This document shows positions 1-64,000 of a DNA stretch of 64,000 nucleotides, piece after piece. The notes under the pieces were generated by a model, which worked only from the letters and a program-made list of their open reading frames with translations, had not been told where the DNA came from and did no database searches. The translations under genes were made by a program, and so were the position numbers. Within the stretch, counting starts at the first letter, position 1. The number at the start of each line of letters is the position of its first letter. Source of the DNA: Candidatus Hydrogenedentota bacterium (GTDB taxonomy: Bacteria; Hydrogenedentota; Hydrogenedentia; Hydrogenedentales; JAEUWI01); assembly GCA_016791475.1 (NCBI GenBank), contig JAEUWI010000004.1, positions 1-64,000 of the forward strand, given 5' to 3'.

Positions 1-112
1 GGGCCACCCCGAGCTCATCGCAGAGGGTAGAAATCGGAACCCCCTCCAAAAGATGACGCCGCAGCGCAGCTACCTTCTCCGTACCGCTGATATGCTTCCG
101 TTTACGTTTCAC
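1..112 (-). CDS. IS3/IS911-type transposase OrfA, N-terminal part (cut by window edge)
   Basis: This frame is open from a GTG at 112 to the left edge and encodes 37 residues. It begins MKRKRKHIS, followed by TEKVAALRRHLLEG and STLCDELGVA. That basic start, EKVAALR helix and LCDELG turn match the N-terminal helix-turn-helix of IS3/IS911 OrfA proteins, which bind the element's ends. A GGAGG ribosome site lies 8 bases upstream of the GTG. The rest of the element is outside the window, so intactness and the terminal repeats cannot be judged. Family call is by motif only. Confidence 0.72.
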   Translation of the reverse strand, partial: MKRKRKHISGTEKVAALRRHLLEGVPISTLCDELGVA

Positions 113-412
113 TGTGAATTCCTCCGTAGGTTGTGATTAACTTACAGGGTATTCACTCCGATTCCAACTGGAACAAAACACTGCACGCAAGGGTGCCTAC
201 AATGGGGCCGGGAAATTGGGCAATCAATACTTACTCGACAGAGCAAGTCCCACCCCAACGTGCGGGACCGTCCCCCGCTTTAAGAACACGGCACGGTCCC
301 GTCCAGAGGGAATGCCCCCGTTCAACTACCGGGAACCTCGAAAGAAAATGAGCGCGAAGCAATTGCTTGCTTCGCGCTCTTTGTATGTTTTGGCTGTCAA
401 CTTAACGGGGGG
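113..412. other. Intergenic region between transposase and cytochrome gene
   Basis: About 300 bases lie between the transposase start and the end of the cytochrome gene. The only clear structure is the bidirectional hairpin terminator at 350-379. The open frames here (133-351, 216-416) have no recognisable protein features. The stretch next to the transposase start should include one end of the insertion element, but no inverted repeat can be confirmed without the other end. Confidence 0.5.
350..379 (-). terminator. Bidirectional rho-independent terminator
   Basis: A perfect 13-bp stem (350-362 with 367-379) closes a TTGC loop. On the minus strand the stem is followed by an ATTTTCTTTC tract and on the plus strand by TTTGTATGTTTT, so it could act in both directions. 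It lies 34 bases past the stop of the cytochrome gene that ends at 413 and probably ends the efflux/cytochrome transcript. Confidence 0.8.
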
Positions 413-1612
413 TTAGATCTGGCCTTCTGCCGGCGCCGGTGCTTCTTCCACTACCGGAACATTCTCGACCGGAGCTGCGGCTTCGGGAGCCGGGGTGACT
501 TCGGCGGGTGCGGGAACGGCTTCCACCGGTGTCGGCTCGACCACAGGCGCTGGCACGGGCGCTTCGGGGGCCACTACCGGAGCGGGAGCTTCGACGGCGG
601 GCGCGGGAGTTGATGCTTCAGCACTGTCGTCTTTCGCACCGGCGGCGATCCACATACGCAACGTGTGCACCTGCTCGTCGGTGAGGGGGGGCTCGTCTTC
701 CGGCATGCGGGGTTTGGCAATACCCCGAATGTAGTGAATGATGGAACTCTCGTCGGGTTTACCGGGAACGATGCCGGGGCCGCCCTTCTTGCCGCCCTTG
801 GCCATCCCTTCCACCGTGGTCATGTCGTAGTCGCCATCCGCATCGGGATTCTCGTGGCAGCTCGTGCACTGATCGTCGATGATGGGCCACACGTCGCGTT
901 TGAAGCTTACCAATGCCGCTTCTTCGGCGGTGAACTCGCGGATCGGCAGCCATTCGGGGTTCTCCGCAAGTGCGGCGGGCATCGGTTCAACCGGCGCGGA
1001 CTCCGCAGGCGTTGCGACGGGCGCAATCTCGGCGGGAACGGGTGTCGGTAGCGCAGGGTTCGCCGGAACAGCATTCTCGCCGGGCATTACGGGGGCGGGA
1101 ACCGGAGTAACCGGTTCCACCACGGGCTCCGGAGCCGTCTGATGCACCATCGGCGTCCCCACGCCGTGATTGTAGACTAGCGCGCCGCCCAGATGGCCCG
1201 TGCTGGCGCAGAAGATGTTTGTCGCTATGGCGCCGACGGCCGCCAGTAATAGACCGCCGATACGTATCACGTCGAAACGGATAAGGGAGAGGACAAGACA
1301 GATCAGGGTAAATGCCCCCGCATAGAGTACTTGCTCGGCTGCGGCCTTGTGGGCGGAAATCTGATCCCACACGGCGGTGGGCAGGGTATTCGGCACCAGA
1401 TCCCGCGCGTCTTCGCCCGACTCTATGGCCACATAGGCCGAGACGACGACAATGACGAAGAGCAGGGCCGTCAATGCGCGCACCGTGTTGTTCCGATGAA
1501 AGATCGCGCTGAGAATGACGAACAGCAGGCCGATAAACGAGGCCGCGATCGGCATATGCACGATAGCGGCATGGATCATGGAGGGATTGGAAAGCAGTTC
1601 AGAGATATTCAT
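413..1612 (-). CDS. Membrane-anchored planctomycete-type cytochrome c
   Basis: A 399-residue membrane protein. Residues 1-150 hold four or so hydrophobic segments starting at MIHAAIVHMPIAASF, resembling the DUF2231 membrane domain often paired with haem domains. A Pro/Ala/Glu-rich linker follows (about 155-220). A single c-type haem site CTSCH is at residues 249-253, with a likely axial Met in KPRMPEDEPPL, as in planctomycete cytochrome c domains. The C-terminal 60 residues are again Pro/Ala/Val/Glu repeats, probably periplasmic. The ATG at 1612 is preferred because the longer GTG frame to 1675 adds a segment unlike the family. It follows the outer-membrane factor by 99 bases and may share its transcript. 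Role in electron transfer is inferred. Confidence 0.82.
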   Translation of the reverse strand: MNISELLSNPSMIHAAIVHMPIAASFIGLLFVILSAIFHRNNTVRALTALLFVIVVVSAYVAIESGEDARDLVPNTLPTAVWDQISAHKAAAEQVLYAGAFTLICLVLSLIRFDVIRIGGLLLAAVGAIATNIFCASTGHLGGALVYNHGVGTPMVHQTAPEPVVEPVTPVPAPVMPGENAVPANPALPTPVPAEIAPVATPAESAPVEPMPAALAENPEWLPIREFTAEEAALVSFKRDVWPIIDDQCTSCHENPDADGDYDMTTVEGMAKGGKKGGPGIVPGKPDESSIIHYIRGIAKPRMPEDEPPLTDEQVHTLRMWIAAGAKDDSAEASTPAPAVEAPAPVVAPEAPVPAPVVEPTPVEAVPAPAEVTPAPEAAAPVENVPVVEEAPAPAEGQI

Positions 1613-1711
1613 GAAGGAGCACCTGTTTGGAAATTCCCCGCGAAAAGCGATTAAAAACAGAAAATACCGTAGCACAGAACGGGGGAATAATCAAAGTTCG
1701 GCCTCCTTCGG

Positions 1712-3331
1712 CTACTCGGATGGAGCCTCCCCACAGGGGATACATCCCTCAAAGTGGGAAATAGTTTCACCGGTCGCGGTCTCCAGCGCATGCCATGCGG
1801 AGTACAGGGCTACCCGCGCCAGGGCGAGTCGAGCCTCTGCCGCCACGAGATCCCGCTGGGCCTGATTCAAACGGGCCAGACTCCCCTGTCCAGCCTCATA
1901 CTCCTTTTCCACCAGGTCCCGGTTGGCCTGAACATACTCGGCCGTGGTCCGTTGCAGCGCGAGCGTCTCCTGGGCGGTCTGCAAGATGATGCCGCTCCGG
2001 CGTATATCTTCGGTGGCTCCCAGCCGCAGGGCTTCCAGCAGGTACTCCGCCTCCTCCAACTGGTGCCGAGCCTCGGCAACCGTGGCGCGATTGCGGCCCC
2101 CGGCGAAAATGCCATAGCTGATATCCACACCGACCGTCGCTCCAAAGTCTTCCTGCTCGAATCGGGCGTTGTCCGACGCGGAAGCGCGCTGGGAGGCAAA
2201 GGTCCGCACCTGCGGATAGTAACTTGACCGGCGTTCCCCGAGCTGGGCCTCGATCCGGGCGACCTGGAACTCGCCCTGCTGAATGTCCGGACGCGTCGTC
2301 ATGGCCTCGCCGATCATTTCCTCCAGATTCGGGGAGTGCAGGTCCTCCGGAACTTCCTCGGGCAACGGAGCAATCTCCACCGCTTCCCCGAGCTTGGCGT
2401 CCTGCAAGCCCATAAGCGCCGCCAGAGCAACCCGTGCGACCTGTTCCTGCCCTTCGGCCTGGATCCGAGCCGACTGAGCGGCCCGCAGGGCCACTTCAAA
2501 ATTCAGCACATCGCTCTTCGAGCCCGTGCCGCGCTCTTTGCGAAGGCGGGCTTCCTTCAACAAACGTTCGTTGAACGACTCGTCCGCACGGGCGATCGAG
2601 GCGTTCTCCCGGGCGAGCTGCACCCCATAATAACTCTGGGCGATGGCATCAAGAACCAGTCGCACCGCTTCACGATGGGCCGCCTCGCTCTCCTCCCGCC
2701 CGAAGCGGGCCATGGCATTGGTGAAGCGTCTCGAAAAGCCGTCAAACAGAATGTACGATGCCGTGAGCGAAGCCTGATAATTCTCCACACTCTCGTCCAC
2801 GCTTCCCCGCGCCTGAAGTCCGGAATAGAGTCCCGCGATGGACGAGAACAGCGCCCCCTCCACACCACCGCCCTCGCCCGTGTCAAAAAGCGCCTGCGGA
2901 ATACTGCCCCGCAGGGAAGAGGTTAGTGGAGATAACAGCGCCTGGTCTTTGGCGGCATTCACCGTATTGGACGGCAGGTGGGTGTGCGTAGCGGAAAAGA
3001 CGGCGTCCAACTGGGGTAAATATAGGGAACGAGCCTGGCGTACCCGCGCCCGCGCCTGGTCCACCCGCGCGGCGGCCGCGAAAAGCGTGGGGTTCTTCTC
3101 CAGGGCAAGCTGTTGTGCGGCACGAAGATCGAGCACGAACGGCACAGACTCACCCGACTCCTCCGCGGTTGTCTCCGCCGACGGTGCGACAGAATCGGGA
3201 GCAGTGTCGGATTCCTCAACCACGGGAAGAGCTTCCACAATGTCGAGGGAGCGGGGCTCCTCGCCCGACAATTCCGCAGAGAAAAAAGCGATGCTCAGCG
3301 CAAATATCGAGACGATCCTCAGGCTTCGCAT
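1712..3331 (-). CDS. TolC-family outer membrane efflux protein
   Basis: Encodes 539 residues with an N-terminal signal peptide (MRSLRIVSIFALSIAFFSA). After an acidic Ser/Glu-rich linker come the two outer-membrane-efflux-protein repeats: the first opens with LRAAQQLALEKNPTL, and the second shows TTRPDIQQGEFQVARIEAQLG and long coiled-coil helices. This is the usual layout of TolC/OprM channels, which connect an inner-membrane pump to the outside. The ATG at 3331 has GGGGAG six bases upstream; the longer frame to 3397 would overlap the pump stop and lacks a signal-like start. It is the last efflux component of the operon, 62 bases after the pump. Confidence 0.93.
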   Translation of the reverse strand: MRSLRIVSIFALSIAFFSAELSGEEPRSLDIVEALPVVEESDTAPDSVAPSAETTAEESGESVPFVLDLRAAQQLALEKNPTLFAAAARVDQARARVRQARSLYLPQLDAVFSATHTHLPSNTVNAAKDQALLSPLTSSLRGSIPQALFDTGEGGGVEGALFSSIAGLYSGLQARGSVDESVENYQASLTASYILFDGFSRRFTNAMARFGREESEAAHREAVRLVLDAIAQSYYGVQLARENASIARADESFNERLLKEARLRKERGTGSKSDVLNFEVALRAAQSARIQAEGQEQVARVALAALMGLQDAKLGEAVEIAPLPEEVPEDLHSPNLEEMIGEAMTTRPDIQQGEFQVARIEAQLGERRSSYYPQVRTFASQRASASDNARFEQEDFGATVGVDISYGIFAGGRNRATVAEARHQLEEAEYLLEALRLGATEDIRRSGIILQTAQETLALQRTTAEYVQANRDLVEKEYEAGQGSLARLNQAQRDLVAAEARLALARVALYSAWHALETATGETISHFEGCIPCGEAPSE

Positions 3332-3393
3332 GGGCCACTCCCCAATCTGGACAAGGCGTTCAAGGCTTGTTCGCCGACCGATGACATCCATGT

Positions 3394-6300
3394 TCATGGT
3401 GAAACCACGCTTAAGGGCTGAGTTTGGCGCCCCTGATGGGCCTGAGCGCTCGCGAGGGAAGCCGCCTCACCCACCCAGGGCTCCACCGCTTCTCTCGTCG
3501 GCCATTCACGATGCCCGAACCAATAGGCGAGACGGCGAAGGTCATTCAGAATCAGGAGCAGGCATGGAAGCAGGATCAAGGTCAGCAGGGTGGCGAAGGC
3601 CACGCCGGCCGCGAGGGAAACCGCCATCGGCACCAAAAACTGGGCCTGCACATCCGGCTCCAGAATCAGCGGCGCGAGTCCGCCCACGGTGGTCGCCGTG
3701 GTCAGGAAGATGGCGCGGAACCGCCGCACGCCGCCTCGCCAGATCGCCTCGCGGAAGGGCATGCCCGTAGCCACCAACATATTTACGCATTCGACCAGCA
3801 CGATCGCGTCATTCACCACGACGCCCGCGAGGGCCACAATGCCGAAGAGGCTCATCATGGAAAGTTCAAAGCCCAGGGCGAGGTGCCCGAGAAAGGCGCC
3901 GATGATACCGAAGGGAACGGTGATCATGATGACCAGTGGTTGCAGATAGGAGCGGAACACGGTGGCGATAATTACGTAGATGCCAATCAGTGCGAGCGGG
4001 AAGGAAACCTTCAGACTGGTAAAAGACTCCTGGGACTTCTTTTTCTCGCCCTGGAAGTCCACATAGAGTCCCGGATATTTCGCCTGAAGTCCCTTGAAGA
4101 ACTCTTTTTCCATCGCCGTAACGATAGTATCCGTATTTGCTTTGTTCGTATTGACCTCCGCCGTCACCGCCACACGGCGCATCCCATCCGTCCGCTTGAT
4201 ATCCGACAGGCCCGCGCCATACTCAATGAAGGCAACCGAGTGTAGCGGAACTTCGTGGCCCTGCGGGGTACGGATCCGGCGTTGCTCAAGCTCCGCTATC
4301 TGCTTGCGCTCTTCCGTGGTGTAGCGCACCCGCACGCGAATGTCGTCGCGGCCCCGCTGCATTCGGAAAGCTTCTTCTCCGAAGTAGCCCGCATAGACCT
4401 GACGGGCAAGATCCGCCACGGTCAGCCCCAGCACGCGGGCCTCGGGCTTCAGCGTGAACTTGAGTTCGTTCTTCCCCGGCCGGTAATCGTCCTGGATTTG
4501 GTACACGCCGTTGAAGGTGGACAGTTCTTCCTTCAGGTCGCCCGCGGCTGCGTTGAGAACGTCCATATCATGGCCCTGAAGCCAGATTTCAATGGCGGCG
4601 CCGGGCGGTCCGTTCTCCATACCGACGATGGAAAGGGACAATACACCGGGAAGACTCCCCACTTCCTTTTCCCAGTCGTCGGCCAGCGTCTCATAGAAAA
4701 TCCCGCGCGACGGCGAGTCCAGCAGTTCAACACGGATAGAGGCGACATTGTTGCCGTTTCTTGGAGGGCCCTCCTGGATCATGGAACCTATGAGGGAGAA
4801 CGTATTCTTGATCAGCGGTTCGCCGGTCAGCGTCTTTTCCCGCTCGGCGATCCGTCCCAGTGCAGTTTCCAATTGCTCGACCGCGGCCTGGGTGACGGAG
4901 AGGGGCGTTCCGTCGGGGAATTCCACGCTCGCGGTCAGAATGTCGGAGTCCACCTTGGGAAACATTTCAAATTTCAGAATGCCCCCCGCCCATATGCCGA
5001 TTGCGAAAAGAAAAATAGAAACCGAGGCGGCCAAAGACACGTATCGCCACCGGAGGGAAACCTTGAGAAAAGACGCGTAGGGGTGTTCGGCCACCCAGAC
5101 GAGACAGTCATTGGTAAAGTGGTGGATTCGAAAGGCCATGGCGCGACCCCGTCCCAGTCGGCGCTGTTCGTGGGCATCGGGCAGGTTATTCAAGTGCGCG
5201 GGAAGGAGAATGAGGCTTTCCACCAACGAGACGCTCAGGCAGGCGATCACCACCACCGGCACGATGGCGATAAACTTGCCCATGATCCCGCCGATGAAGC
5301 CGAGGGGTATAAAGGCCACGATGGTGGTGGTCACCGCCGCGATCACGGGCAGGGCAACTTCCCGCGTGCCTTCGATGGCCGCTTCCAGTGGCCCGGCGCC
5401 GTTAAGTCGCGCCACATAAATGGACTCGCCCACGACAATCGCGTCGTCCACGATAATACCGAGCACCATGATGAGGCCGAATAGCGAAACCATGTTGAGG
5501 GTTGCGCCGAGGGCCCACATGACGCCGAGGGCACCCGCGATGCTGATGGGAATACCCATGCTGGCCCAGAAGCTCATTCGCAGGTCGAGAAAGAGCCACA
5601 ATATTATGAAAACCAGTGCCAGGCCCATGACGCCGTTCTCCAGGAGAAGATCGATCCGCGCCTGGAGCATGACGCTGGTGTCATTCCAGATTCGGATGCT
5701 TAGCCCCTGGGGGATTATCCGCTCTTGTTCGCTCACCCATTTTGTAACGGCTCTGGATATGGCGAGCGCGTCTTCATCCTGCGTCTTGAGCACGCCAACG
5801 GTGATCGCGGGAGCACCATTCAAGCGGGAGACCAACTGGTCTTCCGAAAATCCGTCGTCGATACGCGCGATTCGGTCGAGCGTGATGACGTCGCCGTCGG
5901 ACTTGGCCATCACGACAATCTCGGCCAGCTCGCTGCCGGTATATTTCCGGCCAATCGTGCGGAGGCGGATATCTTCCCCTTCCGTGCGGACGGTGCCGCC
6001 GGTCAGATTCAGGCTGCTCTGCCGGACGGCCTGGGACACCTGGGCAAAGGTGAGCCCGTACTCGCGCAAGCGCTCTTCCGAAACCTCAATGCCAATCTCA
6101 TATTCCCGGGCGCCCATGATCTGAACCTGGCTCACCTCGGGAAGGAGCTGAAGGGATTCCTTGACCTCTTCCGCCCACTCCTTAAGCTGGCGTTCGTCGA
6201 GCCCCTCGCCTGCGAGGGAAACCATCATGACTTCGCGCCGCAAGGTTACCTCTTCGGTGATGGGGCGCTCCGCATCTTCCGGGAACGAGGAAATGGCCTC

Positions 6301-6639
6301 AACCTCGTTTCGGACTTTGTCCTTGACGACGGCGGTGTCGTAGCCCTGCTCCACCTCGATCAGCACCGATCCAAAATTCTCGGACGATGTGGAGGTGTAG
6401 GTCTTAATCCCCTCAATGGCCTCGATCGCTTCTTCAATTTTGCGGCAGATCCCCTCCTCCACATCCTCCGGATCGGCGCCGGGCCAGGGCACACGGATCT
6501 GAATATAATCCAGACTGAATTCGGGAAAGGTCTCCCGAACCATATTCAACGCCGCCAGGAGGCCCATGACGATGAAAAAGAACAGAAGAATGTTCGCGAA
6601 AACCGTGTTCCGCGCAAATGCCGCCAGAAGACCTCTCAT
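3394..6639 (-). CDS. RND multidrug efflux permease (AcrB/MexB superfamily)
   Basis: At 1081 residues this has the usual RND length. An N-terminal membrane helix is followed by a large periplasmic loop, then helices from about 330, a second periplasmic loop from about 555 and final helices from about 875. The TM4 proton-relay Asp pair is present in IVDDAIVVGE (D398-D399). The TM10 segment reads GVVVNDAIVLVE, so the Lys seen in AcrB is replaced there by Asn-Asp, a variation common in non-AcrB RND clades. The GGIMGKFIA segment fits the same family. Its ATG overlaps the stop of the fusion-protein gene by four bases. Substrate cannot be told from sequence. Confidence 0.95.
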   Translation of the reverse strand: MRGLLAAFARNTVFANILLFFFIVMGLLAALNMVRETFPEFSLDYIQIRVPWPGADPEDVEEGICRKIEEAIEAIEGIKTYTSTSSENFGSVLIEVEQGYDTAVVKDKVRNEVEAISSFPEDAERPITEEVTLRREVMMVSLAGEGLDERQLKEWAEEVKESLQLLPEVSQVQIMGAREYEIGIEVSEERLREYGLTFAQVSQAVRQSSLNLTGGTVRTEGEDIRLRTIGRKYTGSELAEIVVMAKSDGDVITLDRIARIDDGFSEDQLVSRLNGAPAITVGVLKTQDEDALAISRAVTKWVSEQERIIPQGLSIRIWNDTSVMLQARIDLLLENGVMGLALVFIILWLFLDLRMSFWASMGIPISIAGALGVMWALGATLNMVSLFGLIMVLGIIVDDAIVVGESIYVARLNGAGPLEAAIEGTREVALPVIAAVTTTIVAFIPLGFIGGIMGKFIAIVPVVVIACLSVSLVESLILLPAHLNNLPDAHEQRRLGRGRAMAFRIHHFTNDCLVWVAEHPYASFLKVSLRWRYVSLAASVSIFLFAIGIWAGGILKFEMFPKVDSDILTASVEFPDGTPLSVTQAAVEQLETALGRIAEREKTLTGEPLIKNTFSLIGSMIQEGPPRNGNNVASIRVELLDSPSRGIFYETLADDWEKEVGSLPGVLSLSIVGMENGPPGAAIEIWLQGHDMDVLNAAAGDLKEELSTFNGVYQIQDDYRPGKNELKFTLKPEARVLGLTVADLARQVYAGYFGEEAFRMQRGRDDIRVRVRYTTEERKQIAELEQRRIRTPQGHEVPLHSVAFIEYGAGLSDIKRTDGMRRVAVTAEVNTNKANTDTIVTAMEKEFFKGLQAKYPGLYVDFQGEKKKSQESFTSLKVSFPLALIGIYVIIATVFRSYLQPLVIMITVPFGIIGAFLGHLALGFELSMMSLFGIVALAGVVVNDAIVLVECVNMLVATGMPFREAIWRGGVRRFRAIFLTTATTVGGLAPLILEPDVQAQFLVPMAVSLAAGVAFATLLTLILLPCLLLILNDLRRLAYWFGHREWPTREAVEPWVGEAASLASAQAHQGRQTQPLSVVSP

Positions 6640-8021
6640 GAAGGCGCAGCCTCTTGCGCCTCGGGAGCGAGAAGCGTGTTGGGAAGGGGATTTACGAGGC
6701 GCGTAGTGATCACCTCGTCTCCGGCGGCCAACCCTTTAACGAAGGTCTCCTCGCCATGATTGCGCACGACCTCCACAGGATGGATCATGAGACGATTGTC
6801 CCGGGCGAGATAGACGTTGCCCTCATAGGTTACCGCCCATCGCGGCAGTCGAAAGACCTGCTCCATCGACTTGCCGGGAATCTCCACCTGGCAGAACATA
6901 CCCTCAACCAGAGGCAGGCCGTCCCCGCCCACGTCCGCCCCTTCGGGACTTATGCGAACCGCAACCGTTACCGTGCGCGTCTGCGGGTCGAAGTTCTCGA
7001 TCCGGTCCGCAGTTCCCTCCCAGCGACGCGCATCGGGGGCCTCGGTCCAATAGATGGAACAGGTGACGGGCTTAATCGCCCCAAACCAGGATTGCTCAGC
7101 ACCCGGCGCATCGCCTTCAAACTGGAGCCAGCTCCGGGCATCCCGGCTGTCGAGGGACACAGATATCTCAAGCACACGGTCGTCCGCCAGTGTCACGACG
7201 GTCATTCCCGGATTGACGTATTGGCCCAGCTCGAGATTCACACTTTTGACGCGGGCATCGAACTCCGCCCGGACTTCCGTCCTGGAGAGATTCGCATCCG
7301 CCAAGGCGAGTTGGGCGCGCGCCGCCTGCAGGCCGCTCTGGGCCTCCTCGATCTGCACCGGGTATAAAGAGACCGCTTGACCAAGTTGATCGCGTGCATC
7401 CGCAGCCTGATTGAAGGCCATTTCCGACTGATCCACCGCGGATCGCGTTCCCACGTCGTCCTGTTCGTAGAGCGCTTTGACACGTTCATGCTCGGCCTTC
7501 ATCAGGGCCTCGTTTCGCTCTATCGTGCTCAGGCGCTCCGTGTCAATTTCCATCTGCCGGGTGAGCCGCTCGACCGTTTTCTCGAACTGACGTACTTGCG
7601 CCGCGGCGCGGTCGCGGGCGGCGATGTAGTCGCTCGCATCCAGGCGAAAAAGCAGGGCACCCGCCGGAATCTTTTCCCCCACCTCCAGATTCGGGTGTAC
7701 TTCGGCCACAAGACCCGGTACTTCCGCCGATAGCGGCACCACGTTTAGCGCGCGCACCTCGCCCAGACCGGTCACGACGACCGGGACAATTTCCGGAGCC
7801 ACCTGAAGCGTCTCCACGGGGAGGGCCCGCTCCACCTGCACGGCCTCCGCAGGCTCTTCCTTGAGGTACACCATCAGCGCCATCGACATTACCCCGACCG
7901 CAAGTACGACGATGCAGACCAGCACCCGAACGATGAGCGAGGCCTCCCGGGTATGGCCCGCCTCTTCTGAGGTGACCGCACCTGCTTCCGAAGGGGTTGC
8001 CCCCTGTTCGTCATTGTTCAT
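6636..8021 (-). CDS. RND efflux membrane fusion protein (HlyD/AcrA type)
   Basis: A 461-residue periplasmic adaptor. Residues 1-30 are cytoplasmic and acidic, followed by one membrane anchor (LIVRVLVCIVVLAVGVMSMALMV). A lipoyl half-site follows (GLVAEVHPNLEVGEKIPAGALLFRLD), then a long alpha-helical hairpin with many Glu, Arg and Gln residues (about 125-225), the second lipoyl half (TEVRAEFDARVKSVNLELGQYV) and beta-barrel and membrane-proximal domains. It bridges the RND pump and the TolC-like channel encoded downstream. Coupled by ATGA overlaps to marR upstream and to the pump downstream. Confidence 0.93.
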   Translation of the reverse strand: MNNDEQGATPSEAGAVTSEEAGHTREASLIVRVLVCIVVLAVGVMSMALMVYLKEEPAEAVQVERALPVETLQVAPEIVPVVVTGLGEVRALNVVPLSAEVPGLVAEVHPNLEVGEKIPAGALLFRLDASDYIAARDRAAAQVRQFEKTVERLTRQMEIDTERLSTIERNEALMKAEHERVKALYEQDDVGTRSAVDQSEMAFNQAADARDQLGQAVSLYPVQIEEAQSGLQAARAQLALADANLSRTEVRAEFDARVKSVNLELGQYVNPGMTVVTLADDRVLEISVSLDSRDARSWLQFEGDAPGAEQSWFGAIKPVTCSIYWTEAPDARRWEGTADRIENFDPQTRTVTVAVRISPEGADVGGDGLPLVEGMFCQVEIPGKSMEQVFRLPRWAVTYEGNVYLARDNRLMIHPVEVVRNHGEETFVKGLAAGDEVITTRLVNPLPNTLLAPEAQEAAPS

Positions 8022-8524
8022 CCCACCCCTTCTTTCTTCACCAACGGCCCAAGCTCCGAGCGCATCTCGGCTGCGATGATTTCACGAATCCGCGCGTAAA
8101 CTTCACACCACTGCGCCGAGCATGAGGGCCCGAGTTGTATCAAAAGTGCGCTTATGTATTCCAGAATCTGCCCTTCCATTTCTTGAAAATGAACGGCGCC
8201 CGTTTCCGATAACCGAATCCGAACCTCGCGGCGATCCTGTTGAGACTGTTCCCGAATCACCATCCCCAACTCCACCAGACGATCCACCATTGCCGAGGCG
8301 GACGGCGGGGTAACGTGAAGCGCGTCCGCAAGTTCCTTAACGGAGAGTTCACCGCGCTCGTCGATGGCCATCAGAACGTTACTCTGCACGAAAGTAAGTT
8401 CGTTGCCGACTTCCGAACTCCCCCCTTCCCTTGCACGGGCCTGAAATTTGTGGCAGAGCCGGTCTTTGAGCAGTCTTACCGTCCGGTAAATTTCCCGTGC
8501 CTGGGTCTGGGTCGGATCACTCAT
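8018..8524 (-). CDS. MarR-family transcriptional regulator of the efflux operon
   Basis: A 168-residue regulator with a winged helix-turn-helix: LSVKELADALHVTPPSASAM is the recognition region and REQSQQDRREVRIRL is the wing with the DRR signature of MarR proteins. Long flanking helices form the dimer interface. It is the first gene of the efflux operon and its stop overlaps the ATG of the fusion protein. The ATG at 8524 has GGGAAG five bases upstream; the GTG two codons earlier is less likely. A 19-bp inverted repeat overlapping its promoter (8537-8555) suggests it represses its own operon, with release on ligand binding; that is inferred from MarR behaviour. Confidence 0.93.
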   Translation of the reverse strand: MSDPTQTQAREIYRTVRLLKDRLCHKFQARAREGGSSEVGNELTFVQSNVLMAIDERGELSVKELADALHVTPPSASAMVDRLVELGMVIREQSQQDRREVRIRLSETGAVHFQEMEGQILEYISALLIQLGPSCSAQWCEVYARIREIIAAEMRSELGPLVKKEGVG

Positions 8525-8536
8525 GAGCACTTCCCT

Positions 8537-8555
8537 TAGTTAGGATGCCTAATTA
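8537..8555 (-). promoter_or_regulatory. Candidate MarR operator
   Basis: TAGTTAGG-ATG-CCTAATTA forms an inverted repeat with 7 of 8 pairs matched per arm. It sits 12 bases upstream of the marR start and overlaps the -10 box of the marR promoter. Position, length and TTAG/CTAA half-sites are typical of MarR-type operators; binding itself is inferred. Confidence 0.7.
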
Positions 8556-8580
8556 TAGTGGGGTCGAAGGAATAACTCAA
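8552..8580 (-). promoter_or_regulatory. Sigma70-type promoter of the marR-efflux operon
   Basis: On the minus strand, TTGAGT (8575-8580) is followed after exactly 17 bases by a perfect TATAAT (8552-8557). The -10 box overlaps the inverted repeat at 8537-8555, which would let MarR block polymerase. Confidence 0.75.
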
Positions 8581-8662
8581 CCGCGACGACCAAGCCCGCT
8601 TGGAACCCGCCTCGGCGCGGGGTATACTTCCACCTTCACGAGTTCCCCTGGGTCCGTCCTTT

Positions 8663-9625
8663 ATGTTTGAATCGATGCCACTTCAGTGTGCCCCGTCCAA
8701 TCTTTCCGACTATGTGGGCGAAATTCTTCCGGGGTTCCAGGAAATCTACGGTACGGAAGCCGCCGATCACTACGCTATCGCCGGTGCCGCTGGAATCGCC
8801 GCAACTATGGCCCGCCCCGATGTCCTCGCCTTCGGATGCGCCTCCGAAGGGGTCGTCTGCGCCCTGCTTCTCGCGAAGCGGGAGAATACCCGGACAACTC
8901 TTTCATTCTTCCATGTGCTGCGGCCCTATCGTCACTCGGGCGCGGGGAAAGCCCTGTTGAATTTCGCGCTGGATTCGCTGGAACCGTGCGCCGATATCTT
9001 CACAGAATTCATACCTTTTTGCCCAATAGACCTGGACAGCGTTTTTTCGAAGCGTGGTTTTAGCACGTTGAATCGCCAACTCATGTGTTGTCCCACGGAA
9101 TCCCGACCATCACACTACCGTGGGGAATTCGCGTTCACCCATCCAGCACCTGCGGATCTTCACGCCCTGGCGACCGTTCTGGCCGAGACCTATCGGGGGC
9201 ACCCGGAGCGTTTTCTTTTTCCCGAAGTGCAATCGGCGTCTCGGGCCCTCGACTATATACTCCGCGCCACGGTCGGCGAGTTTGGGCGACACAATAGCAC
9301 CCACACCCTCGCCGCCTGGCAAAATGGTCAATGTGCCGGGTTTGGCATCGGGTGTCAGGTACTGCCGGGCCTGGGGTTCGTCCTCCACCTGGCCGTCGCC
9401 CCCGCATTCCAAGGTATTGGACTGGGCACCGCGCTTCTTAAGGGGCTGAGCACCGCCTTTGCCGAGGAGGCGCTGGACTATATTGCGCTGGGTGTAACAT
9501 GCGATAATCCCGCCGTTAACTTGTATCATCGCGCCGGATTTCGGATAAACGCACGAATTCCGGTGTACTATCGACTCGCGGGGGCATTCGAGGGTGTGTC
9601 TCCCTCGAACCACCCACAAACGTAA
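8663..9625 (+). CDS. Tandem GNAT-family N-acetyltransferase
   Basis: About 320 residues made of two GNAT-like halves. The N-terminal half has a degenerate acetyl-CoA motif (PYRHSGAGKALLNFAL). The C-terminal half has the full motif A (VLHLAVAPAFQGIGLGTALL) and a motif B segment (DNPAVNLYHRAGF). Such proteins move an acetyl group from acetyl-CoA to an amine; the substrate is unknown. The ATG at 8663 (MFESMPLQ) is preferred, though no strong ribosome site is seen; a TTG at 8600 would add 21 residues of no clear family match. Transcribed divergently from marR. Confidence 0.82.
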   Translation: MFESMPLQCAPSNLSDYVGEILPGFQEIYGTEAADHYAIAGAAGIAATMARPDVLAFGCASEGVVCALLLAKRENTRTTLSFFHVLRPYRHSGAGKALLNFALDSLEPCADIFTEFIPFCPIDLDSVFSKRGFSTLNRQLMCCPTESRPSHYRGEFAFTHPAPADLHALATVLAETYRGHPERFLFPEVQSASRALDYILRATVGEFGRHNSTHTLAAWQNGQCAGFGIGCQVLPGLGFVLHLAVAPAFQGIGLGTALLKGLSTAFAEEALDYIALGVTCDNPAVNLYHRAGFRINARIPVYYRLAGAFEGVSPSNHPQT

Positions 9626-9664
9626 TCTTGATGGCGCCCTTTCCCGTCGCCCGATGGAGTCCGC

Positions 9665-10678
9665 ATGCGAAAGAAGTTGTTCATTGCCTTTGTCGCCCTG
9701 CTACTCGTGGTGGGCGTTTTCGGTTCCGTTGCGGGCTATAAGCTCGATCAGACCTACGGCTGGCTCCCGTCCTCCGTCGTAACCCACGACTCCCTGGCTA
9801 CGGCCGATACGCGCCTGCGCCTGGTGGTGGATACCGCGCGACTGGGCGAGGAGCTCAAGCCCTACTATCCCCCGGAGTCCCCCTTGCCCGCATGGCTTCC
9901 CTGGGATCTTGCCGGTATCATTCCCAAAGTGCTTCCGAGAGAGGTCGCGTTGCTCGGGAATTCGGATTTCCGCGACGGTTCCTACCGCTTCACCCTGTTC
10001 CTCAATGAACAGCGCGGCGGCCCTTTCCTGCCCGATTTTCTCAACAATCAGACGAACTTCAAAGAAGCGACCTCCGCCATCAAGTGGGATGATCCCGGAT
10101 TTTCCCTGGAAGGACGGGGCAAACTGCAGGCTCAGGGCTCTCTCGCCTTGCCGGAAGGCCTCGAATCGACCATTCTCGAAAGTTGGACCATGGACTCGCC
10201 CGAGGAGACGCTGACGCTGCACGGCGGTCACCTGGCCGAGGGCGTCATTGACAATCGAACGGGCGATATCGTCACTCTTATTGCCGCCTGCGCGCCCATC
10301 TGGGGCTCCAGCCTTGAGCTGCTCAAGACCAACCCCCAGTTCACCGCGGCGCTGGACCTGCTTACACAAGTGACCGATGTACGGCTGGCGATGGACCTGA
10401 AGAATCCGGACACACTGGTCATTCAGCTCCTTATCCATGCGGCCCCGGAAGTGCGGGGGCGACTAGAATTCATGGGACCCTTTGTATTGCCCATGCTCGC
10501 CACCGAACTCAAACGCACCCACAAGCTGACGTTGGAGAGCACCTACGGCTGGCTTGAAGAAGAAAACACGTATCGCGTGGAGATGAACATTACGGGGGTG
10601 GAGGCGAAGTTGAAGGAGGCTTTTCTCGGCCTGAATACGGCAACGCCGACTCAGGAAACACCGCGCGCATCCCGCTGA
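9665..10678 (+). CDS. Hypothetical protein with N-terminal membrane anchor
   Basis: I do not recognise this 337-residue protein. It starts MRKKLFIAFVALLLVVGVFG, a signal peptide or signal anchor, and the rest is soluble-looking with alternating beta-like strands and few charged clusters, so it probably sits on the outer face of the inner membrane or is exported. A YGWLPSSVVT segment near the start is partly echoed by YGWLEEENTY near the end. It lies 39 bases after the acetyltransferase on the same strand and converges on recR. Confidence 0.75.
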   Translation: MRKKLFIAFVALLLVVGVFGSVAGYKLDQTYGWLPSSVVTHDSLATADTRLRLVVDTARLGEELKPYYPPESPLPAWLPWDLAGIIPKVLPREVALLGNSDFRDGSYRFTLFLNEQRGGPFLPDFLNNQTNFKEATSAIKWDDPGFSLEGRGKLQAQGSLALPEGLESTILESWTMDSPEETLTLHGGHLAEGVIDNRTGDIVTLIAACAPIWGSSLELLKTNPQFTAALDLLTQVTDVRLAMDLKNPDTLVIQLLIHAAPEVRGRLEFMGPFVLPMLATELKRTHKLTLESTYGWLEEENTYRVEMNITGVEAKLKEAFLGLNTATPTQETPRASR

Positions 10679-10691
10679 TGGGACACCTGAC

Positions 10692-11294
10692 TCAGTGGAG
10701 CAGGGTACGCCCCTGCATGGCGTGGGAAAGCGTCGCCTCGTCGGCAAATTCCAATCCGCTACCCATGGGGACACCGTGCGCAATGCGGCTGGCCTTCACG
10801 CCCCGCTGGGCGAGTTGCCTCGAAAGGTAGAGCGCGGTCGCTTCGCCTTCCGCCGTGGCGTTGGTCGCGATAATCACTTCTTCCACCGCGTTGCCGCCCA
10901 GGCGGGCATAGAGCCGATCCAGACACAACTCGGAAGGCCCCACCCCTTCGAGGGGATTGAGCACGCCGTGGAGCACGTGGTATCGCCCCCGAAACATCCC
11001 CCCCCGTTCAATTGCCATGGCGCCCGCGGGCTGCTCCACAACGCAAATGAGGGAGGCGTCGCGCCGCTCATCCGCGCAGATGACACAGGGGTCTTCCTCG
11101 GTGAGATTCCTGCAGATCCCGCACGTTGTAATTCGCTCCCGGGCGCTTCGAATCGCCTCGCTCAGGCGGTAGGCATCGTCCGCGGGCGCACTCAATAAAT
11201 GCAGGACGAGCCGTTCGGCCGAGCGCTTTCCCACGCCGGGAAGCCGCCGAAAGGCGTCCACCAGCCGTTCCACGGTTGGAGAATCCAGCAACAT
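10692..11294 (-). CDS. recR: Recombination mediator RecR
   Basis: A standard-length RecR of 200 residues. It has the N-terminal helix-hairpin-helix (FRRLPGVGKRSAERLVLHLL), the four-Cys zinc finger (CGICRNLTEEDPCVIC) and the Toprim domain (LICVVEQPAGAMAIE, then EVIIATNATAEGEATALYL). With RecF or RecO it loads RecA on gapped DNA. The ATG at 11294 (MLLDSPTVERL) is the family start; the longer frame to 11369 runs into def. It begins four bases after the def stop, so the two are co-transcribed. Confidence 0.96.
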   Translation of the reverse strand: MLLDSPTVERLVDAFRRLPGVGKRSAERLVLHLLSAPADDAYRLSEAIRSARERITTCGICRNLTEEDPCVICADERRDASLICVVEQPAGAMAIERGGMFRGRYHVLHGVLNPLEGVGPSELCLDRLYARLGGNAVEEVIIATNATAEGEATALYLSRQLAQRGVKASRIAHGVPMGSGLEFADEATLSHAMQGRTLLH

Positions 11295-11298
11295 GGGC

Positions 11299-11823
11299 TT
11301 AGACCGGCTGCCGCTTTTTTTCGCCCAGAATTTCCGCGCGCACGGCCTGCCACTCCTGCAGCACCGCATCTCGGGTGATGATATCCAGTCGCTGGGGAAA
11401 AAGAATGCCGTCGAGGTGATCGTACTCGTGCTGGATTATGCGGGCCAGGAAGTTTCTCGCCTCGAGGTGAACCGGCGCACCGGTCTCATCGAAACCCTTG
11501 ACCTCCACGTAGGTTGCCCGGGGAATCCGATCGGAGTAGACCCGGGGCATGCTGAGGCAGCCTTCTTCCCCTTCCTCGCTCCCGTCCATGGCAAGAATCT
11601 CGGGGTTCACCAGGCAACGGGGTTCGCCGTCCGGCTCATGATACACGAAGATGCGCTTGGCCACACCCACCTGAGGACCGGCCAGGCCCACACCATCGGC
11701 GGCGTGCATGGTCTCGATCATATCCCGCGCGAGACGGGCCACGTCGGGTCCTATCTCGGCGTAGGGCTCCGCCTTGCGGGTGAGGGGGTCATCGGGAAAT
11801 AGAACGATATCAAGTACGGACAT
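11299..11823 (-). CDS. def: Peptide deformylase
   Basis: A 174-residue enzyme that removes the formyl group from nascent protein N-termini. All three metal/active-site motifs are present in order: GVGLAGPQ, EGCLSMP (metal-binding Cys) and HEYDHLDG (two metal-binding His and the catalytic Glu). It starts MSVLDIVLFPDDPL, typical for the family. It lies between dnaA and recR on the same strand, 93 bases after the dnaA stop. Confidence 0.96.
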   Translation of the reverse strand: MSVLDIVLFPDDPLTRKAEPYAEIGPDVARLARDMIETMHAADGVGLAGPQVGVAKRIFVYHEPDGEPRCLVNPEILAMDGSEEGEEGCLSMPRVYSDRIPRATYVEVKGFDETGAPVHLEARNFLARIIQHEYDHLDGILFPQRLDIITRDAVLQEWQAVRAEILGEKKRQPV

Positions 11824-11916
11824 GTAGCTGGACTCCTCGCTCTATGGTAACACAGCGCGGGGCCGGACTCCAGTAAAAATGGGGTTCCGCGCGGTCAATG
11901 CGACCGGAGCCGGGTG

Positions 11917-13311
11917 TCAGGACCGGATGGTTTTGGTCAGTTGCTCGACCATCTGGCGCGAGACGGCGGACTCCTTTACCTCGGTGGAAACCTTGTCGCA
12001 GGCGTACATTACCGTGGTGTGATCCTTGCCGCCGAAGGCTTCCCCCACATCGCTCAATGAGAGACTGGGGATCAACTCCTTGCAGAGGTACATGGCAAGC
12101 TGGCGGGGCTTCACAATCTGGCGCTGGCGACTGCGACCGTGGAGGTCGGCGATGCGGACATCGAAGTGATCGGCCACCGCGCGCTGGACCTGCTCGATGG
12201 TGACCGGCTTGATCTTCTCAGAGCCGATCAGGTCGCGCAACACATCTTCCACCATCGAGATGGAGATCTTCTCCTCCGTAAGGCGGCTGTAGGCCAGTAC
12301 CGTGATCAGGGCGCCTTCCAACTCGCGGATGTTGGTGGTGATGTAGGTCGCGATGTAGCGCATGACATCGTCGGGAATTGTAAGATTCTCTTCCTGGGCC
12401 TTGCGCTGAAGAATGGCGACGCGGGTCTCCAGATCGGGCGGCTGAATGTCGGTCACCAGGCCCCACTCAAAGCGCGAAATGAGACGTTCCTCTATACCAC
12501 GCATTTCCTTCGGGCTGCGATCGCTGGACAGCACGATTTGCTTGTGCATGTCGAAGAGCACGTTGAACGTGTGGAAGAACTCTTCCTGGGTTGCCTCTTT
12601 GCCCGCGATGAACTGGATATCGTCGATAAGCAGCACGTCCACCTTGCGGTATTTGGCGCGAAACTGCTGGGTCGACTTCTCCGCGATGCTCTGAATGAGC
12701 TGATTCGTGAAGTGTTCGGAGGAAATAAACACGCAGCGCAGATCCGACTGACGCGACATGAGATATTGGCCGATACCCTGCATCAGGTGCGTCTTGCCGA
12801 GCCCCGTGCCGCCATAGAGGAACAGGGGGTTGTAGGCCCGACCGGGGGACTCGGCCACCGCGCGGGCGGCGGCGTGGGCGAAGCGGTTACCCGAACCAAT
12901 TACAAATCGGTCAAAGGTGTACCGGGGATTAAAGCCGTTGTAGCTGCGTGGAGTCGCACCGGGCCGTTTGACCGGAGCGCGTTCCGCGGTCGACGGCGCC
13001 TTGGACTGGCCCATGGGCCTGGGAAGCCGGGCTACGTTCAGATCCGCCGTGTGCTCGGGGCGGGGAATAAACTGCACGGACTCGAAGTCCGGCATGACCT
13101 TCCGAAGGGAATCGCAAACGGCATCCATGTAGTGATCGCGCAGCCAATCGGCAAAGAACTGGCTGGGTACACCTACAAGCAACTGGCCGTTTGCGCAGGA
13201 CTCGAAGCGCGTCTGGGCAAACCAGTTCTTGTAGCTGTACTCATCCAGCGCCGCCTGCAAGTGCACCTGCGCCTGTTGCCATGGGTTCACTTCGCTCTTT
13301 GAAGCCATCAT
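11917..13311 (-). CDS. dnaA: Chromosomal replication initiator DnaA
   Basis: A 464-residue initiator. Domain I is at 1-80 (WFAQTRFESC), a short variable linker runs to about 125, and the AAA+ domain begins at YTFDRFVIGSGNRFAHAAA with Walker A GGTGLGKTH and Walker B VDVLLIDDIQF. The C-terminal DNA-binding domain shows PRQLAMYLCKEL and FGGKDHTTVMYA, the box-recognition signature. A strong AGGAGAG lies just before a double ATG, and the second ATG (13308) has the better spacing. Its upstream region carries DnaA boxes (13312-13541), as expected for autoregulation and an adjacent origin. Confidence 0.97.
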   Translation of the reverse strand: MMASKSEVNPWQQAQVHLQAALDEYSYKNWFAQTRFESCANGQLLVGVPSQFFADWLRDHYMDAVCDSLRKVMPDFESVQFIPRPEHTADLNVARLPRPMGQSKAPSTAERAPVKRPGATPRSYNGFNPRYTFDRFVIGSGNRFAHAAARAVAESPGRAYNPLFLYGGTGLGKTHLMQGIGQYLMSRQSDLRCVFISSEHFTNQLIQSIAEKSTQQFRAKYRKVDVLLIDDIQFIAGKEATQEEFFHTFNVLFDMHKQIVLSSDRSPKEMRGIEERLISRFEWGLVTDIQPPDLETRVAILQRKAQEENLTIPDDVMRYIATYITTNIRELEGALITVLAYSRLTEEKISISMVEDVLRDLIGSEKIKPVTIEQVQRAVADHFDVRIADLHGRSRQRQIVKPRQLAMYLCKELIPSLSLSDVGEAFGGKDHTTVMYACDKVSTEVKESAVSRQMVEQLTKTIRS

Positions 13312-13541
13312 CTCTCCTGTCCGACCACGAACACCAACCGAATCAACTCATTGCCGGAATAAAATAGTATGCTAGTGCAATTGACGAGCAAATCCAGTTG
13401 TCGTTTGCCACACCCTCAACCGACCGGGGCGAGCCAGAATATGACTCTCAAGCCCTTGACCAGGCCGGATCCCGAAAGTTATCCACCAGTTCTCCACGGG
13501 TTTCCAACAAGTTATCCACACCTTCATTCCGACCTGTAAAA
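13312..13541. other. Candidate origin of replication / dnaA upstream region
   Basis: This 230-base gap between mazG-like and dnaA holds a perfect DnaA box TTATCCACA (13512-13520), a near-perfect TTATCCACC (13479-13487) and weaker matches TTCTCCACG (13490-13498) and TTTGCCACA (13404-13412), all on the plus strand. AT-rich patches lie at 13358-13370 and around 13535-13565. Clustered same-orientation boxes next to dnaA are what a chromosomal origin looks like, but dnaN and gyrB are not adjacent, so dnaA autoregulation alone is the alternative. Confidence 0.55.
13364..13391 (-). promoter_or_regulatory. Candidate dnaA promoter
   Basis: On the minus strand TTGCTC (13386-13391), a 16-base spacer and TACTAT (13364-13369) form a plausible sigma70 promoter about 50 bases upstream of dnaA. 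The DnaA boxes lie 13 to 130 bases further upstream of it. Confidence 0.5.
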
Positions 13542-14006
13542 TCAAGGGTTTTTGATAAAATCAGGTCCTGAGTTTGCACCATAAACGCGACCCATGTCAA
13601 GCCCTGTGCTAAGTACTTTGTCTGCTTCGTGTTTGACCTGCTGCCAGCGGCGCTCCAGCGCTTCCAGGTCGCAATCCCCCACGCTTTTTCCTTCGCCGGC
13701 GAGCGATTTTTTGAGAAATGAGTACCGGTTGGAGAAGCGCGCGGTGGCGCTCAGGAGCTCTTCGCGGGGATCGGCCCCGAGAAAGCGCGCCAGATTGACG
13801 GAGATCAGGAGGAGATCTCCGAGTTCCTTCCGGGCGTGGGGAGCGTCTCCCGCGGCAAGCGCGTGGCGAATCTCCCCTATTTCCTCCTCCACCTTGTCCA
13901 ATACGCCGGCAACGTCAGGCCAGTCGAAGCCCTCCGCCGAGGCGGACGCCTGAACACAAAGAGAGGCGATCAGGGCGTCGGGCGGGTCACAGGGTGAAAG
14001 CGTCAA
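13542..14006 (-). CDS. MazG-like nucleotide pyrophosphohydrolase, single domain
   Basis: Encodes 154 residues matching one MazG domain: FDWPDVAGVLDKVEEEIGEIRHAL and ARKELGDLLLISVNLARF hold the EExxE and ExxD magnesium-binding motifs of all-alpha NTP pyrophosphatases, which hydrolyse non-canonical NTPs. Sequence is closest to the second (active) domain of full-length MazG (about 260 residues), so this is a half-length version. The start is a TTG (codon TTG-ACG-CTT) eight bases after GAGGAG; an ATG in between is followed at once by a stop. Located just upstream of dnaA, same strand. Confidence 0.82.
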   Translation of the reverse strand: MTLSPCDPPDALIASLCVQASASAEGFDWPDVAGVLDKVEEEIGEIRHALAAGDAPHARKELGDLLLISVNLARFLGADPREELLSATARFSNRYSFLKKSLAGEGKSVGDCDLEALERRWQQVKHEADKVLSTGLDMGRVYGANSGPDFIKNP

Positions 14007-14402
14007 CGCATGAACTCCTCTCTATGAATAGATACACTTCACCCGTCGGGTGTTCGAAGAGATTTCGCCAAAGACCCACCGCAACGGGGGTGTGCGGGAC
14101 GAACAGGCCCCCTCCCGTGGACCTGCGATCCCGCGTGTCTGGCGTAAAAAAATGAGTATAGCATCCGAATAGTTCCAACGCAAGGACAAAATGGAAAACG
14201 AAGTGAATACAGGGGAATTCGGTGAAATTTTACCGTCGCCGTCACGCGGGAGAGCGCCGCGCGCCGTGGCACCCAACCCACCCGAAGTCCCTCCTGCGCA
14301 TGGGATTCAAGTCCCGCTTTGTGCTACGATAGGCGTCTCAATGGCAGACTGTGAGACCCTCCCTGCCACCCCGCTCTCAACCCGGTTGGAAAGTGAAGCT
14401 CG
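14007..14402. other. Intergenic region between mazG-like and pdxA
   Basis: A 396-base divergent gap. Short open frames here have no family features. A small hairpin CACCC-GTC-GGGTG (14040-14052) lies just upstream of mazG. It must contain the divergent promoters for the mazG and pdxA genes, but I see no convincing -35/-10 pair. No tRNA or known riboswitch fold was recognised. Confidence 0.4.
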
Positions 14403-15389
14403 ATGACGTTGTCCCGCGTAGGAATTACCCTGGGTGATGTAAACGGGATAGGTCCTGAACTCGTCGTCAAGCTCTTTGCCCGTCACAATCCGGCCCAGTG
14501 GTGTGCGCCCGTGGTGCTGGGCAGCGCTCAGGCCCTTCAGCACGCGACGGCACTTTGTCCGGGGGCTCCCCCGATTGTTGCCCTCCCTTCGCTGGCCGCC
14601 TCCGCGCCTCCGGGGTGTATCCCCGTGTTTGATGCGGGCGTTAAAGGGCCGCACGTGCGGTATGGTGTCCTCGATCCAGAGGCGGGCCACAGCGCGGTGG
14701 CGTGGATAGAAGCGGCCGCCCGGGGCTGTATGGATGGAACGCTGACCGCCATGGTTACCTGTCCCATCAGCAAGGAATGCATCTATCGAGCGGGGTACCA
14801 CTACATCGGGCACACCGAGCTGGTGGCGGAACTCACCGACACGCCAGACTACCGCATGTGTCTTTTCACGGATTCGATGCGCATCGTGCACATTACCGGC
14901 CATCTGTCCCTGCGTGAGGCCCTCGATTGTGTCAAAAAAGACCGGATTGTCCGCTCCGTTGAAATAGGCTGCGAGGCCCTTCGCAAAATGGGATTCGCCG
15001 CACCGCGCATCGGAGTCGCGGGGCTCAATCCCCACGCGGGCGAAGCCGGCGCCTTCGGTCGGGAAGAAATAGAAGAAATCCGCCCCGCCGTGGACGCCTG
15101 CATCGCGCGTGGGATTGATTGCAGCGGGCCCTATCCACCGGACACGATATTCCGGAAGATGCGGGAAGGTACCCTGGACATGGTCATTGCCATGTATCAC
15201 GATCAGGGGCATATCCCGCTGAAACTTATCGCCATGGACGAGGGGGTCAACGTTACACTCGGTGTACCCATCATTCGCACCTCGGTGGACCATGGCACCG
15301 CCTTCGACATCGCGGGCAAGGGCCTGGCTCGTGAATCAAGTCTCGTAGCCGCCCTGAAACTGGCCATCGCCCTGGGAGGGCGCTCATGA
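14403..15389 (+). CDS. pdxA: 4-hydroxythreonine-4-phosphate dehydrogenase PdxA
   Basis: A 328-residue metal- and NAD-dependent dehydrogenase of the DXP-dependent vitamin B6 pathway, making 3-amino-1-hydroxyacetone phosphate for PdxJ. Family motifs appear in order: ITLGDVNGIGPE, TCPISKE, GHTELVAELT, NPHAGEAGAFG, YHDQGHIPLK and DHGTAFDIAGKG. The metal-binding His residues lie in GHTE, YHDQGH and DHGTAF. Length is normal. The next gene starts in an ATGA overlap, so the two are translated together. PdxA2-type paralogues acting on other substrates share these motifs and are an alternative. Confidence 0.93.
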   Translation: MTLSRVGITLGDVNGIGPELVVKLFARHNPAQWCAPVVLGSAQALQHATALCPGAPPIVALPSLAASAPPGCIPVFDAGVKGPHVRYGVLDPEAGHSAVAWIEAAARGCMDGTLTAMVTCPISKECIYRAGYHYIGHTELVAELTDTPDYRMCLFTDSMRIVHITGHLSLREALDCVKKDRIVRSVEIGCEALRKMGFAAPRIGVAGLNPHAGEAGAFGREEIEEIRPAVDACIARGIDCSGPYPPDTIFRKMREGTLDMVIAMYHDQGHIPLKLIAMDEGVNVTLGVPIIRTSVDHGTAFDIAGKGLARESSLVAALKLAIALGGRS

Positions 15390-16639
15390 AATCCCGATTC
15401 TGGACCCGGCGCGTCGCCATTGCCGCCATTGGAACACTGCTCACGCTGCCATGGGCCGCGCAGGCGGGCATGCGCGCGCGGCCCCAGCCTTTTCAGGTGG
15501 GCCCAAACCCTTCCGCCATTGTAGCGGTGGATCTCAACGGCGACGAGTGGCCGGAGATCATCACCGCGGACCGTGGCGTGCTCAGCGACCTGCGTGAAGA
15601 GCGCCCCGCGAATGACGAGCTTTCGTTGCTCATCGCGCAGGGCGATCTGAAGTATGAAAAGCTGCACCCCTCCCTGAAGACGGATTTCGGGCCCTATGCC
15701 CTCGCCGTGGCCAATATCGATGCGCACAAGTGGCCCGATATCCTCGTGGCAAGCTTCCACGCCACGCGCCACCGCGATCTTTACCTTTTTCTCAACCTGC
15801 GGGACGAGGGCATCTTTCAGCCTGAACATTTCGGAGTGGAAAGCGATACCCTGGGTTACAAGCGGCAAATGGACGGCGATGGCGTTCCGGTGTACCATCG
15901 CCCCGCCTTGACCTCCATCGACGCCGGTGACATCAACCAGGATGGTCTCCGGGATGTGCTGGCGACGGGCTGGGGCAGCGACGTTCTGGTCTATTTCGAG
16001 GGCGACCCCGAAACCCACTTCAAAGCCCCGGTGCTGGTCGATCTCCCCGGCGCGCCCTTCTGCCTGAAGCTGGCGGATTTCAATCATGATTCGAATCTGG
16101 ACTTCGCGGTCACCCTCATGGCGACCGATGAAGTGGCTATCTGGCAGGGCGACGGTACCGGCGCCTTTAAGGAGGTGGAGCGATTTTCCAGCCGGGGAAG
16201 GCTTCCCCACCGTATTCAGGTGGCGGACATCAATCAGGACGGCCAGCGCGATCTCATTGTGTCGCACAAGCACACGGATGATTCCATCGTGGTCTTCTAT
16301 GGCACCGGCAAATTCAACTTTGGCGTATCCCAGGAAATCATGCTCGGCGCGGACCGCAACGTGCTGGAGGAGGGCATACAGGACATCACGGTGAGCGACT
16401 TCAACGGCGATGGATTCCCGGATATTGCCGCCGCATGTTACTCATCCGAGCGGGTGGTCGTCATGACCACGGACAACAGCAAGAATAAGCCCTTCCTGGA
16501 ATTCGCGCAACAGTCCTATCAGTTCAAAGGGGGACAGCCGCGTGCGCTCTGCAGCGCCGATCTGAACCGTGACGGCAAACCAGACATCGCGGTCGCCCTG
16601 TGGGGCCTGAACTCGGTGGGACTCCTGCTCAACGAATAA
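15386..16639 (+). CDS. Secreted FG-GAP/VCBS-repeat protein
   Basis: A 417-residue exported protein with a signal peptide (RRVAIAAIGTLLTLPWAAQA, cleaved near residue 27). It carries at least six calcium-loop repeats of the form DxNxDGxxD: DLNGDEWPEII, DINQDGLRDVL, DFNHDSNLDFAV, DINQDGQRDLIV, DFNGDGFPDIA and DLNRDGKPDIAV. These are the FG-GAP/VCBS blades of a seven-bladed beta-propeller as in integrin alpha chains, usually a binding or adhesion fold. It overlaps pdxA by four bases, which looks like coupling with no functional link that I can see. Confidence 0.88.
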   Translation: MKSRFWTRRVAIAAIGTLLTLPWAAQAGMRARPQPFQVGPNPSAIVAVDLNGDEWPEIITADRGVLSDLREERPANDELSLLIAQGDLKYEKLHPSLKTDFGPYALAVANIDAHKWPDILVASFHATRHRDLYLFLNLRDEGIFQPEHFGVESDTLGYKRQMDGDGVPVYHRPALTSIDAGDINQDGLRDVLATGWGSDVLVYFEGDPETHFKAPVLVDLPGAPFCLKLADFNHDSNLDFAVTLMATDEVAIWQGDGTGAFKEVERFSSRGRLPHRIQVADINQDGQRDLIVSHKHTDDSIVVFYGTGKFNFGVSQEIMLGADRNVLEEGIQDITVSDFNGDGFPDIAAACYSSERVVVMTTDNSKNKPFLEFAQQSYQFKGGQPRALCSADLNRDGKPDIAVALWGLNSVGLLLNE

Positions 16640-16652
16640 TCCGAAGGGCGGT

Positions 16653-18851
16653 TCAATCCTCCACCGGGCGAATGGCGAGAACTGACCGGCGCAGCGCGGA
16701 GAGATCCAACGCGTCCGGCGTGAGGTTGCCGAAGCGCACCTGATTGTAGAGTTCGATGGTTCGGAGCGCTTCCGCCGGTGCGCCCCAGCGCGGGCCGTGA
16801 AGTTCGGCGCACAACTCTTCCGCCGTCTTTCCCGCACACACCACGCCGAAACGCTGGAGGTGCCGCCGCAGGAGGAGGTAGAGGCGAACGACGCGAAGTT
16901 GCTGCGCGTTCAGGGGAAGATTCCTGGGTAAGGGAACCCAGCGCACGCGAACAATGGCCAGGACAAGCCCCACCAGGAGGCCAGTAAGTACAATAAGGGG
17001 GGTTACGAAACCCAACATGCCCATCGTGCCCGTCACTTGCTCGCCGTCCGCCGTCTCGGTCTTACCACGGAAGCCCTGTATCACCCCGATCGAAAAATTT
17101 TGAAGCCGCTCCACCTGCGCCGCCCGATCAAAGCCCACCACCTCGCGAAACCAGAACATCTTGGCTTTCAACAGACCCCGGGACGCCAGCATGGTCAACC
17201 GACTCAAACCGCTGCCCGGCGCATCGTCGCTGCGCGGAGATGGATCAAACTTGATCCACCCGGCCGTGGGGAACCACACCTCCACCCACAAGTGAGCCAT
17301 GTTGGCGCGAATGGTGTAGGTCCTATCGGAATCATTCCACTCACCGCCCCGGTACCCGAGAACGACACGGGCTGGAATACCCTGACTCCGCACCAGTAGC
17401 GCCATGGCGGTGGCAAATTTCTCGCAGTGCCCTTTCCGGTCCCGCAGTACAAATTCATCAATGACCGAGCGCCCCTGCGTTGCGCTGTCGTCGAGCGAGT
17501 ACAGAAAGTCCGGCCCAGACAGAAAGTTCTGAATCGAAAGCACCTTGTCGTACAGGGTGGGCCTGTCCTGCATCAGATTCCGGGCCAGCTCAATGGATTC
17601 TTCACTCAGCGGGCTGAGCGTCAGCACCTCAAGATCGGTCGGGTCCATCTCACTGAAATCAAGGGGGATCTTTCTGAGCTCTTCCATATCCGGCTCGCCC
17701 ACTTCCGACCAGGCTTCGTAGTTCAGGCGTCGTGAGCCTTCCTTCCTCAGCCGCACCGTAAAGTCGTTGTCGCGGCCCCAGACCACTTCGATACCCTTCG
17801 CCTTGTCGTCCACGCGCACCCGTTGCACCAGATCCAGCACGGGCACACCATTTCGGGGCACGTCGTCCATGTAAACCACCTGATGCACGACCGTCGCGTT
17901 GGGTCGCATGAAGCGCTCCAGGCGCCGAACCTCGCCGTTTTCGTTGCGCTGCCCCTGGGAGAGATTCTTCACCCCGGGTTCCAGCAAGCGAACCGGCATG
18001 TTGTCCCAGCGATTGTCCCCGTATGTGTTCTGAGTCGTGACCCGCCAGTACAGCCAGTCAATGTTCTGTATCTGCCCGTCCGGTTCATCGGGAAACTGCA
18101 CCAGCATCACCGGCGTCTGATCGTCACTGATGAGGCCGCCGGATTCCAGATCCACCGTATCACCCACGCCGACCGTTTGATTGTCCACCTGATTTCTGCC
18201 CAGTACGCCCGCCTCGATTCGGGGCGTGAGGAAGAACCAGAGCGTGGTGAAAACGATCACGGCCACCGAGAGAGACGCCGCTACGGCCGGCATGGAGGAG
18301 CCTTTGTCCTGAGGCTGATCCCGATAGGCGTGGTGCAGCATGTAGTCGAGCGACACCAACTCGACGTCGGAACCCTTGCCGCAGGCGAGTTCCTCCATCA
18401 CGATACGCAGGGCCATGTTGGCCCACACCGCGCTGACCAGAAAAATGAGCAGAATTAAACCGATAATCGGGTCGGGCGTCAGTACGCACGCCGCGAGCAG
18501 GAGGAACAGCGACATGAGAAAAAGATGGTAGTAGTTCCTCACCTGCTTGACGTGCACCAGCGTATAACACTGAATGTAGATCACCAGCATGACCACGGTC
18601 GGGAGCAAGTCCAGCTCGACAAGACTCAAGGGCAGGAAACAGAAATAGGCGATGGTGATCGCCCGGGACAGCACGCCATAGATCGGGTGATTCGCGTCCA
18701 GTCGTTCGCCCGTGCGCCAGAAGGACAGGGCCAGAATGGGAATGAGCAGAATGGCGGGACCCACCTGGGGCACCGCGGCCAGGGCCAGGTAACCGGCAAA
18801 CACGAACACGGACGTGGAACGCCGCAGCAATGGAGTGTGGGGACTATCCAT
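16653..18851 (-). CDS. TgpA-like membrane transglutaminase
   Basis: 732 residues. About six membrane helices fill residues 1-200, followed by a large periplasmic region with a transglutaminase core: Cys in RKGHCEKFATAMALL, His in ANMAHLWVEVWF and Asp in WIKFDPSP, the full Cys-His-Asp triad. One further helix (TPLIVLTGLLVGLVLAIV) and a cytoplasmic tail with a DUF4129-like segment (RLYLLLRRHLQRFGV) follow. It matches the TgpA (DUF3488) family found with DUF58 and MoxR genes. The ATG at 18851 (MDSPHTPLLRR) overlaps the DUF58 stop by eight bases. It is the last gene of the MoxR-DUF58-TgpA operon. Confidence 0.9.
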   Translation of the reverse strand: MDSPHTPLLRRSTSVFVFAGYLALAAVPQVGPAILLIPILALSFWRTGERLDANHPIYGVLSRAITIAYFCFLPLSLVELDLLPTVVMLVIYIQCYTLVHVKQVRNYYHLFLMSLFLLLAACVLTPDPIIGLILLIFLVSAVWANMALRIVMEELACGKGSDVELVSLDYMLHHAYRDQPQDKGSSMPAVAASLSVAVIVFTTLWFFLTPRIEAGVLGRNQVDNQTVGVGDTVDLESGGLISDDQTPVMLVQFPDEPDGQIQNIDWLYWRVTTQNTYGDNRWDNMPVRLLEPGVKNLSQGQRNENGEVRRLERFMRPNATVVHQVVYMDDVPRNGVPVLDLVQRVRVDDKAKGIEVVWGRDNDFTVRLRKEGSRRLNYEAWSEVGEPDMEELRKIPLDFSEMDPTDLEVLTLSPLSEESIELARNLMQDRPTLYDKVLSIQNFLSGPDFLYSLDDSATQGRSVIDEFVLRDRKGHCEKFATAMALLVRSQGIPARVVLGYRGGEWNDSDRTYTIRANMAHLWVEVWFPTAGWIKFDPSPRSDDAPGSGLSRLTMLASRGLLKAKMFWFREVVGFDRAAQVERLQNFSIGVIQGFRGKTETADGEQVTGTMGMLGFVTPLIVLTGLLVGLVLAIVRVRWVPLPRNLPLNAQQLRVVRLYLLLRRHLQRFGVVCAGKTAEELCAELHGPRWGAPAEALRTIELYNQVRFGNLTPDALDLSALRRSVLAIRPVED

Positions 18852-19917
18852 GAACAAGCTCCCGAGGGTCCAGCACCCTTCCATGTCGCGCCTGGGTACC
18901 CCATTTATCCGGATCAGGCGACACGTGAAACACCATGGAATCCACCACGTCCAGCGCGGCAAGTTTCTCGGAGAAGGGTTGCGCGCCGTCGGTCGGCGCA
19001 ACTTGGGCCAGCATGCGCAATACGTGCCGTTCGTGGCCCTTCCCTTCCCCCCCCGCCAGGAACACCTCCGGGGTGACGATGGAAACTTCATAGCGCCGCC
19101 TGAGCAACATGATGGCCACCGATGCGGTAAGCTCCACCGCTTCCTCGAAAGAGTCGTTGAAATTCTCCTGCGAGGGATCCATCGTCGTGTCCAGCGCGAG
19201 TATGACCAGCCGTGAGTTGTATCGCGCCAGTTCCCGCACGATCCACTTGCCCATGCGCGCGCTTATGCGCCACACAATTCGGCGGATGTCGTCGCCCACA
19301 ATGTACTCCCTGAGGGCGAAGAACTCGTCGCCGTCTTCGCTGGCCTGGGTCGAAGCTTGCGAAGCCGTCGGGATGCGTTCCAGCGCGTTGGTGCGCACGG
19401 GATAGACGCGGGGATACACCAGAATCTCGGCCGTGTCCTCGAACTGGACCGAGGTCTCGATCAGTCCAAAGGGAAAGCCCGTTACCAGCCGGTACGGTTC
19501 CAGGATGTAAAGTCCGCGCCGGTCCTGGACTTCCTCCACCGCCAGGCGTGCGGCCTGCCCGGGCGGAATCTTCAGGACATAACCCAGGGCGGCGGTCGTC
19601 GCGCCCGAACGCTCGATTCGGACCGAAATGGCCGAGAACCAACGCCGCCGATTCTCAATCCGAAGATGTACCTGAAAGGGTTGCTTCCGATACGCGGCTT
19701 TGGGTGCATTCCGCTGCAACTCCACATCGCGCAAGGCGAGGAAAGCACAACACGCGGAGAGAACAACGAAACTGATTAATCCGCCGACGACGATGTAGAG
19801 CAGGTTGGCGCCGGTATTCCAGGCGGCCAGAAGTATCGGGAAGAGGATAATACAGAATCCCCATCCCGTGGCGCGCATTCGCACCTTTCGCTTCTTGTTC
19901 ACCGTCGGCTTACTCAT
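18844..19917 (-). CDS. DUF58 domain protein (membrane-anchored)
   Basis: 357 residues. Two membrane helices (GWGFCIILFPILLAAW and LLYIVVGGLISFVVLSACCAF) are followed by a beta-rich periplasmic part and then the DUF58 core DEFFALREYIVGDDIRRIVWRISARMG, with a von Willebrand A-like segment LVILALDTTMD. DUF58 proteins are regular partners of MoxR ATPases; their biochemical role is not settled. The ATG at 19917 shares its A with the MoxR stop (TGATG), which shows translational coupling. Confidence 0.9.
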   Translation of the reverse strand: MSKPTVNKKRKVRMRATGWGFCIILFPILLAAWNTGANLLYIVVGGLISFVVLSACCAFLALRDVELQRNAPKAAYRKQPFQVHLRIENRRRWFSAISVRIERSGATTAALGYVLKIPPGQAARLAVEEVQDRRGLYILEPYRLVTGFPFGLIETSVQFEDTAEILVYPRVYPVRTNALERIPTASQASTQASEDGDEFFALREYIVGDDIRRIVWRISARMGKWIVRELARYNSRLVILALDTTMDPSQENFNDSFEEAVELTASVAIMLLRRRYEVSIVTPEVFLAGGEGKGHERHVLRMLAQVAPTDGAQPFSEKLAALDVVDSMVFHVSPDPDKWGTQARHGRVLDPRELVHG

Positions 19918-20864
19918 CAGACGGGCACTTCGGTCCGCTTGAGAATCTCGCGGATCACCCGCGCGCGCTCCTGCGCGGCCATGGAGAGATCCGCGCCTCG
20001 GGATTTGACCAGCAGTCGGTGGCTCAACACGGGTACGGCCATCTCCTTGACGTCGCCCGGCGTGACGTAATCCCGTCCCTCCACCAGCGCACGGGCCTGG
20101 CATACCTCGTAGAACGCCAGCGAGCCGCGGGGACTGGCGCCGAGCTGAACCTGCTCGTGCGTACGGGTGCCCTGAACAATAGCGAGCATATAGCGGGCCA
20201 CCGAATCGTCCACGATTATCTCGCCCACGCGTTCCTGAAGCGCGAGGATTTCCTCCACCGTGAGCACCGGGTCCAAGTCATGAATGGCCTTCTGCGGGTT
20301 GCGCCGCCGCATGATGCGAATTTCGTCGGCGGGCGGCGGATAGCCCATCTCCACCCGGAGCGAAAAACGGTCCAACTGGGATTCGGGCAACACGTAGGTC
20401 CCCTCGTACTCAATGGGATTCTGGGTGGCCAGCACCATGAAGGGCTGGGGCAGTGGGTAGGTTCGCCCGTCGATCGAGATTTGATTCTCGCTCATGGCCT
20501 CCAACAGGGCGCTCTGAGTCTTTGGCGGGGTGCGGTTTACCTCGTCGGCCAGCACGATACTGGCGAAGATCGGCCCTTTTCTGAATTCGAAATCATTCGT
20601 CTTGGGATCCAGCATCGACACGCCGATGATGTCGGAAGGAAGCATGTCGCTCGTGAACTGAACCCGATTGAAGGTGCAGTCCAGCGAACGGGCTATGCTC
20701 TGCGCGATGGTCGTCTTGCCGATACCGGGCACGTCTTCGATCAGAATGTGCCCCCGGGCAAGCAGCCCGATGACGCACATCTTTACTACTTCGTGTTTGC
20801 CATAGACAACCTGCTCCATGTTGTCCAGTAATTTCTGAATCTGCGCAGCTACGTTCGGATCCAT
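19917..20864 (-). CDS. MoxR-family AAA+ ATPase (first copy)
   Basis: 315 residues with Walker A EDVPGIGKTTIA, Walker B ASIVLADEVNRTPPKTQSALLEAM and sensor region FMVLATQNPIEYEGTYVLPESQLDRF, all diagnostic of MoxR. These ATPases are thought to act as chaperones that activate or assemble partner complexes. The ATG at 20864 has GGAG five bases upstream; the frame extends to 20885 without support. It heads the MoxR-DUF58-TgpA operon. A second MoxR (38605-39588) in this window is clearly a different paralogue. Confidence 0.93.
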   Translation of the reverse strand: MDPNVAAQIQKLLDNMEQVVYGKHEVVKMCVIGLLARGHILIEDVPGIGKTTIAQSIARSLDCTFNRVQFTSDMLPSDIIGVSMLDPKTNDFEFRKGPIFASIVLADEVNRTPPKTQSALLEAMSENQISIDGRTYPLPQPFMVLATQNPIEYEGTYVLPESQLDRFSLRVEMGYPPPADEIRIMRRRNPQKAIHDLDPVLTVEEILALQERVGEIIVDDSVARYMLAIVQGTRTHEQVQLGASPRGSLAFYEVCQARALVEGRDYVTPGDVKEMAVPVLSHRLLVKSRGADLSMAAQERARVIREILKRTEVPV

Positions 20865-20945
20865 TCTCGCTCCAGCCCATTCCATCGGTAAAAATCTGCG
20901 GTCACGCCAAACACCATCCCCCTCGGAACTAACGTCTTTACGCGC

Positions 20946-21911
20946 TCAAAGCCAGCGCTCGAACCAGTCGTCCGCCGCGTCAAGCCCTTCATAAGTCATC
21001 TGATCCCCGTCATCATGGGTAAAATGCTCGATGGCGCGCGGCGCGCCAAAATACTTGTACAAGCGCTCCACCTGCTCCACCGCATCCCCACAACTCTCCG
21101 GATTCGCGTAGGCCGAGTCTCCCAGAGCGGTAATCACCAGCAGCGCGCTCGGCGCGGCCATGGCCAGCAGATGCTCCCAGTCAAACTCGAACTGGCCGCT
21201 GTCTATCGCGTCTTTCAACCGGGGAAGGAGCTTGATACCATCTTCCGCCGCCCATCGGGCCACACCGGGATCAGTCGAAAAACGGGTGAACCCGCAACTC
21301 GCCACGCAACACTGAACCCGTCCATCAGTCGCGGCCAGCATCAGCGCGTTCGTTCCGCCCAGTCCATGGCCGATGACACCGATCCGCGCCGAATCCACCC
21401 GACGATCCCCCTCCAGCACGTCCAGCGCATGAAGGTGATCGTCCAGCATTTTGCCTAGTAGAGAAGCCTTCGGATGGTCCTTGTAGAAGAGGTCGGTATT
21501 GTAAGCTTCAGACCGGCTCGAAACGCGCTCTCCCGCCGTCACGCTGTCCGGCGCAAGGGTGATATATCCCAGTTCGGCGTAGTGGGCTGCAAAGGCCATC
21601 CGGCCGTTTCCCTCCAGTCCAGCGGGCTCGTCCTTTCCCTGTCGGCAGGCCCGATGGCAACACAGGATTGCGGGCGCATCTTCAACCTCCCGGGGCACGA
21701 ACATCCAGGCCGATACCCGCGTCCAGTCGTCCACAAAATAGTTCACGCGCTGGCGGATGTAGTTCGGAAACTCCAATTCATCCACCACGCTGAGCTGCAA
21801 GTCCGCACGTTTGGCGATTCGTTGACCCAGAACCTGATTTACCGATTCCACAATCTCTTTTCGCGCCCGCGACCAACTGGCCGCGTCTTTCAGCGCTCTG
21901 AGGTCTACCAT
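20946..21911 (-). CDS. Alpha/beta hydrolase-like protein, nucleophile apparently lost
   Basis: 321 residues with the dienelactone-hydrolase/acetyl-xylan-esterase-like fold: PAILCCHRACRQGKDEPAG near the oxyanion strand, YITLAPDSVTAGER, and the nucleophile elbow IGVIGHGLGGTNALMLAA. The elbow normally reads GHSxGG with catalytic Ser, but here residue 183 is Gly. Near the C-terminus, where the catalytic His is expected (HxGGH-like), the sequence is THDDGDQM. So two triad residues look replaced and the protein may be non-hydrolytic. The ATG at 21911 has GGGAG about ten bases upstream. It lies 81 bases upstream of moxR on the same strand. Confidence 0.78.
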   Translation of the reverse strand: MVDLRALKDAASWSRARKEIVESVNQVLGQRIAKRADLQLSVVDELEFPNYIRQRVNYFVDDWTRVSAWMFVPREVEDAPAILCCHRACRQGKDEPAGLEGNGRMAFAAHYAELGYITLAPDSVTAGERVSSRSEAYNTDLFYKDHPKASLLGKMLDDHLHALDVLEGDRRVDSARIGVIGHGLGGTNALMLAATDGRVQCCVASCGFTRFSTDPGVARWAAEDGIKLLPRLKDAIDSGQFEFDWEHLLAMAAPSALLVITALGDSAYANPESCGDAVEQVERLYKYFGAPRAIEHFTHDDGDQMTYEGLDAADDWFERWL

Positions 21912-21951
21912 GCTGCAATCTCTCCCGGCAAGCGCCCGTGTATCCGAGTAG

Positions 21952-25286
<3,335 letters not shown>

Positions 25287-25287
25287 T

Positions 25288-26076
25288 ATGGACAGGCACG
25301 GCGAGACAGTGCGGGCCACGCCCATCATCGAGGTGAAGAATCTCATCACCTACTACGGGGAAACCCTTATCCTGGATGATGTCTCCTGCGCCGTCTACCC
25401 GGGCGAGATCTTCGTCATCATCGGCGGCAGCGGATGCGGCAAGACCACCCTGCTGCGCCACATGTGCGGCCTCCTCCGGGCGAGTGCGGGCAGCATTGTC
25501 TATCGAGACCAGGATCTCACCCGCCTCGACGAGGAAGAATTGGCGGTTCTGCAGCGGACCATCGGGATCGCCTTTCAATCAAGCGGACTGTTCAACTCCA
25601 TGACCGTCGGCGACAACGTCGCCCTCCCCCTGAGGGAATACGGCAATATGGATGAGGAATTGATCGAGGCGGTCGTGCGCATGAAGCTGAGCTTTGTGGG
25701 GCTGGGCGACTCCGCCCATCTCATGCCCAGCGAGCTTTCCGGAGGCATGCGCAAGCGGGCGGGCCTCGCGCGGGCCATCGCGCTGGATCCTCCACTGGTC
25801 TTTTTCGATGAACCCTCCGCGGGGCTTGACCCCATCATGGCGGCGGGGCTTGATCGCCTTATCCTGGACATGCGAAAGCTCCTCGGGCTCACGTTCGTCA
25901 TCGTGACCCACGAGCTCGATTCCATCCGGGAAGTGGCCGACCGAATTCTCATGCTCGACCGGGGCAAAGTCATCTTTACGGGCACCCTGGAGGAGGCTGA
26001 AAGCACCCGCGTGGAACGGGTGCGACAGCTCTTCGACCGTCGGCCCGATGAATTCATCGCGCAGCGAAACGTATAG
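25288..26076 (+). CDS. MlaF-like ABC transporter ATPase
   Basis: 262 residues with Walker A GGSGCGKTTLLRHM, Q-loop SSGLFNSMTVGDNV, ABC signature LSGGMRKRAG, Walker B LVFFDEPSAGLDP and H-loop VIVTHELDS. The LFNSMTVxDNVALPLRE segment is typical of MlaF rather than other ATPases. It drives lipid movement by the MCE complex. The ATG at 25288 follows the permease stop directly; the longer frame starts inside the permease gene. Confidence 0.93.
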   Translation: MDRHGETVRATPIIEVKNLITYYGETLILDDVSCAVYPGEIFVIIGGSGCGKTTLLRHMCGLLRASAGSIVYRDQDLTRLDEEELAVLQRTIGIAFQSSGLFNSMTVGDNVALPLREYGNMDEELIEAVVRMKLSFVGLGDSAHLMPSELSGGMRKRAGLARAIALDPPLVFFDEPSAGLDPIMAAGLDRLILDMRKLLGLTFVIVTHELDSIREVADRILMLDRGKVIFTGTLEEAESTRVERVRQLFDRRPDEFIAQRNV

Positions 26077-26117
26077 TCGCGCCGCTTCGGCGCTCACCAT
26101 AAATTCAGGAGGCGGGT

Positions 26118-27101
26118 ATGGCCACCAGAAAAGTCAAAGCGAAGGTAGGCGTCTTCCTCGTGATGTGTTTTTCACTCATCGCGGCGGCCCTCAGTTACAT
26201 TTCCGGCACCTACACCGAACAGGGTGTACCCTACTGGCTCGAGTTTAAGGACTCGGTGCTGGGCGTCTATGAAGGCGGTATCGTTCAGTATCTCGGTGTG
26301 CCCGTGGGAAAAGTCACCAACATTTCCGTGACCGCATCCAATCAGGCCCACATCGAAATAGCCATCAACCCCGCCAAGATCAAACTCCGTCAAGGCGTGC
26401 AAGGCCAGCTTGTCCTCTACAGCCTCGCCGCGGGCACCATGGCCATCGAACTCTCGGGCGGGAACCCGGAGGAAGGCGCCCTGCCGCCCGGAAGCCAGAT
26501 ACCGGCACGGCCTTCCGCATTCGCGTCGATCAGCACGAAAGTGGAAGAATTGATGGACGACGTTTCAGTCATTGTCGGAAAAGTTGAGACCGGACTCAGC
26601 GGCATGGAGCCGGGAGCGCTCACCAACATCCTCGCACGCGTGGATACGATCCTGGCGGAAGCCGAGGGGCTCGCCACCGAAGCGAAGTCCACGCTGGCGG
26701 CGGCGCGCGGCACGATGGAATCCCTCGAGGGAAAAATTGAGCCCGTCACCAGCGAAGTCATCGCCCTCAGCCAGAACATACGCTCGACATCGGACGAAGC
26801 GGGCGCATTTCTGTCCGTTGCACGGGAAAAGACCGAAGAGCTGGACGTGAAGGCCCTTGGGTCGAAGCTGGACACCGTGCTGGAACAAATCGCCACGCTG
26901 ACAATGCAATTGAACGGATCCGTCGCAAAGCTCGACTCGTCTTCGGCGACCATGCTTCATGAAGCCGACAACATCGAATACAGCTTCCGCAATACCCTGA
27001 CGACCACTGCGGAGACCCTCCTCGAACTGGAAGCCCTCATCGGGCAACTCAAGCAGGATCCCTCGTCCCTCGTACGGGGCAAAGCCAAGATAAAGGAATA
27101 A
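26118..27101 (+). CDS. MlaD-like MCE-domain substrate-binding protein
   Basis: 327 residues. An N-terminal anchor (VGVFLVMCFSLIAAALSYI) is followed by the MCE domain (LEFKDSVLGVYEGGIVQYLGVPVGKVTNI), then a long helical tail rich in Ala, Glu and Ser (about 140-320) that fits the hexameric needle-like extension of longer MCE proteins. It binds lipids on the periplasmic side of the transporter. An AGGAGG lies eight bases before the ATG. Confidence 0.92.
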   Translation: MATRKVKAKVGVFLVMCFSLIAAALSYISGTYTEQGVPYWLEFKDSVLGVYEGGIVQYLGVPVGKVTNISVTASNQAHIEIAINPAKIKLRQGVQGQLVLYSLAAGTMAIELSGGNPEEGALPPGSQIPARPSAFASISTKVEELMDDVSVIVGKVETGLSGMEPGALTNILARVDTILAEAEGLATEAKSTLAAARGTMESLEGKIEPVTSEVIALSQNIRSTSDEAGAFLSVAREKTEELDVKALGSKLDTVLEQIATLTMQLNGSVAKLDSSSATMLHEADNIEYSFRNTLTTTAETLLELEALIGQLKQDPSSLVRGKAKIKE

Positions 27102-27106
27102 CCATA

Positions 27107-27736
27107 ATGACGAAGCTGCACGCCGCCCTCGCGGGAATCTTGATGACCTCAGTGGCCACCCTCGGCGGCTGCCTGACCGCCGCCACCATATCTCCCACGC
27201 GCTACTATACCATCACCCCGGAGATAGCCGTGGACGCCATGGCAAACTCCGGAAAGTCCCTGGGCATCCGCCCCCTGATCGGCGCCAAGCCCTACAAGCT
27301 CGCCGTGGCCTACACGGCTGAGGATAACCGCCTCGCCTACTATCATGACGCGGAGTGGGCCGATCTGCCCGCAACCATGGTCAACCGGGCACTGACGGAT
27401 GGACTCATCAAGCTCGAGGGTTTTTCGGAGGTGGACGACGCCGCAAATATCGCCCGCCCCAACTTTATCCTTACCGGAGAACTACGGCGCTTTGAGGCGG
27501 ACTACAACCGGGAGACGCCGGCGGCGGTAGTCGAGATAATTTGTATTATTCGGGATACGGAAAGTGGCGTGAGTCTTTGGCAGGGTTACGTGACGGGAGA
27601 GACCCCCTTCCCCGCCAGTGCGGAAGGTGAGAGCCTTCATTCCGACGCGTCTCTGGCGAGCGTCGCCGAAGCCATGAGCACCTCGGTGGCCAGCGTGGTC
27701 ACCCAGACCTGCAAAAAAATTGGCGCCGCGCTCTGA
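27107..27736 (+). CDS. ABC-type transport auxiliary lipoprotein
   Basis: 209 residues with a lipobox LGGC (Cys about residue 22). The mature part (YYTITPEI, then LAVAYTAEDNRLAYYHDAEWADLPATMVNRAL) matches the ABC_trans_aux/PqiC lipoprotein family linked to MCE transporters, expected at the outer membrane. It starts five bases after the MCE gene and closes the cluster. Its last codons overlap the terminator of the opposing operon (27719-27752). Confidence 0.88.
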   Translation: MTKLHAALAGILMTSVATLGGCLTAATISPTRYYTITPEIAVDAMANSGKSLGIRPLIGAKPYKLAVAYTAEDNRLAYYHDAEWADLPATMVNRALTDGLIKLEGFSEVDDAANIARPNFILTGELRRFEADYNRETPAAVVEIICIIRDTESGVSLWQGYVTGETPFPASAEGESLHSDASLASVAEAMSTSVASVVTQTCKKIGAAL

Positions 27737-27752
27737 GCGAGGCGGCGCCAAT
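27719..27752 (-). terminator. Rho-independent terminator of the sigma/anti-sigma operon
   Basis: A perfect 11-bp stem ATTGGCGCCGC / GCGGCGCCAAT (27719-27729 with 27742-27752) with a 12-base loop. On the minus strand it is followed by seven T (plus strand A at 27713-27719), 17 bases after the end of the minus gene at 27769. It overlaps the 3' end of the plus-strand lipoprotein gene. Confidence 0.82.
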
Positions 27753-27768
27753 CGTCAATTCTCGAGGC

Positions 27769-29580
27769 TCAGCGGATAAATCCCGAGACGTTCAGATCTC
27801 CGCTGTTCATTACGTGATTCAAGAAGGCGCTCCAGTCCAGTTGCCCGGAAATTGCCGGATTGATCACCATGTCCTGGCGAGCCGCGATATACTCCGTAAC
27901 GTCCACAATGCTATCCGCCAGGAATCCGAGGGTCTCGCCGAGGAGGGCCACGGTTTCCGGCTGCTGGAAGACTTCCGCAATTCCCTGAATCGCCAGAATC
28001 GCGTCCTGCTGGGTCTCCAGACCGTACTGCTGCTCCACCGCCATCGCGGCGCCCGCAACCAACTGCTCGCCTAGCTCGTTGACGGCGTTATAGATCTGCT
28101 CCGCCGTCTCGTATTCGCCCAGTTGCTCATAGTGTGCGCCAAATTCCAACAATTCATTCCGGAGCGCGGTAATATCCCCATATTCGCCACTTCCCGCCGT
28201 GGAAAGGGCCAGAAAACGGGCCGTGTCCACATAAAGGCCACTGGCGACGAACGCCGCCTCGCGCTGATTGGCGCTTTCCAGCGTGTACGCGCTCGCGTCG
28301 CCGAAGGAGGCCCCCTTACCCAGGGACTCCAGCGCGCGGGCCATATCGCCCTGTTCAAAATAGTCCGCCGCCAGCATATAGTGGGGCAGGCCGTTGTCGC
28401 TGTCCGCCGATGCAAGCTGGGCAAGTTGCTGCATGCGCTCCTCCACCGCTTCGGGGTTCCCCTCCAGATTCATGGCCAGCGCATACTTCAACTGCGGGTC
28501 GTCCGGATGTTCCGCAATGGCCGCGCGGAGCACGGCGATAGCCTCATCCGTTGAGAGAAACTGTGCCGCGCCCAGCAGCGCTTCCACCGAGAGATCCATG
28601 CTCTTGAGAAGTTCGCTCGCTTCATCACCCGTCAGCGACGCGAGCAGGGCAAAGTCGTTGTTCTGGGCAAGCAAATCGCTGCGCCGGGCGTTGATGGCGT
28701 CCTGCAGCGTGACCGGCTCCTTAATACGGGACTTGGGCGCATCCTGGGGCGCCACATCCGTGGCGTTATCCGGATCTGAGGCGCTTTCCGTACCGAAGGG
28801 ACGCACCCGAACCAACGCTCCGTTGTTATTTACGGCACCGATATTGGAATCCGGGGAAGACTGCGTAGACGCAATTCGGTCGCTACCCAAAGTATTCCCC
28901 GGTTGATCCGCAAAAAACATCCAACCCGCCAGGGCGCAGAAACCAGCGGCGGCGGCCCAGCCAACCAGGGCGGGCCAGTAAGCACGACGCCGGGAAACCA
29001 TGCGGGCTTCGGATACCGCCGGACGCGCCCGGAAGGGGGTTACCACCCGCTCGGCGGCATGGCTGCGCTCGACTTCTTCCATCACCGGCTCAACCAGAGC
29101 CACTTCCGGCGCCAGAGAATTCAGGGTTGAACCCAGACCGTTCAACGCCATGGCCACACCGGCGAAGGGACGCTCCACTTCCGCGTCGGATTTCCTACCC
29201 GCGGCCACGGCGGCCATAATGTCGCCCACCAGCGAAACCTGGGGCGCCTGGGCCTCAAAGGCTTTTCGCATGGCGCGCAACTCGCGTTCCACATCGCCGT
29301 AGGGGCTTGCCTTGGCCGCGCCGAGATCTTCGAAGGCCATATGGGCGATGGAGTCGAACACATCGTCGAGCAAATTCACCGACCCCGCCTGGCGGCCAAG
29401 CGCGTCACCCAGATCTTCCAGAGACGCGCCAAGACTTTGCAGGGATTCGAACTCATCGCGAAACGCTCGATCCTCCAGGAGCAGCGCCCGGGCGGAGTCC
29501 ATGCCCTCGGCATGGTCGTTACCGGCCAACAAGAGGCCAAGGGCGTCATCGCGCCTGCTGTGTTCGGCGTTCATCATCAC
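27769..29580 (-). CDS. Large membrane protein, probable anti-sigma factor
   Basis: 603 residues with one membrane helix at about 202-224 (YWPALVGWAAAAGFCALAGW). The cytoplasmic part has three imperfect repeats ending in AGSVNLLDDVFDSI, APQVSLVGDIMAAV and APEVALVEPVMEEV. The C-terminal 380 residues are outside, mostly helical, with TPR-like segments (DEAIAVLRAAIAEHPDDPQLKYALAMNLEGN). No HxxxCxxC zinc anti-sigma motif is present. Position directly after and overlapping the sigma factor gene (stop at 29577) makes an anti-sigma role likely; this is inference. The first codon is GTG with ATGs just after. Confidence 0.72.
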   Translation of the reverse strand: MMMNAEHSRRDDALGLLLAGNDHAEGMDSARALLLEDRAFRDEFESLQSLGASLEDLGDALGRQAGSVNLLDDVFDSIAHMAFEDLGAAKASPYGDVERELRAMRKAFEAQAPQVSLVGDIMAAVAAGRKSDAEVERPFAGVAMALNGLGSTLNSLAPEVALVEPVMEEVERSHAAERVVTPFRARPAVSEARMVSRRRAYWPALVGWAAAAGFCALAGWMFFADQPGNTLGSDRIASTQSSPDSNIGAVNNNGALVRVRPFGTESASDPDNATDVAPQDAPKSRIKEPVTLQDAINARRSDLLAQNNDFALLASLTGDEASELLKSMDLSVEALLGAAQFLSTDEAIAVLRAAIAEHPDDPQLKYALAMNLEGNPEAVEERMQQLAQLASADSDNGLPHYMLAADYFEQGDMARALESLGKGASFGDASAYTLESANQREAAFVASGLYVDTARFLALSTAGSGEYGDITALRNELLEFGAHYEQLGEYETAEQIYNAVNELGEQLVAGAAMAVEQQYGLETQQDAILAIQGIAEVFQQPETVALLGETLGFLADSIVDVTEYIAARQDMVINPAISGQLDWSAFLNHVMNSGDLNVSGFIR

Positions 29581-30203
29581 ATGTCGTCTCTATCAAGGGT
29601 AAAGCCATCGCGCATCTGTTTCAGAATCCGGTGCAGCCTGGTCCGGACGGCCCCTTCCGTACTGTCAACGATCTCGGCGATCTCGCGTGCGGAAAGCTTC
29701 TGAAAATAACGTAAAACAACAATTTCTCGCGCCTCCTCCGGCAATGCGTCGAGCACACCGAGCAGATGGCGGTGCCGCTCCTGAGTCAGCAGCAATTCAT
29801 AGGGACTGTCTTCGGGGGCGCGAAGCAGTTCTCCGGATTCCTCGCGCGCGGAACTCGCATATTCCTCCAGCGTCTCCATCTGCACCATCTTCCGCCGCTT
29901 CAATTCGTTCAGGCACAGGTTGCGCGCGATGCAAAGCATCCACGGCTTGAACTTGCGACTGACCTCAAAACGGGATCGCGCCGTGTAGATACGGAGGAAA
30001 GTCTCCTGCGCCATTTCCTTCGCCACCTCGATATTCTTAAGGTAGTGAAGACAAAAACGAAAGATATCATTCTGGTAGCGCTCGACGAGCTCTGCAAGCG
30101 CCTGGTCGTCGCCTGCGTCCAGGGCCTCCATCAATTGTTCGTCGGTCTCGGTTGAGGTGCCACTCATGCGCAACCCCGCACGTTGCAGCGCCTGCCTTGC
30201 CAT
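29577..30203 (-). CDS. ECF-type RNA polymerase sigma factor
   Basis: 208 residues. Region 2 is NDIFRFCLHYLKNIEVAKEMAQETFLRIYTARSRFE and region 4 is LPEEAREIVVLRYFQKLSAREIAEIV with a helix-turn-helix ending STEGAVRTRLHRILKQMRD. Region 3 is absent, as in ECF sigma factors, which direct polymerase to stress or envelope genes. The ATG at 30203 has AGAGGA seven bases upstream; a later ATG at 30167 is possible. Its stop overlaps the anti-sigma candidate, so both proteins are made together. Confidence 0.93.
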   Translation of the reverse strand: MARQALQRAGLRMSGTSTETDEQLMEALDAGDDQALAELVERYQNDIFRFCLHYLKNIEVAKEMAQETFLRIYTARSRFEVSRKFKPWMLCIARNLCLNELKRRKMVQMETLEEYASSAREESGELLRAPEDSPYELLLTQERHRHLLGVLDALPEEAREIVVLRYFQKLSAREIAEIVDSTEGAVRTRLHRILKQMRDGFTLDRDDM

Positions 30204-30348
30204 AGAATTATCCTCTCTCGTTCCCAGTTGCTTACCCTACAAGCCAGTGGGAAAAACATCACAGAAAATCCTTTCACGTTGCCGATCCGGTCACTTAAGT
30301 TATTGTACGCCATGTGGTTGCGCCCGACCAAACGCCGAGTGTCCCCCG

Positions 30349-30879
30349 TCATGGAAACTGGCGGACTACCGCCGGTCGGGAAAGACGCCTCTCCACCCCT
30401 TCGGCCCTGATCCACGCATCGACCAGCCCTATGGTCGCCGCAGCCTCCCGCAGGGCCGCCGCGCGGAGTGTGGCGTCCCGGGGGTAACGGGCCATGGCCG
30501 CGCACCGAGCCACCGTGGCTTCCAGTTGCGCCGACTCCGTACTGTCCTCCCGAATTACCTCATCCATTCGGCGTTGTAGGAATTGCAGCTCAGGTCGGGC
30601 AACTTTTTCCACCCAATCCAGGGACTGCGGGGACGCCTTCGTGGGATCCACCGGAATTCGGTGAGCATAGGTATTGCACAGCACCGCCAGTTCGTTGGAA
30701 AAATCGCGCAGAATATTGGCCCGGCGAAGCACCGCCGGATCCACGCCTCTTTCCGCAGCAAGATCTTTCGCCAGGGTGTGCACCACCGCGTAGGACACCA
30801 GCATCGACACGCCGCCGATTAATCCAGCCATCACGACGATCTTCAGCGAGCCCTGCAGGGCGACCCAAAGTCTCAACAT
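30349..30879 (-). CDS. Small membrane protein of unknown function
   Basis: Not recognised. It has 176 residues with one N-terminal membrane helix (LKIVVMAGLIGGVSMLVSYAVV) and a helical, Arg- and Ala-rich remainder that is likely periplasmic. It lies 145 bases upstream of the sigma factor and 30 bases after the SprT-like gene on the same strand, so it could belong to the same envelope-stress locus, though a separate transcript is equally possible. Confidence 0.72.
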   Translation of the reverse strand: MLRLWVALQGSLKIVVMAGLIGGVSMLVSYAVVHTLAKDLAAERGVDPAVLRRANILRDFSNELAVLCNTYAHRIPVDPTKASPQSLDWVEKVARPELQFLQRRMDEVIREDSTESAQLEATVARCAAMARYPRDATLRAAALREAAATIGLVDAWIRAEGVERRLSRPAVVRQFP

Positions 30880-30909
30880 GGTTGCCTGTAATCCATCGAT
30901 AACGGCCCC

Positions 30910-31785
30910 CTATCCGCGTGGCGTGCGCAGCAGACGCCTCAGATTCTTTTCATCTTCCATCCATGCCACGGCCCGCCCATAGTCAACATAGGCCGCTTCT
31001 CGGCGGCGAAACTCCGGAGGGTGGATCTTGCGCCGACCGGTCGCCGTTTCTTCGATCCCCATGTGGGCGTGAAGCATTTCGTGAAAAACGATATAGCGGA
31101 CGAAGAATCGCGGCACAAAGTCCTGATCGAGCAGGGGATGTACACGGATAAGATCCTCCCCGGGCGAAAAACTTCCGAAACGAATGGAGCGTCTCTGTCG
31201 CAGCGCCGGCATTTTGCCCCAGGTGATCGGCGTCTTAACGACATTGTCGTACTCCGCCTTGTTCACCTCTTCAAATAGCGCCGCCAGATCAAAGAACTCG
31301 CCCTGTGTGCGCAAAGCCACCGACTTGGGCGCTTTCGCCGCGATCATGTGACGACGCTCCGCAATATAGCCTTCCAGCTTTTTCCCCGGCACTTTGGCGC
31401 TCGGTTTGACGATCCAGGCCGACAGGGCCTTTCGTATCTCCTCGGGCGCCTCCAGAAACATATGATGAAGCCCCACCAGCGCGCGACGGCCCGCCGACTC
31501 GTACCGCAAACTCATCATCGTTGATGTGTTATTGGTAATCCTGAGCCGGATATCCACCCCGGTGGCGGATGTCAACTCCCGATGCAGGGCATCGGCAACG
31601 CGCTGGAGCGTGTCTTCGCGCAACTCCTCATACGTCGCCGCGGCGCGACAGGGCGCAGTGCCGCCACCCGAATCGGTCAGACTTCTCGCGGCGCCGGTGC
31701 ATGGGGACACTTCGGGCGCGGGGGCATCAAATCCAAACTCCAGTTGCCGGAGCTCCGGCCCGCTTTTTGGGGAATTGTCTTTCAT
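30910..31785 (-). CDS. SprT-like zinc metallopeptidase
   Basis: 291 residues. A zinc-binding HEMLH sits at residues 235-239 with a further His in RRKIHPPEF at 256, matching the SprT/Spartan-like layout of HExxH plus a downstream His. Conserved VRYIVFHEMLHAHMG is the active-site helix. The N-terminal 50 residues are Pro/Gly-rich and probably disordered. Substrate and cellular role are unknown; in eukaryotes relatives cleave DNA-protein crosslinks. It is transcribed divergently from the epimerase-aminotransferase gene. Confidence 0.8.
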   Translation of the reverse strand: MKDNSPKSGPELRQLEFGFDAPAPEVSPCTGAARSLTDSGGGTAPCRAAATYEELREDTLQRVADALHRELTSATGVDIRLRITNNTSTMMSLRYESAGRRALVGLHHMFLEAPEEIRKALSAWIVKPSAKVPGKKLEGYIAERRHMIAAKAPKSVALRTQGEFFDLAALFEEVNKAEYDNVVKTPITWGKMPALRQRRSIRFGSFSPGEDLIRVHPLLDQDFVPRFFVRYIVFHEMLHAHMGIEETATGRRKIHPPEFRRREAAYVDYGRAVAWMEDEKNLRRLLRTPRG

Positions 31786-32022
31786 GAGTACACTGTAAAG
31801 CCTGTGCTTCGAAATTGGAGCGTAGGGTGTCTCGCGCCGCGTATACTGAAACCATACCAGAAAATTGCGGCGGACAGAAACTCGGCACGTGGCAGACCTT
31901 TTCTTCTCATGCTATACTCCACCGCCGACGGGCCTGTCGTACCGGCGCCAGTTGTCTCTTTCGGTGTTCGAATTCGGAATCGGGCCGGCGGATTCCGGTG
32001 TGGTGGCTTGGAGTTACGTTGC

Positions 32023-34197
32023 ATGCGCGTTCTGGTTACGGGCGGGTCGGGATACCTCGGTTGCAGACTCGTACCTCGCTTGCTGGAGGCCGGGTGGGCG
32101 GTTCGTGTCGTTGATCGCGGATGCTACGGCCACGAAGGACTTGCCCCCTGTCAATCCCGCTCCGATTTTGAACTCCTCGAAGGCGACGTTCGTCGGCTGC
32201 AGGAATTGGGCGCGTTGCTCTCTGGAGTCGATGCCGTCATCCATCTCGCGGGGCTGGCCAATGACCCCTCCTGCGATCTCGACCCCGACATGGCCTGGGA
32301 CGTCAATGTCGAGAGCACCTTGGAACTCGCCCGTGGCTGTGTCCAGGCCGGTGTCGGAAGATTCATCCTGGCGTCGTCGTGCTCCGTCTACGGGCAAGGG
32401 GTATTTGAATGGCTGGATGAGGCCAGCCCGGCAAACCCGGTTTCCGCCTTCGCCCGCACGAAGCTTGCCGCCGAACAGGGGTTGCTCGCCATGGCCTCCG
32501 AGAGCTTCAGCCCCGTAGTGGTGCGGGCGGCGACCCTTTTCGGCGTCTCTCCTCGCATGCGCTTTGATCTGGCCATTAACCAGATGGCCGCAACAGCCCT
32601 CCGCCATGGTCGAATAGAAATTCGCGGCGGCGGCGGCCAGTGGCGGCCCTTTCTCCATGTTGACGATGCCGCCCGGGGCTATCTAGCCCTTCTCAATGCC
32701 CCGGAATCCTTCGTCGGCGGACAAATCTTCAACCTGGGCCGTAACGACCTCAACGTCAGAGTCTCCGATCTAGCGGGCCGTGTCGCGTCCCACGTACCGG
32801 GGACCGCCATTGACCGGGCCACCGACGACGATGACCGCCGCACCTATCGCGTAAACTTTGACAAGGTACACACCCTGCCGGGTTTCCAATGCGCGCGTAC
32901 TATCGATCACGGTATTGAAGAACTTCTCGGGTACATCCGTACCATGGAAGACAACCCCTTTTCCGAAGCCTTCTTCAACGCGCAGCGGGTCAAACGCCTC
33001 CTCGCGACACCGGTTTCCCAGGGAGGCGATCCCGTGGCGGCGCGCTTCGTGCCCCTGAGTCGTCCCAGCCTGGGAGTAGAAGAGGAGCAGGCGGTGCTGG
33101 AGACCCTGCGCAGCGGCTGGCTCACCTCGGGTCACCACATCGCCGCCTTCGAAGCGGCCTTCAGCCGGACGATCGGCGCGCGCCACACCGTCGCGGTCAC
33201 CTCCTGCACGGCGGCGATCCATCTTGCACTGGTCCACCTGGGCATCAAGCCGGGTGACGAAGTCATAACGCCGCCGATTACCTGGGCTTCCACCGGGAAC
33301 ACCCTGCTGAACATGGGCGCCAGGGTCGTTTTCGCCGATGTCGACCCCGAAACGCTGAATCTGGACCCGGCCGCCGTCGAGGCCGCCATCACCGAGCGAA
33401 CCAGGGCCATCATTCCCGTTCATCTGGCCGGACATCCCTGCGACATGGACGCGCTGCGCGCCGTCGCGGCCCGGCACAAGCTCCCGCTTATCGAGGACGC
33501 GGCCCATGCGCTGGGCGCGGCCTATCGGGGCGTGCCCGTGGGCGCCGACGCCCAATTCGGTTGTTTCAGTTTCTACTCGATCAAAAACATCACCACGATG
33601 GAGGGCGGCATGCTCGCCGTGGAGGATGCGGAAACCGCCGCACATCTGCGGGCACTAGCCACCAACGGGCTGGACCATACGGCCTGGGATCGATATGGAC
33701 GTAGCGCCATAGCGCGGCCCCTTGAGGTACACGAGCCGGGCTTCAAGTATCTCATGGGCAATGTAAGCGCCGCCATGGGCGTGGAACAGCTCAAGAAATT
33801 CGCCGCCTTCAAGGCCGCCCGACAGCGCCTCGCCCGAATGTACACGGAGGTACTCAAGGACGTTCCGGAAATCCGTCTGCCTGCCGTTCGACCGGACGTG
33901 GAGCATGCGTGGCACCTCTTTGTGATTCGGCTTAATCTGAACCAGCTCACCCGAAACCGGGATGAAATCGCCTACGAACTCCGCCAGGAAAACATCGGCA
34001 CCGGCGTACACTTCCACGCCCTCCATCTCCACGCCTACTACCGGGAGGTCCTCGGAATGACACCGGAATCCCTTCCCGTCGCAACGGCCGCCTCCCAGGA
34101 GATTCTTTCTCTTCCACTTCACCCCCAGCTTTCCGACCGAAATGTTCACGAAGTCGTCTCCGCATTGAAAAAAGTCCTCCAACATGCTAAAAAATAG
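32023..34197 (+). CDS. NAD-dependent epimerase fused to DegT/DnrJ/EryC1/StrS aminotransferase
   Basis: A 724-residue two-domain protein. Residues 1-300 are an extended short-chain dehydrogenase/epimerase with the NAD loop VTGGSGYLG; the usual YxxxK reads FARTK (F143, K147), so the catalytic Tyr is Phe. Residues 345-724 are a fold-type I PLP aminotransferase of the sugar aminotransferase group, with Lys521 in SFYSIKNITTMEGG as the PLP Lys and DAAHALGA upstream. Domains of this kind usually act in sequence on nucleotide sugars. The ATG at 32023 (MRVLVTGGSGY) has GGAG nine bases upstream; the frame from 31582 lacks homology and overlaps the divergent gene. Confidence 0.9.
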   Translation: MRVLVTGGSGYLGCRLVPRLLEAGWAVRVVDRGCYGHEGLAPCQSRSDFELLEGDVRRLQELGALLSGVDAVIHLAGLANDPSCDLDPDMAWDVNVESTLELARGCVQAGVGRFILASSCSVYGQGVFEWLDEASPANPVSAFARTKLAAEQGLLAMASESFSPVVVRAATLFGVSPRMRFDLAINQMAATALRHGRIEIRGGGGQWRPFLHVDDAARGYLALLNAPESFVGGQIFNLGRNDLNVRVSDLAGRVASHVPGTAIDRATDDDDRRTYRVNFDKVHTLPGFQCARTIDHGIEELLGYIRTMEDNPFSEAFFNAQRVKRLLATPVSQGGDPVAARFVPLSRPSLGVEEEQAVLETLRSGWLTSGHHIAAFEAAFSRTIGARHTVAVTSCTAAIHLALVHLGIKPGDEVITPPITWASTGNTLLNMGARVVFADVDPETLNLDPAAVEAAITERTRAIIPVHLAGHPCDMDALRAVAARHKLPLIEDAAHALGAAYRGVPVGADAQFGCFSFYSIKNITTMEGGMLAVEDAETAAHLRALATNGLDHTAWDRYGRSAIARPLEVHEPGFKYLMGNVSAAMGVEQLKKFAAFKAARQRLARMYTEVLKDVPEIRLPAVRPDVEHAWHLFVIRLNLNQLTRNRDEIAYELRQENIGTGVHFHALHLHAYYREVLGMTPESLPVATAASQEILSLPLHPQLSDRNVHEVVSALKKVLQHAKK

Positions 34198-34224
34198 GTT
34201 GGGCGCACTCCGGGGCGCGGGTGG

Positions 34225-34230
34225 TATACT
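34225..34230 (+). promoter_or_regulatory. Extended -10 promoter element before the zinc-ribbon gene
   Basis: TGGTATACT gives a TGn-extended -10 box (TATACT at 34225-34230) 27 bases before the TTG start at 34258. A TTGGGC at 34199 is 20 bases upstream, too far for a good -35, so it would rely on the extended -10. Confidence 0.45.
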
Positions 34231-34257
34231 TTGGCAGAGATATCTGGAGGCTTGAGC

Positions 34258-34782
34258 TTGGATTTTCGACTCGCGAAATGTGCCCGGTGCGACAAACTTT
34301 TCAACAAAGTGGTCTCCGAGGTATGCACCAACTGCCAGCCGGAAGAAGACGTCGACTTCAGCCGGATACAGGATGTCCTGTCCCGCGAGTCCCATCTGAA
34401 CGCCGAAGAGGTGGCTACCGAGGCGGGTGTCGGATTGGATTGCGTCCTGCGAATGCTCCGCGAGGGGCGCATTGACAACATTGCCCAGGAAAACCACGCC
34501 ACCTGTGGCCGATGCGGCGCGCCCGCCATCAGCACTTCCAAACGGCTCTGCCAACGCTGCCTGGTGAATCTTGATCGGGAGTGCGCCCAGGCAATCTACG
34601 ATCTCCGGCAGCGAATGGTTTCCAAGGAGGGCAGCGATATGAACGATGTCATGGCGGCGGTGGAGAATCGCCGGGCCTCCCGCAAGGCGCTCCGTCGCGA
34701 GAATGATCGGCCCACCGCACCCACGCCCGCAGCAGTACCCGGCAGGCGCATGGTCATGCCGGAGCACCTGCGCAAGAAGTAG
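34258..34782 (+). CDS. Zinc-ribbon and helix-turn-helix protein (YvyF-like)
   Basis: 174 residues. An N-terminal zinc ribbon (CARCDKLFNK to CTNCQPEED) is followed by a small helix-turn-helix region (LNAEEVATEAGVGLDCVLRMLREGRID), then a second zinc ribbon (CGRCGAPAISTSKRLCQRC) and a charged tail. This order resembles YvyF, a flagellar-operon regulator in Bacillus, but no flagellar genes are nearby, so only the fold is claimed. The start is the TTG at 34258, seven bases after GGAGG; the frame to 34231 has no ribosome site. Confidence 0.75.
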   Translation: MDFRLAKCARCDKLFNKVVSEVCTNCQPEEDVDFSRIQDVLSRESHLNAEEVATEAGVGLDCVLRMLREGRIDNIAQENHATCGRCGAPAISTSKRLCQRCLVNLDRECAQAIYDLRQRMVSKEGSDMNDVMAAVENRRASRKALRRENDRPTAPTPAAVPGRRMVMPEHLRKK

Positions 34783-34866
34783 ACCCCACCCGCCTCGCGC
34801 CTGTGGGTCGCTCGCGCGTGATCGGGCAATCCACGCATCCAACGGCGTGTCGCCCCTCTCGAAAAA

Positions 34867-34896
34867 TTGCGCAAGGGAGGACCAATCGCGTATATA
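34867..34896 (+). promoter_or_regulatory. Candidate promoter of the seven-gene MoxR/DUF58 operon
   Basis: TTGCGC (34867-34872), an 18-base spacer and TATATA (34891-34896) form a plausible sigma70 promoter. The first gene of the operon begins at 35079, giving a leader of about 175 bases. The remainder of the gap 34783-35078 shows nothing else recognisable. Confidence 0.55.
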
Positions 34897-35078
34897 GTTG
34901 GGGCGGCCCAGGCAGCGCGGGGGCGATTCGCAGCTTTTCCCGTGAGACTCACCGATGTCGGCCGCGCTCTTGAAGTGCGGAACTTGGGATCGATACCCCG
35001 GAACGAATGCGAAGCGGCCGCCGGGGGTATGATGGATGAGACGAGGCGCGGGATACCCCGCAACGGAAGGACGGGCGA

Positions 35079-35462
35079 TTGGGTTCTCTGACCCTCACAC
35101 GGTGCTTTAACCACGGCCAGCGCGAAGCCGTGGCCCGGTGTCCCTCCTGTCGCCGCCACTATTGTCGAGAATGCGTGACCGAGCACGACCACAAGTTATT
35201 GTGCGCATCGTGTATCCAGGCCCTCGCCTCGGCCCAGGTTGCGACGGAACGCCGCCCCTGGCCCATTATCCCCACACTGCAACTCCTTGTGGCCCTCTTC
35301 GTACTATGGCTGTCCTTTTACGGCGTTGGCCGCGCCCTCCTTTTGGTCCCCTCTCAATTTCACCAGATTGAGACCGAAAACTCCGATGATCCGGCGCGGG
35401 ATCAGCCCGACGATGAAGTCGCGGACGCCCTTGCTTCCAGCCTGGGGAAAGGCGCGCGTTGA
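35079..35462 (+). CDS. B-box-type zinc finger membrane protein
   Basis: 127 residues. The N-terminus is a B-box-like zinc finger (CFNHGQREAVARCPSCRRHYCRECV followed by HDHKLLCASC), then one membrane helix (LQLLVALFVLWLSFYGVG) and an acidic tail (DDPARDQPDDEVAD). B-box fingers are usually interaction modules. The start is a TTG seven bases after AAGGA. It is the first gene of the operon to 42729, and the next gene's TTG overlaps its stop. Its exact role is not known to me. Confidence 0.82.
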   Translation: MGSLTLTRCFNHGQREAVARCPSCRRHYCRECVTEHDHKLLCASCIQALASAQVATERRPWPIIPTLQLLVALFVLWLSFYGVGRALLLVPSQFHQIETENSDDPARDQPDDEVADALASSLGKGAR

Positions 35463-37258
35463 ACGTGAACGTCGAACAAAAACGGACCGAGATCTCCGCG
35501 CTGCTGCTGGTCGAAGAAGCCCTTCAATTGCTTCTCCGCACCGGGGTTGTAGCGGCCTCCCTGTATGTAATGGGCACCTTGCCCTTTGTCGTAGCGGCCG
35601 TTTATTACTGGTCCGCCATGACCCACAGCCCCGACGCACACGCCTTTGCCAGTACGGGCGCCCTGATGCTGGCGTTGCTGTTTGTGGTGATGAAGACCTT
35701 CCAGTCACGCTTCGCCCAACATCTGCGGGCGACCCTGGTTGACGGCGAATTGACGCCCTGGACCTTCGGGCAGTTTTTTCGCACCCTCTGCCGCCAGGCC
35801 CTGATTCACGCCACGGTCATCGTGGTATACCCGATAGGCATGGTGACCCTTATCCCCATGGCCTATTCCATCGCCTGGTATCAGAACGCCACCCTGCTCG
35901 ACGATGGCGGCGCCGGCGGCGTCCGGCAACTGGCCCGTGACGCCCTCGGGCAGGCCATTCTCTGGCCGCGCCAGAATCACGCGCTGCTCTGGCTCTGCAG
36001 TCCGCTCATGGTGGTCGGCGGTGGTATCGTATACCTCGTGACCTTTCCCGTTCTTGACGGACTCCAACAGGGTCTGGACCAACTCTCCTTCTTCATGTCG
36101 CTGGGCACTTTCTACGGGATTCTCTTTCTGATCGCCATGCTGCCGCTGTCGCCGGTGGCAACCACACTCGCCATGGGAATCGGCGCTACGGTCTTTTTCG
36201 GCATCGAATTCTTCCACATCCTCACCGGGGCCGACACTCTCTATGCGCGCAACCCCGGCGCGCTGGCGGACAACACGGTTTTCACGGCAATGATTTGTGG
36301 GCTGACGTACCTCGCCCTCGATCCCGTGCTGAAAGCGGCCTACGCCCTGCGCTGCCACAATGGATTTTCACAGAAAACGGGTGTGGACCTTCAAGTCAGC
36401 CTCCAGCGGATCCGGAGCCAACGGGCGCTGCGCGCCGCCACGGCCCTGTTGGTCATTGCTTTCGGCGCCGGATTGCCCGGCTACGCGCAGGAGGCCCAGC
36501 CCGAAACTTCGCCCCCCGCAGCCAGCCTCGATTCCGCGCTTCGGCAAGAACTCGAAGAAGCGCGCTACACCTGGCGTATGCCTCGTGAAGCCGCCCCGGA
36601 CGCGGAGCTGCCCTGGCTGCTTCAGGCCCTGGATGACTTCGTCCAGGACCTTCGTGACCGGGCAAAGGCCATCATGGATTGGGTCAAGGATAAGTGGCGC
36701 GATTTCAGAGACTGGCTTAGCGGCGACGATTCCGAAGCCCCCCAGAAGGGGTTCTTCAGCGGCTTCAGCCCCTCTCTTCGCATATTGACGGTCGTCATCG
36801 GCGTGGTTCTCGTTCTCCTGACCCTGTATCTGGTCTGGATATCCTATCGGCAGCGCCCCCCGGAGGAACTGGTGGCCATTGCGCCCCTGGAAGCCAACGC
36901 GCCCGATCTGGAGGACGAGGCCACAACGGCCGCGGACCTCCCCGAAGATGAATGGTATCGCCTGGCACAGGAACTTGCGAACTCAGGGGATTACCGACTC
37001 GCGACCCGCGCCTTGTTTTTCTCCATTCTGGCCACGCTCGCCCGTCACGAAGCGATCCGAATCGCCCGCTTTAAGTCCAACATGGACTATCAGCAGGAAT
37101 TGCGACGTCGCGAAAGCAGCCTCGGCGAGGCACCGGCGCTCTTTTCCCGACTGGCCCTTCTATACGAATCCGTGTGGTACGGAGAGCACGAAGCCAACGT
37201 CGCAATGCTCAATCAGATGCACGACCATCAGGAGCGTCTGCGCCATGCGGTTGAATAG
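35459..37258 (+). CDS. Multi-span membrane protein with DUF4129 C-terminus
   Basis: 599 residues. Residues 1-310 hold about six membrane helices (ASLYVMGTLPFVVAAVYYW, MLALLFVVMKTF and others). A signal-like helix (ALLVIAFGAGLPGYAQEAQ) then leads into an external segment, another helix (ILTVVIGVVLVLLTLYLVWI) and a C-terminal DUF4129 domain (LAQELANSGDYRLATRALFFSILATLARHEAIRIARFKSNMDY). DUF4129 is common beside MoxR and DUF58. The internal signal-like stretch near 330 hints at an old fusion of two proteins. A TTG start overlaps the previous stop; the next gene starts inside its 3' end. Confidence 0.85.
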   Translation: MNVNVEQKRTEISALLLVEEALQLLLRTGVVAASLYVMGTLPFVVAAVYYWSAMTHSPDAHAFASTGALMLALLFVVMKTFQSRFAQHLRATLVDGELTPWTFGQFFRTLCRQALIHATVIVVYPIGMVTLIPMAYSIAWYQNATLLDDGGAGGVRQLARDALGQAILWPRQNHALLWLCSPLMVVGGGIVYLVTFPVLDGLQQGLDQLSFFMSLGTFYGILFLIAMLPLSPVATTLAMGIGATVFFGIEFFHILTGADTLYARNPGALADNTVFTAMICGLTYLALDPVLKAAYALRCHNGFSQKTGVDLQVSLQRIRSQRALRAATALLVIAFGAGLPGYAQEAQPETSPPAASLDSALRQELEEARYTWRMPREAAPDAELPWLLQALDDFVQDLRDRAKAIMDWVKDKWRDFRDWLSGDDSEAPQKGFFSGFSPSLRILTVVIGVVLVLLTLYLVWISYRQRPPEELVAIAPLEANAPDLEDEATTAADLPEDEWYRLAQELANSGDYRLATRALFFSILATLARHEAIRIARFKSNMDYQQELRRRESSLGEAPALFSRLALLYESVWYGEHEANVAMLNQMHDHQERLRHAVE

Positions 37259-38579
37259 TCGCCAATGGATCCCGGTCGCGGGCGCTCTCACCGCCGTGCT
37301 TGGTGTAGCGGTGTTCGTGCATGTTCTCGGACTCAGCGGTGAAAGCGGAACGACCTTCGCACCCTACTCCACCTACCGCGCCGACCCCCTGGGCATGATG
37401 GCGCTTTACAACGCGTTGGATCGGATGGAAGGTGTCGCGACCGATCGCTATATAGGCGACTTCAGCGAGCTGCCGCTTGGGAACGATAGCACCCTGGTCA
37501 TCGCGGGGGCGAGCATTGGACCCGATCCCGTCCCCGTGCTCGATGTTCTGGAAGGATTCGCCGCCACCGGTGGACGTATTGTCATCGCCTTTTACCCCAT
37601 CGGCAATGACCTTTCCCTCGAGGCGCTGGATGATGAACTTCGCGCTCGTGATCGCCGCGAGGAGGAGGATGAGGCCGCGACGGATGGCGAGACGGCGGAT
37701 GAGGAGGAGGCGAAATCGGAATCGGATACGGCGGCCCCCACCGAGGCGCCTCAAACCGAAGAAACTCCCGCGAAGGAGTCCGAGAAGCGGGACGAGCGCG
37801 AACCGGAGGACGAACTCATGGATTTCGGCCCGCCGGTCGAGGACCTGTCCGAACGATGGGACTTTGAATACGAGTTTGCGGAGCCGCCGGCGGTAACCCG
37901 TTTGGCTCGCCTGGACGAAGCCCTTCCCGTTGAAGCGAACCTGGAAGGACGCTCCGGCCTCTATTTCGTCCCGCCCGATGAAGGCTGGACAAACATCTAT
38001 GGCAAGACGGCACGAGAGGGTGAAGTCACGCAGGTCGGGATGATGGAGCGAAAAATAGGCTCCGGGACCATCGTGCTGTGCAGCGATGCCTTCTTCTTGA
38101 GCAACGAAGCGCTCCGCAAGAACAGAAATCCGGAATTGTTGTCGTGGTTGCTGGGAGGCAATAGGACGGTACTCTTCAGCGAGGCCCATCTGGGCACGCG
38201 GCAGCAGGACCGGATCATGACGCTTGTACGGCGCTATCGACTGCATGGTGTGCTCTTTGGATTCCTCCTTCTGGGGATACTTTTCGTCTGGCATCACGCG
38301 GCCACCTTGATCCCGCGCCGCGACGTCCCGCCACTTCCCACAGCCGCCACCGCTGCCGAACGCAGCCATCAAGACGGACTCGATAATCTACTGGCGCGCT
38401 TTATTCCGCGGAGCGCACTCCTCGACACGTGCGTCCGGGAATGGTGCCAGCAGTTTCAGCACGACCCCAGGCTCCAGCAGGTGCGGCAAATCGCGGCATC
38501 GCGCGGAATAAGTGAAGGCAAGGAAAACGACCTGGTCGCGGTCTACAACGAAATCTCGCGGGAACTACATCACAAATAA
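37245..38579 (+). CDS. DUF4350-type membrane protein
   Basis: 444 residues. An N-terminal helix (WIPVAGALTAVLGVAVFVHVLGL) is followed by a periplasmic DUF4350-like domain (PYSTYRADPLGMMALYNALDRM, then LVIAGASIGPDPVPVLDVLEGFAATGGRIVIAF). An unusually acidic Glu/Asp-rich insertion is at about 130-190 (REEEDEAATDGETADEEEAK). A second helix (GVLFGFLLLGILFVWH) and cytoplasmic tail follow. DUF4350 proteins occur with MoxR, DUF58 and DUF4129 in many genomes. The ATG at 37245 lies within the previous gene, with GGAG ten bases upstream. Confidence 0.83.
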   Translation: MRLNSRQWIPVAGALTAVLGVAVFVHVLGLSGESGTTFAPYSTYRADPLGMMALYNALDRMEGVATDRYIGDFSELPLGNDSTLVIAGASIGPDPVPVLDVLEGFAATGGRIVIAFYPIGNDLSLEALDDELRARDRREEEDEAATDGETADEEEAKSESDTAAPTEAPQTEETPAKESEKRDEREPEDELMDFGPPVEDLSERWDFEYEFAEPPAVTRLARLDEALPVEANLEGRSGLYFVPPDEGWTNIYGKTAREGEVTQVGMMERKIGSGTIVLCSDAFFLSNEALRKNRNPELLSWLLGGNRTVLFSEAHLGTRQQDRIMTLVRRYRLHGVLFGFLLLGILFVWHHAATLIPRRDVPPLPTAATAAERSHQDGLDNLLARFIPRSALLDTCVREWCQQFQHDPRLQQVRQIAASRGISEGKENDLVAVYNEISRELHHK

Positions 38580-38604
38580 CGGCACAGCGGCCAGCCGCCG
38601 CCCG

Positions 38605-39588
38605 ATGGGAAAGGATACCCCCTTGAATTACAGTATCGAACAGCTCCATGAGGTGCTGCAGCGCACCCGCGGTGAAATCGGGAAAGTGATTATCGGCCAG
38701 CAGTCCGTGGTGGATCATGCCCTGGTGGCCATCTTCGCTGGTCAGCACGCCCTGATTGAGGGGGTACCCGGCGTGGCCAAGACCCTCTTGGTGCGCACCC
38801 TGGCGAAGGTGCTCGGTTGCGAGTTCGGGCGTATCCAGTTCACGCCCGACCTGATGCCTACGGATATCATTGGCACCAACGTCTTCAACATGAAGGAGAA
38901 CGGGTTCACCCTCGTGAAGGGCCCGATCTTCACCACTTTTTTGCTGGCGGATGAAATTAACCGCGCCCCCGCCAAGACCCAGAGCGCCCTTTTGCAGGCC
39001 ATGCAGGAGCGGAATGTAACCATTGATCGGGAAACCTACGCCCTGGCCCCGAATTTCTCCGTCTTCGCGACCCAGAACCCCATCGAATACGAGGGCACCT
39101 ATCCGCTCCCCGAGGCCCAGAAAGACCGATTCCTCCTTAAGATTCGAATGGATTGCCCCGAGGAAAACGAGGAATTGATGCTGGCCTATCGGTCCCTTTC
39201 CGCCAATGCCCCAGAACGCGTGCTCCATGACGACAGCGTGCAGCCCGTCCTTAGCGCCGAAGCCCTCGTCCAGTGCCGTCAGGCCATGGAGTCCGTGGCG
39301 GTTCGCGAAGAAATCATCCGCTACGCGGTCTCCATTGTAAGAAAAACCCGGGCCTACAGCAGTGTTCTGGTTGGTGCGGGTCCCCGCGCCACCCAGGCCC
39401 TCTTGCTGGCAAGCCGCGCCAATGCGGCCCTGCGCGGGCGGGATTTCGTATCGCCCGACGACATCAAGTACCTCGCCGTTCCGGTGCTCGCCCATCGGCT
39501 GGTCTTGCGGCCCGAATTCGAAATAGAGGGCTTGACCGTGGAAGAGGTGATCCAGGAACTGCTCACTACGGTAACCGTGCCGCGATGA
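38605..39588 (+). CDS. MoxR-family AAA+ ATPase (second copy)
   Basis: About 327 residues with Walker A EGVPGVAKTLLVRTL, Walker B TFLLADEINRAPAKTQSALLQAM and FSVFATQNPIEYEGTYPLPEAQKDRF. The Walker A Gly-Lys pair reads VAKT rather than IGKT, a normal MoxR variant. The start is ambiguous: ATG at 38605 (MGKDTPLNYSIEQ), or TTG at 38623, which has the better AAGGA ribosome site. Its TGA overlaps the ATG of DUF58. This copy differs from the one at 19917-20864. Confidence 0.92.
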   Translation: MGKDTPLNYSIEQLHEVLQRTRGEIGKVIIGQQSVVDHALVAIFAGQHALIEGVPGVAKTLLVRTLAKVLGCEFGRIQFTPDLMPTDIIGTNVFNMKENGFTLVKGPIFTTFLLADEINRAPAKTQSALLQAMQERNVTIDRETYALAPNFSVFATQNPIEYEGTYPLPEAQKDRFLLKIRMDCPEENEELMLAYRSLSANAPERVLHDDSVQPVLSAEALVQCRQAMESVAVREEIIRYAVSIVRKTRAYSSVLVGAGPRATQALLLASRANAALRGRDFVSPDDIKYLAVPVLAHRLVLRPEFEIEGLTVEEVIQELLTTVTVPR

Positions 39589-40934
39589 GCGCTCCCACCA
39601 CACGATTACTTTGGTGGTGCGCCTGGCTCGGCCTTCCACTGGGACTGGCGGGGGGGCTCTCCCCCGGCCTCGCCCTGCCGTGCCTGGCGATTTTCCTTCT
39701 CGTGGCGGCAATCGCCATCGGGGACCTCGCCCGTGGCCTGCGCGCCGCACCGGCCGTTACGGTGCAATTGCCCCCGATCAGCCGCTTGTCTCTTCAGCGA
39801 CCCGGCGCCTTTCTTGCCTCGCTGGTCAAGGAATCGGACGGCGTACAAACCCGCCTCATTCGAGTCGGCCTCGCCTTTCCAGAGGCCTTGCGGATCGCCC
39901 AGCCGGTCCAGACGGCGCATGTACCCGGCGCGGCGGGGACCTATCCGATCTCCTGGGAGTGCCTGCCCGTCCAACGGGGCCAGTTCTTCATCACGGACGT
40001 GTACATTGAGGAAGTATCCGCACTCGGACTGTGGGCGATCCGGCGGCACTATGTGCAGCGGGCGGAACTACGCATCTACCCGAATCTTCTGGCCGAACGC
40101 AACCGCATGGCGTCTCTTTTCCTCAATCGCGAAGGATCGGGCATGCACGCCCAGCGCCTGGTCGGCAAAGGTCGCGAATTTGAGCAATTGCGCGAGTATA
40201 TCCCCGGCGACAGCTACGAGGACATTCACTGGAAGGCCACCGCGCGGCGCGGGCACCCCATCACCAAGACTTACCAGGTGGAGCGCACCCAGGAGGTCTA
40301 TGTCGTGGTGGACGCATCGCGCCTGAGCGCCCGCCCCATACCCGGACGCCTTCCGGAGGGCGCCTCGGAGGCCCAACTGGAACTTCTGTTGCGCGCGGCC
40401 CTGCTTCTGGGGGTTGTCGCGGAGAAACAGGGGGACTTCTTTGGCCTGGTGACCTTCAGCGATCAGGTACACGCCTTTATCCGCGCGAGCAAAGGACGGG
40501 GCCACTTCAATCGCTGCCGGGAGGCGCTCTACACGCTCCAGCCCCGGATCGTGAATCCCGATTTCGAAGATGTCTGCACCTTCATCCGCATGCGACTCCG
40601 GCGGCGCGCCCTCGTGATCTTCCTGACCAATCTGGACGACCCCGTGCTCGCGGAGAGTCTCAGCAGAAACCTCGAGTTCCTCAGCAACCGCCATCTGGTG
40701 ATGGTCAACATGATTACCCCGGGCCATGTGCGGCCCCTCTTCAGCCACGGCGATGTCCGGGATACCGACGAAATCTATGCCCGTCTCGGCGGACATCTCC
40801 AATGGCAAAGTCTTCGCGAGACACAACGGAGCCTTCACCGCCACGGCGTGGATATGCACCTCGCGGGCCACGAGAGCCTCTGCGGCGACATGGTGGCCCA
40901 GTATGTCAGCGTAAAGCAGCGGCAACTCTTATGA
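39585..40934 (+). CDS. DUF58 domain protein (second copy)
   Basis: 449 residues. Two membrane helices open it (LLWWCAWLGLPLGLAGG and LALPCLAIFLLVAAIAIG). The DUF58 core GREFEQLREYIPGDSYEDIHWKATARRGHPITKTYQ is complete, with the von Willebrand A-like segment VYVVVDASRLSARPI and FFGLVTFSDQVH. It starts in an ATGA overlap with the MoxR gene and its TGA overlaps the next ATG. Confidence 0.92.
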   Translation: MSAPTTRLLWWCAWLGLPLGLAGGLSPGLALPCLAIFLLVAAIAIGDLARGLRAAPAVTVQLPPISRLSLQRPGAFLASLVKESDGVQTRLIRVGLAFPEALRIAQPVQTAHVPGAAGTYPISWECLPVQRGQFFITDVYIEEVSALGLWAIRRHYVQRAELRIYPNLLAERNRMASLFLNREGSGMHAQRLVGKGREFEQLREYIPGDSYEDIHWKATARRGHPITKTYQVERTQEVYVVVDASRLSARPIPGRLPEGASEAQLELLLRAALLLGVVAEKQGDFFGLVTFSDQVHAFIRASKGRGHFNRCREALYTLQPRIVNPDFEDVCTFIRMRLRRRALVIFLTNLDDPVLAESLSRNLEFLSNRHLVMVNMITPGHVRPLFSHGDVRDTDEIYARLGGHLQWQSLRETQRSLHRHGVDMHLAGHESLCGDMVAQYVSVKQRQLL

Positions 40935-41962
40935 TTATCGACCTTGAAAAGTTTATCGCCTCCGAACAGCCCTACTGGGACGAACTCGATCACCAGCTCA
41001 CCATCCTGGAAGAGCGCTCGGGCAATCCTCTTTCCCTGGAGCAGGTGAAGCGCTTTAACTATCTCTACCAGCGCACCGCCTCTGACCTCGCGCGGATCAG
41101 CACCTTTTCCGCCGAGCCCACGACCCGGCGCCACCTGGAGAATCTGGTGGCGCGGGCCTACGCCGAGGTCCACGAAGTGCGCCGGAGTTCCGGCCGTATC
41201 CAGGCAGGCGAGTGGGTCATGAAGACCTTCCCGCAAACCTTCCGTCGCCACATTCGCGCCTTCCAACTGACGCTCTTCGTCACGCTGCTCGGTGCGGCAT
41301 TCGGGGCCCTCGTCGTGGCCACCGACTCACCGGCCAAGCGCGTCATACTGCCCTTTGACCACCTCATGGGTAGCCCGTCTGACCGCGTGGCCCGGGAAGA
41401 AGCGGTTACCGAGGACCGTATGGCCGGCTCTCGAAGCGTATTCTCCGCCCAGTTGATGCAGAACAACATCCGGGTCAGTATCATGGCTCTTGCCCTGGGC
41501 ATGACCTTTGGCCTGGGTACCTTTCTCGTCCTTTTTTACAACGGCGTCATTCTCGGGGCGGTCGTGTTTGATTATATGGCGGACGGCCAGACGGTCTTCC
41601 TTCTCGGGTGGCTGCTTCCCCACGGCTCCATCGAACTGCCCGCCATCTTTCTGGCCGGGCAGGCGGGCCTGGTGCTGGCCCATGCCCTCATCGGCTTCGG
41701 CGACCACCACGTGCTCAGTGCGCGCCTGCGCGCGGTGGGTCCCGATCTCGTCACGCTCATCACCGGGGTGGCCATCATGCTCGTATGGGCCGGTATCGTC
41801 GAGTCCTTCTTCTCCCAGTACCACGAGCCCCATCTTCCCTACTGGCTTAAGATCAGCTTCGGAACCCTCGAACTGGCGGCCCTCGTGGTCTATCTGAGCC
41901 GCGCGGGACGGGCCCCCGCCGAGGACAACGCCAGGACCGCCGGAGCACCGAGACCCGCATGA
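40931..41962 (+). CDS. SpoIIM-family integral membrane protein
   Basis: 343 residues with a soluble helical start (1-95) and about five or six membrane helices (FQLTLFVTLLGAAFGALVV, VSIMALALGMTFGLGTFLVLFYNGVILGAVVF, GWLLPHGSIELPAIFLAGQAGLVLA). The PHGSIELPAIF segment is the hallmark of the stage II sporulation protein M family, widespread in non-sporulating bacteria next to RDD and MoxR-DUF58 genes. It is coupled by ATGA overlaps on both sides. Confidence 0.9.
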   Translation: MIIDLEKFIASEQPYWDELDHQLTILEERSGNPLSLEQVKRFNYLYQRTASDLARISTFSAEPTTRRHLENLVARAYAEVHEVRRSSGRIQAGEWVMKTFPQTFRRHIRAFQLTLFVTLLGAAFGALVVATDSPAKRVILPFDHLMGSPSDRVAREEAVTEDRMAGSRSVFSAQLMQNNIRVSIMALALGMTFGLGTFLVLFYNGVILGAVVFDYMADGQTVFLLGWLLPHGSIELPAIFLAGQAGLVLAHALIGFGDHHVLSARLRAVGPDLVTLITGVAIMLVWAGIVESFFSQYHEPHLPYWLKISFGTLELAALVVYLSRAGRAPAEDNARTAGAPRPA

Positions 41963-42729
41963 GCCTGCCCTTTCGAAAGCGAATCCTGATTCAGACACCC
42001 GAAGGTGTCGCCTTTTCCCTGTACCTGGCGGGGCCCTTCACCCGTTTTCTCGCCTGGATAATTGATGTGCTCGTGATCGCCGCCGTCTCTTCGGCCGCAT
42101 TCTCCATTGCCGGATTCAGCGGCGCGCTCGTGGGCAACGTGGGCTTTGCTTTCGCCATCATTTTCATCTTTGCCTTCGGCTTCGGCTATCGTATCGTCAT
42201 GGAGTGGCGTTTTCGCGGACAAACCCTTGGGAAACGCATCCTGCGGCTCCGGGTGATGGACGCGGGCGGGCTCCGGCTTCAATTGCACCAGATCGTGCTT
42301 CGAAACCTTATCCGCGTGGTGGACATGCTCCCCTTCGCCTATGCTCTGGGTGGGACCACGATGCTCTTCAATGCGCGGAATCAACGACTGGGCGATATTG
42401 CGGCCAACTCCATCGTCACCTACCTGCCGCAGGACGTCCCCCCGGACTTCGCTCGGGTACTCCCCGGAAAATATAACTCCTTTCGGGACTACCCCCACCT
42501 GGAAGGTCGCCTGCGCCAGCAAGTGAGCCCGGAAGAGGCGGACCTGCTGGTACGCGCACTGCTTCGGCGGGATACCCTTGACCCCGCGGCTCGGGTTCGC
42601 GTTTTCAGGGAGCTGACGGATCACTTCCGCGAGAAGGTTGAATTCCCCGACGCGGCTATCGCCGGGATTACCGACGAACAGTATCTTCGCAACACGGTAG
42701 ACTCGGTGTTCCGCGGAAAGCGGGGCTGA
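41959..42729 (+). CDS. RDD-family membrane protein
   Basis: 256 residues with the RDD domain: TRFLAWIIDVLVIAAV and the conserved RFRGQTLGKRILRLRVMD, then QIVLRNLIRVVD and NQRLGDIAANSIVTY. Several helices fill residues 25-150, while the C-terminal 100 residues are soluble and helical. The role is unclear; some RDD proteins have been linked to ion transport. It ends the seven-gene operon. Confidence 0.9.
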   Translation: MSLPFRKRILIQTPEGVAFSLYLAGPFTRFLAWIIDVLVIAAVSSAAFSIAGFSGALVGNVGFAFAIIFIFAFGFGYRIVMEWRFRGQTLGKRILRLRVMDAGGLRLQLHQIVLRNLIRVVDMLPFAYALGGTTMLFNARNQRLGDIAANSIVTYLPQDVPPDFARVLPGKYNSFRDYPHLEGRLRQQVSPEEADLLVRALLRRDTLDPAARVRVFRELTDHFREKVEFPDAAIAGITDEQYLRNTVDSVFRGKRG

Positions 42730-42887
42730 AGATTTTCGGCCCGTGCGGCAAGCGATGTATCGGAGACGCACGGTTGGCGTCCTCCCTTGGAAATTCCCTG
42801 CCATGATTATTCACAATTCGCACCCATCTCTTGACTTGTTCCCTGCGAAATTGCCAACCTTAGGGATATTTAATTCCAGGAGAGCCC

Positions 42888-43637
42888 ATGCTACGCGCAG
42901 AATCGCTACGTAAAGTCTTTTATCCTCCACGGGGCGAAGCCGTGGAGGCGGTGAAAGGGGCCACCTTCACCGTTGAGCCCGGTGAAGTTTTTGGCCTTCT
43001 GGGTCCGAACGGCGCGGGCAAGACCACCCTCCTGAGGATGCTTGGCACCATCATTTCCCCCACTTCCGGCCATTGCTGGGTGGGTGATGTGCGTACCGAT
43101 CAGGCGAAAGACGATATCCGTAAGGATATTGGGTTCCTCTCGGGAAATACGAAACTCTACGGACGCCTGACGGCAACGGAGGTGCTTCGCTACTTTGGCC
43201 GCCTCTATGGCATGGAAGACGCCTATATCGACTTCCGCATCCAGACCCTCGCGGGCATGCTCGACATGAAGGCCTTTCTCGACCGCCGTTGCGAGGCCCT
43301 CTCCACGGGTCAAACCCAGAAAGTCTCCATTGCCCGGGTAATCCTGCACGACCCGAAGGTTCTGATCCTGGACGAACCCACCATGGGCCTCGATATCATG
43401 ACCAGCCGGGCCATCCTGGACTTCATTCGCGACGCGAAGGGACGGGGCCACAGCATCATCTTCTCCACGCACTACATGACCGAGGCGGAAATGCTCTGTG
43501 ACAGGGTCGGCCTTATTTACAAGGGCGACCTGCTCGCCGTGGGCGCCATGGAAGAAATCTACGCCCGGTCCGGCGCGAATAATTTACAGCAGGCCTTCCT
43601 GAATCTGGTGGGCGAGGAAACGGAACCCGCCGCATGA
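42888..43637 (+). CDS. ABC transporter ATPase (NatA-like)
   Basis: 249 residues. Walker A LGPNGAGKTTLLRML, signature region LSTGQTQKVSIARV (LSxGQ), Walker B VLILDEPTMGLDI and H-loop ISTHYM-like FSTHYMTEAEML. The sequence follows the NatA/CcmA-type ATPases of ABC-2 exporters. An AGGAG lies six bases before the ATG. The permease gene starts in an ATGA overlap. In the 158-base gap upstream, no convincing promoter was found. Confidence 0.92.
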   Translation: MLRAESLRKVFYPPRGEAVEAVKGATFTVEPGEVFGLLGPNGAGKTTLLRMLGTIISPTSGHCWVGDVRTDQAKDDIRKDIGFLSGNTKLYGRLTATEVLRYFGRLYGMEDAYIDFRIQTLAGMLDMKAFLDRRCEALSTGQTQKVSIARVILHDPKVLILDEPTMGLDIMTSRAILDFIRDAKGRGHSIIFSTHYMTEAEMLCDRVGLIYKGDLLAVGAMEEIYARSGANNLQQAFLNLVGEETEPAA

Positions 43638-45676
43638 ACTTTCGCACCGCGAGCACCATTTTCAAAAAAGAAATGCTGGACACCATGCGGGACAAGCGCA
43701 CGCTCCTCATGATGATCGGCGTGCCCATGCTCCTCTATCCCCTGTTGCTCATCGTGGGCTTGCAGGGGCTGCTGATCCAGAGTGCAAGTCTGGACAAGAA
43801 AATATCGCGCGTGGCCCTCCAGACCTCCGAGCCCGAGACGGTGCGGACCTGGCTTTCCGATGTGGAGAAGATCGAGATCGTGGACGTCGCCGACCCCGGC
43901 GCGGCGCTGGAGCGGGGCGACCTCGAAGCCATTGTGTTTATCGAAGGCCCCGTTGCGTCGCTCCTGGGCGAGGGTAAATCGGTGAACGTTGAACTGCGCT
44001 TCGATTCCACCGAGTTCGAGTCCATGGATGCCGTGGGACGGCTCCGCGACGGCCTCGACAAAGACGCCGAGTCCATGCTGGACGTCCGTTTGAAGTCCAT
44101 GGGACTTGAGGCGGACTACATCGAACCCCTCAAGATCGAACGCGAAGACGTATCTCCGCCCGCGAAGACCACCGGGAACGCCCTGGGTACCGTGCTGCCC
44201 ATCCTCATGGTGGTCATGCTTGCGGTGGGTGCGTTCTACCCTGCGGTCGATGTGACCGCGGGCGAAAAAGAGCGGGGCACCTTCGAGACGCTCCTCTCCA
44301 CCCCCGCCAGCAAGCTGGAAATCGTGGCGGGGAAATTCCTGACCGTCTTCCTGCTCGCCATGGCGGCCGGCCTTCTAAATCTGGCGAGCATGGCCGCCAC
44401 CTTTGCCTTCATGGCCAGTCAGGTGCAGCAGAATGTGGATACCGTTATCCCCTTCGAGCTGAAATTCCCGCCGAGCGCCGTTCTTGTTATCTTCCTGATC
44501 ATGATTCCCCTCGCTTTCTTCATTTCCGCACTGATGATGGCCATAGCCGTTTTCGCCCGAAGTTTCAAGGAAGCCCAGAACTACGTCACGCCGTTTCTTA
44601 TCGTCATCACCATGCCCGCCCTCTTCGCGGCGATGCCTGGTGTCAAGCTCAATGCGGTAACCCAGTTCATTCCCGTGGCCAACGCCATTCTGTTGTTTCG
44701 CGATATGATGACCGACAAGGCGGGCCTCCTGGAGGCCTTTCCCGTATTTCTGAGCACCGCCGCATTCGCCGCCCTCTCACTTCTTTTCGCCGCTTGGCTC
44801 TTCCAGCGCGAAGAGGTCATCCTCTCCGAGGAGAAAGGTTTTCCCCTCACCTGGCGGCGGAGCGAATTCCGCCCGCGTGAAACCCTCACCGCGTCCATGG
44901 CCATGGGGCTATTCACGGTTCTGCTGATCGTGCTTTTCACCATCGGAAGCACGGTGCAGTCCTGGCGATTGCTTCCGGGCCTCCTCATCACCGAATGGCT
45001 TCTCCTCTTCGCCCCCATACTCATCCTCCTGGGCTATGGAAAGGTCAATTTTCGCGCCGCGCTGAATCTGCGCCGATTGCCCTGGTGGGGCTTTCTGGGC
45101 TCCCTGAGTATCGGCTTCTTTTCCATCGTGCTCGTCATCCAGCTAAGCTACCTCTTCAACAAGGTCCTCCCGATGCCAAAAGAAATCCAGGAGGCCATGG
45201 GGCAGCTTTTCAGCAGCGATGGCAGCGTTTCACAGCTCCTGTTGCTCCTCTTCGTCGCCGCCGTTTCTCCGGCCATATGCGAAGAGGTGCTCTTCCGCGG
45301 CGCAATCCTCTCGGGACTCCGGCAACGGCTTGGAGCCTGGCCGGCCATCATACTGGTGGGCGCCCTCTTTGGGCTCTTCCATCTGGACGTATTCCGAATT
45401 CCCCCTATCGCGGTGCTGGGTATGGTGCTCACCTATCTCACGGTGCGTACCGGATCCATCTACGCCGCCATGGTCGTTCACCTGATGAACAACAGCTTTG
45501 CCATCCTGCTCACGAGTGAACATATGCCGACCGCCGTCGGCCGGATTCTCCAACTGGAACATTTCGAAGCGAACGGATTGCCCCGCCCCGTGCTCATTAT
45601 TGCCTCACTGGGCTTTATCGCCAGCGTCGGGTTCCTGGAATTTACCGCGCGCCGATTCAGGCCCGTCGGGACCTGA
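43634..45676 (+). CDS. ABC-2 permease (NatB-like) fused to CPBP intramembrane protease
   Basis: 680 residues. Residues 1-395 are the ABC-2/NatB permease: one helix (LLMMIGVPMLLYPLLLIVGL), a large external loop, then helices with the conserved TAGEKERGTFETLLSTPASKLEIV. Residues 425-680 form a CPBP (CAAX protease/Abi) domain with its three active-site motifs ICEEVLFRGAIL, LFGLFHLDVF and AMVVHLMNN. CPBP proteins are intramembrane glutamic-type proteases. In most genomes the two are separate genes, so this is a genuine fusion of exporter and protease. Confidence 0.9.
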   Translation: MNFRTASTIFKKEMLDTMRDKRTLLMMIGVPMLLYPLLLIVGLQGLLIQSASLDKKISRVALQTSEPETVRTWLSDVEKIEIVDVADPGAALERGDLEAIVFIEGPVASLLGEGKSVNVELRFDSTEFESMDAVGRLRDGLDKDAESMLDVRLKSMGLEADYIEPLKIEREDVSPPAKTTGNALGTVLPILMVVMLAVGAFYPAVDVTAGEKERGTFETLLSTPASKLEIVAGKFLTVFLLAMAAGLLNLASMAATFAFMASQVQQNVDTVIPFELKFPPSAVLVIFLIMIPLAFFISALMMAIAVFARSFKEAQNYVTPFLIVITMPALFAAMPGVKLNAVTQFIPVANAILLFRDMMTDKAGLLEAFPVFLSTAAFAALSLLFAAWLFQREEVILSEEKGFPLTWRRSEFRPRETLTASMAMGLFTVLLIVLFTIGSTVQSWRLLPGLLITEWLLLFAPILILLGYGKVNFRAALNLRRLPWWGFLGSLSIGFFSIVLVIQLSYLFNKVLPMPKEIQEAMGQLFSSDGSVSQLLLLLFVAAVSPAICEEVLFRGAILSGLRQRLGAWPAIILVGALFGLFHLDVFRIPPIAVLGMVLTYLTVRTGSIYAAMVVHLMNNSFAILLTSEHMPTAVGRILQLEHFEANGLPRPVLIIASLGFIASVGFLEFTARRFRPVGT

Positions 45677-45760
45677 GCGCACGCCGCGCTTGCCGTCTCC
45701 GCAGACGCGGTCCTCTTGAAACGTGTGAACACCTGTCACGCAAATGAAACGAGTTTGAAT

Positions 45761-48256
45761 ATGGCCAGATCGTACAGGGCCAAAACGCCCCATGCCATCG
45801 TATTCGCCCTTTTTCTCCTGTCTCTCGCGGTACCGGGCGCACTGGTCCATGCCGAATCGTGGACCATTGTGGTCTCCCCCGAACTGCAGAGCGACGAGGC
45901 CATGAAGGTCGTCCTGGCCGACCTTCAGGCGACCGGACCCCGCTTCGGTATTCCCATCACCATCGCAGATGATGACGGTACCGTGGCCGGAAATGTCGTC
46001 CTGGTCGGTGGACCGGAGGTCAACGCGCGGGCGGCCTCCCTTACGGAATCGGGAACGCTGACGCCCCTTAGTCCGCCCGAAGACGGACAGGGCTACACCA
46101 TCGTCCCCTTTGACAACGCCGGTGCCCGGGGCTTTGCCATTGCCTCGCGCGATACCATCGGCACGGTCTACGGGCTCTATTGGCTCCATGACCGCCTGCG
46201 TGTATACCGCCGTATTCCAGACAGCGTCGCCGTCACCCGGGAACCCGCCATGAAGGTACGGCTGGGCGGCGCCTGGGGCCGTTTCGGCTCGGGAGGATCC
46301 AGCAGAGAAGAAATCCAGCAGGCCCTTCGACTCAGCATCAATTGGGTTCCAGGCATGCCCATTCTCGATCTGGTGCCCTGGGAATCGGAACCGGAGGCGT
46401 CGATCAACGCCGCCAATCGAGAGAAGACCCGTGAACTCATCGCCTATGCCCACGCGATGCATATGAAGTATTTCAGCTTCGCGAATGAGTTTACCTATCA
46501 CCCCTCTCTGCTGGAGAGTCGCGGGGCCACACTCAACCCGAACGACCCAAAATTCTGGGATGCGGTCCAGGACAAGTTCCGCATGCTCTTCACCGCCCTG
46601 CCGGAACTGGATGGTGTGGAGATCTGCAACGACGACATCTCGGGATTCTGGGACAACTATCTGCCCTATGACGTCATGCACGAAACTCCCGAAGCGGATT
46701 GGTCTTACCCGAAGCGATTTCGCACCTTCGTAAAGAAGGTTCATGAGGTCGTGGCGGAGGAATACGACAAGCAATACTTCCACTTCACGTGGAGCCTCGT
46801 GGATCACGAAGTACATACACAGCCGGCCGTCTTTCGCGAGATATTTACCGACGAGATCCCCACAAGAAATTTCTATGTCATGCCAAAGGTAACGCGCGCG
46901 GATCGCTGGTGGTTCCAGCCCTACAACCCCACCTTCAACCAATCCCACCATGACGCCATCGTACTCTTTGAAACCATGAACTACTATGAAGGCGGAAAGT
47001 CCAATCTTTTTCCCACCTTTTCCGGCCAGTATTTTCAGGGCGGGTTGCAGACCTTTCTCCTCGCCGAACATCCTAATCTAAAAGGGGCCGCCGCCCTCGC
47101 CAGTGTCCAGGGCGATGGATGGGGTACGCGCGAGGCCTACTCCTACGTTCTCTACCGATTGATGTGGGATCCCAACGACGACATCAAGCAGATTGCCCGG
47201 GACTTCTGCGCCATCCACTTCGGACCGAACGCTTCGGAGGGTATGGCGGATCTCTACCTTCTGTCTCCCCGAGCCTATCAATATGGTTTGCACATCGAAC
47301 CCATTTCCTATGGCCAGTTCAATTCCCACTACCACATGCGCGTCGGCGAGTTTCCCGTGCAGGGATACCCCAATATTGACGGGGGGCGGGAGCATTTGGA
47401 GTGGCTTAGGAAGATCTACCTGCGCTGCAAGCCATGGAAGCGGGAGACCCTTGAATCTATCGAGAATGGCCGCGAGGTCGCCGAGTCCATGTTCGCCAAA
47501 TTTGAGACCGTCAAGCCAACCCTTGAAGACCGAAGCATGGGCGAGTCCATTCAATCCCGGCTCGACATGACGCGAAAACTCATCGAAACGAACCAGCGCT
47601 ATGTGGAGTCGATCTTCGCCTATTTTGATTTCATGGACCGTCCGGATGAGGGACGGAAAGAACGCCTCGACAGAACGCTGGACGAGACACGGAAGACCTG
47701 CGAAGCCTTCCAGGGCGTGCCGGGCTACACGTACAAACTCTGGGGCATTGAAGAGCTGATGAAGGCCATGGCCGCGGCCTCCGAAGATGTGGATGCCGCA
47801 CGCGAAGCGCTCGAGGCCGCCCCGACCCGCTCAGCGTTAGAGAGCACCATCGCTTCCCAACAAGCCCTCTATGCCAAAGTCCTGGCCGATAACAAAGACA
47901 ACGCCGTCAAATTTGCCCACATGAGAGTCTTGATTGACGGCCGGGATATCGTGAACTTTCGCGGAGCCGAATACACCATCGATCACATCCAGTGGGACGG
48001 CGCGCAGGTGAAGGACTTCACGTCTATCGCCGCCCTCCCGGACGACAATGTCACCGTAATCCCCGTCAATATCGAGTCCCGCCCCCTTCACCCCTTTGTC
48101 ATGGAGCAGCCCGGCGAGGAGAATGGCTACACCGCACGTGTCTATCTGGACGACATGCCCGGCGGCAACGGCTGGGTTGAGATGGATCTCTATTACATCG
48201 ACGCGCCGCCGGAAGATCTGGGACTTGCCGTGCCCTGGAGTGCGGGAGATCGCTGA
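45761..48256 (+). CDS. Large secreted glycoside hydrolase-like protein
   Basis: 831 residues with a signal peptide (AIVFALFLLSLAVPGALVHA). Residues about 30-165 resemble the N-terminal accessory domain of GH67/GH20 enzymes (VVLADLQATGPRFGIPITI, VVLVGGPEVN, ASRDTIGTVYGLYWLHDRL). The following region (about 190-520) is a TIM-barrel-like module with acidic candidates in GVEICNDDISGFW and conserved HFTWSLVDHEVH. The C-terminal third is helical then beta-rich. This suggests a uronic-acid or amino-sugar glycosidase, but the exact family cannot be fixed by eye. The ATG at 45761 lacks a clear ribosome site. Confidence 0.72.
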   Translation: MARSYRAKTPHAIVFALFLLSLAVPGALVHAESWTIVVSPELQSDEAMKVVLADLQATGPRFGIPITIADDDGTVAGNVVLVGGPEVNARAASLTESGTLTPLSPPEDGQGYTIVPFDNAGARGFAIASRDTIGTVYGLYWLHDRLRVYRRIPDSVAVTREPAMKVRLGGAWGRFGSGGSSREEIQQALRLSINWVPGMPILDLVPWESEPEASINAANREKTRELIAYAHAMHMKYFSFANEFTYHPSLLESRGATLNPNDPKFWDAVQDKFRMLFTALPELDGVEICNDDISGFWDNYLPYDVMHETPEADWSYPKRFRTFVKKVHEVVAEEYDKQYFHFTWSLVDHEVHTQPAVFREIFTDEIPTRNFYVMPKVTRADRWWFQPYNPTFNQSHHDAIVLFETMNYYEGGKSNLFPTFSGQYFQGGLQTFLLAEHPNLKGAAALASVQGDGWGTREAYSYVLYRLMWDPNDDIKQIARDFCAIHFGPNASEGMADLYLLSPRAYQYGLHIEPISYGQFNSHYHMRVGEFPVQGYPNIDGGREHLEWLRKIYLRCKPWKRETLESIENGREVAESMFAKFETVKPTLEDRSMGESIQSRLDMTRKLIETNQRYVESIFAYFDFMDRPDEGRKERLDRTLDETRKTCEAFQGVPGYTYKLWGIEELMKAMAAASEDVDAAREALEAAPTRSALESTIASQQALYAKVLADNKDNAVKFAHMRVLIDGRDIVNFRGAEYTIDHIQWDGAQVKDFTSIAALPDDNVTVIPVNIESRPLHPFVMEQPGEENGYTARVYLDDMPGGNGWVEMDLYYIDAPPEDLGLAVPWSAGDR

Positions 48257-48356
48257 GGCAACCAAAGGCAGTCATAGAATTGTCCGGATTATGTGGCGGG
48301 GAAACTCCATCTCCCGAACCCGACAACTCCATTCCAAGCGGATCTGCCTTGTACAG

Positions 48357-48382
48357 CTAACTTGGAGCTGTGTCTCCAGTTA
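48357..48382. other. Imperfect hairpin between convergent genes
   Basis: TAAC-T-TGGAG / CTCCA-GTTA pairs around a CTGTGT loop (48358-48382) between the end of the glycosidase gene and fabA. No T run follows on either strand, so it may be a weak terminator or incidental. The rest of 48257-48463 shows nothing. Confidence 0.3.
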
Positions 48383-48463
48383 CAAATCGTGAAAATGACG
48401 AGTGGCCTCAAAGGCATTCGAAATCCAGGCAAGCACTGGAGGGCGTCGGGTATCCGCGAAACG

Positions 48464-48988
48464 TCAGAATCCGTCCGTGCTGCTGAAGAGCCCGACCTTG
48501 AGTTCTTTCGCCTTGTAGATCTCGCGCCCGTCCACTTCCATGCTGCCGTCGGCGACGACCATGGTCAGTTTCAGCGCGAGCAGGCGGCGGATGTCGATGC
48601 GGTAGGTGACCTTTTTCGCCGTGGGAAGCACCTGACCGGTGAACTTCACTTCTTTCACACCCAGCGCCCGGCCCTTGCCCTCGTGGCCGGCCCAGCCCAT
48701 GTAGAAGCCCGCGAGTTGCCACATGGCGTCGAGGCCCAGGCAACCCGGCATCACCGGGTCCGTCTCAAAATGGCAGCCGAAAAACCACAAATCGGGATTG
48801 ATGTCGAGTTCCGCAACCAGGAGTCCCTTGCCGTAGGCGCCACCGTCCCGGTCAACATGGGTGACCCGGTCGATCATGAGCATGTTGGGCAGGGGAAGCC
48901 GGGGAGCGGCGGGACCGAAAAGTTCGCCTTTCCCTGCCAGAATGAGGTCGTCGCGGGTAAATGACTGCTGTGTGGAAACCGTGGGCAC
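48464..48988 (-). CDS. fabA: 3-hydroxydecanoyl-ACP dehydratase/isomerase FabA
   Basis: 174 residues, the family length. It dehydrates 3-hydroxyacyl-ACP and isomerises the C10 intermediate for unsaturated fatty acid synthesis. The very conserved FabA run is present: [24 protein letters not shown] with catalytic His and Asp, then [19 protein letters not shown] and [23 protein letters not shown]. The start is a GTG just after AGGAGAG; the upstream frame to 49192 is not FabA-like. FabB, its usual partner, is not in the window. Confidence 0.95.
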
Positions 48989-49163
48989 TATTCTCTCCTG
49001 GTATCGAGACTCAATGGGCTGCAACGCCTGTCGGTTCAACGCCCCGCACGTCATGACAAGCATAAAGACTTGCATGAAGCGGAAATGGACGGGACAGCGC
49101 TTAACTGGGACTCTAAACGGGGAAGGCGCTGCGGGCGGATTCCAGACAGGAAACACCGGGGCT

Positions 49164-49192
49164 ATAATAAACCCTTGGCGCAGCGGATGCAA
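49164..49192 (-). promoter_or_regulatory. Candidate fabA promoter
   Basis: On the minus strand TTGCAT (49187-49192), a 17-base spacer and TATTAT (49164-49169) lie in the gap upstream of fabA. The leader would be about 170 bases. The -10 region ATAATA/TATTAT is palindromic with its neighbours (CTATAATA). Confidence 0.5.
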
Positions 49193-49224
49193 TTATTTGA
49201 CCGCCGAGGCGAAAAAGGCCGAAG

Positions 49225-49944
49225 CTAGAGCCCTTCCATAGTATCTTTTCGCTTCTGGAGGATCTTGATAGCCCCATCCAGAATACGGCGAAGGCGCTGA
49301 TCCCGCATTGTGGGTTCCAGGCGGCTGGTGAGCAGAGAATGGCACGCCATGAGGAGCTTGATCTCGTCCAGGGTCATCTCGTCGAAGGCCTGCTTGCCCA
49401 CTTTGTCGATGGCGGCCCTGAGGACCAACTGCCGGCGCGCCTCGGGAACGTGACTCTCGGCTTCAGGCTCGTGGCGCATCTGGTTGGCCAGGGTCAGCCC
49501 CGCCTCCAGGGATGGGTCGTGAATCTCGCCCGCGTCGATCTTGCTCTGGAGCACACTCGCCTCTTCCAAAGTAAGAGAGCCGACCGTCTCCATCGTGGCG
49601 GTCCACTCTTCCGCTTCCGAAACCGGCAGGGCCTCCGTATTCAGCGGTGGGACCGCGACGGGAGGAACGACGCCCTCAAGGGAACGCTCGAACTCCGCAC
49701 ACTCCTGAGCAAGCTGCGTGACAATCGCCTGGGAATAGGCGCAACGCGCACGCGTATGGTCGAGCGAGTTCTCCAGATTCTCCAGAACACGATTCCACTT
49801 TCGGGCGTCCTGGGGCTCGCTGAGCCGGCGCTCGTCGGCCTTCACCAGCAGGACCTTCACTTCGTCCAGCGCGCGAAGGTCTTCTTCGAGCTTGTTCTTC
49901 GCCTGGAAGAGCTGTCGTCGGAGTTCCACAAGTTTAATGTTCAT
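49225..49944 (-). CDS. Hypothetical coiled-coil protein
   Basis: Not recognised. 239 residues, with no signal peptide or membrane segment. Residues 1-95 are a coiled coil rich in Leu, Glu and Lys (LRRQLFQAKNKLEEDLRALDEVKVLL). A Pro-rich linker (VVPPVAVPPLNTEALP) leads to a second helical half. The gene follows the acylphosphatase by 154 bases on the same strand and precedes fabA. Confidence 0.72.
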   Translation of the reverse strand: MNIKLVELRRQLFQAKNKLEEDLRALDEVKVLLVKADERRLSEPQDARKWNRVLENLENSLDHTRARCAYSQAIVTQLAQECAEFERSLEGVVPPVAVPPLNTEALPVSEAEEWTATMETVGSLTLEEASVLQSKIDAGEIHDPSLEAGLTLANQMRHEPEAESHVPEARRQLVLRAAIDKVGKQAFDEMTLDEIKLLMACHSLLTSRLEPTMRDQRLRRILDGAIKILQKRKDTMEGL

Positions 49945-50098
49945 TGGGCCTTACACATAAAGAGATCGGACGCTTCCGCGAAGCAAACCCCGCAAAAGGG
50001 TCTCCACCGTCGCGGCACCGCGCTCAGGGAACGAAACTCCCGGCGCCCGCAAGCGGGAGCCGGGAGGTCCCAGATAAATTGTTTAACTTCAATCGCAC

Positions 50099-50374
50099 TC
50101 AACGGACTAGAAAGCCTTTGTACCGCTTCTCGCCCGAATCGCGCGCAACAACCTCTACATGACGAACTTCCGCAAGGAGCGGACCTCGGTGACACCAAAG
50201 CGTCAATTGCTCCAGGCCATCTTCGTCTCCCTCCGCCTCCAGCTCCACCTGACCATTGCCGAGATTCCGGACCCATCCGTCGAGTCCCAACCGGCGGGCT
50301 TCGGCGCAGGCGCTGTATCGGTAGCCCACGCCCTGAACCCGCCCGTCAATAAGCAGCCGGATGCGATGGCTCAC
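50099..50374 (-). CDS. Acylphosphatase
   Basis: 91 residues with the complete acylphosphatase pattern: GRVQGVGYRYSACAEARRLGLDGWVRN, with the catalytic Arg in VGYR and Asn in GWVRNLGNGQVELEAEG. It hydrolyses acyl phosphates. The start is a GTG overlapping the stop of the HEAT-repeat gene (GTGA). Confidence 0.93.
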   Translation of the reverse strand: MSHRIRLLIDGRVQGVGYRYSACAEARRLGLDGWVRNLGNGQVELEAEGDEDGLEQLTLWCHRGPLLAEVRHVEVVARDSGEKRYKGFLVR

Positions 50375-51768
50375 GGTTGAAGCCGCAAGTCCTTCAAGCG
50401 CTGACGAAAACCGGGATTGGCCACGGCGAGGGCCGCATTGGCAGCCTCGATGGAAACGTTGGTGTCCGTGTTGTCAATGGCCGCGGTCATCAGCTTCAAC
50501 AGGGAGCGATCCCCTGAATCACCGATCAGCCGCAGCACTTGAATCTTCGAGTCCACGCTGTCCGAGCGCAGCAACTCCTGAAACACATACACGGCCGAGG
50601 GGTCGCCACCGGCCATGATGGCGCTGGCATTACGCGCGCGATAGTTCAAGTTTTCGGGCGTCGCGTCTTCCCGGCGTTTCAGGCGTTCCTGCAGATACTG
50701 GGTGGCTTCCCAGTACTTGTCGGCGGCAAGCACCAGCGCCGCTTCCGGTTTGATCGTAAGCTCTTCGTTGAACACACGGATGGCCTCTTTACGGCCAACC
50801 TCGTCGCCGAGACGGAAGAGCACATAAATAAGGCGATAGCGCTCCAACCCGTCGACCTCCTTGAGCCGGTATTTGGCCGTCTCGATAAGATCGGCGCCGC
50901 CGAGGATGATTAGACCCTGAACGCCCGCATGGTTCTTCTCGTCGCTGTTACTTCCGAGCATGGAAAAGAGCTGGGGGATGATTTCCCGATTGCCCAGCCG
51001 CGCCAGGGCAACACCGGCGGGCGCGGCAAACTGTGCCGATCGATCATTCAGCATGGTCATCAATTCCGGCGTGGCGCTCTCGTCCCTGAAAAGGCCCGCA
51101 AGCTCCGCGGCCGCCGCGCGAATATTGCGATTGTTGCTCTCCAGCCCGTCCTTGATTACCGTACCTGGAAGGGGCTTCCCGGCGAGATATAGGCCCCGGG
51201 CGGCATCAATCCGCGCCTGAAGATTGTTCGATTCCGCAAGGGAAATCAAGTACTGTTCCGCTTCTTTGTTGCCATCGGCCGCCATATACGCGGCGGCGCG
51301 AATCCGGAGATCCTGATTGTCCTTGCTGTTCTGGAAAAGCTCCGCCACGCGCGTGGTGCCCTGATCCACAATTCGCTGGTCCTCCGGGCGCAGGGCGACG
51401 TTGCTCGTAACCACCGGGGCCACACGCGCAACCACGCTGCCCTGGATGGCCAGGTGGTCAATATCGCCGCTCTGATAGTTCACGCGATCTCCCCGTTCCG
51501 AGGTGAAGCTGATCGTCTCACCGACGACTTCAACCACCTGCAGGTTGGGATCCTTTGCGCCGCCCTTCAGCACGACTGTAACCAGGGTCGGCGTGCCGGT
51601 GATATTGCTCAGACTGACGTTGCCATCGCCGCCTTTCACCTCCAGGGCCGCGGCCGAAACCATGGCCAGGGCCGAAAGAAGAAGCGCCGCCGCCAGAGCC
51701 CGAACCGTCCGCGCAAAAGCCACGCGCCGCACCGCCGGGGTTGGGTCAATGCAATTCAATGTGTTCAT
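50371..51768 (-). CDS. Secreted HEAT-repeat protein
   Basis: 465 residues. A signal peptide-like start (ALAAALLLSALAMVSAAA) precedes a short beta-rich domain (residues 45-110) and then a series of HEAT-like helical repeats to the C-terminus (LRIRAAAYMAADGNKEAEQYLISLAESNN, ARIDAARGLYLAGK, IRAAAAELAGLFRDESATPELMTML and more). These are protein-protein interaction scaffolds. The gene overlaps the GH4 gene stop by about 23 bases, indicating co-transcription. Function unknown. Confidence 0.78.
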   Translation of the reverse strand: MNTLNCIDPTPAVRRVAFARTVRALAAALLLSALAMVSAAALEVKGGDGNVSLSNITGTPTLVTVVLKGGAKDPNLQVVEVVGETISFTSERGDRVNYQSGDIDHLAIQGSVVARVAPVVTSNVALRPEDQRIVDQGTTRVAELFQNSKDNQDLRIRAAAYMAADGNKEAEQYLISLAESNNLQARIDAARGLYLAGKPLPGTVIKDGLESNNRNIRAAAAELAGLFRDESATPELMTMLNDRSAQFAAPAGVALARLGNREIIPQLFSMLGSNSDEKNHAGVQGLIILGGADLIETAKYRLKEVDGLERYRLIYVLFRLGDEVGRKEAIRVFNEELTIKPEAALVLAADKYWEATQYLQERLKRREDATPENLNYRARNASAIMAGGDPSAVYVFQELLRSDSVDSKIQVLRLIGDSGDRSLLKLMTAAIDNTDTNVSIEAANAALAVANPGFRQRLKDLRLQP

Positions 51769-52993
51769 CTTTTACTATTCGCTCCAGATATTTTTTTGCC
51801 GTTTCCAGGGAAGGCACGAATGGATTAATCGTGAGGGCCTGTAACGCGTAGTCCTTACTCTTATGCCTCACGGCTTCAACCGTAAGACGGTCACTCTCCT
51901 TCAATGCGAGGTAGACCCCCTTCAGGAACCGTGGAAGGTTGCCCACCATCTGCGGTTCCACCCCCCGCTGGCTTACCATCGTGGGGATCTCCACACTGCT
52001 ATCGTCGGGAAGATCGCGGATACAACCGCCGTTCTTTACACATAATATAATATTGTGCTCGGCTTTGTCCTCCAGCGCCTCGATAAGGGGGAGGATCGTC
52101 TCCTCGTACCACACGGCGTTGCGCTGGCGCGTGAGATCCGGTATCTCGTAGAGATGCTCGTCTTCATACAGCTTCAGGATACGCTGCTCCGCCTCATGGA
52201 GCACTTCGGACCGGAAGCGCGAACAGGCCTTCTGCTTTTTAAGAATCTCCGCGCGACGGAAATAAGTACCCGTCTGGCGGGTGGGAATCATGCGGAACAA
52301 CTCGATCAGCTCGTAGTCAAACCCGTCTTCGGTCTGCGATTCGAGCATCTCCAGCACACGGCTCATGCAACTGCGCTTATCCAGCTTGATGTCCTGAAAC
52401 CACCCCAGATTGTTGAGCCCCACGTAATCGAACTTGAGGCTGCTCACGGGCTCCTGAAGTACCTGAGCCACTTTACGCATATAGGTGCCGGGCAGATCGC
52501 AAACGCCCACGACCTTCAGGTTGGAATATTTGATCAGCGCCTCCACCACAATCCCCATCGGATTGGTCAAGTTGATGAAAATCGCCCCAGGGTTGACCTC
52601 TTCGATGCGGCGGGCCAGATCGAAAATCACCGGCAGCGTCCGCATCGCGTTGGAGAAGCCGCCCGCCCCCAGGTTTTCGTCCCCCACCATCTCAAGTTTC
52701 GGTGGAAGCATTTCGTCGCGCATTCGCGCCTGCATGCCCCCGACCCGGATGTGATTCAGGATATACTTCGCCCCGGTGACCGCCTGCCTCACGTCGGTGG
52801 AGGCGATAATTTTCGCGGGAAATCCGCTCTTGTTGATCAGCCGCTGGCAAAAACCGGCAACCAGTTGGAGCTTGCGGCCCTCCTGGCCGAGGAGCACGAT
52901 TTCTTTGACGTTCAGATTCTTCGAGATAATGGACAGGACCAGTTCGGGCGTGTAGACACTACTCCCACCGAGGATCGTAATCCTTTCGATCAT
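51746..52993 (-). CDS. GH4-family glycosidase (6-phospho-glycosidase-like)
   Basis: 415 residues. The NAD-binding start is GGSSVYTPELV, followed by INLTNPMGIVVEAL and VGVCDLPGTYMRKV, with Cys165 as a metal ligand. GH4 enzymes use NAD and a divalent metal to cleave glycosides, often phosphorylated. The metal-binding His of the usual LNHLGW motif reads LNNLGW here (Asn195), so activity may be altered. An AGGAGG lies ten bases before the ATG at 52993. Upstream is a TTGACA promoter with CTAAC-type inverted repeats. Confidence 0.85.
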   Translation of the reverse strand: MIERITILGGSSVYTPELVLSIISKNLNVKEIVLLGQEGRKLQLVAGFCQRLINKSGFPAKIIASTDVRQAVTGAKYILNHIRVGGMQARMRDEMLPPKLEMVGDENLGAGGFSNAMRTLPVIFDLARRIEEVNPGAIFINLTNPMGIVVEALIKYSNLKVVGVCDLPGTYMRKVAQVLQEPVSSLKFDYVGLNNLGWFQDIKLDKRSCMSRVLEMLESQTEDGFDYELIELFRMIPTRQTGTYFRRAEILKKQKACSRFRSEVLHEAEQRILKLYEDEHLYEIPDLTRQRNAVWYEETILPLIEALEDKAEHNIILCVKNGGCIRDLPDDSSVEIPTMVSQRGVEPQMVGNLPRFLKGVYLALKESDRLTVEAVRHKSKDYALQALTINPFVPSLETAKKYLERIVKDEHIELH

Positions 52994-53071
52994 ACCGGTG
53001 AAACCTCCTAAAACTAACCGCCCACTGCGGCATTCAACGTTCCCTGTTCCCGATAACGTGCAGGTATGAGG

Positions 53072-53098
53072 CTAACGGTTAGTTCGGTGCAATGTCAA
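53072..53098 (-). promoter_or_regulatory. GH4 gene promoter with operator-like palindrome
   Basis: TTGACA (53093-53098) is followed 18 bases later by a poor -10 (TAGCCT). The perfect palindrome CTAAC-G-GTTAG (53072-53082) lies in the spacer and -10 region, where a repressor would block transcription. The inverted copy at 53012-53020 near the ribosome site could be a second half-site. Confidence 0.5.
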
Positions 53099-53197
53099 GG
53101 AATGGACGGGAGTGCCTGAGGGGCAGCAACAGGCTCCGCTTGGGTTGGTGCAGGCAGCCACGCGCACACGCCCGCCCCCAAGACCCCTCACATAAAA

Positions 53198-53225
53198 GCG
53201 CCGTCGGCTGGTGGGCCGACGGCGC
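53198..53225 (-). terminator. Rho-independent terminator
   Basis: A perfect 11-bp stem GCGCCGTCGGC / GCCGACGGCGC with TGGTGG loop. On the minus strand it is followed by TTTTATG. It lies about 230 bases past the end of the phosphatase gene and before the GH4 promoter. Confidence 0.72.
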
Positions 53226-53241
53226 GGGTTTGAGGGGAGAG

Positions 53242-53415
53242 AACGGCGCCCGGGGTACTGCAGGAAGGATGAGCTGTGTATTGGGCAAACAAGTCGCATC
53301 GTTGCAATGCGCGCATGAATTTTAGCCAGGGTATCGAGTGGACTAACGGGAGGAGAGAGCAATCCCGCCAGCAAGGCAGTGTTAGTTCCCTGGTTAAAAA
53401 ACCCCGGGCGCCGTT
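53242..53415. repeat. 15-bp inverted repeats bounding a 174-base segment
   Basis: AACGGCGCCCGGGGT (53242-53256) and its exact reverse complement (53401-53415) are separated by 144 bases. The arms are perfect. The enclosed segment has no open frame of note, and no target-site duplication is obvious. It may be a small non-autonomous mobile element or a long-range stem. Confidence 0.5.
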
Positions 53416-53454
53416 GAAAACTGTATTAAACTTTCTCCAGGCCTCGGCCTGTGG

Positions 53455-54270
53455 TCAGATGGCTGCTTTCTTCGCTTCCGCCAGCGCCGGAACGTGCTCA
53501 AGGAAGAACGCCGACGTGTCCAGATTGGCGATGGAATCCACCACGACATCCGGTTGGTACGCGTAGCGGCTCAAGTCCGACTTCCCCGTGCCTCCCGAGA
53601 GGACGAGTACCGTCTTGTAGCCCAACTGCACGCCGCCGAGGATGTCCGTTTCCATGGTGTCTCCTATCATGATGGTCTGTGCCGCGCGTAATCCCATTTC
53701 TATCCGAGCGGCACGCATCATAATCGGACTGGGCTTTCCCACACTGAAGGCGCTCACGCCGGTGGCGGCTTCCAACATGGCTACGATAGCCCCGCAGCCG
53801 GGACGGGTCCCGCTGGCGGTGGGGCAGTTCGGGTCCATATTAGTCGCCACAAGTTTGGCGCCTTTAAGAATCATGTTAACGGCGTGTTCGATCACCTCGA
53901 AATTCATCGTGCGACCTTCACCCACGACCACGTAGTCCGGGTCGTGATCCACGATGGCGTAGCCGTTGCGGTGAAGGGCGTTCAGCAATCCCCCTTCGCC
54001 AATGACATAGGCGGTGCCGTTGGGCTTCTGATGGGCCAGATAGCGGGCCGTCGCCATGGCGCACGTGTAGATGTGCTCTTCGCCCACGTGAAAGCCCATG
54101 CGATTCAATTTGGTTATCATGTCGCGCCGCGTGCGCTGGCTGTTGTTTGTGAGAAATCGAAAGGGAACGTTTTCAGCCACCAGCCGATTGATGAAGGCCA
54201 CCGCGCCGGGAATAACGTCGTTGCTGCGGTAGATAACCCCATCCATGTCTATCAGGTAACCGTATTTCAT
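53455..54270 (-). CDS. HAD-IIA family sugar phosphatase (NagD-like)
   Basis: 271 residues. HAD motif I is LIDMDGVIYRSN, motif II is FLTNNSQRTRRD, and motifs III/IV are SVGKPSPIMMRAA and IMIGDTMETDILGGVQLG. The large cap insertion and length match NagD/PGP-type phosphatases that dephosphorylate small sugar phosphates or nucleotides. The gene stands alone between intergenic regions on either side. GAGAAAG precedes the ATG. Confidence 0.9.
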   Translation of the reverse strand: MKYGYLIDMDGVIYRSNDVIPGAVAFINRLVAENVPFRFLTNNSQRTRRDMITKLNRMGFHVGEEHIYTCAMATARYLAHQKPNGTAYVIGEGGLLNALHRNGYAIVDHDPDYVVVGEGRTMNFEVIEHAVNMILKGAKLVATNMDPNCPTASGTRPGCGAIVAMLEAATGVSAFSVGKPSPIMMRAARIEMGLRAAQTIMIGDTMETDILGGVQLGYKTVLVLSGGTGKSDLSRYAYQPDVVVDSIANLDTSAFFLEHVPALAEAKKAAI

Positions 54271-54905
54271 GGTAGCTTTCTCTTTATGTTATTTCACTGT
54301 ATGGGTCAAACCGGGCCAAACAATTTCGGCCCTGACCCGGCCAGTAGCCGGTCCGCCAAGCGCCCAGGAAGCAGGACAACAGCGCTTCCTGGACGCTTGC
54401 GGTACCGAGAGATCCAACTTTATGTGCTCCGGCCGGACCGGGGAGGTCGGGGGCTCCCCAGTCCGGCCAAAGCGATGGGAGGCTTTGGTCTTTCAACGAA
54501 TCGCATTTAAACTTTCAAGCTTAGTTGCTGGCCGCTGTCGACCATGCAACACTATATGCAACGCCCGTGCCAAAATCGCAAGAACAGCCAATTCCCCAAT
54601 GTTTTCAGGCATTTGACCGCTCTGCATCCGAAAACCCGTGTCATTTGCCCGTTACAAATCCTACCGCTGTGTAATCTGCGCTGGCCTTAGACACAGCGTG
54701 GTAAGCTGGATGCGCACGGGCGACGAATCGAAACGGAGTTTGGGCCGTCTTCAGAGTCGGCAGGGATCATCGGCAGAGCGAAAAAGATGTGTTACTGTCG
54801 TCGCTGCTGTCACTGAATATTCTGTGATTGCCCTCGCCCCACAAAACAAAAACAGGACAAGACCCGAAAGCCTCATCCTGCTAATCAATCACAAACAAAC
54901 GACGG
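54271..54905. other. Long intergenic region with GC-rich hairpins
   Basis: A 635-base gap between the NagD-like gene and pyrE. It has at least three inverted repeats: GGGCC/GGCCC near 54314-54333, a 9-bp stem at 54364-54372 with 54384-54392, and a 15-bp stem with one mismatch at 54431-54445 with 54454-54468. No T run follows them. Open frames here (such as 54269-54616 and 54638-55021) show no protein features. A structured RNA or palindromic repeat element is possible. Confidence 0.55.
54431..54468. repeat. Strong GC-rich inverted repeat
   Basis: GGCCGGAC-C-GGGGAG pairs with CTCCCC-A-GTCCGGCC around an eight-base loop, giving 14 of 15 pairs. It lies in a cluster of smaller hairpins in a gene-free region. 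It is flanked by A or mixed bases, not a T run, so a terminator is unlikely. Confidence 0.65.
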
Positions 54906-55481
54906 TCAAATCACCAGATCATCTGGTTCCATCACGGGTAATGCCGCCAATTCGGTCGGTACTTCGTCCGGTGCCCAGCTCTCCATATTCAGTCGAGCTA
55001 CAGGACGGTAGGGATACTTGAAATCGACCTTGCCACCGCTGCGATCAATCAGCGCCGCCACGCCAACGATCTCCGCGCCGCGCGCTTCCAAATGCTCTAT
55101 GGTCTTCATGATGGAGCCGCCGGTGGTCACGATGTCCTCCACCACCAGCACGCGGATACCTTTCGGTATGGCGAAACCCCGCTTAACCGCCATCGTGCCG
55201 TCGGGCTCTTTCTCTGCGAATACGCCCCGCACCCCCAGGCTCCGCGCGGTGTCGTAGGCCAGTATGATCCCACCCGTGGCCGGACCCGCCACGAGCTGCA
55301 CATTATCATTGCGAAACAAATCCGCCATGGCCACACACAAAGGCCCCGTGTACTCCGGATACTGAAGCACCCGCGCCGCCTGGAGGAACTGACGCCCGTG
55401 GCGCCCGCTCGCATAGATAAAGTGGCCTTCCAGCAGCGCGCCCGCCTTCTTGAAATAATCAAACACTTCCGCTTCGGTCAT
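54906..55481 (-). CDS. pyrE: Orotate phosphoribosyltransferase
   Basis: 191 residues. The PRPP-binding motif VLVVEDIVTTGGSIMKTI is diagnostic, with LVAGPATGGIILAYDTAR and FAEKEPDGTMAVKRGF upstream. It makes OMP from orotate and PRPP, the fifth step of pyrimidine synthesis. Its ATG overlaps the pyrF stop, so pyrF and pyrE are one operon. Confidence 0.95.
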   Translation of the reverse strand: MTEAEVFDYFKKAGALLEGHFIYASGRHGRQFLQAARVLQYPEYTGPLCVAMADLFRNDNVQLVAGPATGGIILAYDTARSLGVRGVFAEKEPDGTMAVKRGFAIPKGIRVLVVEDIVTTGGSIMKTIEHLEARGAEIVGVAALIDRSGGKVDFKYPYRPVARLNMESWAPDEVPTELAALPVMEPDDLVI

Positions 55482-56170
55482 TGGGCAAGCTCCTCGTGGA
55501 TCAGGCGGACCGCTTCCGCCGGGTTGGCATGGTTAAGAATAGGACGACCCACCACAATCATCGAAGCGCCAGCACGAGCCGCGTCACCCGGGGTCATGAT
55601 GCGCTCCTGATCGTCCTTGGTTGACCAGGCAGGACGGATGCCCGGCGTCACCACGATTGGCTCAGGGCCTACCGCCGCCCGCACCAGTTCGATTTCCTGG
55701 GGCGAACATACGATGCCGTGGGCCCCCGACTCCACCGCCTGCTTCGCCAGACGCGGCACCGCCTCAGCCGCCGTCTCATGGAAACCCACCTCATCTCGAA
55801 GTTGGGCATCGCTGAAGCTGGTGAGCACGGTCACCGCAAGAATCCGCGTAGGCGTCCCCTCCACCGCCTTCCGCGCCGCCGCGATCATAGTGCGCCCGCC
55901 CGAGGCATGAAGCGTGAACAGCCCCACCTCCAGCGCCGCCGCCGCGCTGGCGCTGTGGGCCACCGTATTGGGAATATCATGAAACTTGAGGTCCAGCATA
56001 ACCTGCTTACCCAGCGCCAGCACATCGGCGACAATCGCCGGGCCACAGCGGGTGAACAATTGGGAGCCAATTTTAAACCACGCGCAGGCGCCGCAGGCCG
56101 AAACAATGGCCAGAGCCTCCTCCCGCGTATCGACATCAAGGACAGTAATCAGTTCAGTTTGCTTGGACAA
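55478..56170 (-). CDS. pyrF: Orotidine 5'-phosphate decarboxylase
   Basis: 230 residues. The catalytic core is MLDLKFHDIPNTVAHSA, holding the Lys-Asp network of OMP decarboxylases, followed by GLFTLHASGG, GIVCSPQEIELVR and TPGIRPAW. It converts OMP to UMP. The start is a TTG at 56170 (LSKQTELITVLDVD), eight bases after GGGAAG; the frame to 56326 is much longer than the family and unlike it. An extended -10 promoter lies just upstream. Confidence 0.94.
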   Translation of the reverse strand: MSKQTELITVLDVDTREEALAIVSACGACAWFKIGSQLFTRCGPAIVADVLALGKQVMLDLKFHDIPNTVAHSASAAAALEVGLFTLHASGGRTMIAAARKAVEGTPTRILAVTVLTSFSDAQLRDEVGFHETAAEAVPRLAKQAVESGAHGIVCSPQEIELVRAAVGPEPIVVTPGIRPAWSTKDDQERIMTPGDAARAGASMIVVGRPILNHANPAEAVRLIHEELAQ

Positions 56171-56204
56171 GGTAAGGTCTTCCCGTAGGTTGGTTGGAGC
56201 CGCG

Positions 56205-56213
56205 ATTATAGCA
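56205..56213 (-). promoter_or_regulatory. Extended -10 promoter of pyrFE
   Basis: On the minus strand TG-C-TATAAT (56205-56213) is a perfect extended -10 element, 35 bases before the pyrF TTG. No -35 is obvious, as expected for extended -10 promoters. Confidence 0.65.
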
Positions 56214-56366
56214 TGGGAAGGCGGCTGGGTGCGCGGCGCTGCCCAAATGGGATTGCGGGTCCGCAGCCACACGGAGGAAGCAGGCGTCACAAAAAGACCC
56301 TGGACTGGGCGAAGGGCAATCGCCATCCCACGGCCTATCTCTTTTCTATATCAAAACAGCCCAAGC

Positions 56367-57497
56367 TCAAGTTGAGCCATTGCGGCTTACTACGGACAAT
56401 GTCAAAAGCGACATTCCAAGAAGCAGCAGGTCTGCCAAGTTGATGGACCCGTTCACTGAAGTCAGCTTCGCTCCGGAACAACCGCTACCTTCACCTTCAC
56501 CTTCACCTTCACCTTCACCTTCACCTTCTCCTTCTCCTTCACCACCCGAACCGCTGCCATCGGCCGGGGCCGCGTTGGCCCAACCGAGATCGATCAGGGC
56601 TCCGACCTCGAAGGCGGCGAACTCGCGTCGGACGACACCGGTATCGTAGGTGTGTACAGCCACAGCCTCTACCGACAGCCGGTCCGCATCCCATCGCGAT
56701 AGACTGAGATCGCCCGCGAAGAATATCGGCGCATAAATCGGTGGAAGTGCGCCGCCCCCCTTCGCATAAGCGGCTGCGGCATTGCGTCCGGAAAAGTAGA
56801 GATCGCCGTTTGACAGGTCCCCCAGCGTCCCTAGAAAGGTGGGCGGCTCGCCGCCGAAGAGGTTTTCACCCGCTCCATTGACGATAAACGAATCCCAAAC
56901 GGAGTGTATCCCACCGCCTCGCACCGAGAAACCTGTGGAGGACGCATGGGAAAAAAAGCCCAGGGCGCGGGAAAGCTCTGCAAGAAGTTGACTGCGCAGA
57001 TCGAATTCTTCCGCGTCGGGCTCGCCCGCGCCCCGATTAATGGGGAACCCGAAATCCACGCGGATAGTGACCTCCTCGTAACTTGGGAAGGCCTTCTCCC
57101 CGGTTTGAATTCGTTCGTAGGCCGTCCCGTTGCTGAAGCCTGGCTCGTTTACAAAGAGCGTGTCGGCATACACCGGAACACTGTTTCCACTTAGCCCCGA
57201 GTCTTCAACGAGCACATCCAGTGTCCCTTCAACGTTCAATACGTCCGCAATATAGTCCAATACAGCATGCAAACTCTCCTGGGCAGCCGCGCCAGTATCC
57301 GTATCGTCAAAGCCCACGTCCGAATCGTTGATAATATCCAGATACCAGATGTTGAATGATATGCCGTGCGCTTCCACGGTAGTTGTTGGCGCCATCAAGG
57401 GCGGAAGTTCCGCCACCGCCACCGTACCACTGCAGACTAGAGCAACTGTAAATCCAAAATTGATGATTCCACCAATCAGGCGACCTCGAGACGACAT
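56367..57497 (-). CDS. Secreted metzincin-like protein with lost catalytic motif, Gly-Glu linker and C-terminal anchor
   Basis: 376 residues. Signal peptide IINFGFTVALVCSGTVAVA. Residues 165-205 align with the zinc helix of metzincin-type proteases (LLxELxxALGFFSHASSTGF, then SVWDSFIVNG), but HExxH is replaced by AELSR (173-177), so zinc catalysis should be lost. A (Gly-Glu)n linker encoded by repeated ACCTTC hexamers on the plus strand (56487-56543) leads to SGCSG and a hydrophobic stretch (LADLLLLGMSLLTLSVV) ending in basic R, resembling a C-terminal sorting/anchor tail. The ATG at 57497 has GGGAG eight bases upstream. Confidence 0.78.
   Translation of the reverse strand: MSSRGRLIGGIINFGFTVALVCSGTVAVAELPPLMAPTTTVEAHGISFNIWYLDIINDSDVGFDDTDTGAAAQESLHAVLDYIADVLNVEGTLDVLVEDSGLSGNSVPVYADTLFVNEPGFSNGTAYERIQTGEKAFPSYEEVTIRVDFGFPINRGAGEPDAEEFDLRSQLLAELSRALGFFSHASSTGFSVRGGGIHSVWDSFIVNGAGENLFGGEPPTFLGTLGDLSNGDLYFSGRNAAAAYAKGGGALPPIYAPIFFAGDLSLSRWDADRLSVEAVAVHTYDTGVVRREFAAFEVGALIDLGWANAAPADGSGSGGEGEGEGEGEGEGEGEGEGSGCSGAKLTSVNGSINLADLLLLGMSLLTLSVVSRNGST
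56487..56543. repeat. Hexanucleotide tandem repeat encoding a Gly-Glu linker
   Basis: The plus strand repeats CTTCAC (with a few CTTCTC units), read on the minus strand as GGTGAA or GGAGAA, giving alternating Gly and Glu. Unit length is six, so slippage would change the linker length without shifting frame. Confidence 0.85.
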
Positions 57498-57733
57498 GAT
57501 GTTTTCTCCCTGCTGGAAATTAGTCCGGAACACTCCTCTGCGATATCAAGAGCGTACCACATCAGGCTTGTATCGTCTACGAACCCTTTATAGGAACCGC
57601 TTCGTCGCCGCCGGGGGCAGCAAGACCCCTTTTCCACGCCACAGCGCAAATCAAAAGTTGCGTTTGTATGATTACCGAGTACAAAATTTGGTCAGATGGA
57701 AAGCAAATCCCAATCAAAGGAGATAGATTTCCA

Positions 57734-58438
57734 ATGAAGAAACCAGTCACATTCCAGGGAATAGGTACCGTCAAGTTGGGTCTTTGGGCAGCCTTTCTGG
57801 CACCTGCCATCGTGTTTCAAGTCGGAGCCCAGCCACCAGCCCCCGAAAGCCCGTCCGCCCCGAAGAATTCCGCCGAATCTGGCCAGGACACTTCGTTCCC
57901 CGACGTGGATCTCCACACGCTGGTCCTGCGCGAGCAAGGAGGGCGCGCTGACGGCACATCGGCCCTTTCCGTCCGCGGGACCTCCGATGGTACGGTCGAA
58001 GTGCGTGACGCCTCGGGCAACCTCATCCAGACGTATCCGCTGAGCCGTTTCTCTGTTTCGGGCAAAGTGTCCCGTGAGGCGACCGAGAAGTTGGGCGCAC
58101 GCGTGGAAGTTCTGGAGAAATCGCTCGCGGACCGCAAGATTCAGGAGGAGGAAACCCAGAATCAGGCGCTGGAAGTGGCAAAGGAAGCCGAGGTTAAGGC
58201 CAAAGAAGAGGAAAAGGCAAAGGACATCAAGTGGCAGCAGGATTTCAAGGCGAAGTCCGCGCCTTATCTCGACAGGAAAACCAACTCAAAGGTAAACGCG
58301 GTCAAAATCGACGCCCGCGAAATCCGTGAGGACGGCACTTACCTCTACGAAGGCAAGCCCATGAAACCCGTCCGGCTTTTCAACAAGGAACGCAGCCGGT
58401 ATGAGATGGCGATTCCCGTGCCCGCGCCGGCGGAGTAA
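57734..58438 (+). CDS. Secreted coiled-coil protein of unknown function
   Basis: 234 residues. Signal peptide-like start (TFQGIGTVKLGLWAAFLAPAIVFQVGAQ). A Pro/Ser-rich segment is followed by a beta part (LHTLVLREQGGRADGTSALSVRGTSDGTVEVRDASGN) and a coiled coil rich in Glu, Lys and Ala (VEVLEKSLADRKIQEEETQNQ, KEAEVKAKEEEKAKD). I do not recognise a family. AAGGAGA precedes the ATG at 57734; a longer frame starts at 57668. It converges on the ceramidase-like gene. Confidence 0.78.
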   Translation: MKKPVTFQGIGTVKLGLWAAFLAPAIVFQVGAQPPAPESPSAPKNSAESGQDTSFPDVDLHTLVLREQGGRADGTSALSVRGTSDGTVEVRDASGNLIQTYPLSRFSVSGKVSREATEKLGARVEVLEKSLADRKIQEEETQNQALEVAKEAEVKAKEEEKAKDIKWQQDFKAKSAPYLDRKTNSKVNAVKIDAREIREDGTYLYEGKPMKPVRLFNKERSRYEMAIPVPAPAE

Positions 58439-58450
58439 AGCGCGGACAGG

Positions 58451-59743
58451 CTAGCCCGCACTCAGCTCCTTGAGCAGTCCCGTCACCCCCACCGTAAAGT
58501 CGGCCTCGGCCTGTTCCGTAAACACGGACACGCTGGGCTCGTAGCCCCCTTCCGCAAAGGCAGCCTTCGTGGGCATGTAGAGCAGGGAACCATTCGTCAG
58601 GCCGAAGTAGAAGGTGTTCTTGAAGGGCGAAGCGGCGCGGACATTGAGCGCAATCTCGCAGAATAGTTCGATGGGGGCGGCCCAGATGACGGTGTCGCCG
58701 TTGATGGTGAGGGTGTAAACCGGAACCCGCACAAGGGAATTGCCATCGGACCCCGTCGACGCGAATTCCGCCAGGGTATCGAGCCAGCCCAGCCCGGGCT
58801 TGCGCGGTGTATCGATCAAGATTCGGGTAGTGGCCAGCTTGATATCCCCCGTGGTGGCCTCGATGGTGCTGTTGAGCGCCACGATGGGTGCGCCAAGGGT
58901 TTCGTCGAAACTCTTGATGCGCGGGTCATTGGGATCATTGCCTACCGTAGGATGGGGCGCAATATTGCCCTCGGCGCCGTTGATAAAAAGCATGGGCACA
59001 CCGAGCTTTTCCTCGACATAGCTTGAAGCCCAGCCGGGCGCGTCGCCCGTGATCTGGGTGTTCCCGCCATGCAGGCAGGTGCCGTGGATGGCGTAGTTGG
59101 CGATAAGGCCGATGGGGCTGCCATCGGGACGTTCCAAGCGGATCAACCCGAGCTGGCGATCGGTGGGGCCGTCGGGGTTCTCACCCAGGACGGTCTTGCC
59201 CTCCCGCACTTCACGTCTATTAATGTTCGCCTGGGCCTCGCCGATGGCGATACCGAGCCGGGCGGGTTCCAGTTTCTTGTGGGCTTCCTTGATGCCTTCG
59301 ATCAAGCCCTGGTTTACCTTTTCCCAGTAGACTGTATCCTCAGTCGTTGAACGATCACCCAGCGATCCACCGAAAAAGAGCGTGCCTAATTCCTGCGGAC
59401 CTACATGGGGCGCGGAATGGGTATGTGTCGTGGACCACCAGATCTGTTCGGGTTTGATGCCGGTCTCCCCTTCCAGCCGCGTGCAGAAATCGCGGTAGAA
59501 GGCGGACGAGATCGTGCAGATGTCTGAAGACACGAGGTAGAAGACCGTCGTGCCGTCGTCCATTGCGGCGATGCGATGGTAAATCTTATCGCGGACACCG
59601 GTGGATTGACGCGGCGCATAGCCGTGAAGCCATTGGGGCGTGTCGGGGGTGATGTCCACCTTGACGCAGGCCGCGCGGAACTCAGCGGCGGCGGGGAAGG
59701 TGGCGAGAAGGGTCGCGGTGAGGGCGATGACGAACGCGGGCAT
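58451..59743 (-). CDS. Secreted neutral/alkaline ceramidase-like hydrolase
   Basis: 430 residues with a signal peptide (FVIALTATLLATFPAAAEF). The zinc-site motif THTHSAPHVGP and downstream NYAIHGTCLHG and TGDAPGWASSYVE match the N-terminal domain of neutral ceramidases (pfam04734), which cleave the amide of ceramide. The C-terminal immunoglobulin-like domain of full ceramidases is not evident, so it is a shorter member; substrate not certain. GGGAG six bases before the ATG supports the start. Confidence 0.85.
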   Translation of the reverse strand: MPAFVIALTATLLATFPAAAEFRAACVKVDITPDTPQWLHGYAPRQSTGVRDKIYHRIAAMDDGTTVFYLVSSDICTISSAFYRDFCTRLEGETGIKPEQIWWSTTHTHSAPHVGPQELGTLFFGGSLGDRSTTEDTVYWEKVNQGLIEGIKEAHKKLEPARLGIAIGEAQANINRREVREGKTVLGENPDGPTDRQLGLIRLERPDGSPIGLIANYAIHGTCLHGGNTQITGDAPGWASSYVEEKLGVPMLFINGAEGNIAPHPTVGNDPNDPRIKSFDETLGAPIVALNSTIEATTGDIKLATTRILIDTPRKPGLGWLDTLAEFASTGSDGNSLVRVPVYTLTINGDTVIWAAPIELFCEIALNVRAASPFKNTFYFGLTNGSLLYMPTKAAFAEGGYEPSVSVFTEQAEADFTVGVTGLLKELSAG

Positions 59744-59772
59744 TGGGAACTCCCTTGTTGTAGGTCGGATAG

Positions 59773-59820
59773 GACCGATAGGACGGATACAATGAATCGG
59801 TCCTATCCGTCTTATCGGTC
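59773..59820. repeat. 17-bp inverted repeat (GATAGGAC-type) between ceramidase and pyrD genes
   Basis: GACCGATAGGACGGATA (59773-59789) pairs with 59804-59820 with one mismatch around a 14-base spacer. The units GATAGGAC/GTCCTATC recur directly and inverted, so two alternative folds exist. It is followed by two small GC hairpins (59835-59849 and 59865-59881). The cluster fills the 164-base gap. Confidence 0.65.
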
Positions 59821-59906
59821 ATATCAGCTCTGTGCGCGCCTTCGGCGCGGAAATCACAAGCGGAATCCGCCGAAGGCGGATGCCACATTCCTCGCAGGGT
59901 TCCCAA

Positions 59907-60836
59907 TCACGTCAACCGCATGCCGCCAATCAGGTCGGTGAGATCCTCCACGCCGTGACGCGTGCAGTAATCCTCCAGCCCTTCCACCACTTTTATCGCG
60001 GCATCGGGCTGACGGAAGGAGTAGCTGCCCACGGATACGGCCGTGGCGCCCGCAAGGATAAACTGCATCGCGTCGCCCGCCGTGCAGATGCCGCCCATGC
60101 CGATGATGGGGATTTTGATGGCCTTGGCGCAGTCCCACACCATCTTCACCGCAACAGGGCGGATCGCGGGACCACTCAGGCCGCCGACGATGTTGCTGAG
60201 GATGGGGCGGCGCGTCTCGGGATCGATGCCGATGCCGAGGAGCGTATTGATCATGGAAATGGCGTTCGCACCGGCCTCTTCCGCCGCCAGCGCGGGCTCG
60301 GCGATGTCGATGATGTTCGGTGTAAGCTTGATGAACACAGGAAGGTTGGTCGCGGCCTTGATGGCGCGGGTGTACAACTGGACCTGCTCGGGAATCTGGG
60401 CCACCAGCGTGCAGCCCCGGGCCGTGCGGGCATCGTGCACATTCGGGCAGGAAAGGTTCGCTTCAATGGCGTCCGCCGCGCCTTCTTTGGTCAGGCGCTC
60501 GGCAAGCATGGCGTAGTCCTCAGGACTCTTGCCGTAGATGTTGCCGATGATCGTGCAGCCTTTGTCGCGCAAGAAGGGAGCCTTGTCGCGAAGGTAGGCT
60601 TCGATGCCCACGTTCTGGAGGCCTATGGCGTTCAACATACCCGCGGGCGTCTCCACCAGGCGCGGGGGCTTGTTGCCCGCACGGGGCTCCAGCGAAAGAC
60701 TCTTGGTCGTCACCGCGCCAAGACGGGCGATATCGAAATAGCGATCATATTCCTGGCCGTAGGCAAAGGTCCCGGAACCCACGGTCACCGGGTTCTTCAT
60801 CTTCAGGCCGCCGACGTTGACTTCAAGATTTGGCAT
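59907..60836 (-). CDS. pyrD: Dihydroorotate dehydrogenase, class 1B catalytic subunit
   Basis: 309 residues. Class 1 features: NPVTVGSGTFAYG, GAVTTKSLSLEPRAGNKPPR, NAIGLQNVGIEAY, EANLSCPNVHDAR with the catalytic Cys, and GMGGICTAGDAMQFILAGATAVSVG. It oxidises dihydroorotate to orotate, passing electrons to PyrK. The ATG at 60836 (MPNLEVNVGGL) shares its base with the pyrK stop, so both are co-translated. Confidence 0.95.
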   Translation of the reverse strand: MPNLEVNVGGLKMKNPVTVGSGTFAYGQEYDRYFDIARLGAVTTKSLSLEPRAGNKPPRLVETPAGMLNAIGLQNVGIEAYLRDKAPFLRDKGCTIIGNIYGKSPEDYAMLAERLTKEGAADAIEANLSCPNVHDARTARGCTLVAQIPEQVQLYTRAIKAATNLPVFIKLTPNIIDIAEPALAAEEAGANAISMINTLLGIGIDPETRRPILSNIVGGLSGPAIRPVAVKMVWDCAKAIKIPIIGMGGICTAGDAMQFILAGATAVSVGSYSFRQPDAAIKVVEGLEDYCTRHGVEDLTDLIGGMRLT

Positions 60837-61627
60837 CAGTACGCATCCCACTTGATCAAGGTGCTCTCAAAGACCGGGCCGTCGTAACACACCCGCACCA
60901 TGCGTTCGGCCTCGATCTCCACGTTGGCCTCCACCACGCAGCCCAGACAGACGCCATCGCCGCAGGCCATTTCGGCTTCAAGGGAGGCGAGGCACGAGAT
61001 ACCCAGGGCCTGGCTCACTTCGTGGGTCGCCCGCATCATGGGCATGGGACCGCAGCAGTAGGCCCGGGTGCCGGGGCCGGGATCGAGCTGGCGCAGCACT
61101 TCGGACGCGTAAGCCTTCACGCCTGCCGAACCATCGTCCGTTGCCAGGTGGACCTTGCAGCCCATCTGATGAAAATCGGATTCGCACAGCAGCATCGATT
61201 CAGTTCGCGCCGCGATGATAATCTCCGGCGTGATGCCGAGTTGGCTGATGATCGCCTCGGCCAGCGCGGGAAACGGTGCGATACCGATACCGCCCGCCAC
61301 GAGAATGTGCCGGTTGAAACTGCTGTCCAGCGGGAAGGGCTTTCCCAGCGGCCCCTGAATGCTGATCGTCTGGCCCGGCGTCAATTTGGACATGAGGCGC
61401 GTGCCTTCGCCCTCCACCTTGTACAAAATCGAAACGCTGTCCTTGAAAATCTGTTCGAAGCACATGGGACGCCGCAGGAAGGGATAAAGCCCCTCCTGCA
61501 CTTCCACCATGCAGAACTGGCCGGGTGCGGCTTGCGCGGCGATTTCCGGAGCGTGCAGCACGAGCCGATAGTGCTCGGGGGCCACTTCCATGTGGGCCTT
61601 GATTTCACAAGTTGATACGAGGGGCAT
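60836..61627 (-). CDS. pyrK: Dihydroorotate dehydrogenase electron transfer subunit
   Basis: 263 residues. FAD-binding region YPFLRRPMCFEQIF and LYKVEGEGTRLMSKL, NAD-binding HILVAGGIGIAPFPALAE, and the [2Fe-2S] site MACGDGVCLGCVVEA with a later Cys in VRVCYDGPVF. It carries electrons from PyrD to NAD. It begins two bases after the disA stop. Confidence 0.94.
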   Translation of the reverse strand: MPLVSTCEIKAHMEVAPEHYRLVLHAPEIAAQAAPGQFCMVEVQEGLYPFLRRPMCFEQIFKDSVSILYKVEGEGTRLMSKLTPGQTISIQGPLGKPFPLDSSFNRHILVAGGIGIAPFPALAEAIISQLGITPEIIIAARTESMLLCESDFHQMGCKVHLATDDGSAGVKAYASEVLRQLDPGPGTRAYCCGPMPMMRATHEVSQALGISCLASLEAEMACGDGVCLGCVVEANVEIEAERMVRVCYDGPVFESTLIKWDAY

Positions 61628-61629
61628 GC

Positions 61630-62718
61630 TTATCTCCGTTCATCCACAATCATCTGGTTGCGCAAGAGGTTGAGACTCACGCGAATACGCTCCGCGAGCA
61701 CCTCGCCCACGCCATCCACTTCCACCAGGTCGTCCTTCGGCGCGCGGATGATCTGCTGAAGGTTGCCGAAGCGCTCCACGAGGCTGTCGATGATTTGGGG
61801 GCTGAGTCGGTGGGTGCTGGTCAACACGCGATAGCCCCGGGGACTCAGGTAGGTATCCACGCTGCGCAATTTCGGGCCATAGCCCATGGCCTGGCTGATG
61901 CTGCCAAGATTGAGCAGCTCCGTCTTGGGAAGCTCGCTGATTTTTTCGCGAATGGTGCCGAAGTTGGCGTTGGGACGTTCCCGAAGGTAGTCCTTAATCA
62001 CCAGCTCCGCTTCTTTCACGGGCAGGATCAGCTCCTGAAGTTGCATCTCGATCAGGCGACCTTCAATCCCGAGCTCGATAATGTAGGGCTCGATTTCCCG
62101 CGCGATTCGCATCACCATTTCCATGCGCTGGATAGCCTTGCACACGTCAAAAATGGTGACCACGTCTTGAAATTCGCGTACCGTAAGATCCTGCATGGCC
62201 TGATTCAATACGGCGATGTATTTTTCCAGCGTCTGGACGGCCTGCACGGCTTTGTTCACCAGCGTGGGGATACTGTCCAGAATGCGGCGGCGATCATGAA
62301 CATACAAGGTCACACTGGAACGGCGTTGGGAGACGGCAATGACCATGCAGTTCGCCTGATTGGCAAGACGCTGCGCCGTGCGGTGGCGCGTACCGGTTTC
62401 GTCGCTGTGGGTCTTCGCATTGGGCTTCAGGAAGCGGTTCGCCGCATGAATTCGGCTTCCGTCTTCATTCAAGATGATTGCGCCATCCATTTTCGAAAGT
62501 TCATAGACCAACTGGGGCGTCACCTGCTCGTCCAGTTTCACCCCGCCTTCGGAAAGATCAAAAAGCCGCTTTGGCGGGCCGAAACACAACAGCGCTCCGG
62601 TACCCGCCTGTATGATGGTGGAAATGGCTTCGCGTATGGTGGTACCCGGCGCAATGACAACAAGCGCATCGCGGTAGGCCTCTTCACTGGTCTTTTTCTT
62701 CCGTCCCGCCAAAATCAA
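61630..62718 (-). CDS. disA: Diadenylate cyclase DisA (c-di-AMP synthase/DNA integrity scanner)
   Basis: 362 residues, full length. The DAC domain has LSKMDGAIILNEDGSRIHAAN (Asp78-Gly79-Ala80) and GTRHRTAQRLA (RHRTA at 111-115), the two DisA active-site motifs. A helical middle follows, then a helix-hairpin-helix DNA-binding end (LVEVDGVGEVLAERIR). It makes c-di-AMP and scans DNA for branched structures. Its ATG overlaps the radA stop by four bases, the classic radA-disA pair, and pyrK follows directly. Confidence 0.95.
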   Translation of the reverse strand: MILAGRKKKTSEEAYRDALVVIAPGTTIREAISTIIQAGTGALLCFGPPKRLFDLSEGGVKLDEQVTPQLVYELSKMDGAIILNEDGSRIHAANRFLKPNAKTHSDETGTRHRTAQRLANQANCMVIAVSQRRSSVTLYVHDRRRILDSIPTLVNKAVQAVQTLEKYIAVLNQAMQDLTVREFQDVVTIFDVCKAIQRMEMVMRIAREIEPYIIELGIEGRLIEMQLQELILPVKEAELVIKDYLRERPNANFGTIREKISELPKTELLNLGSISQAMGYGPKLRSVDTYLSPRGYRVLTSTHRLSPQIIDSLVERFGNLQQIIRAPKDDLVEVDGVGEVLAERIRVSLNLLRNQMIVDERR

Positions 62719-64000
62719 GCCTCCAATGCCATTTCCAACGCGGTTTCCAAGTCACCCACGGGGTGTATTCGCACACCACCCGCGACTATGTTTCTAGCAC
62801 ATCCGCGAGGCAAAATACACTGATTAAATCCAAACTTTTCCGCCTCCGATACCCGTTGCTGGGCCATGTCCACCGCGCGCACCTCCCCCGCCAGCCCCAC
62901 CTCGCCAAAGGCGGCCAGGGTTTCGGGCAGGGGCACATTCCGAAAACTCGACACCAGCGCCAGCGCCACCGCCAGATCCGTCGCCGGTTCGTCCAGCTTC
63001 ACGCCGCCCGCGACATTCACAAATACATCCCGGTCCGAGAAATGTAGCCCCGCCCGCTTCTCCAGCACCGCCAACAGTAAATTAACCCGATTCGGATTGA
63101 CCCCCGTGACCGTCCGGCGCGGCGAGCCCGCGTGGCTGTCCCCCACCAGCGCCTGCACCTCCACCAGCAGTGGCCGCGTGCCCTCCACGCTCGGAATCAC
63201 AATTGAACCGCTCACCCCCTTGGGCCGCTCGCTGAGGAACAGCGCACTGGGGTTCGGCACCGGGTGCAGCCCACTCTCGCGCATCTCAAACACGCCAATC
63301 TCGTTGGTCGAGCCGAAGCGGTTCTTCACCCCCCGAAGGATGCGCAGCGCCTGGCGTCCTTCGCCCTCGAAGTAAAGCACGGTGTCCACCAAATGCTCCA
63401 GCAGGCGCGGCCCGGCGATCGTGCCGTCCTTGGTAACGTGGCCCACGAGAAAAATGGGGACATTGCGGCCTTTCGCCAGCCGCAGGAACTCGTTGGCGCA
63501 CTCGCGCACCTGGCTCAAGGAGCCGGGCACCCCGGAGAGCTGGCTGCTGTAGACTGACTGGATCGAGTCGATGACCACAAAGGCGTAGCCACCCTTCTGT
63601 ATCTCCTTGGCGATACTGCTCACCGAAGTCTCAGTGTAGATGAAAAGCCGGTCATGCACCGATTTCAGCCGGTTCGCGCGAAGCTGAGCCTGACTGAAGG
63701 ACTCTTCGCCGGAGACATACAGCACCTTGCCCGCATTCGCCGCGAGGTACTGGGAGAGCTGGAGCATCAGCGTGGACTTGCCGATTCCTGGATCGCCGCC
63801 CACCAGCGTGAGTGAGCCGGGCACGATACCGCCGCCGAGAACCCGATCGCACTCGGAAAGCCCCGTGGGAATGCGTGCGGGCGGCGGGTGCGTGCCATCG
63901 GTCACGGGAATAGGCTTGCTGTGGGAAACGATACTCGGCCGCTCGTGGGCCCCCGTCTCGGGGATCACCTCCTCCACCAGCGTATTCCACTCCGCACACT
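62715..64000 (-). CDS. radA: DNA repair protein RadA (5' end beyond window)
   Basis: At least 428 residues are visible. At the right edge the frame still reads a Cys followed by AEWNTLVEEVIPE, which is the end of RadA's zinc finger, so the true start lies beyond 64000. The core has Walker A GDPGIGKSTLMLQL, the RecA-like AFVVIDSIQSVYSSQL, the KNRFG motif (VKNRFGSTNEIG) unique to RadA, and the Lon-like C-terminal domain (DLAVALALVSSF). It aids branch migration in recombination. Confidence 0.95.
   Translation of the reverse strand, partial: CAEWNTLVEEVIPETGAHERPSIVSHSKPIPVTDGTHPPPARIPTGLSECDRVLGGGIVPGSLTLVGGDPGIGKSTLMLQLSQYLAANAGKVLYVSGEESFSQAQLRANRLKSVHDRLFIYTETSVSSIAKEIQKGGYAFVVIDSIQSVYSSQLSGVPGSLSQVRECANEFLRLAKGRNVPIFLVGHVTKDGTIAGPRLLEHLVDTVLYFEGEGRQALRILRGVKNRFGSTNEIGVFEMRESGLHPVPNPSALFLSERPKGVSGSIVIPSVEGTRPLLVEVQALVGDSHAGSPRRTVTGVNPNRVNLLLAVLEKRAGLHFSDRDVFVNVAGGVKLDEPATDLAVALALVSSFRNVPLPETLAAFGEVGLAGEVRAVDMAQQRVSEAEKFGFNQCILPRGCARNIVAGGVRIHPVGDLETALEMALEA

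Follow-up and report, generated by a model that had tools for sequence, protein, structure and literature searches.

The gene at 56367-57497 raises the question of what use a cell may have for a predicted secreted protein that is built like a zinc protease and lacks the residues expected to hold the metal, and of how such a protein would be kept at the cell envelope. It lies on the minus strand of the 64 kb stretch of DNA that was analysed as a whole (the window), which belongs to a Candidatus Hydrogenedentota genome (7.7 Mb, 529 contigs, completeness 96.2%). The reading that we consider probable is that the product is a secreted pseudoenzyme, stopped in the membrane by its C-terminal tail, cut near a cysteine, probably lipidated, and displayed on a stalk in a binding role. 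The main parts of the gene are as follows.

56367-57497, minus strand: coding sequence for a predicted secreted pseudo-zincin with Gly-Glu linker and Cys-containing tail (open frame, ATG start, paralogs)
57411-57497, minus strand: predicted Sec signal peptide, residues 1-29, with cleavage after AVA (read by eye)
56571-57410, minus strand: zincin-like domain, approximately residues 30-309 (family profile, AlphaFold2 pLDDT 96.7)
56487-56543, minus strand: tandem array of a hexamer that codes for the (Gly-Glu)9 linker (repeat search)

The frame is open from its ATG to the stop codon, encodes 376 amino acids, and is preceded by a GGGAG-type ribosome-binding sequence that was read by eye. The protein runs from the signal peptide, which would direct it across the inner membrane, through the zincin-like domain and nine Gly-Glu units to a tail of the form GC, hydrophobic stretch, Arg; it found no match above cut-off in Pfam or NCBIfam. 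Its neighbours within 54906-61627 are pyrimidine biosynthesis genes, named by eye as pyrE- and pyrF-like on one side and pyrD- and pyrK-like on the other.

The window protein shares its domain with secreted zinc proteases that look intact and are spread over Candidatus Hydrogenedentota, a family from which it probably descends; a profile search detected the domain in 36 of the phylum's 68 species. Three tandem, intact-looking paralogs are encoded in the same genome (G000:C104:1-8976, L254) and share 37-50% identity with the window protein (54, 49 and 39% over the matched part). Where these paralogs read HEITH or HEVTH, the window protein reads AELSRALG, as the initial annotation had noticed for AELSR, and the change extends to two further positions.

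56967-56981, minus strand: degenerate active site AELSR, residues 173-177 (HExxH in 48 homologs)
56694-56696, minus strand: Arg268 in place of an invariant His, the putative third zinc ligand (conservation in 48 homologs)
56658-56660, minus strand: Ala280 in place of an invariant Met, the putative Met-turn (conservation in 48 homologs)

In the window numbering, H173, H177, H268 and M280 do not vary among 48 of the 50 aligned family members, the later His within S-x-x-H-[WFL] and the Met within VM, while the window copy has A, R, R and A at the four positions. HExxH itself is present in the same proportion of members (48/50), and AELSR departs from the zinc-binding motif of active zincins. The motif Glu is retained, as are 17 of the 25 positions at which conservation is at least 90%; further changes at conserved positions are A109V, G112D, T176S and G263D. 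The other exceptional member, G043:C1083 (L304:245-1735, minus strand), is 32% identical to the window protein, reads QVLTQ for HExxH, and carries Gln, Gln, Phe and Val in place of the four residues. The two inactivations look like independent losses. It is mainly because both inactivated copies have jointly lost the S-x-x-H-W histidine, which is otherwise co-conserved with the motif, that this residue is taken to be the third ligand. Judged by sequence, every predicted metal-binding residue has gone from the window protein and it should be inactive, which bears out the suggestion of a protease-derived, predicted secreted protein without activity.

The class of protease from which it derives is harder to name. 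AlphaFold2 gave the domain a mean pLDDT of 96.7, a confident prediction, when supplied with 50 sequences and 36.7 with four, and the predicted fold had no significant match in the PDB. The canonical metzincin motif is HExxHxxGxxH/D. The active homologs resemble matrixins and other metzincins in their HExxHxxG, in an invariant Met further on, and in weak Matrixin (Peptidase_M10) matches in 19 of the 50 family members, all below gathering scores, but they differ in that no third ligand adjoins the motif; the next conserved His, the putative third ligand, follows 91 residues after the second. The claim of metzincin features around the AELSR motif needs correcting in that the family does not have HExxHxxGxxH. 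A leishmanolysin-like assignment, hinted at by the distant third His, was dropped for want of a significant match in the PDB fold search. Two large, functionally uncharacterised viral proteins match the domain (E ~4e-5), and stromelysin-like viral metalloproteinases match it with non-significant E-values only; scans of the genome_contigs and viral_contigs proteins returned no relatives. The domain is most safely described as a zincin-like family that has no assigned type.

Between the domain and the tail, the hexamer array consists of 9.5 copies with 96% matches, and it is the sole tandem repeat detected within the window. The initial annotation had proposed that a linker encoded in this way could vary in length, and between homologs it does: where present in the zincin family, Gly-Glu arrays comprise 3 to 54 units, and those of the C104 paralogs reach 45 units, with EF-hand-like segments interrupting them. 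Slippage in the hexamer repeat could alter the length of the stalk in-frame, a suggestion based on differences between homologs only. Five-unit Gly-Glu matches number 1,911 in this genome, overlapping ones counted, and when about 85,000 species were scanned for the exact pattern, (GE) repeats followed by GCN turned up at nine loci, all of them labelled Candidatus Hydrogenedentota or Hydrogenedentes. Matches to PF22807 ('TrAA12') were disregarded, as they are located on the GE repeats.

The tail that follows turns out to be widely shared.

56370-56483, minus strand: Cys-containing tail, residues 339-376 (tail profile match, here and in about 36 other proteins of the genome)
56478-56480, minus strand: invariant Cys340 (tail alignment)

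The window tail reads SGCSG...LADLLLLGMSLLTLSVVSRNGST. A profile built from the tails of this genome has 37 matches within it at E <=0.01 (an earlier model at E <=1 gave 45), and the roughly 37 carriers are otherwise mostly unrelated proteins, which answers the initial annotation's proposal to look for other proteins with the same tail and clearly goes against its refuting condition that there be none. Three congeneric genomes outside model building yielded 23, 13 and 19 matches, and the tail was detected in 33 of the 68 Hydrogenedentota species; reversed sequences gave no tail-profile matches. Of 31 matches in loci retrieved from other genomes, 29 lie within three residues of the stop codon, a figure that speaks for position and not for frequency because the loci were picked by the tail search itself. 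The hydrophobic core begins a median of 16 residues past the Cys and is followed by an Arg-rich end with a median net charge of +2. What had been described as a sorting-like tail in the window protein therefore stands as to SGCSG and the hydrophobic stretch and less well as to the basic end, which is weak and has a single Arg. The carriers include proteins with PKD, Ig-like, beta-helix, EF-hand, CarboxypepD_reg and chloroperoxidase-like domains.

With its invariant Cys, hydrophobic helix and basic end, borne C-terminally by many predicted secreted proteins, the tail belongs with the Cys-containing sorting signals as a kind. The window tail has no LPXTG, and among 13 tails scanned none was recognised by the NCBIfam sorting models, with one weak match to VPDSG-CTERM (E 0.055). 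We regard the tail as a genuine modular signal that is not in the catalogues. As such it would allow many surface proteins to be recognised from sequence in a phylum that has received little study, and it makes the hunt for its enzyme concrete.

The closest likeness is with MYXO-CTERM (TIGR03901), where MrtX, a CPBP protease, cleaves the tail of TraA in a Cys-dependent manner (PMC11980579). Both kinds of tail have, in this order, an invariant Cys, a spacer of polar residues, a hydrophobic helix and an end rich in Arg, both occur in dozens of proteins per genome, and the Cys-to-helix spacing of TraA is similar to that seen here (PMC11980579), but the core of the present tails is GDLFLLGLA and the phylum is a different one. 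TIGR03901 matched none of the 13 tails at E up to 1 and nothing in the own-genome scan, where controls stayed silent too; no MrtX-type enzyme was found above cut-off. It is because the layout matches that of the TraA tail that cleavage near Cys340 and display on the stalk are proposed. The tail would halt the protein in the membrane, an intramembrane protease would cut near Cys340, the cysteine would probably be lipidated, and the domain would be tethered to the envelope or cell surface by a Gly-Glu stalk that is acidic and flexible. JDVT-CTERM with MrtJ and Synerg-CTERM with MrtS are NCBIfam-named systems with glutamic-type intramembrane proteases; their signal models match none of the tails, and the matches of the CPBP candidate discussed below to their enzymes stay far under the cut-offs, at 29.9 of 130 and 39 of 75 bits. 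The exosortase systems (PEP-CTERM, XrtH and relatives) share the tripartite form of tail, and both strong and XrtH-like exosortases are encoded in the genome, but the Cys tail has no PEP-type motif.

For the matching sortase-like enzyme that the initial annotation expected, the window's own genome offers four CPBP genes, three exosortase genes and a distant XrtH-like exosortase on contig C16, and neither kind follows the tail distribution decisively. A strong exosortase was rejected, being absent from 15 of 23 tail-rich genomes and present in 8. The presence or absence of CPBP proteases is uninformative as a profile because the family is near-universal in the phylum. The CPBP type represented on contig C81 occurs in nearly every tail-rich genome with a fetched candidate stretch (the single stretch of G022 had no match, and G001, G004, G006, G013 and G014 were left out of the survey), including G035, G018 and G020, and it occurs in tail-poor genomes too. 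In several genomes its neighbours are GNAT acyltransferase genes and genes for an ABC ATPase and an ABC permease.

G000:C81 (L083, L258), L204, L207, L325, L327, L332: conserved GNAT-GNAT-CPBP-ABC cluster

Among curated sorting proteases this CPBP comes nearest to MrtS and MrtJ, with scores that fall far short of the cut-off. This enzyme is our preferred, if unproven, candidate. That the phylum has an anchoring system of its own, in which the Cys tail is processed and lipidated by the GNAT-GNAT-CPBP-ABC cluster and some former proteases serve as binders, with slippage-prone Gly-Glu stalks, is a speculative extension to which we give little credence as yet. The window also holds, at 43634-45676 on the plus strand, a CPBP protease domain fused to an ABC-2 type permease, for which NCBIfam has a family of such kind, ABC_perm_CPBP.

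The tail might instead be a plain single-helix C-terminal membrane anchor that is neither cleaved nor lipidated. A hydrophobic helix followed by Arg would suffice for anchoring, no enzyme tracks the distribution of the tail, and the basic end of the window tail is weak; such an anchor would, however, have no need of the Gly-Cys that is invariant in 29 of 29 aligned tails, nor of the GDLFLLG core that recurs in tails of unrelated proteins across genera, and we think it unlikely. Equally doubtful is the view that the XrtH-like exosortase of the phylum processes the Cys tail. The enzyme is found in 27 of the 33 species that bear the tail and in 23 of the 35 that do not (Fisher p 0.17), and it was not found in the tail-rich G035, G006, G018 and G020, for some of which genome incompleteness may account; on the strength of this lack of significant association and of the four genomes it was set aside as the tail enzyme. 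In its favour are its occurrence in 50 of 68 species, with a copy in the genome of the window itself (G000:C16, L253:3307-4194, minus strand), and the invariant Cys, Arg and His that accompany a long insert in the family (relatives in loci L185-L252). In one of about 35 loci examined, G032:C341, its gene adjoins a tail gene, possibly by chance. Against it, the curated Cys-type tails pair with CPBP proteases (MYXO, PMC11980579; JDVT and Synerg by their NCBIfam names), and an LPxxG...RRR tail of the phylum looks the likelier exosortase substrate.

A further alternative concerns the domain and not the tail, namely that the window gene is a functionless duplicate in recent decay. At about 50% identity to its nearest paralog, the copy has nevertheless kept its frame, signal peptide, fold positions and tail intact, and its losses cluster on the putative metal site. 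This makes recent decay the least probable of the alternatives, even though inactivated copies make up only 2 of the 50 aligned members and no ortholog of the inactivated copy was found in the congeneric genomes searched. A displayed pseudoenzyme remains our preferred reading: a fold that is kept while all predicted metal ligands are lost suggests a protein that probably acts through binding and not through cutting. It could bind something that the active paralogs target, or else a regulator, a polymer or a peptide. The locus offers a clear and repeated case of a predicted secreted protease losing its whole putative metal site, the window copy retaining fold, stalk and anchor.

Two minor observations may be added. 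Zincin-family proteins at L266, L268, L272, L274, L275, L301 and L304 end in a second type of tail, LP[VA]xG..GL followed by a hydrophobic stretch and RRR, which is possibly the substrate of the XrtH-like exosortase and would be a more natural partner for it than the Cys tail; the gene for that enzyme is usually followed by those for a membrane protein partner and an epimerase of the AGE type. Direct repeats, apparently intergenic, lie near 2576-2750 of L253 (C16) and near 600-1060 of L087 (C12), and read (TMDNGQW)n or (STLNSQL)n, depending on the frame.
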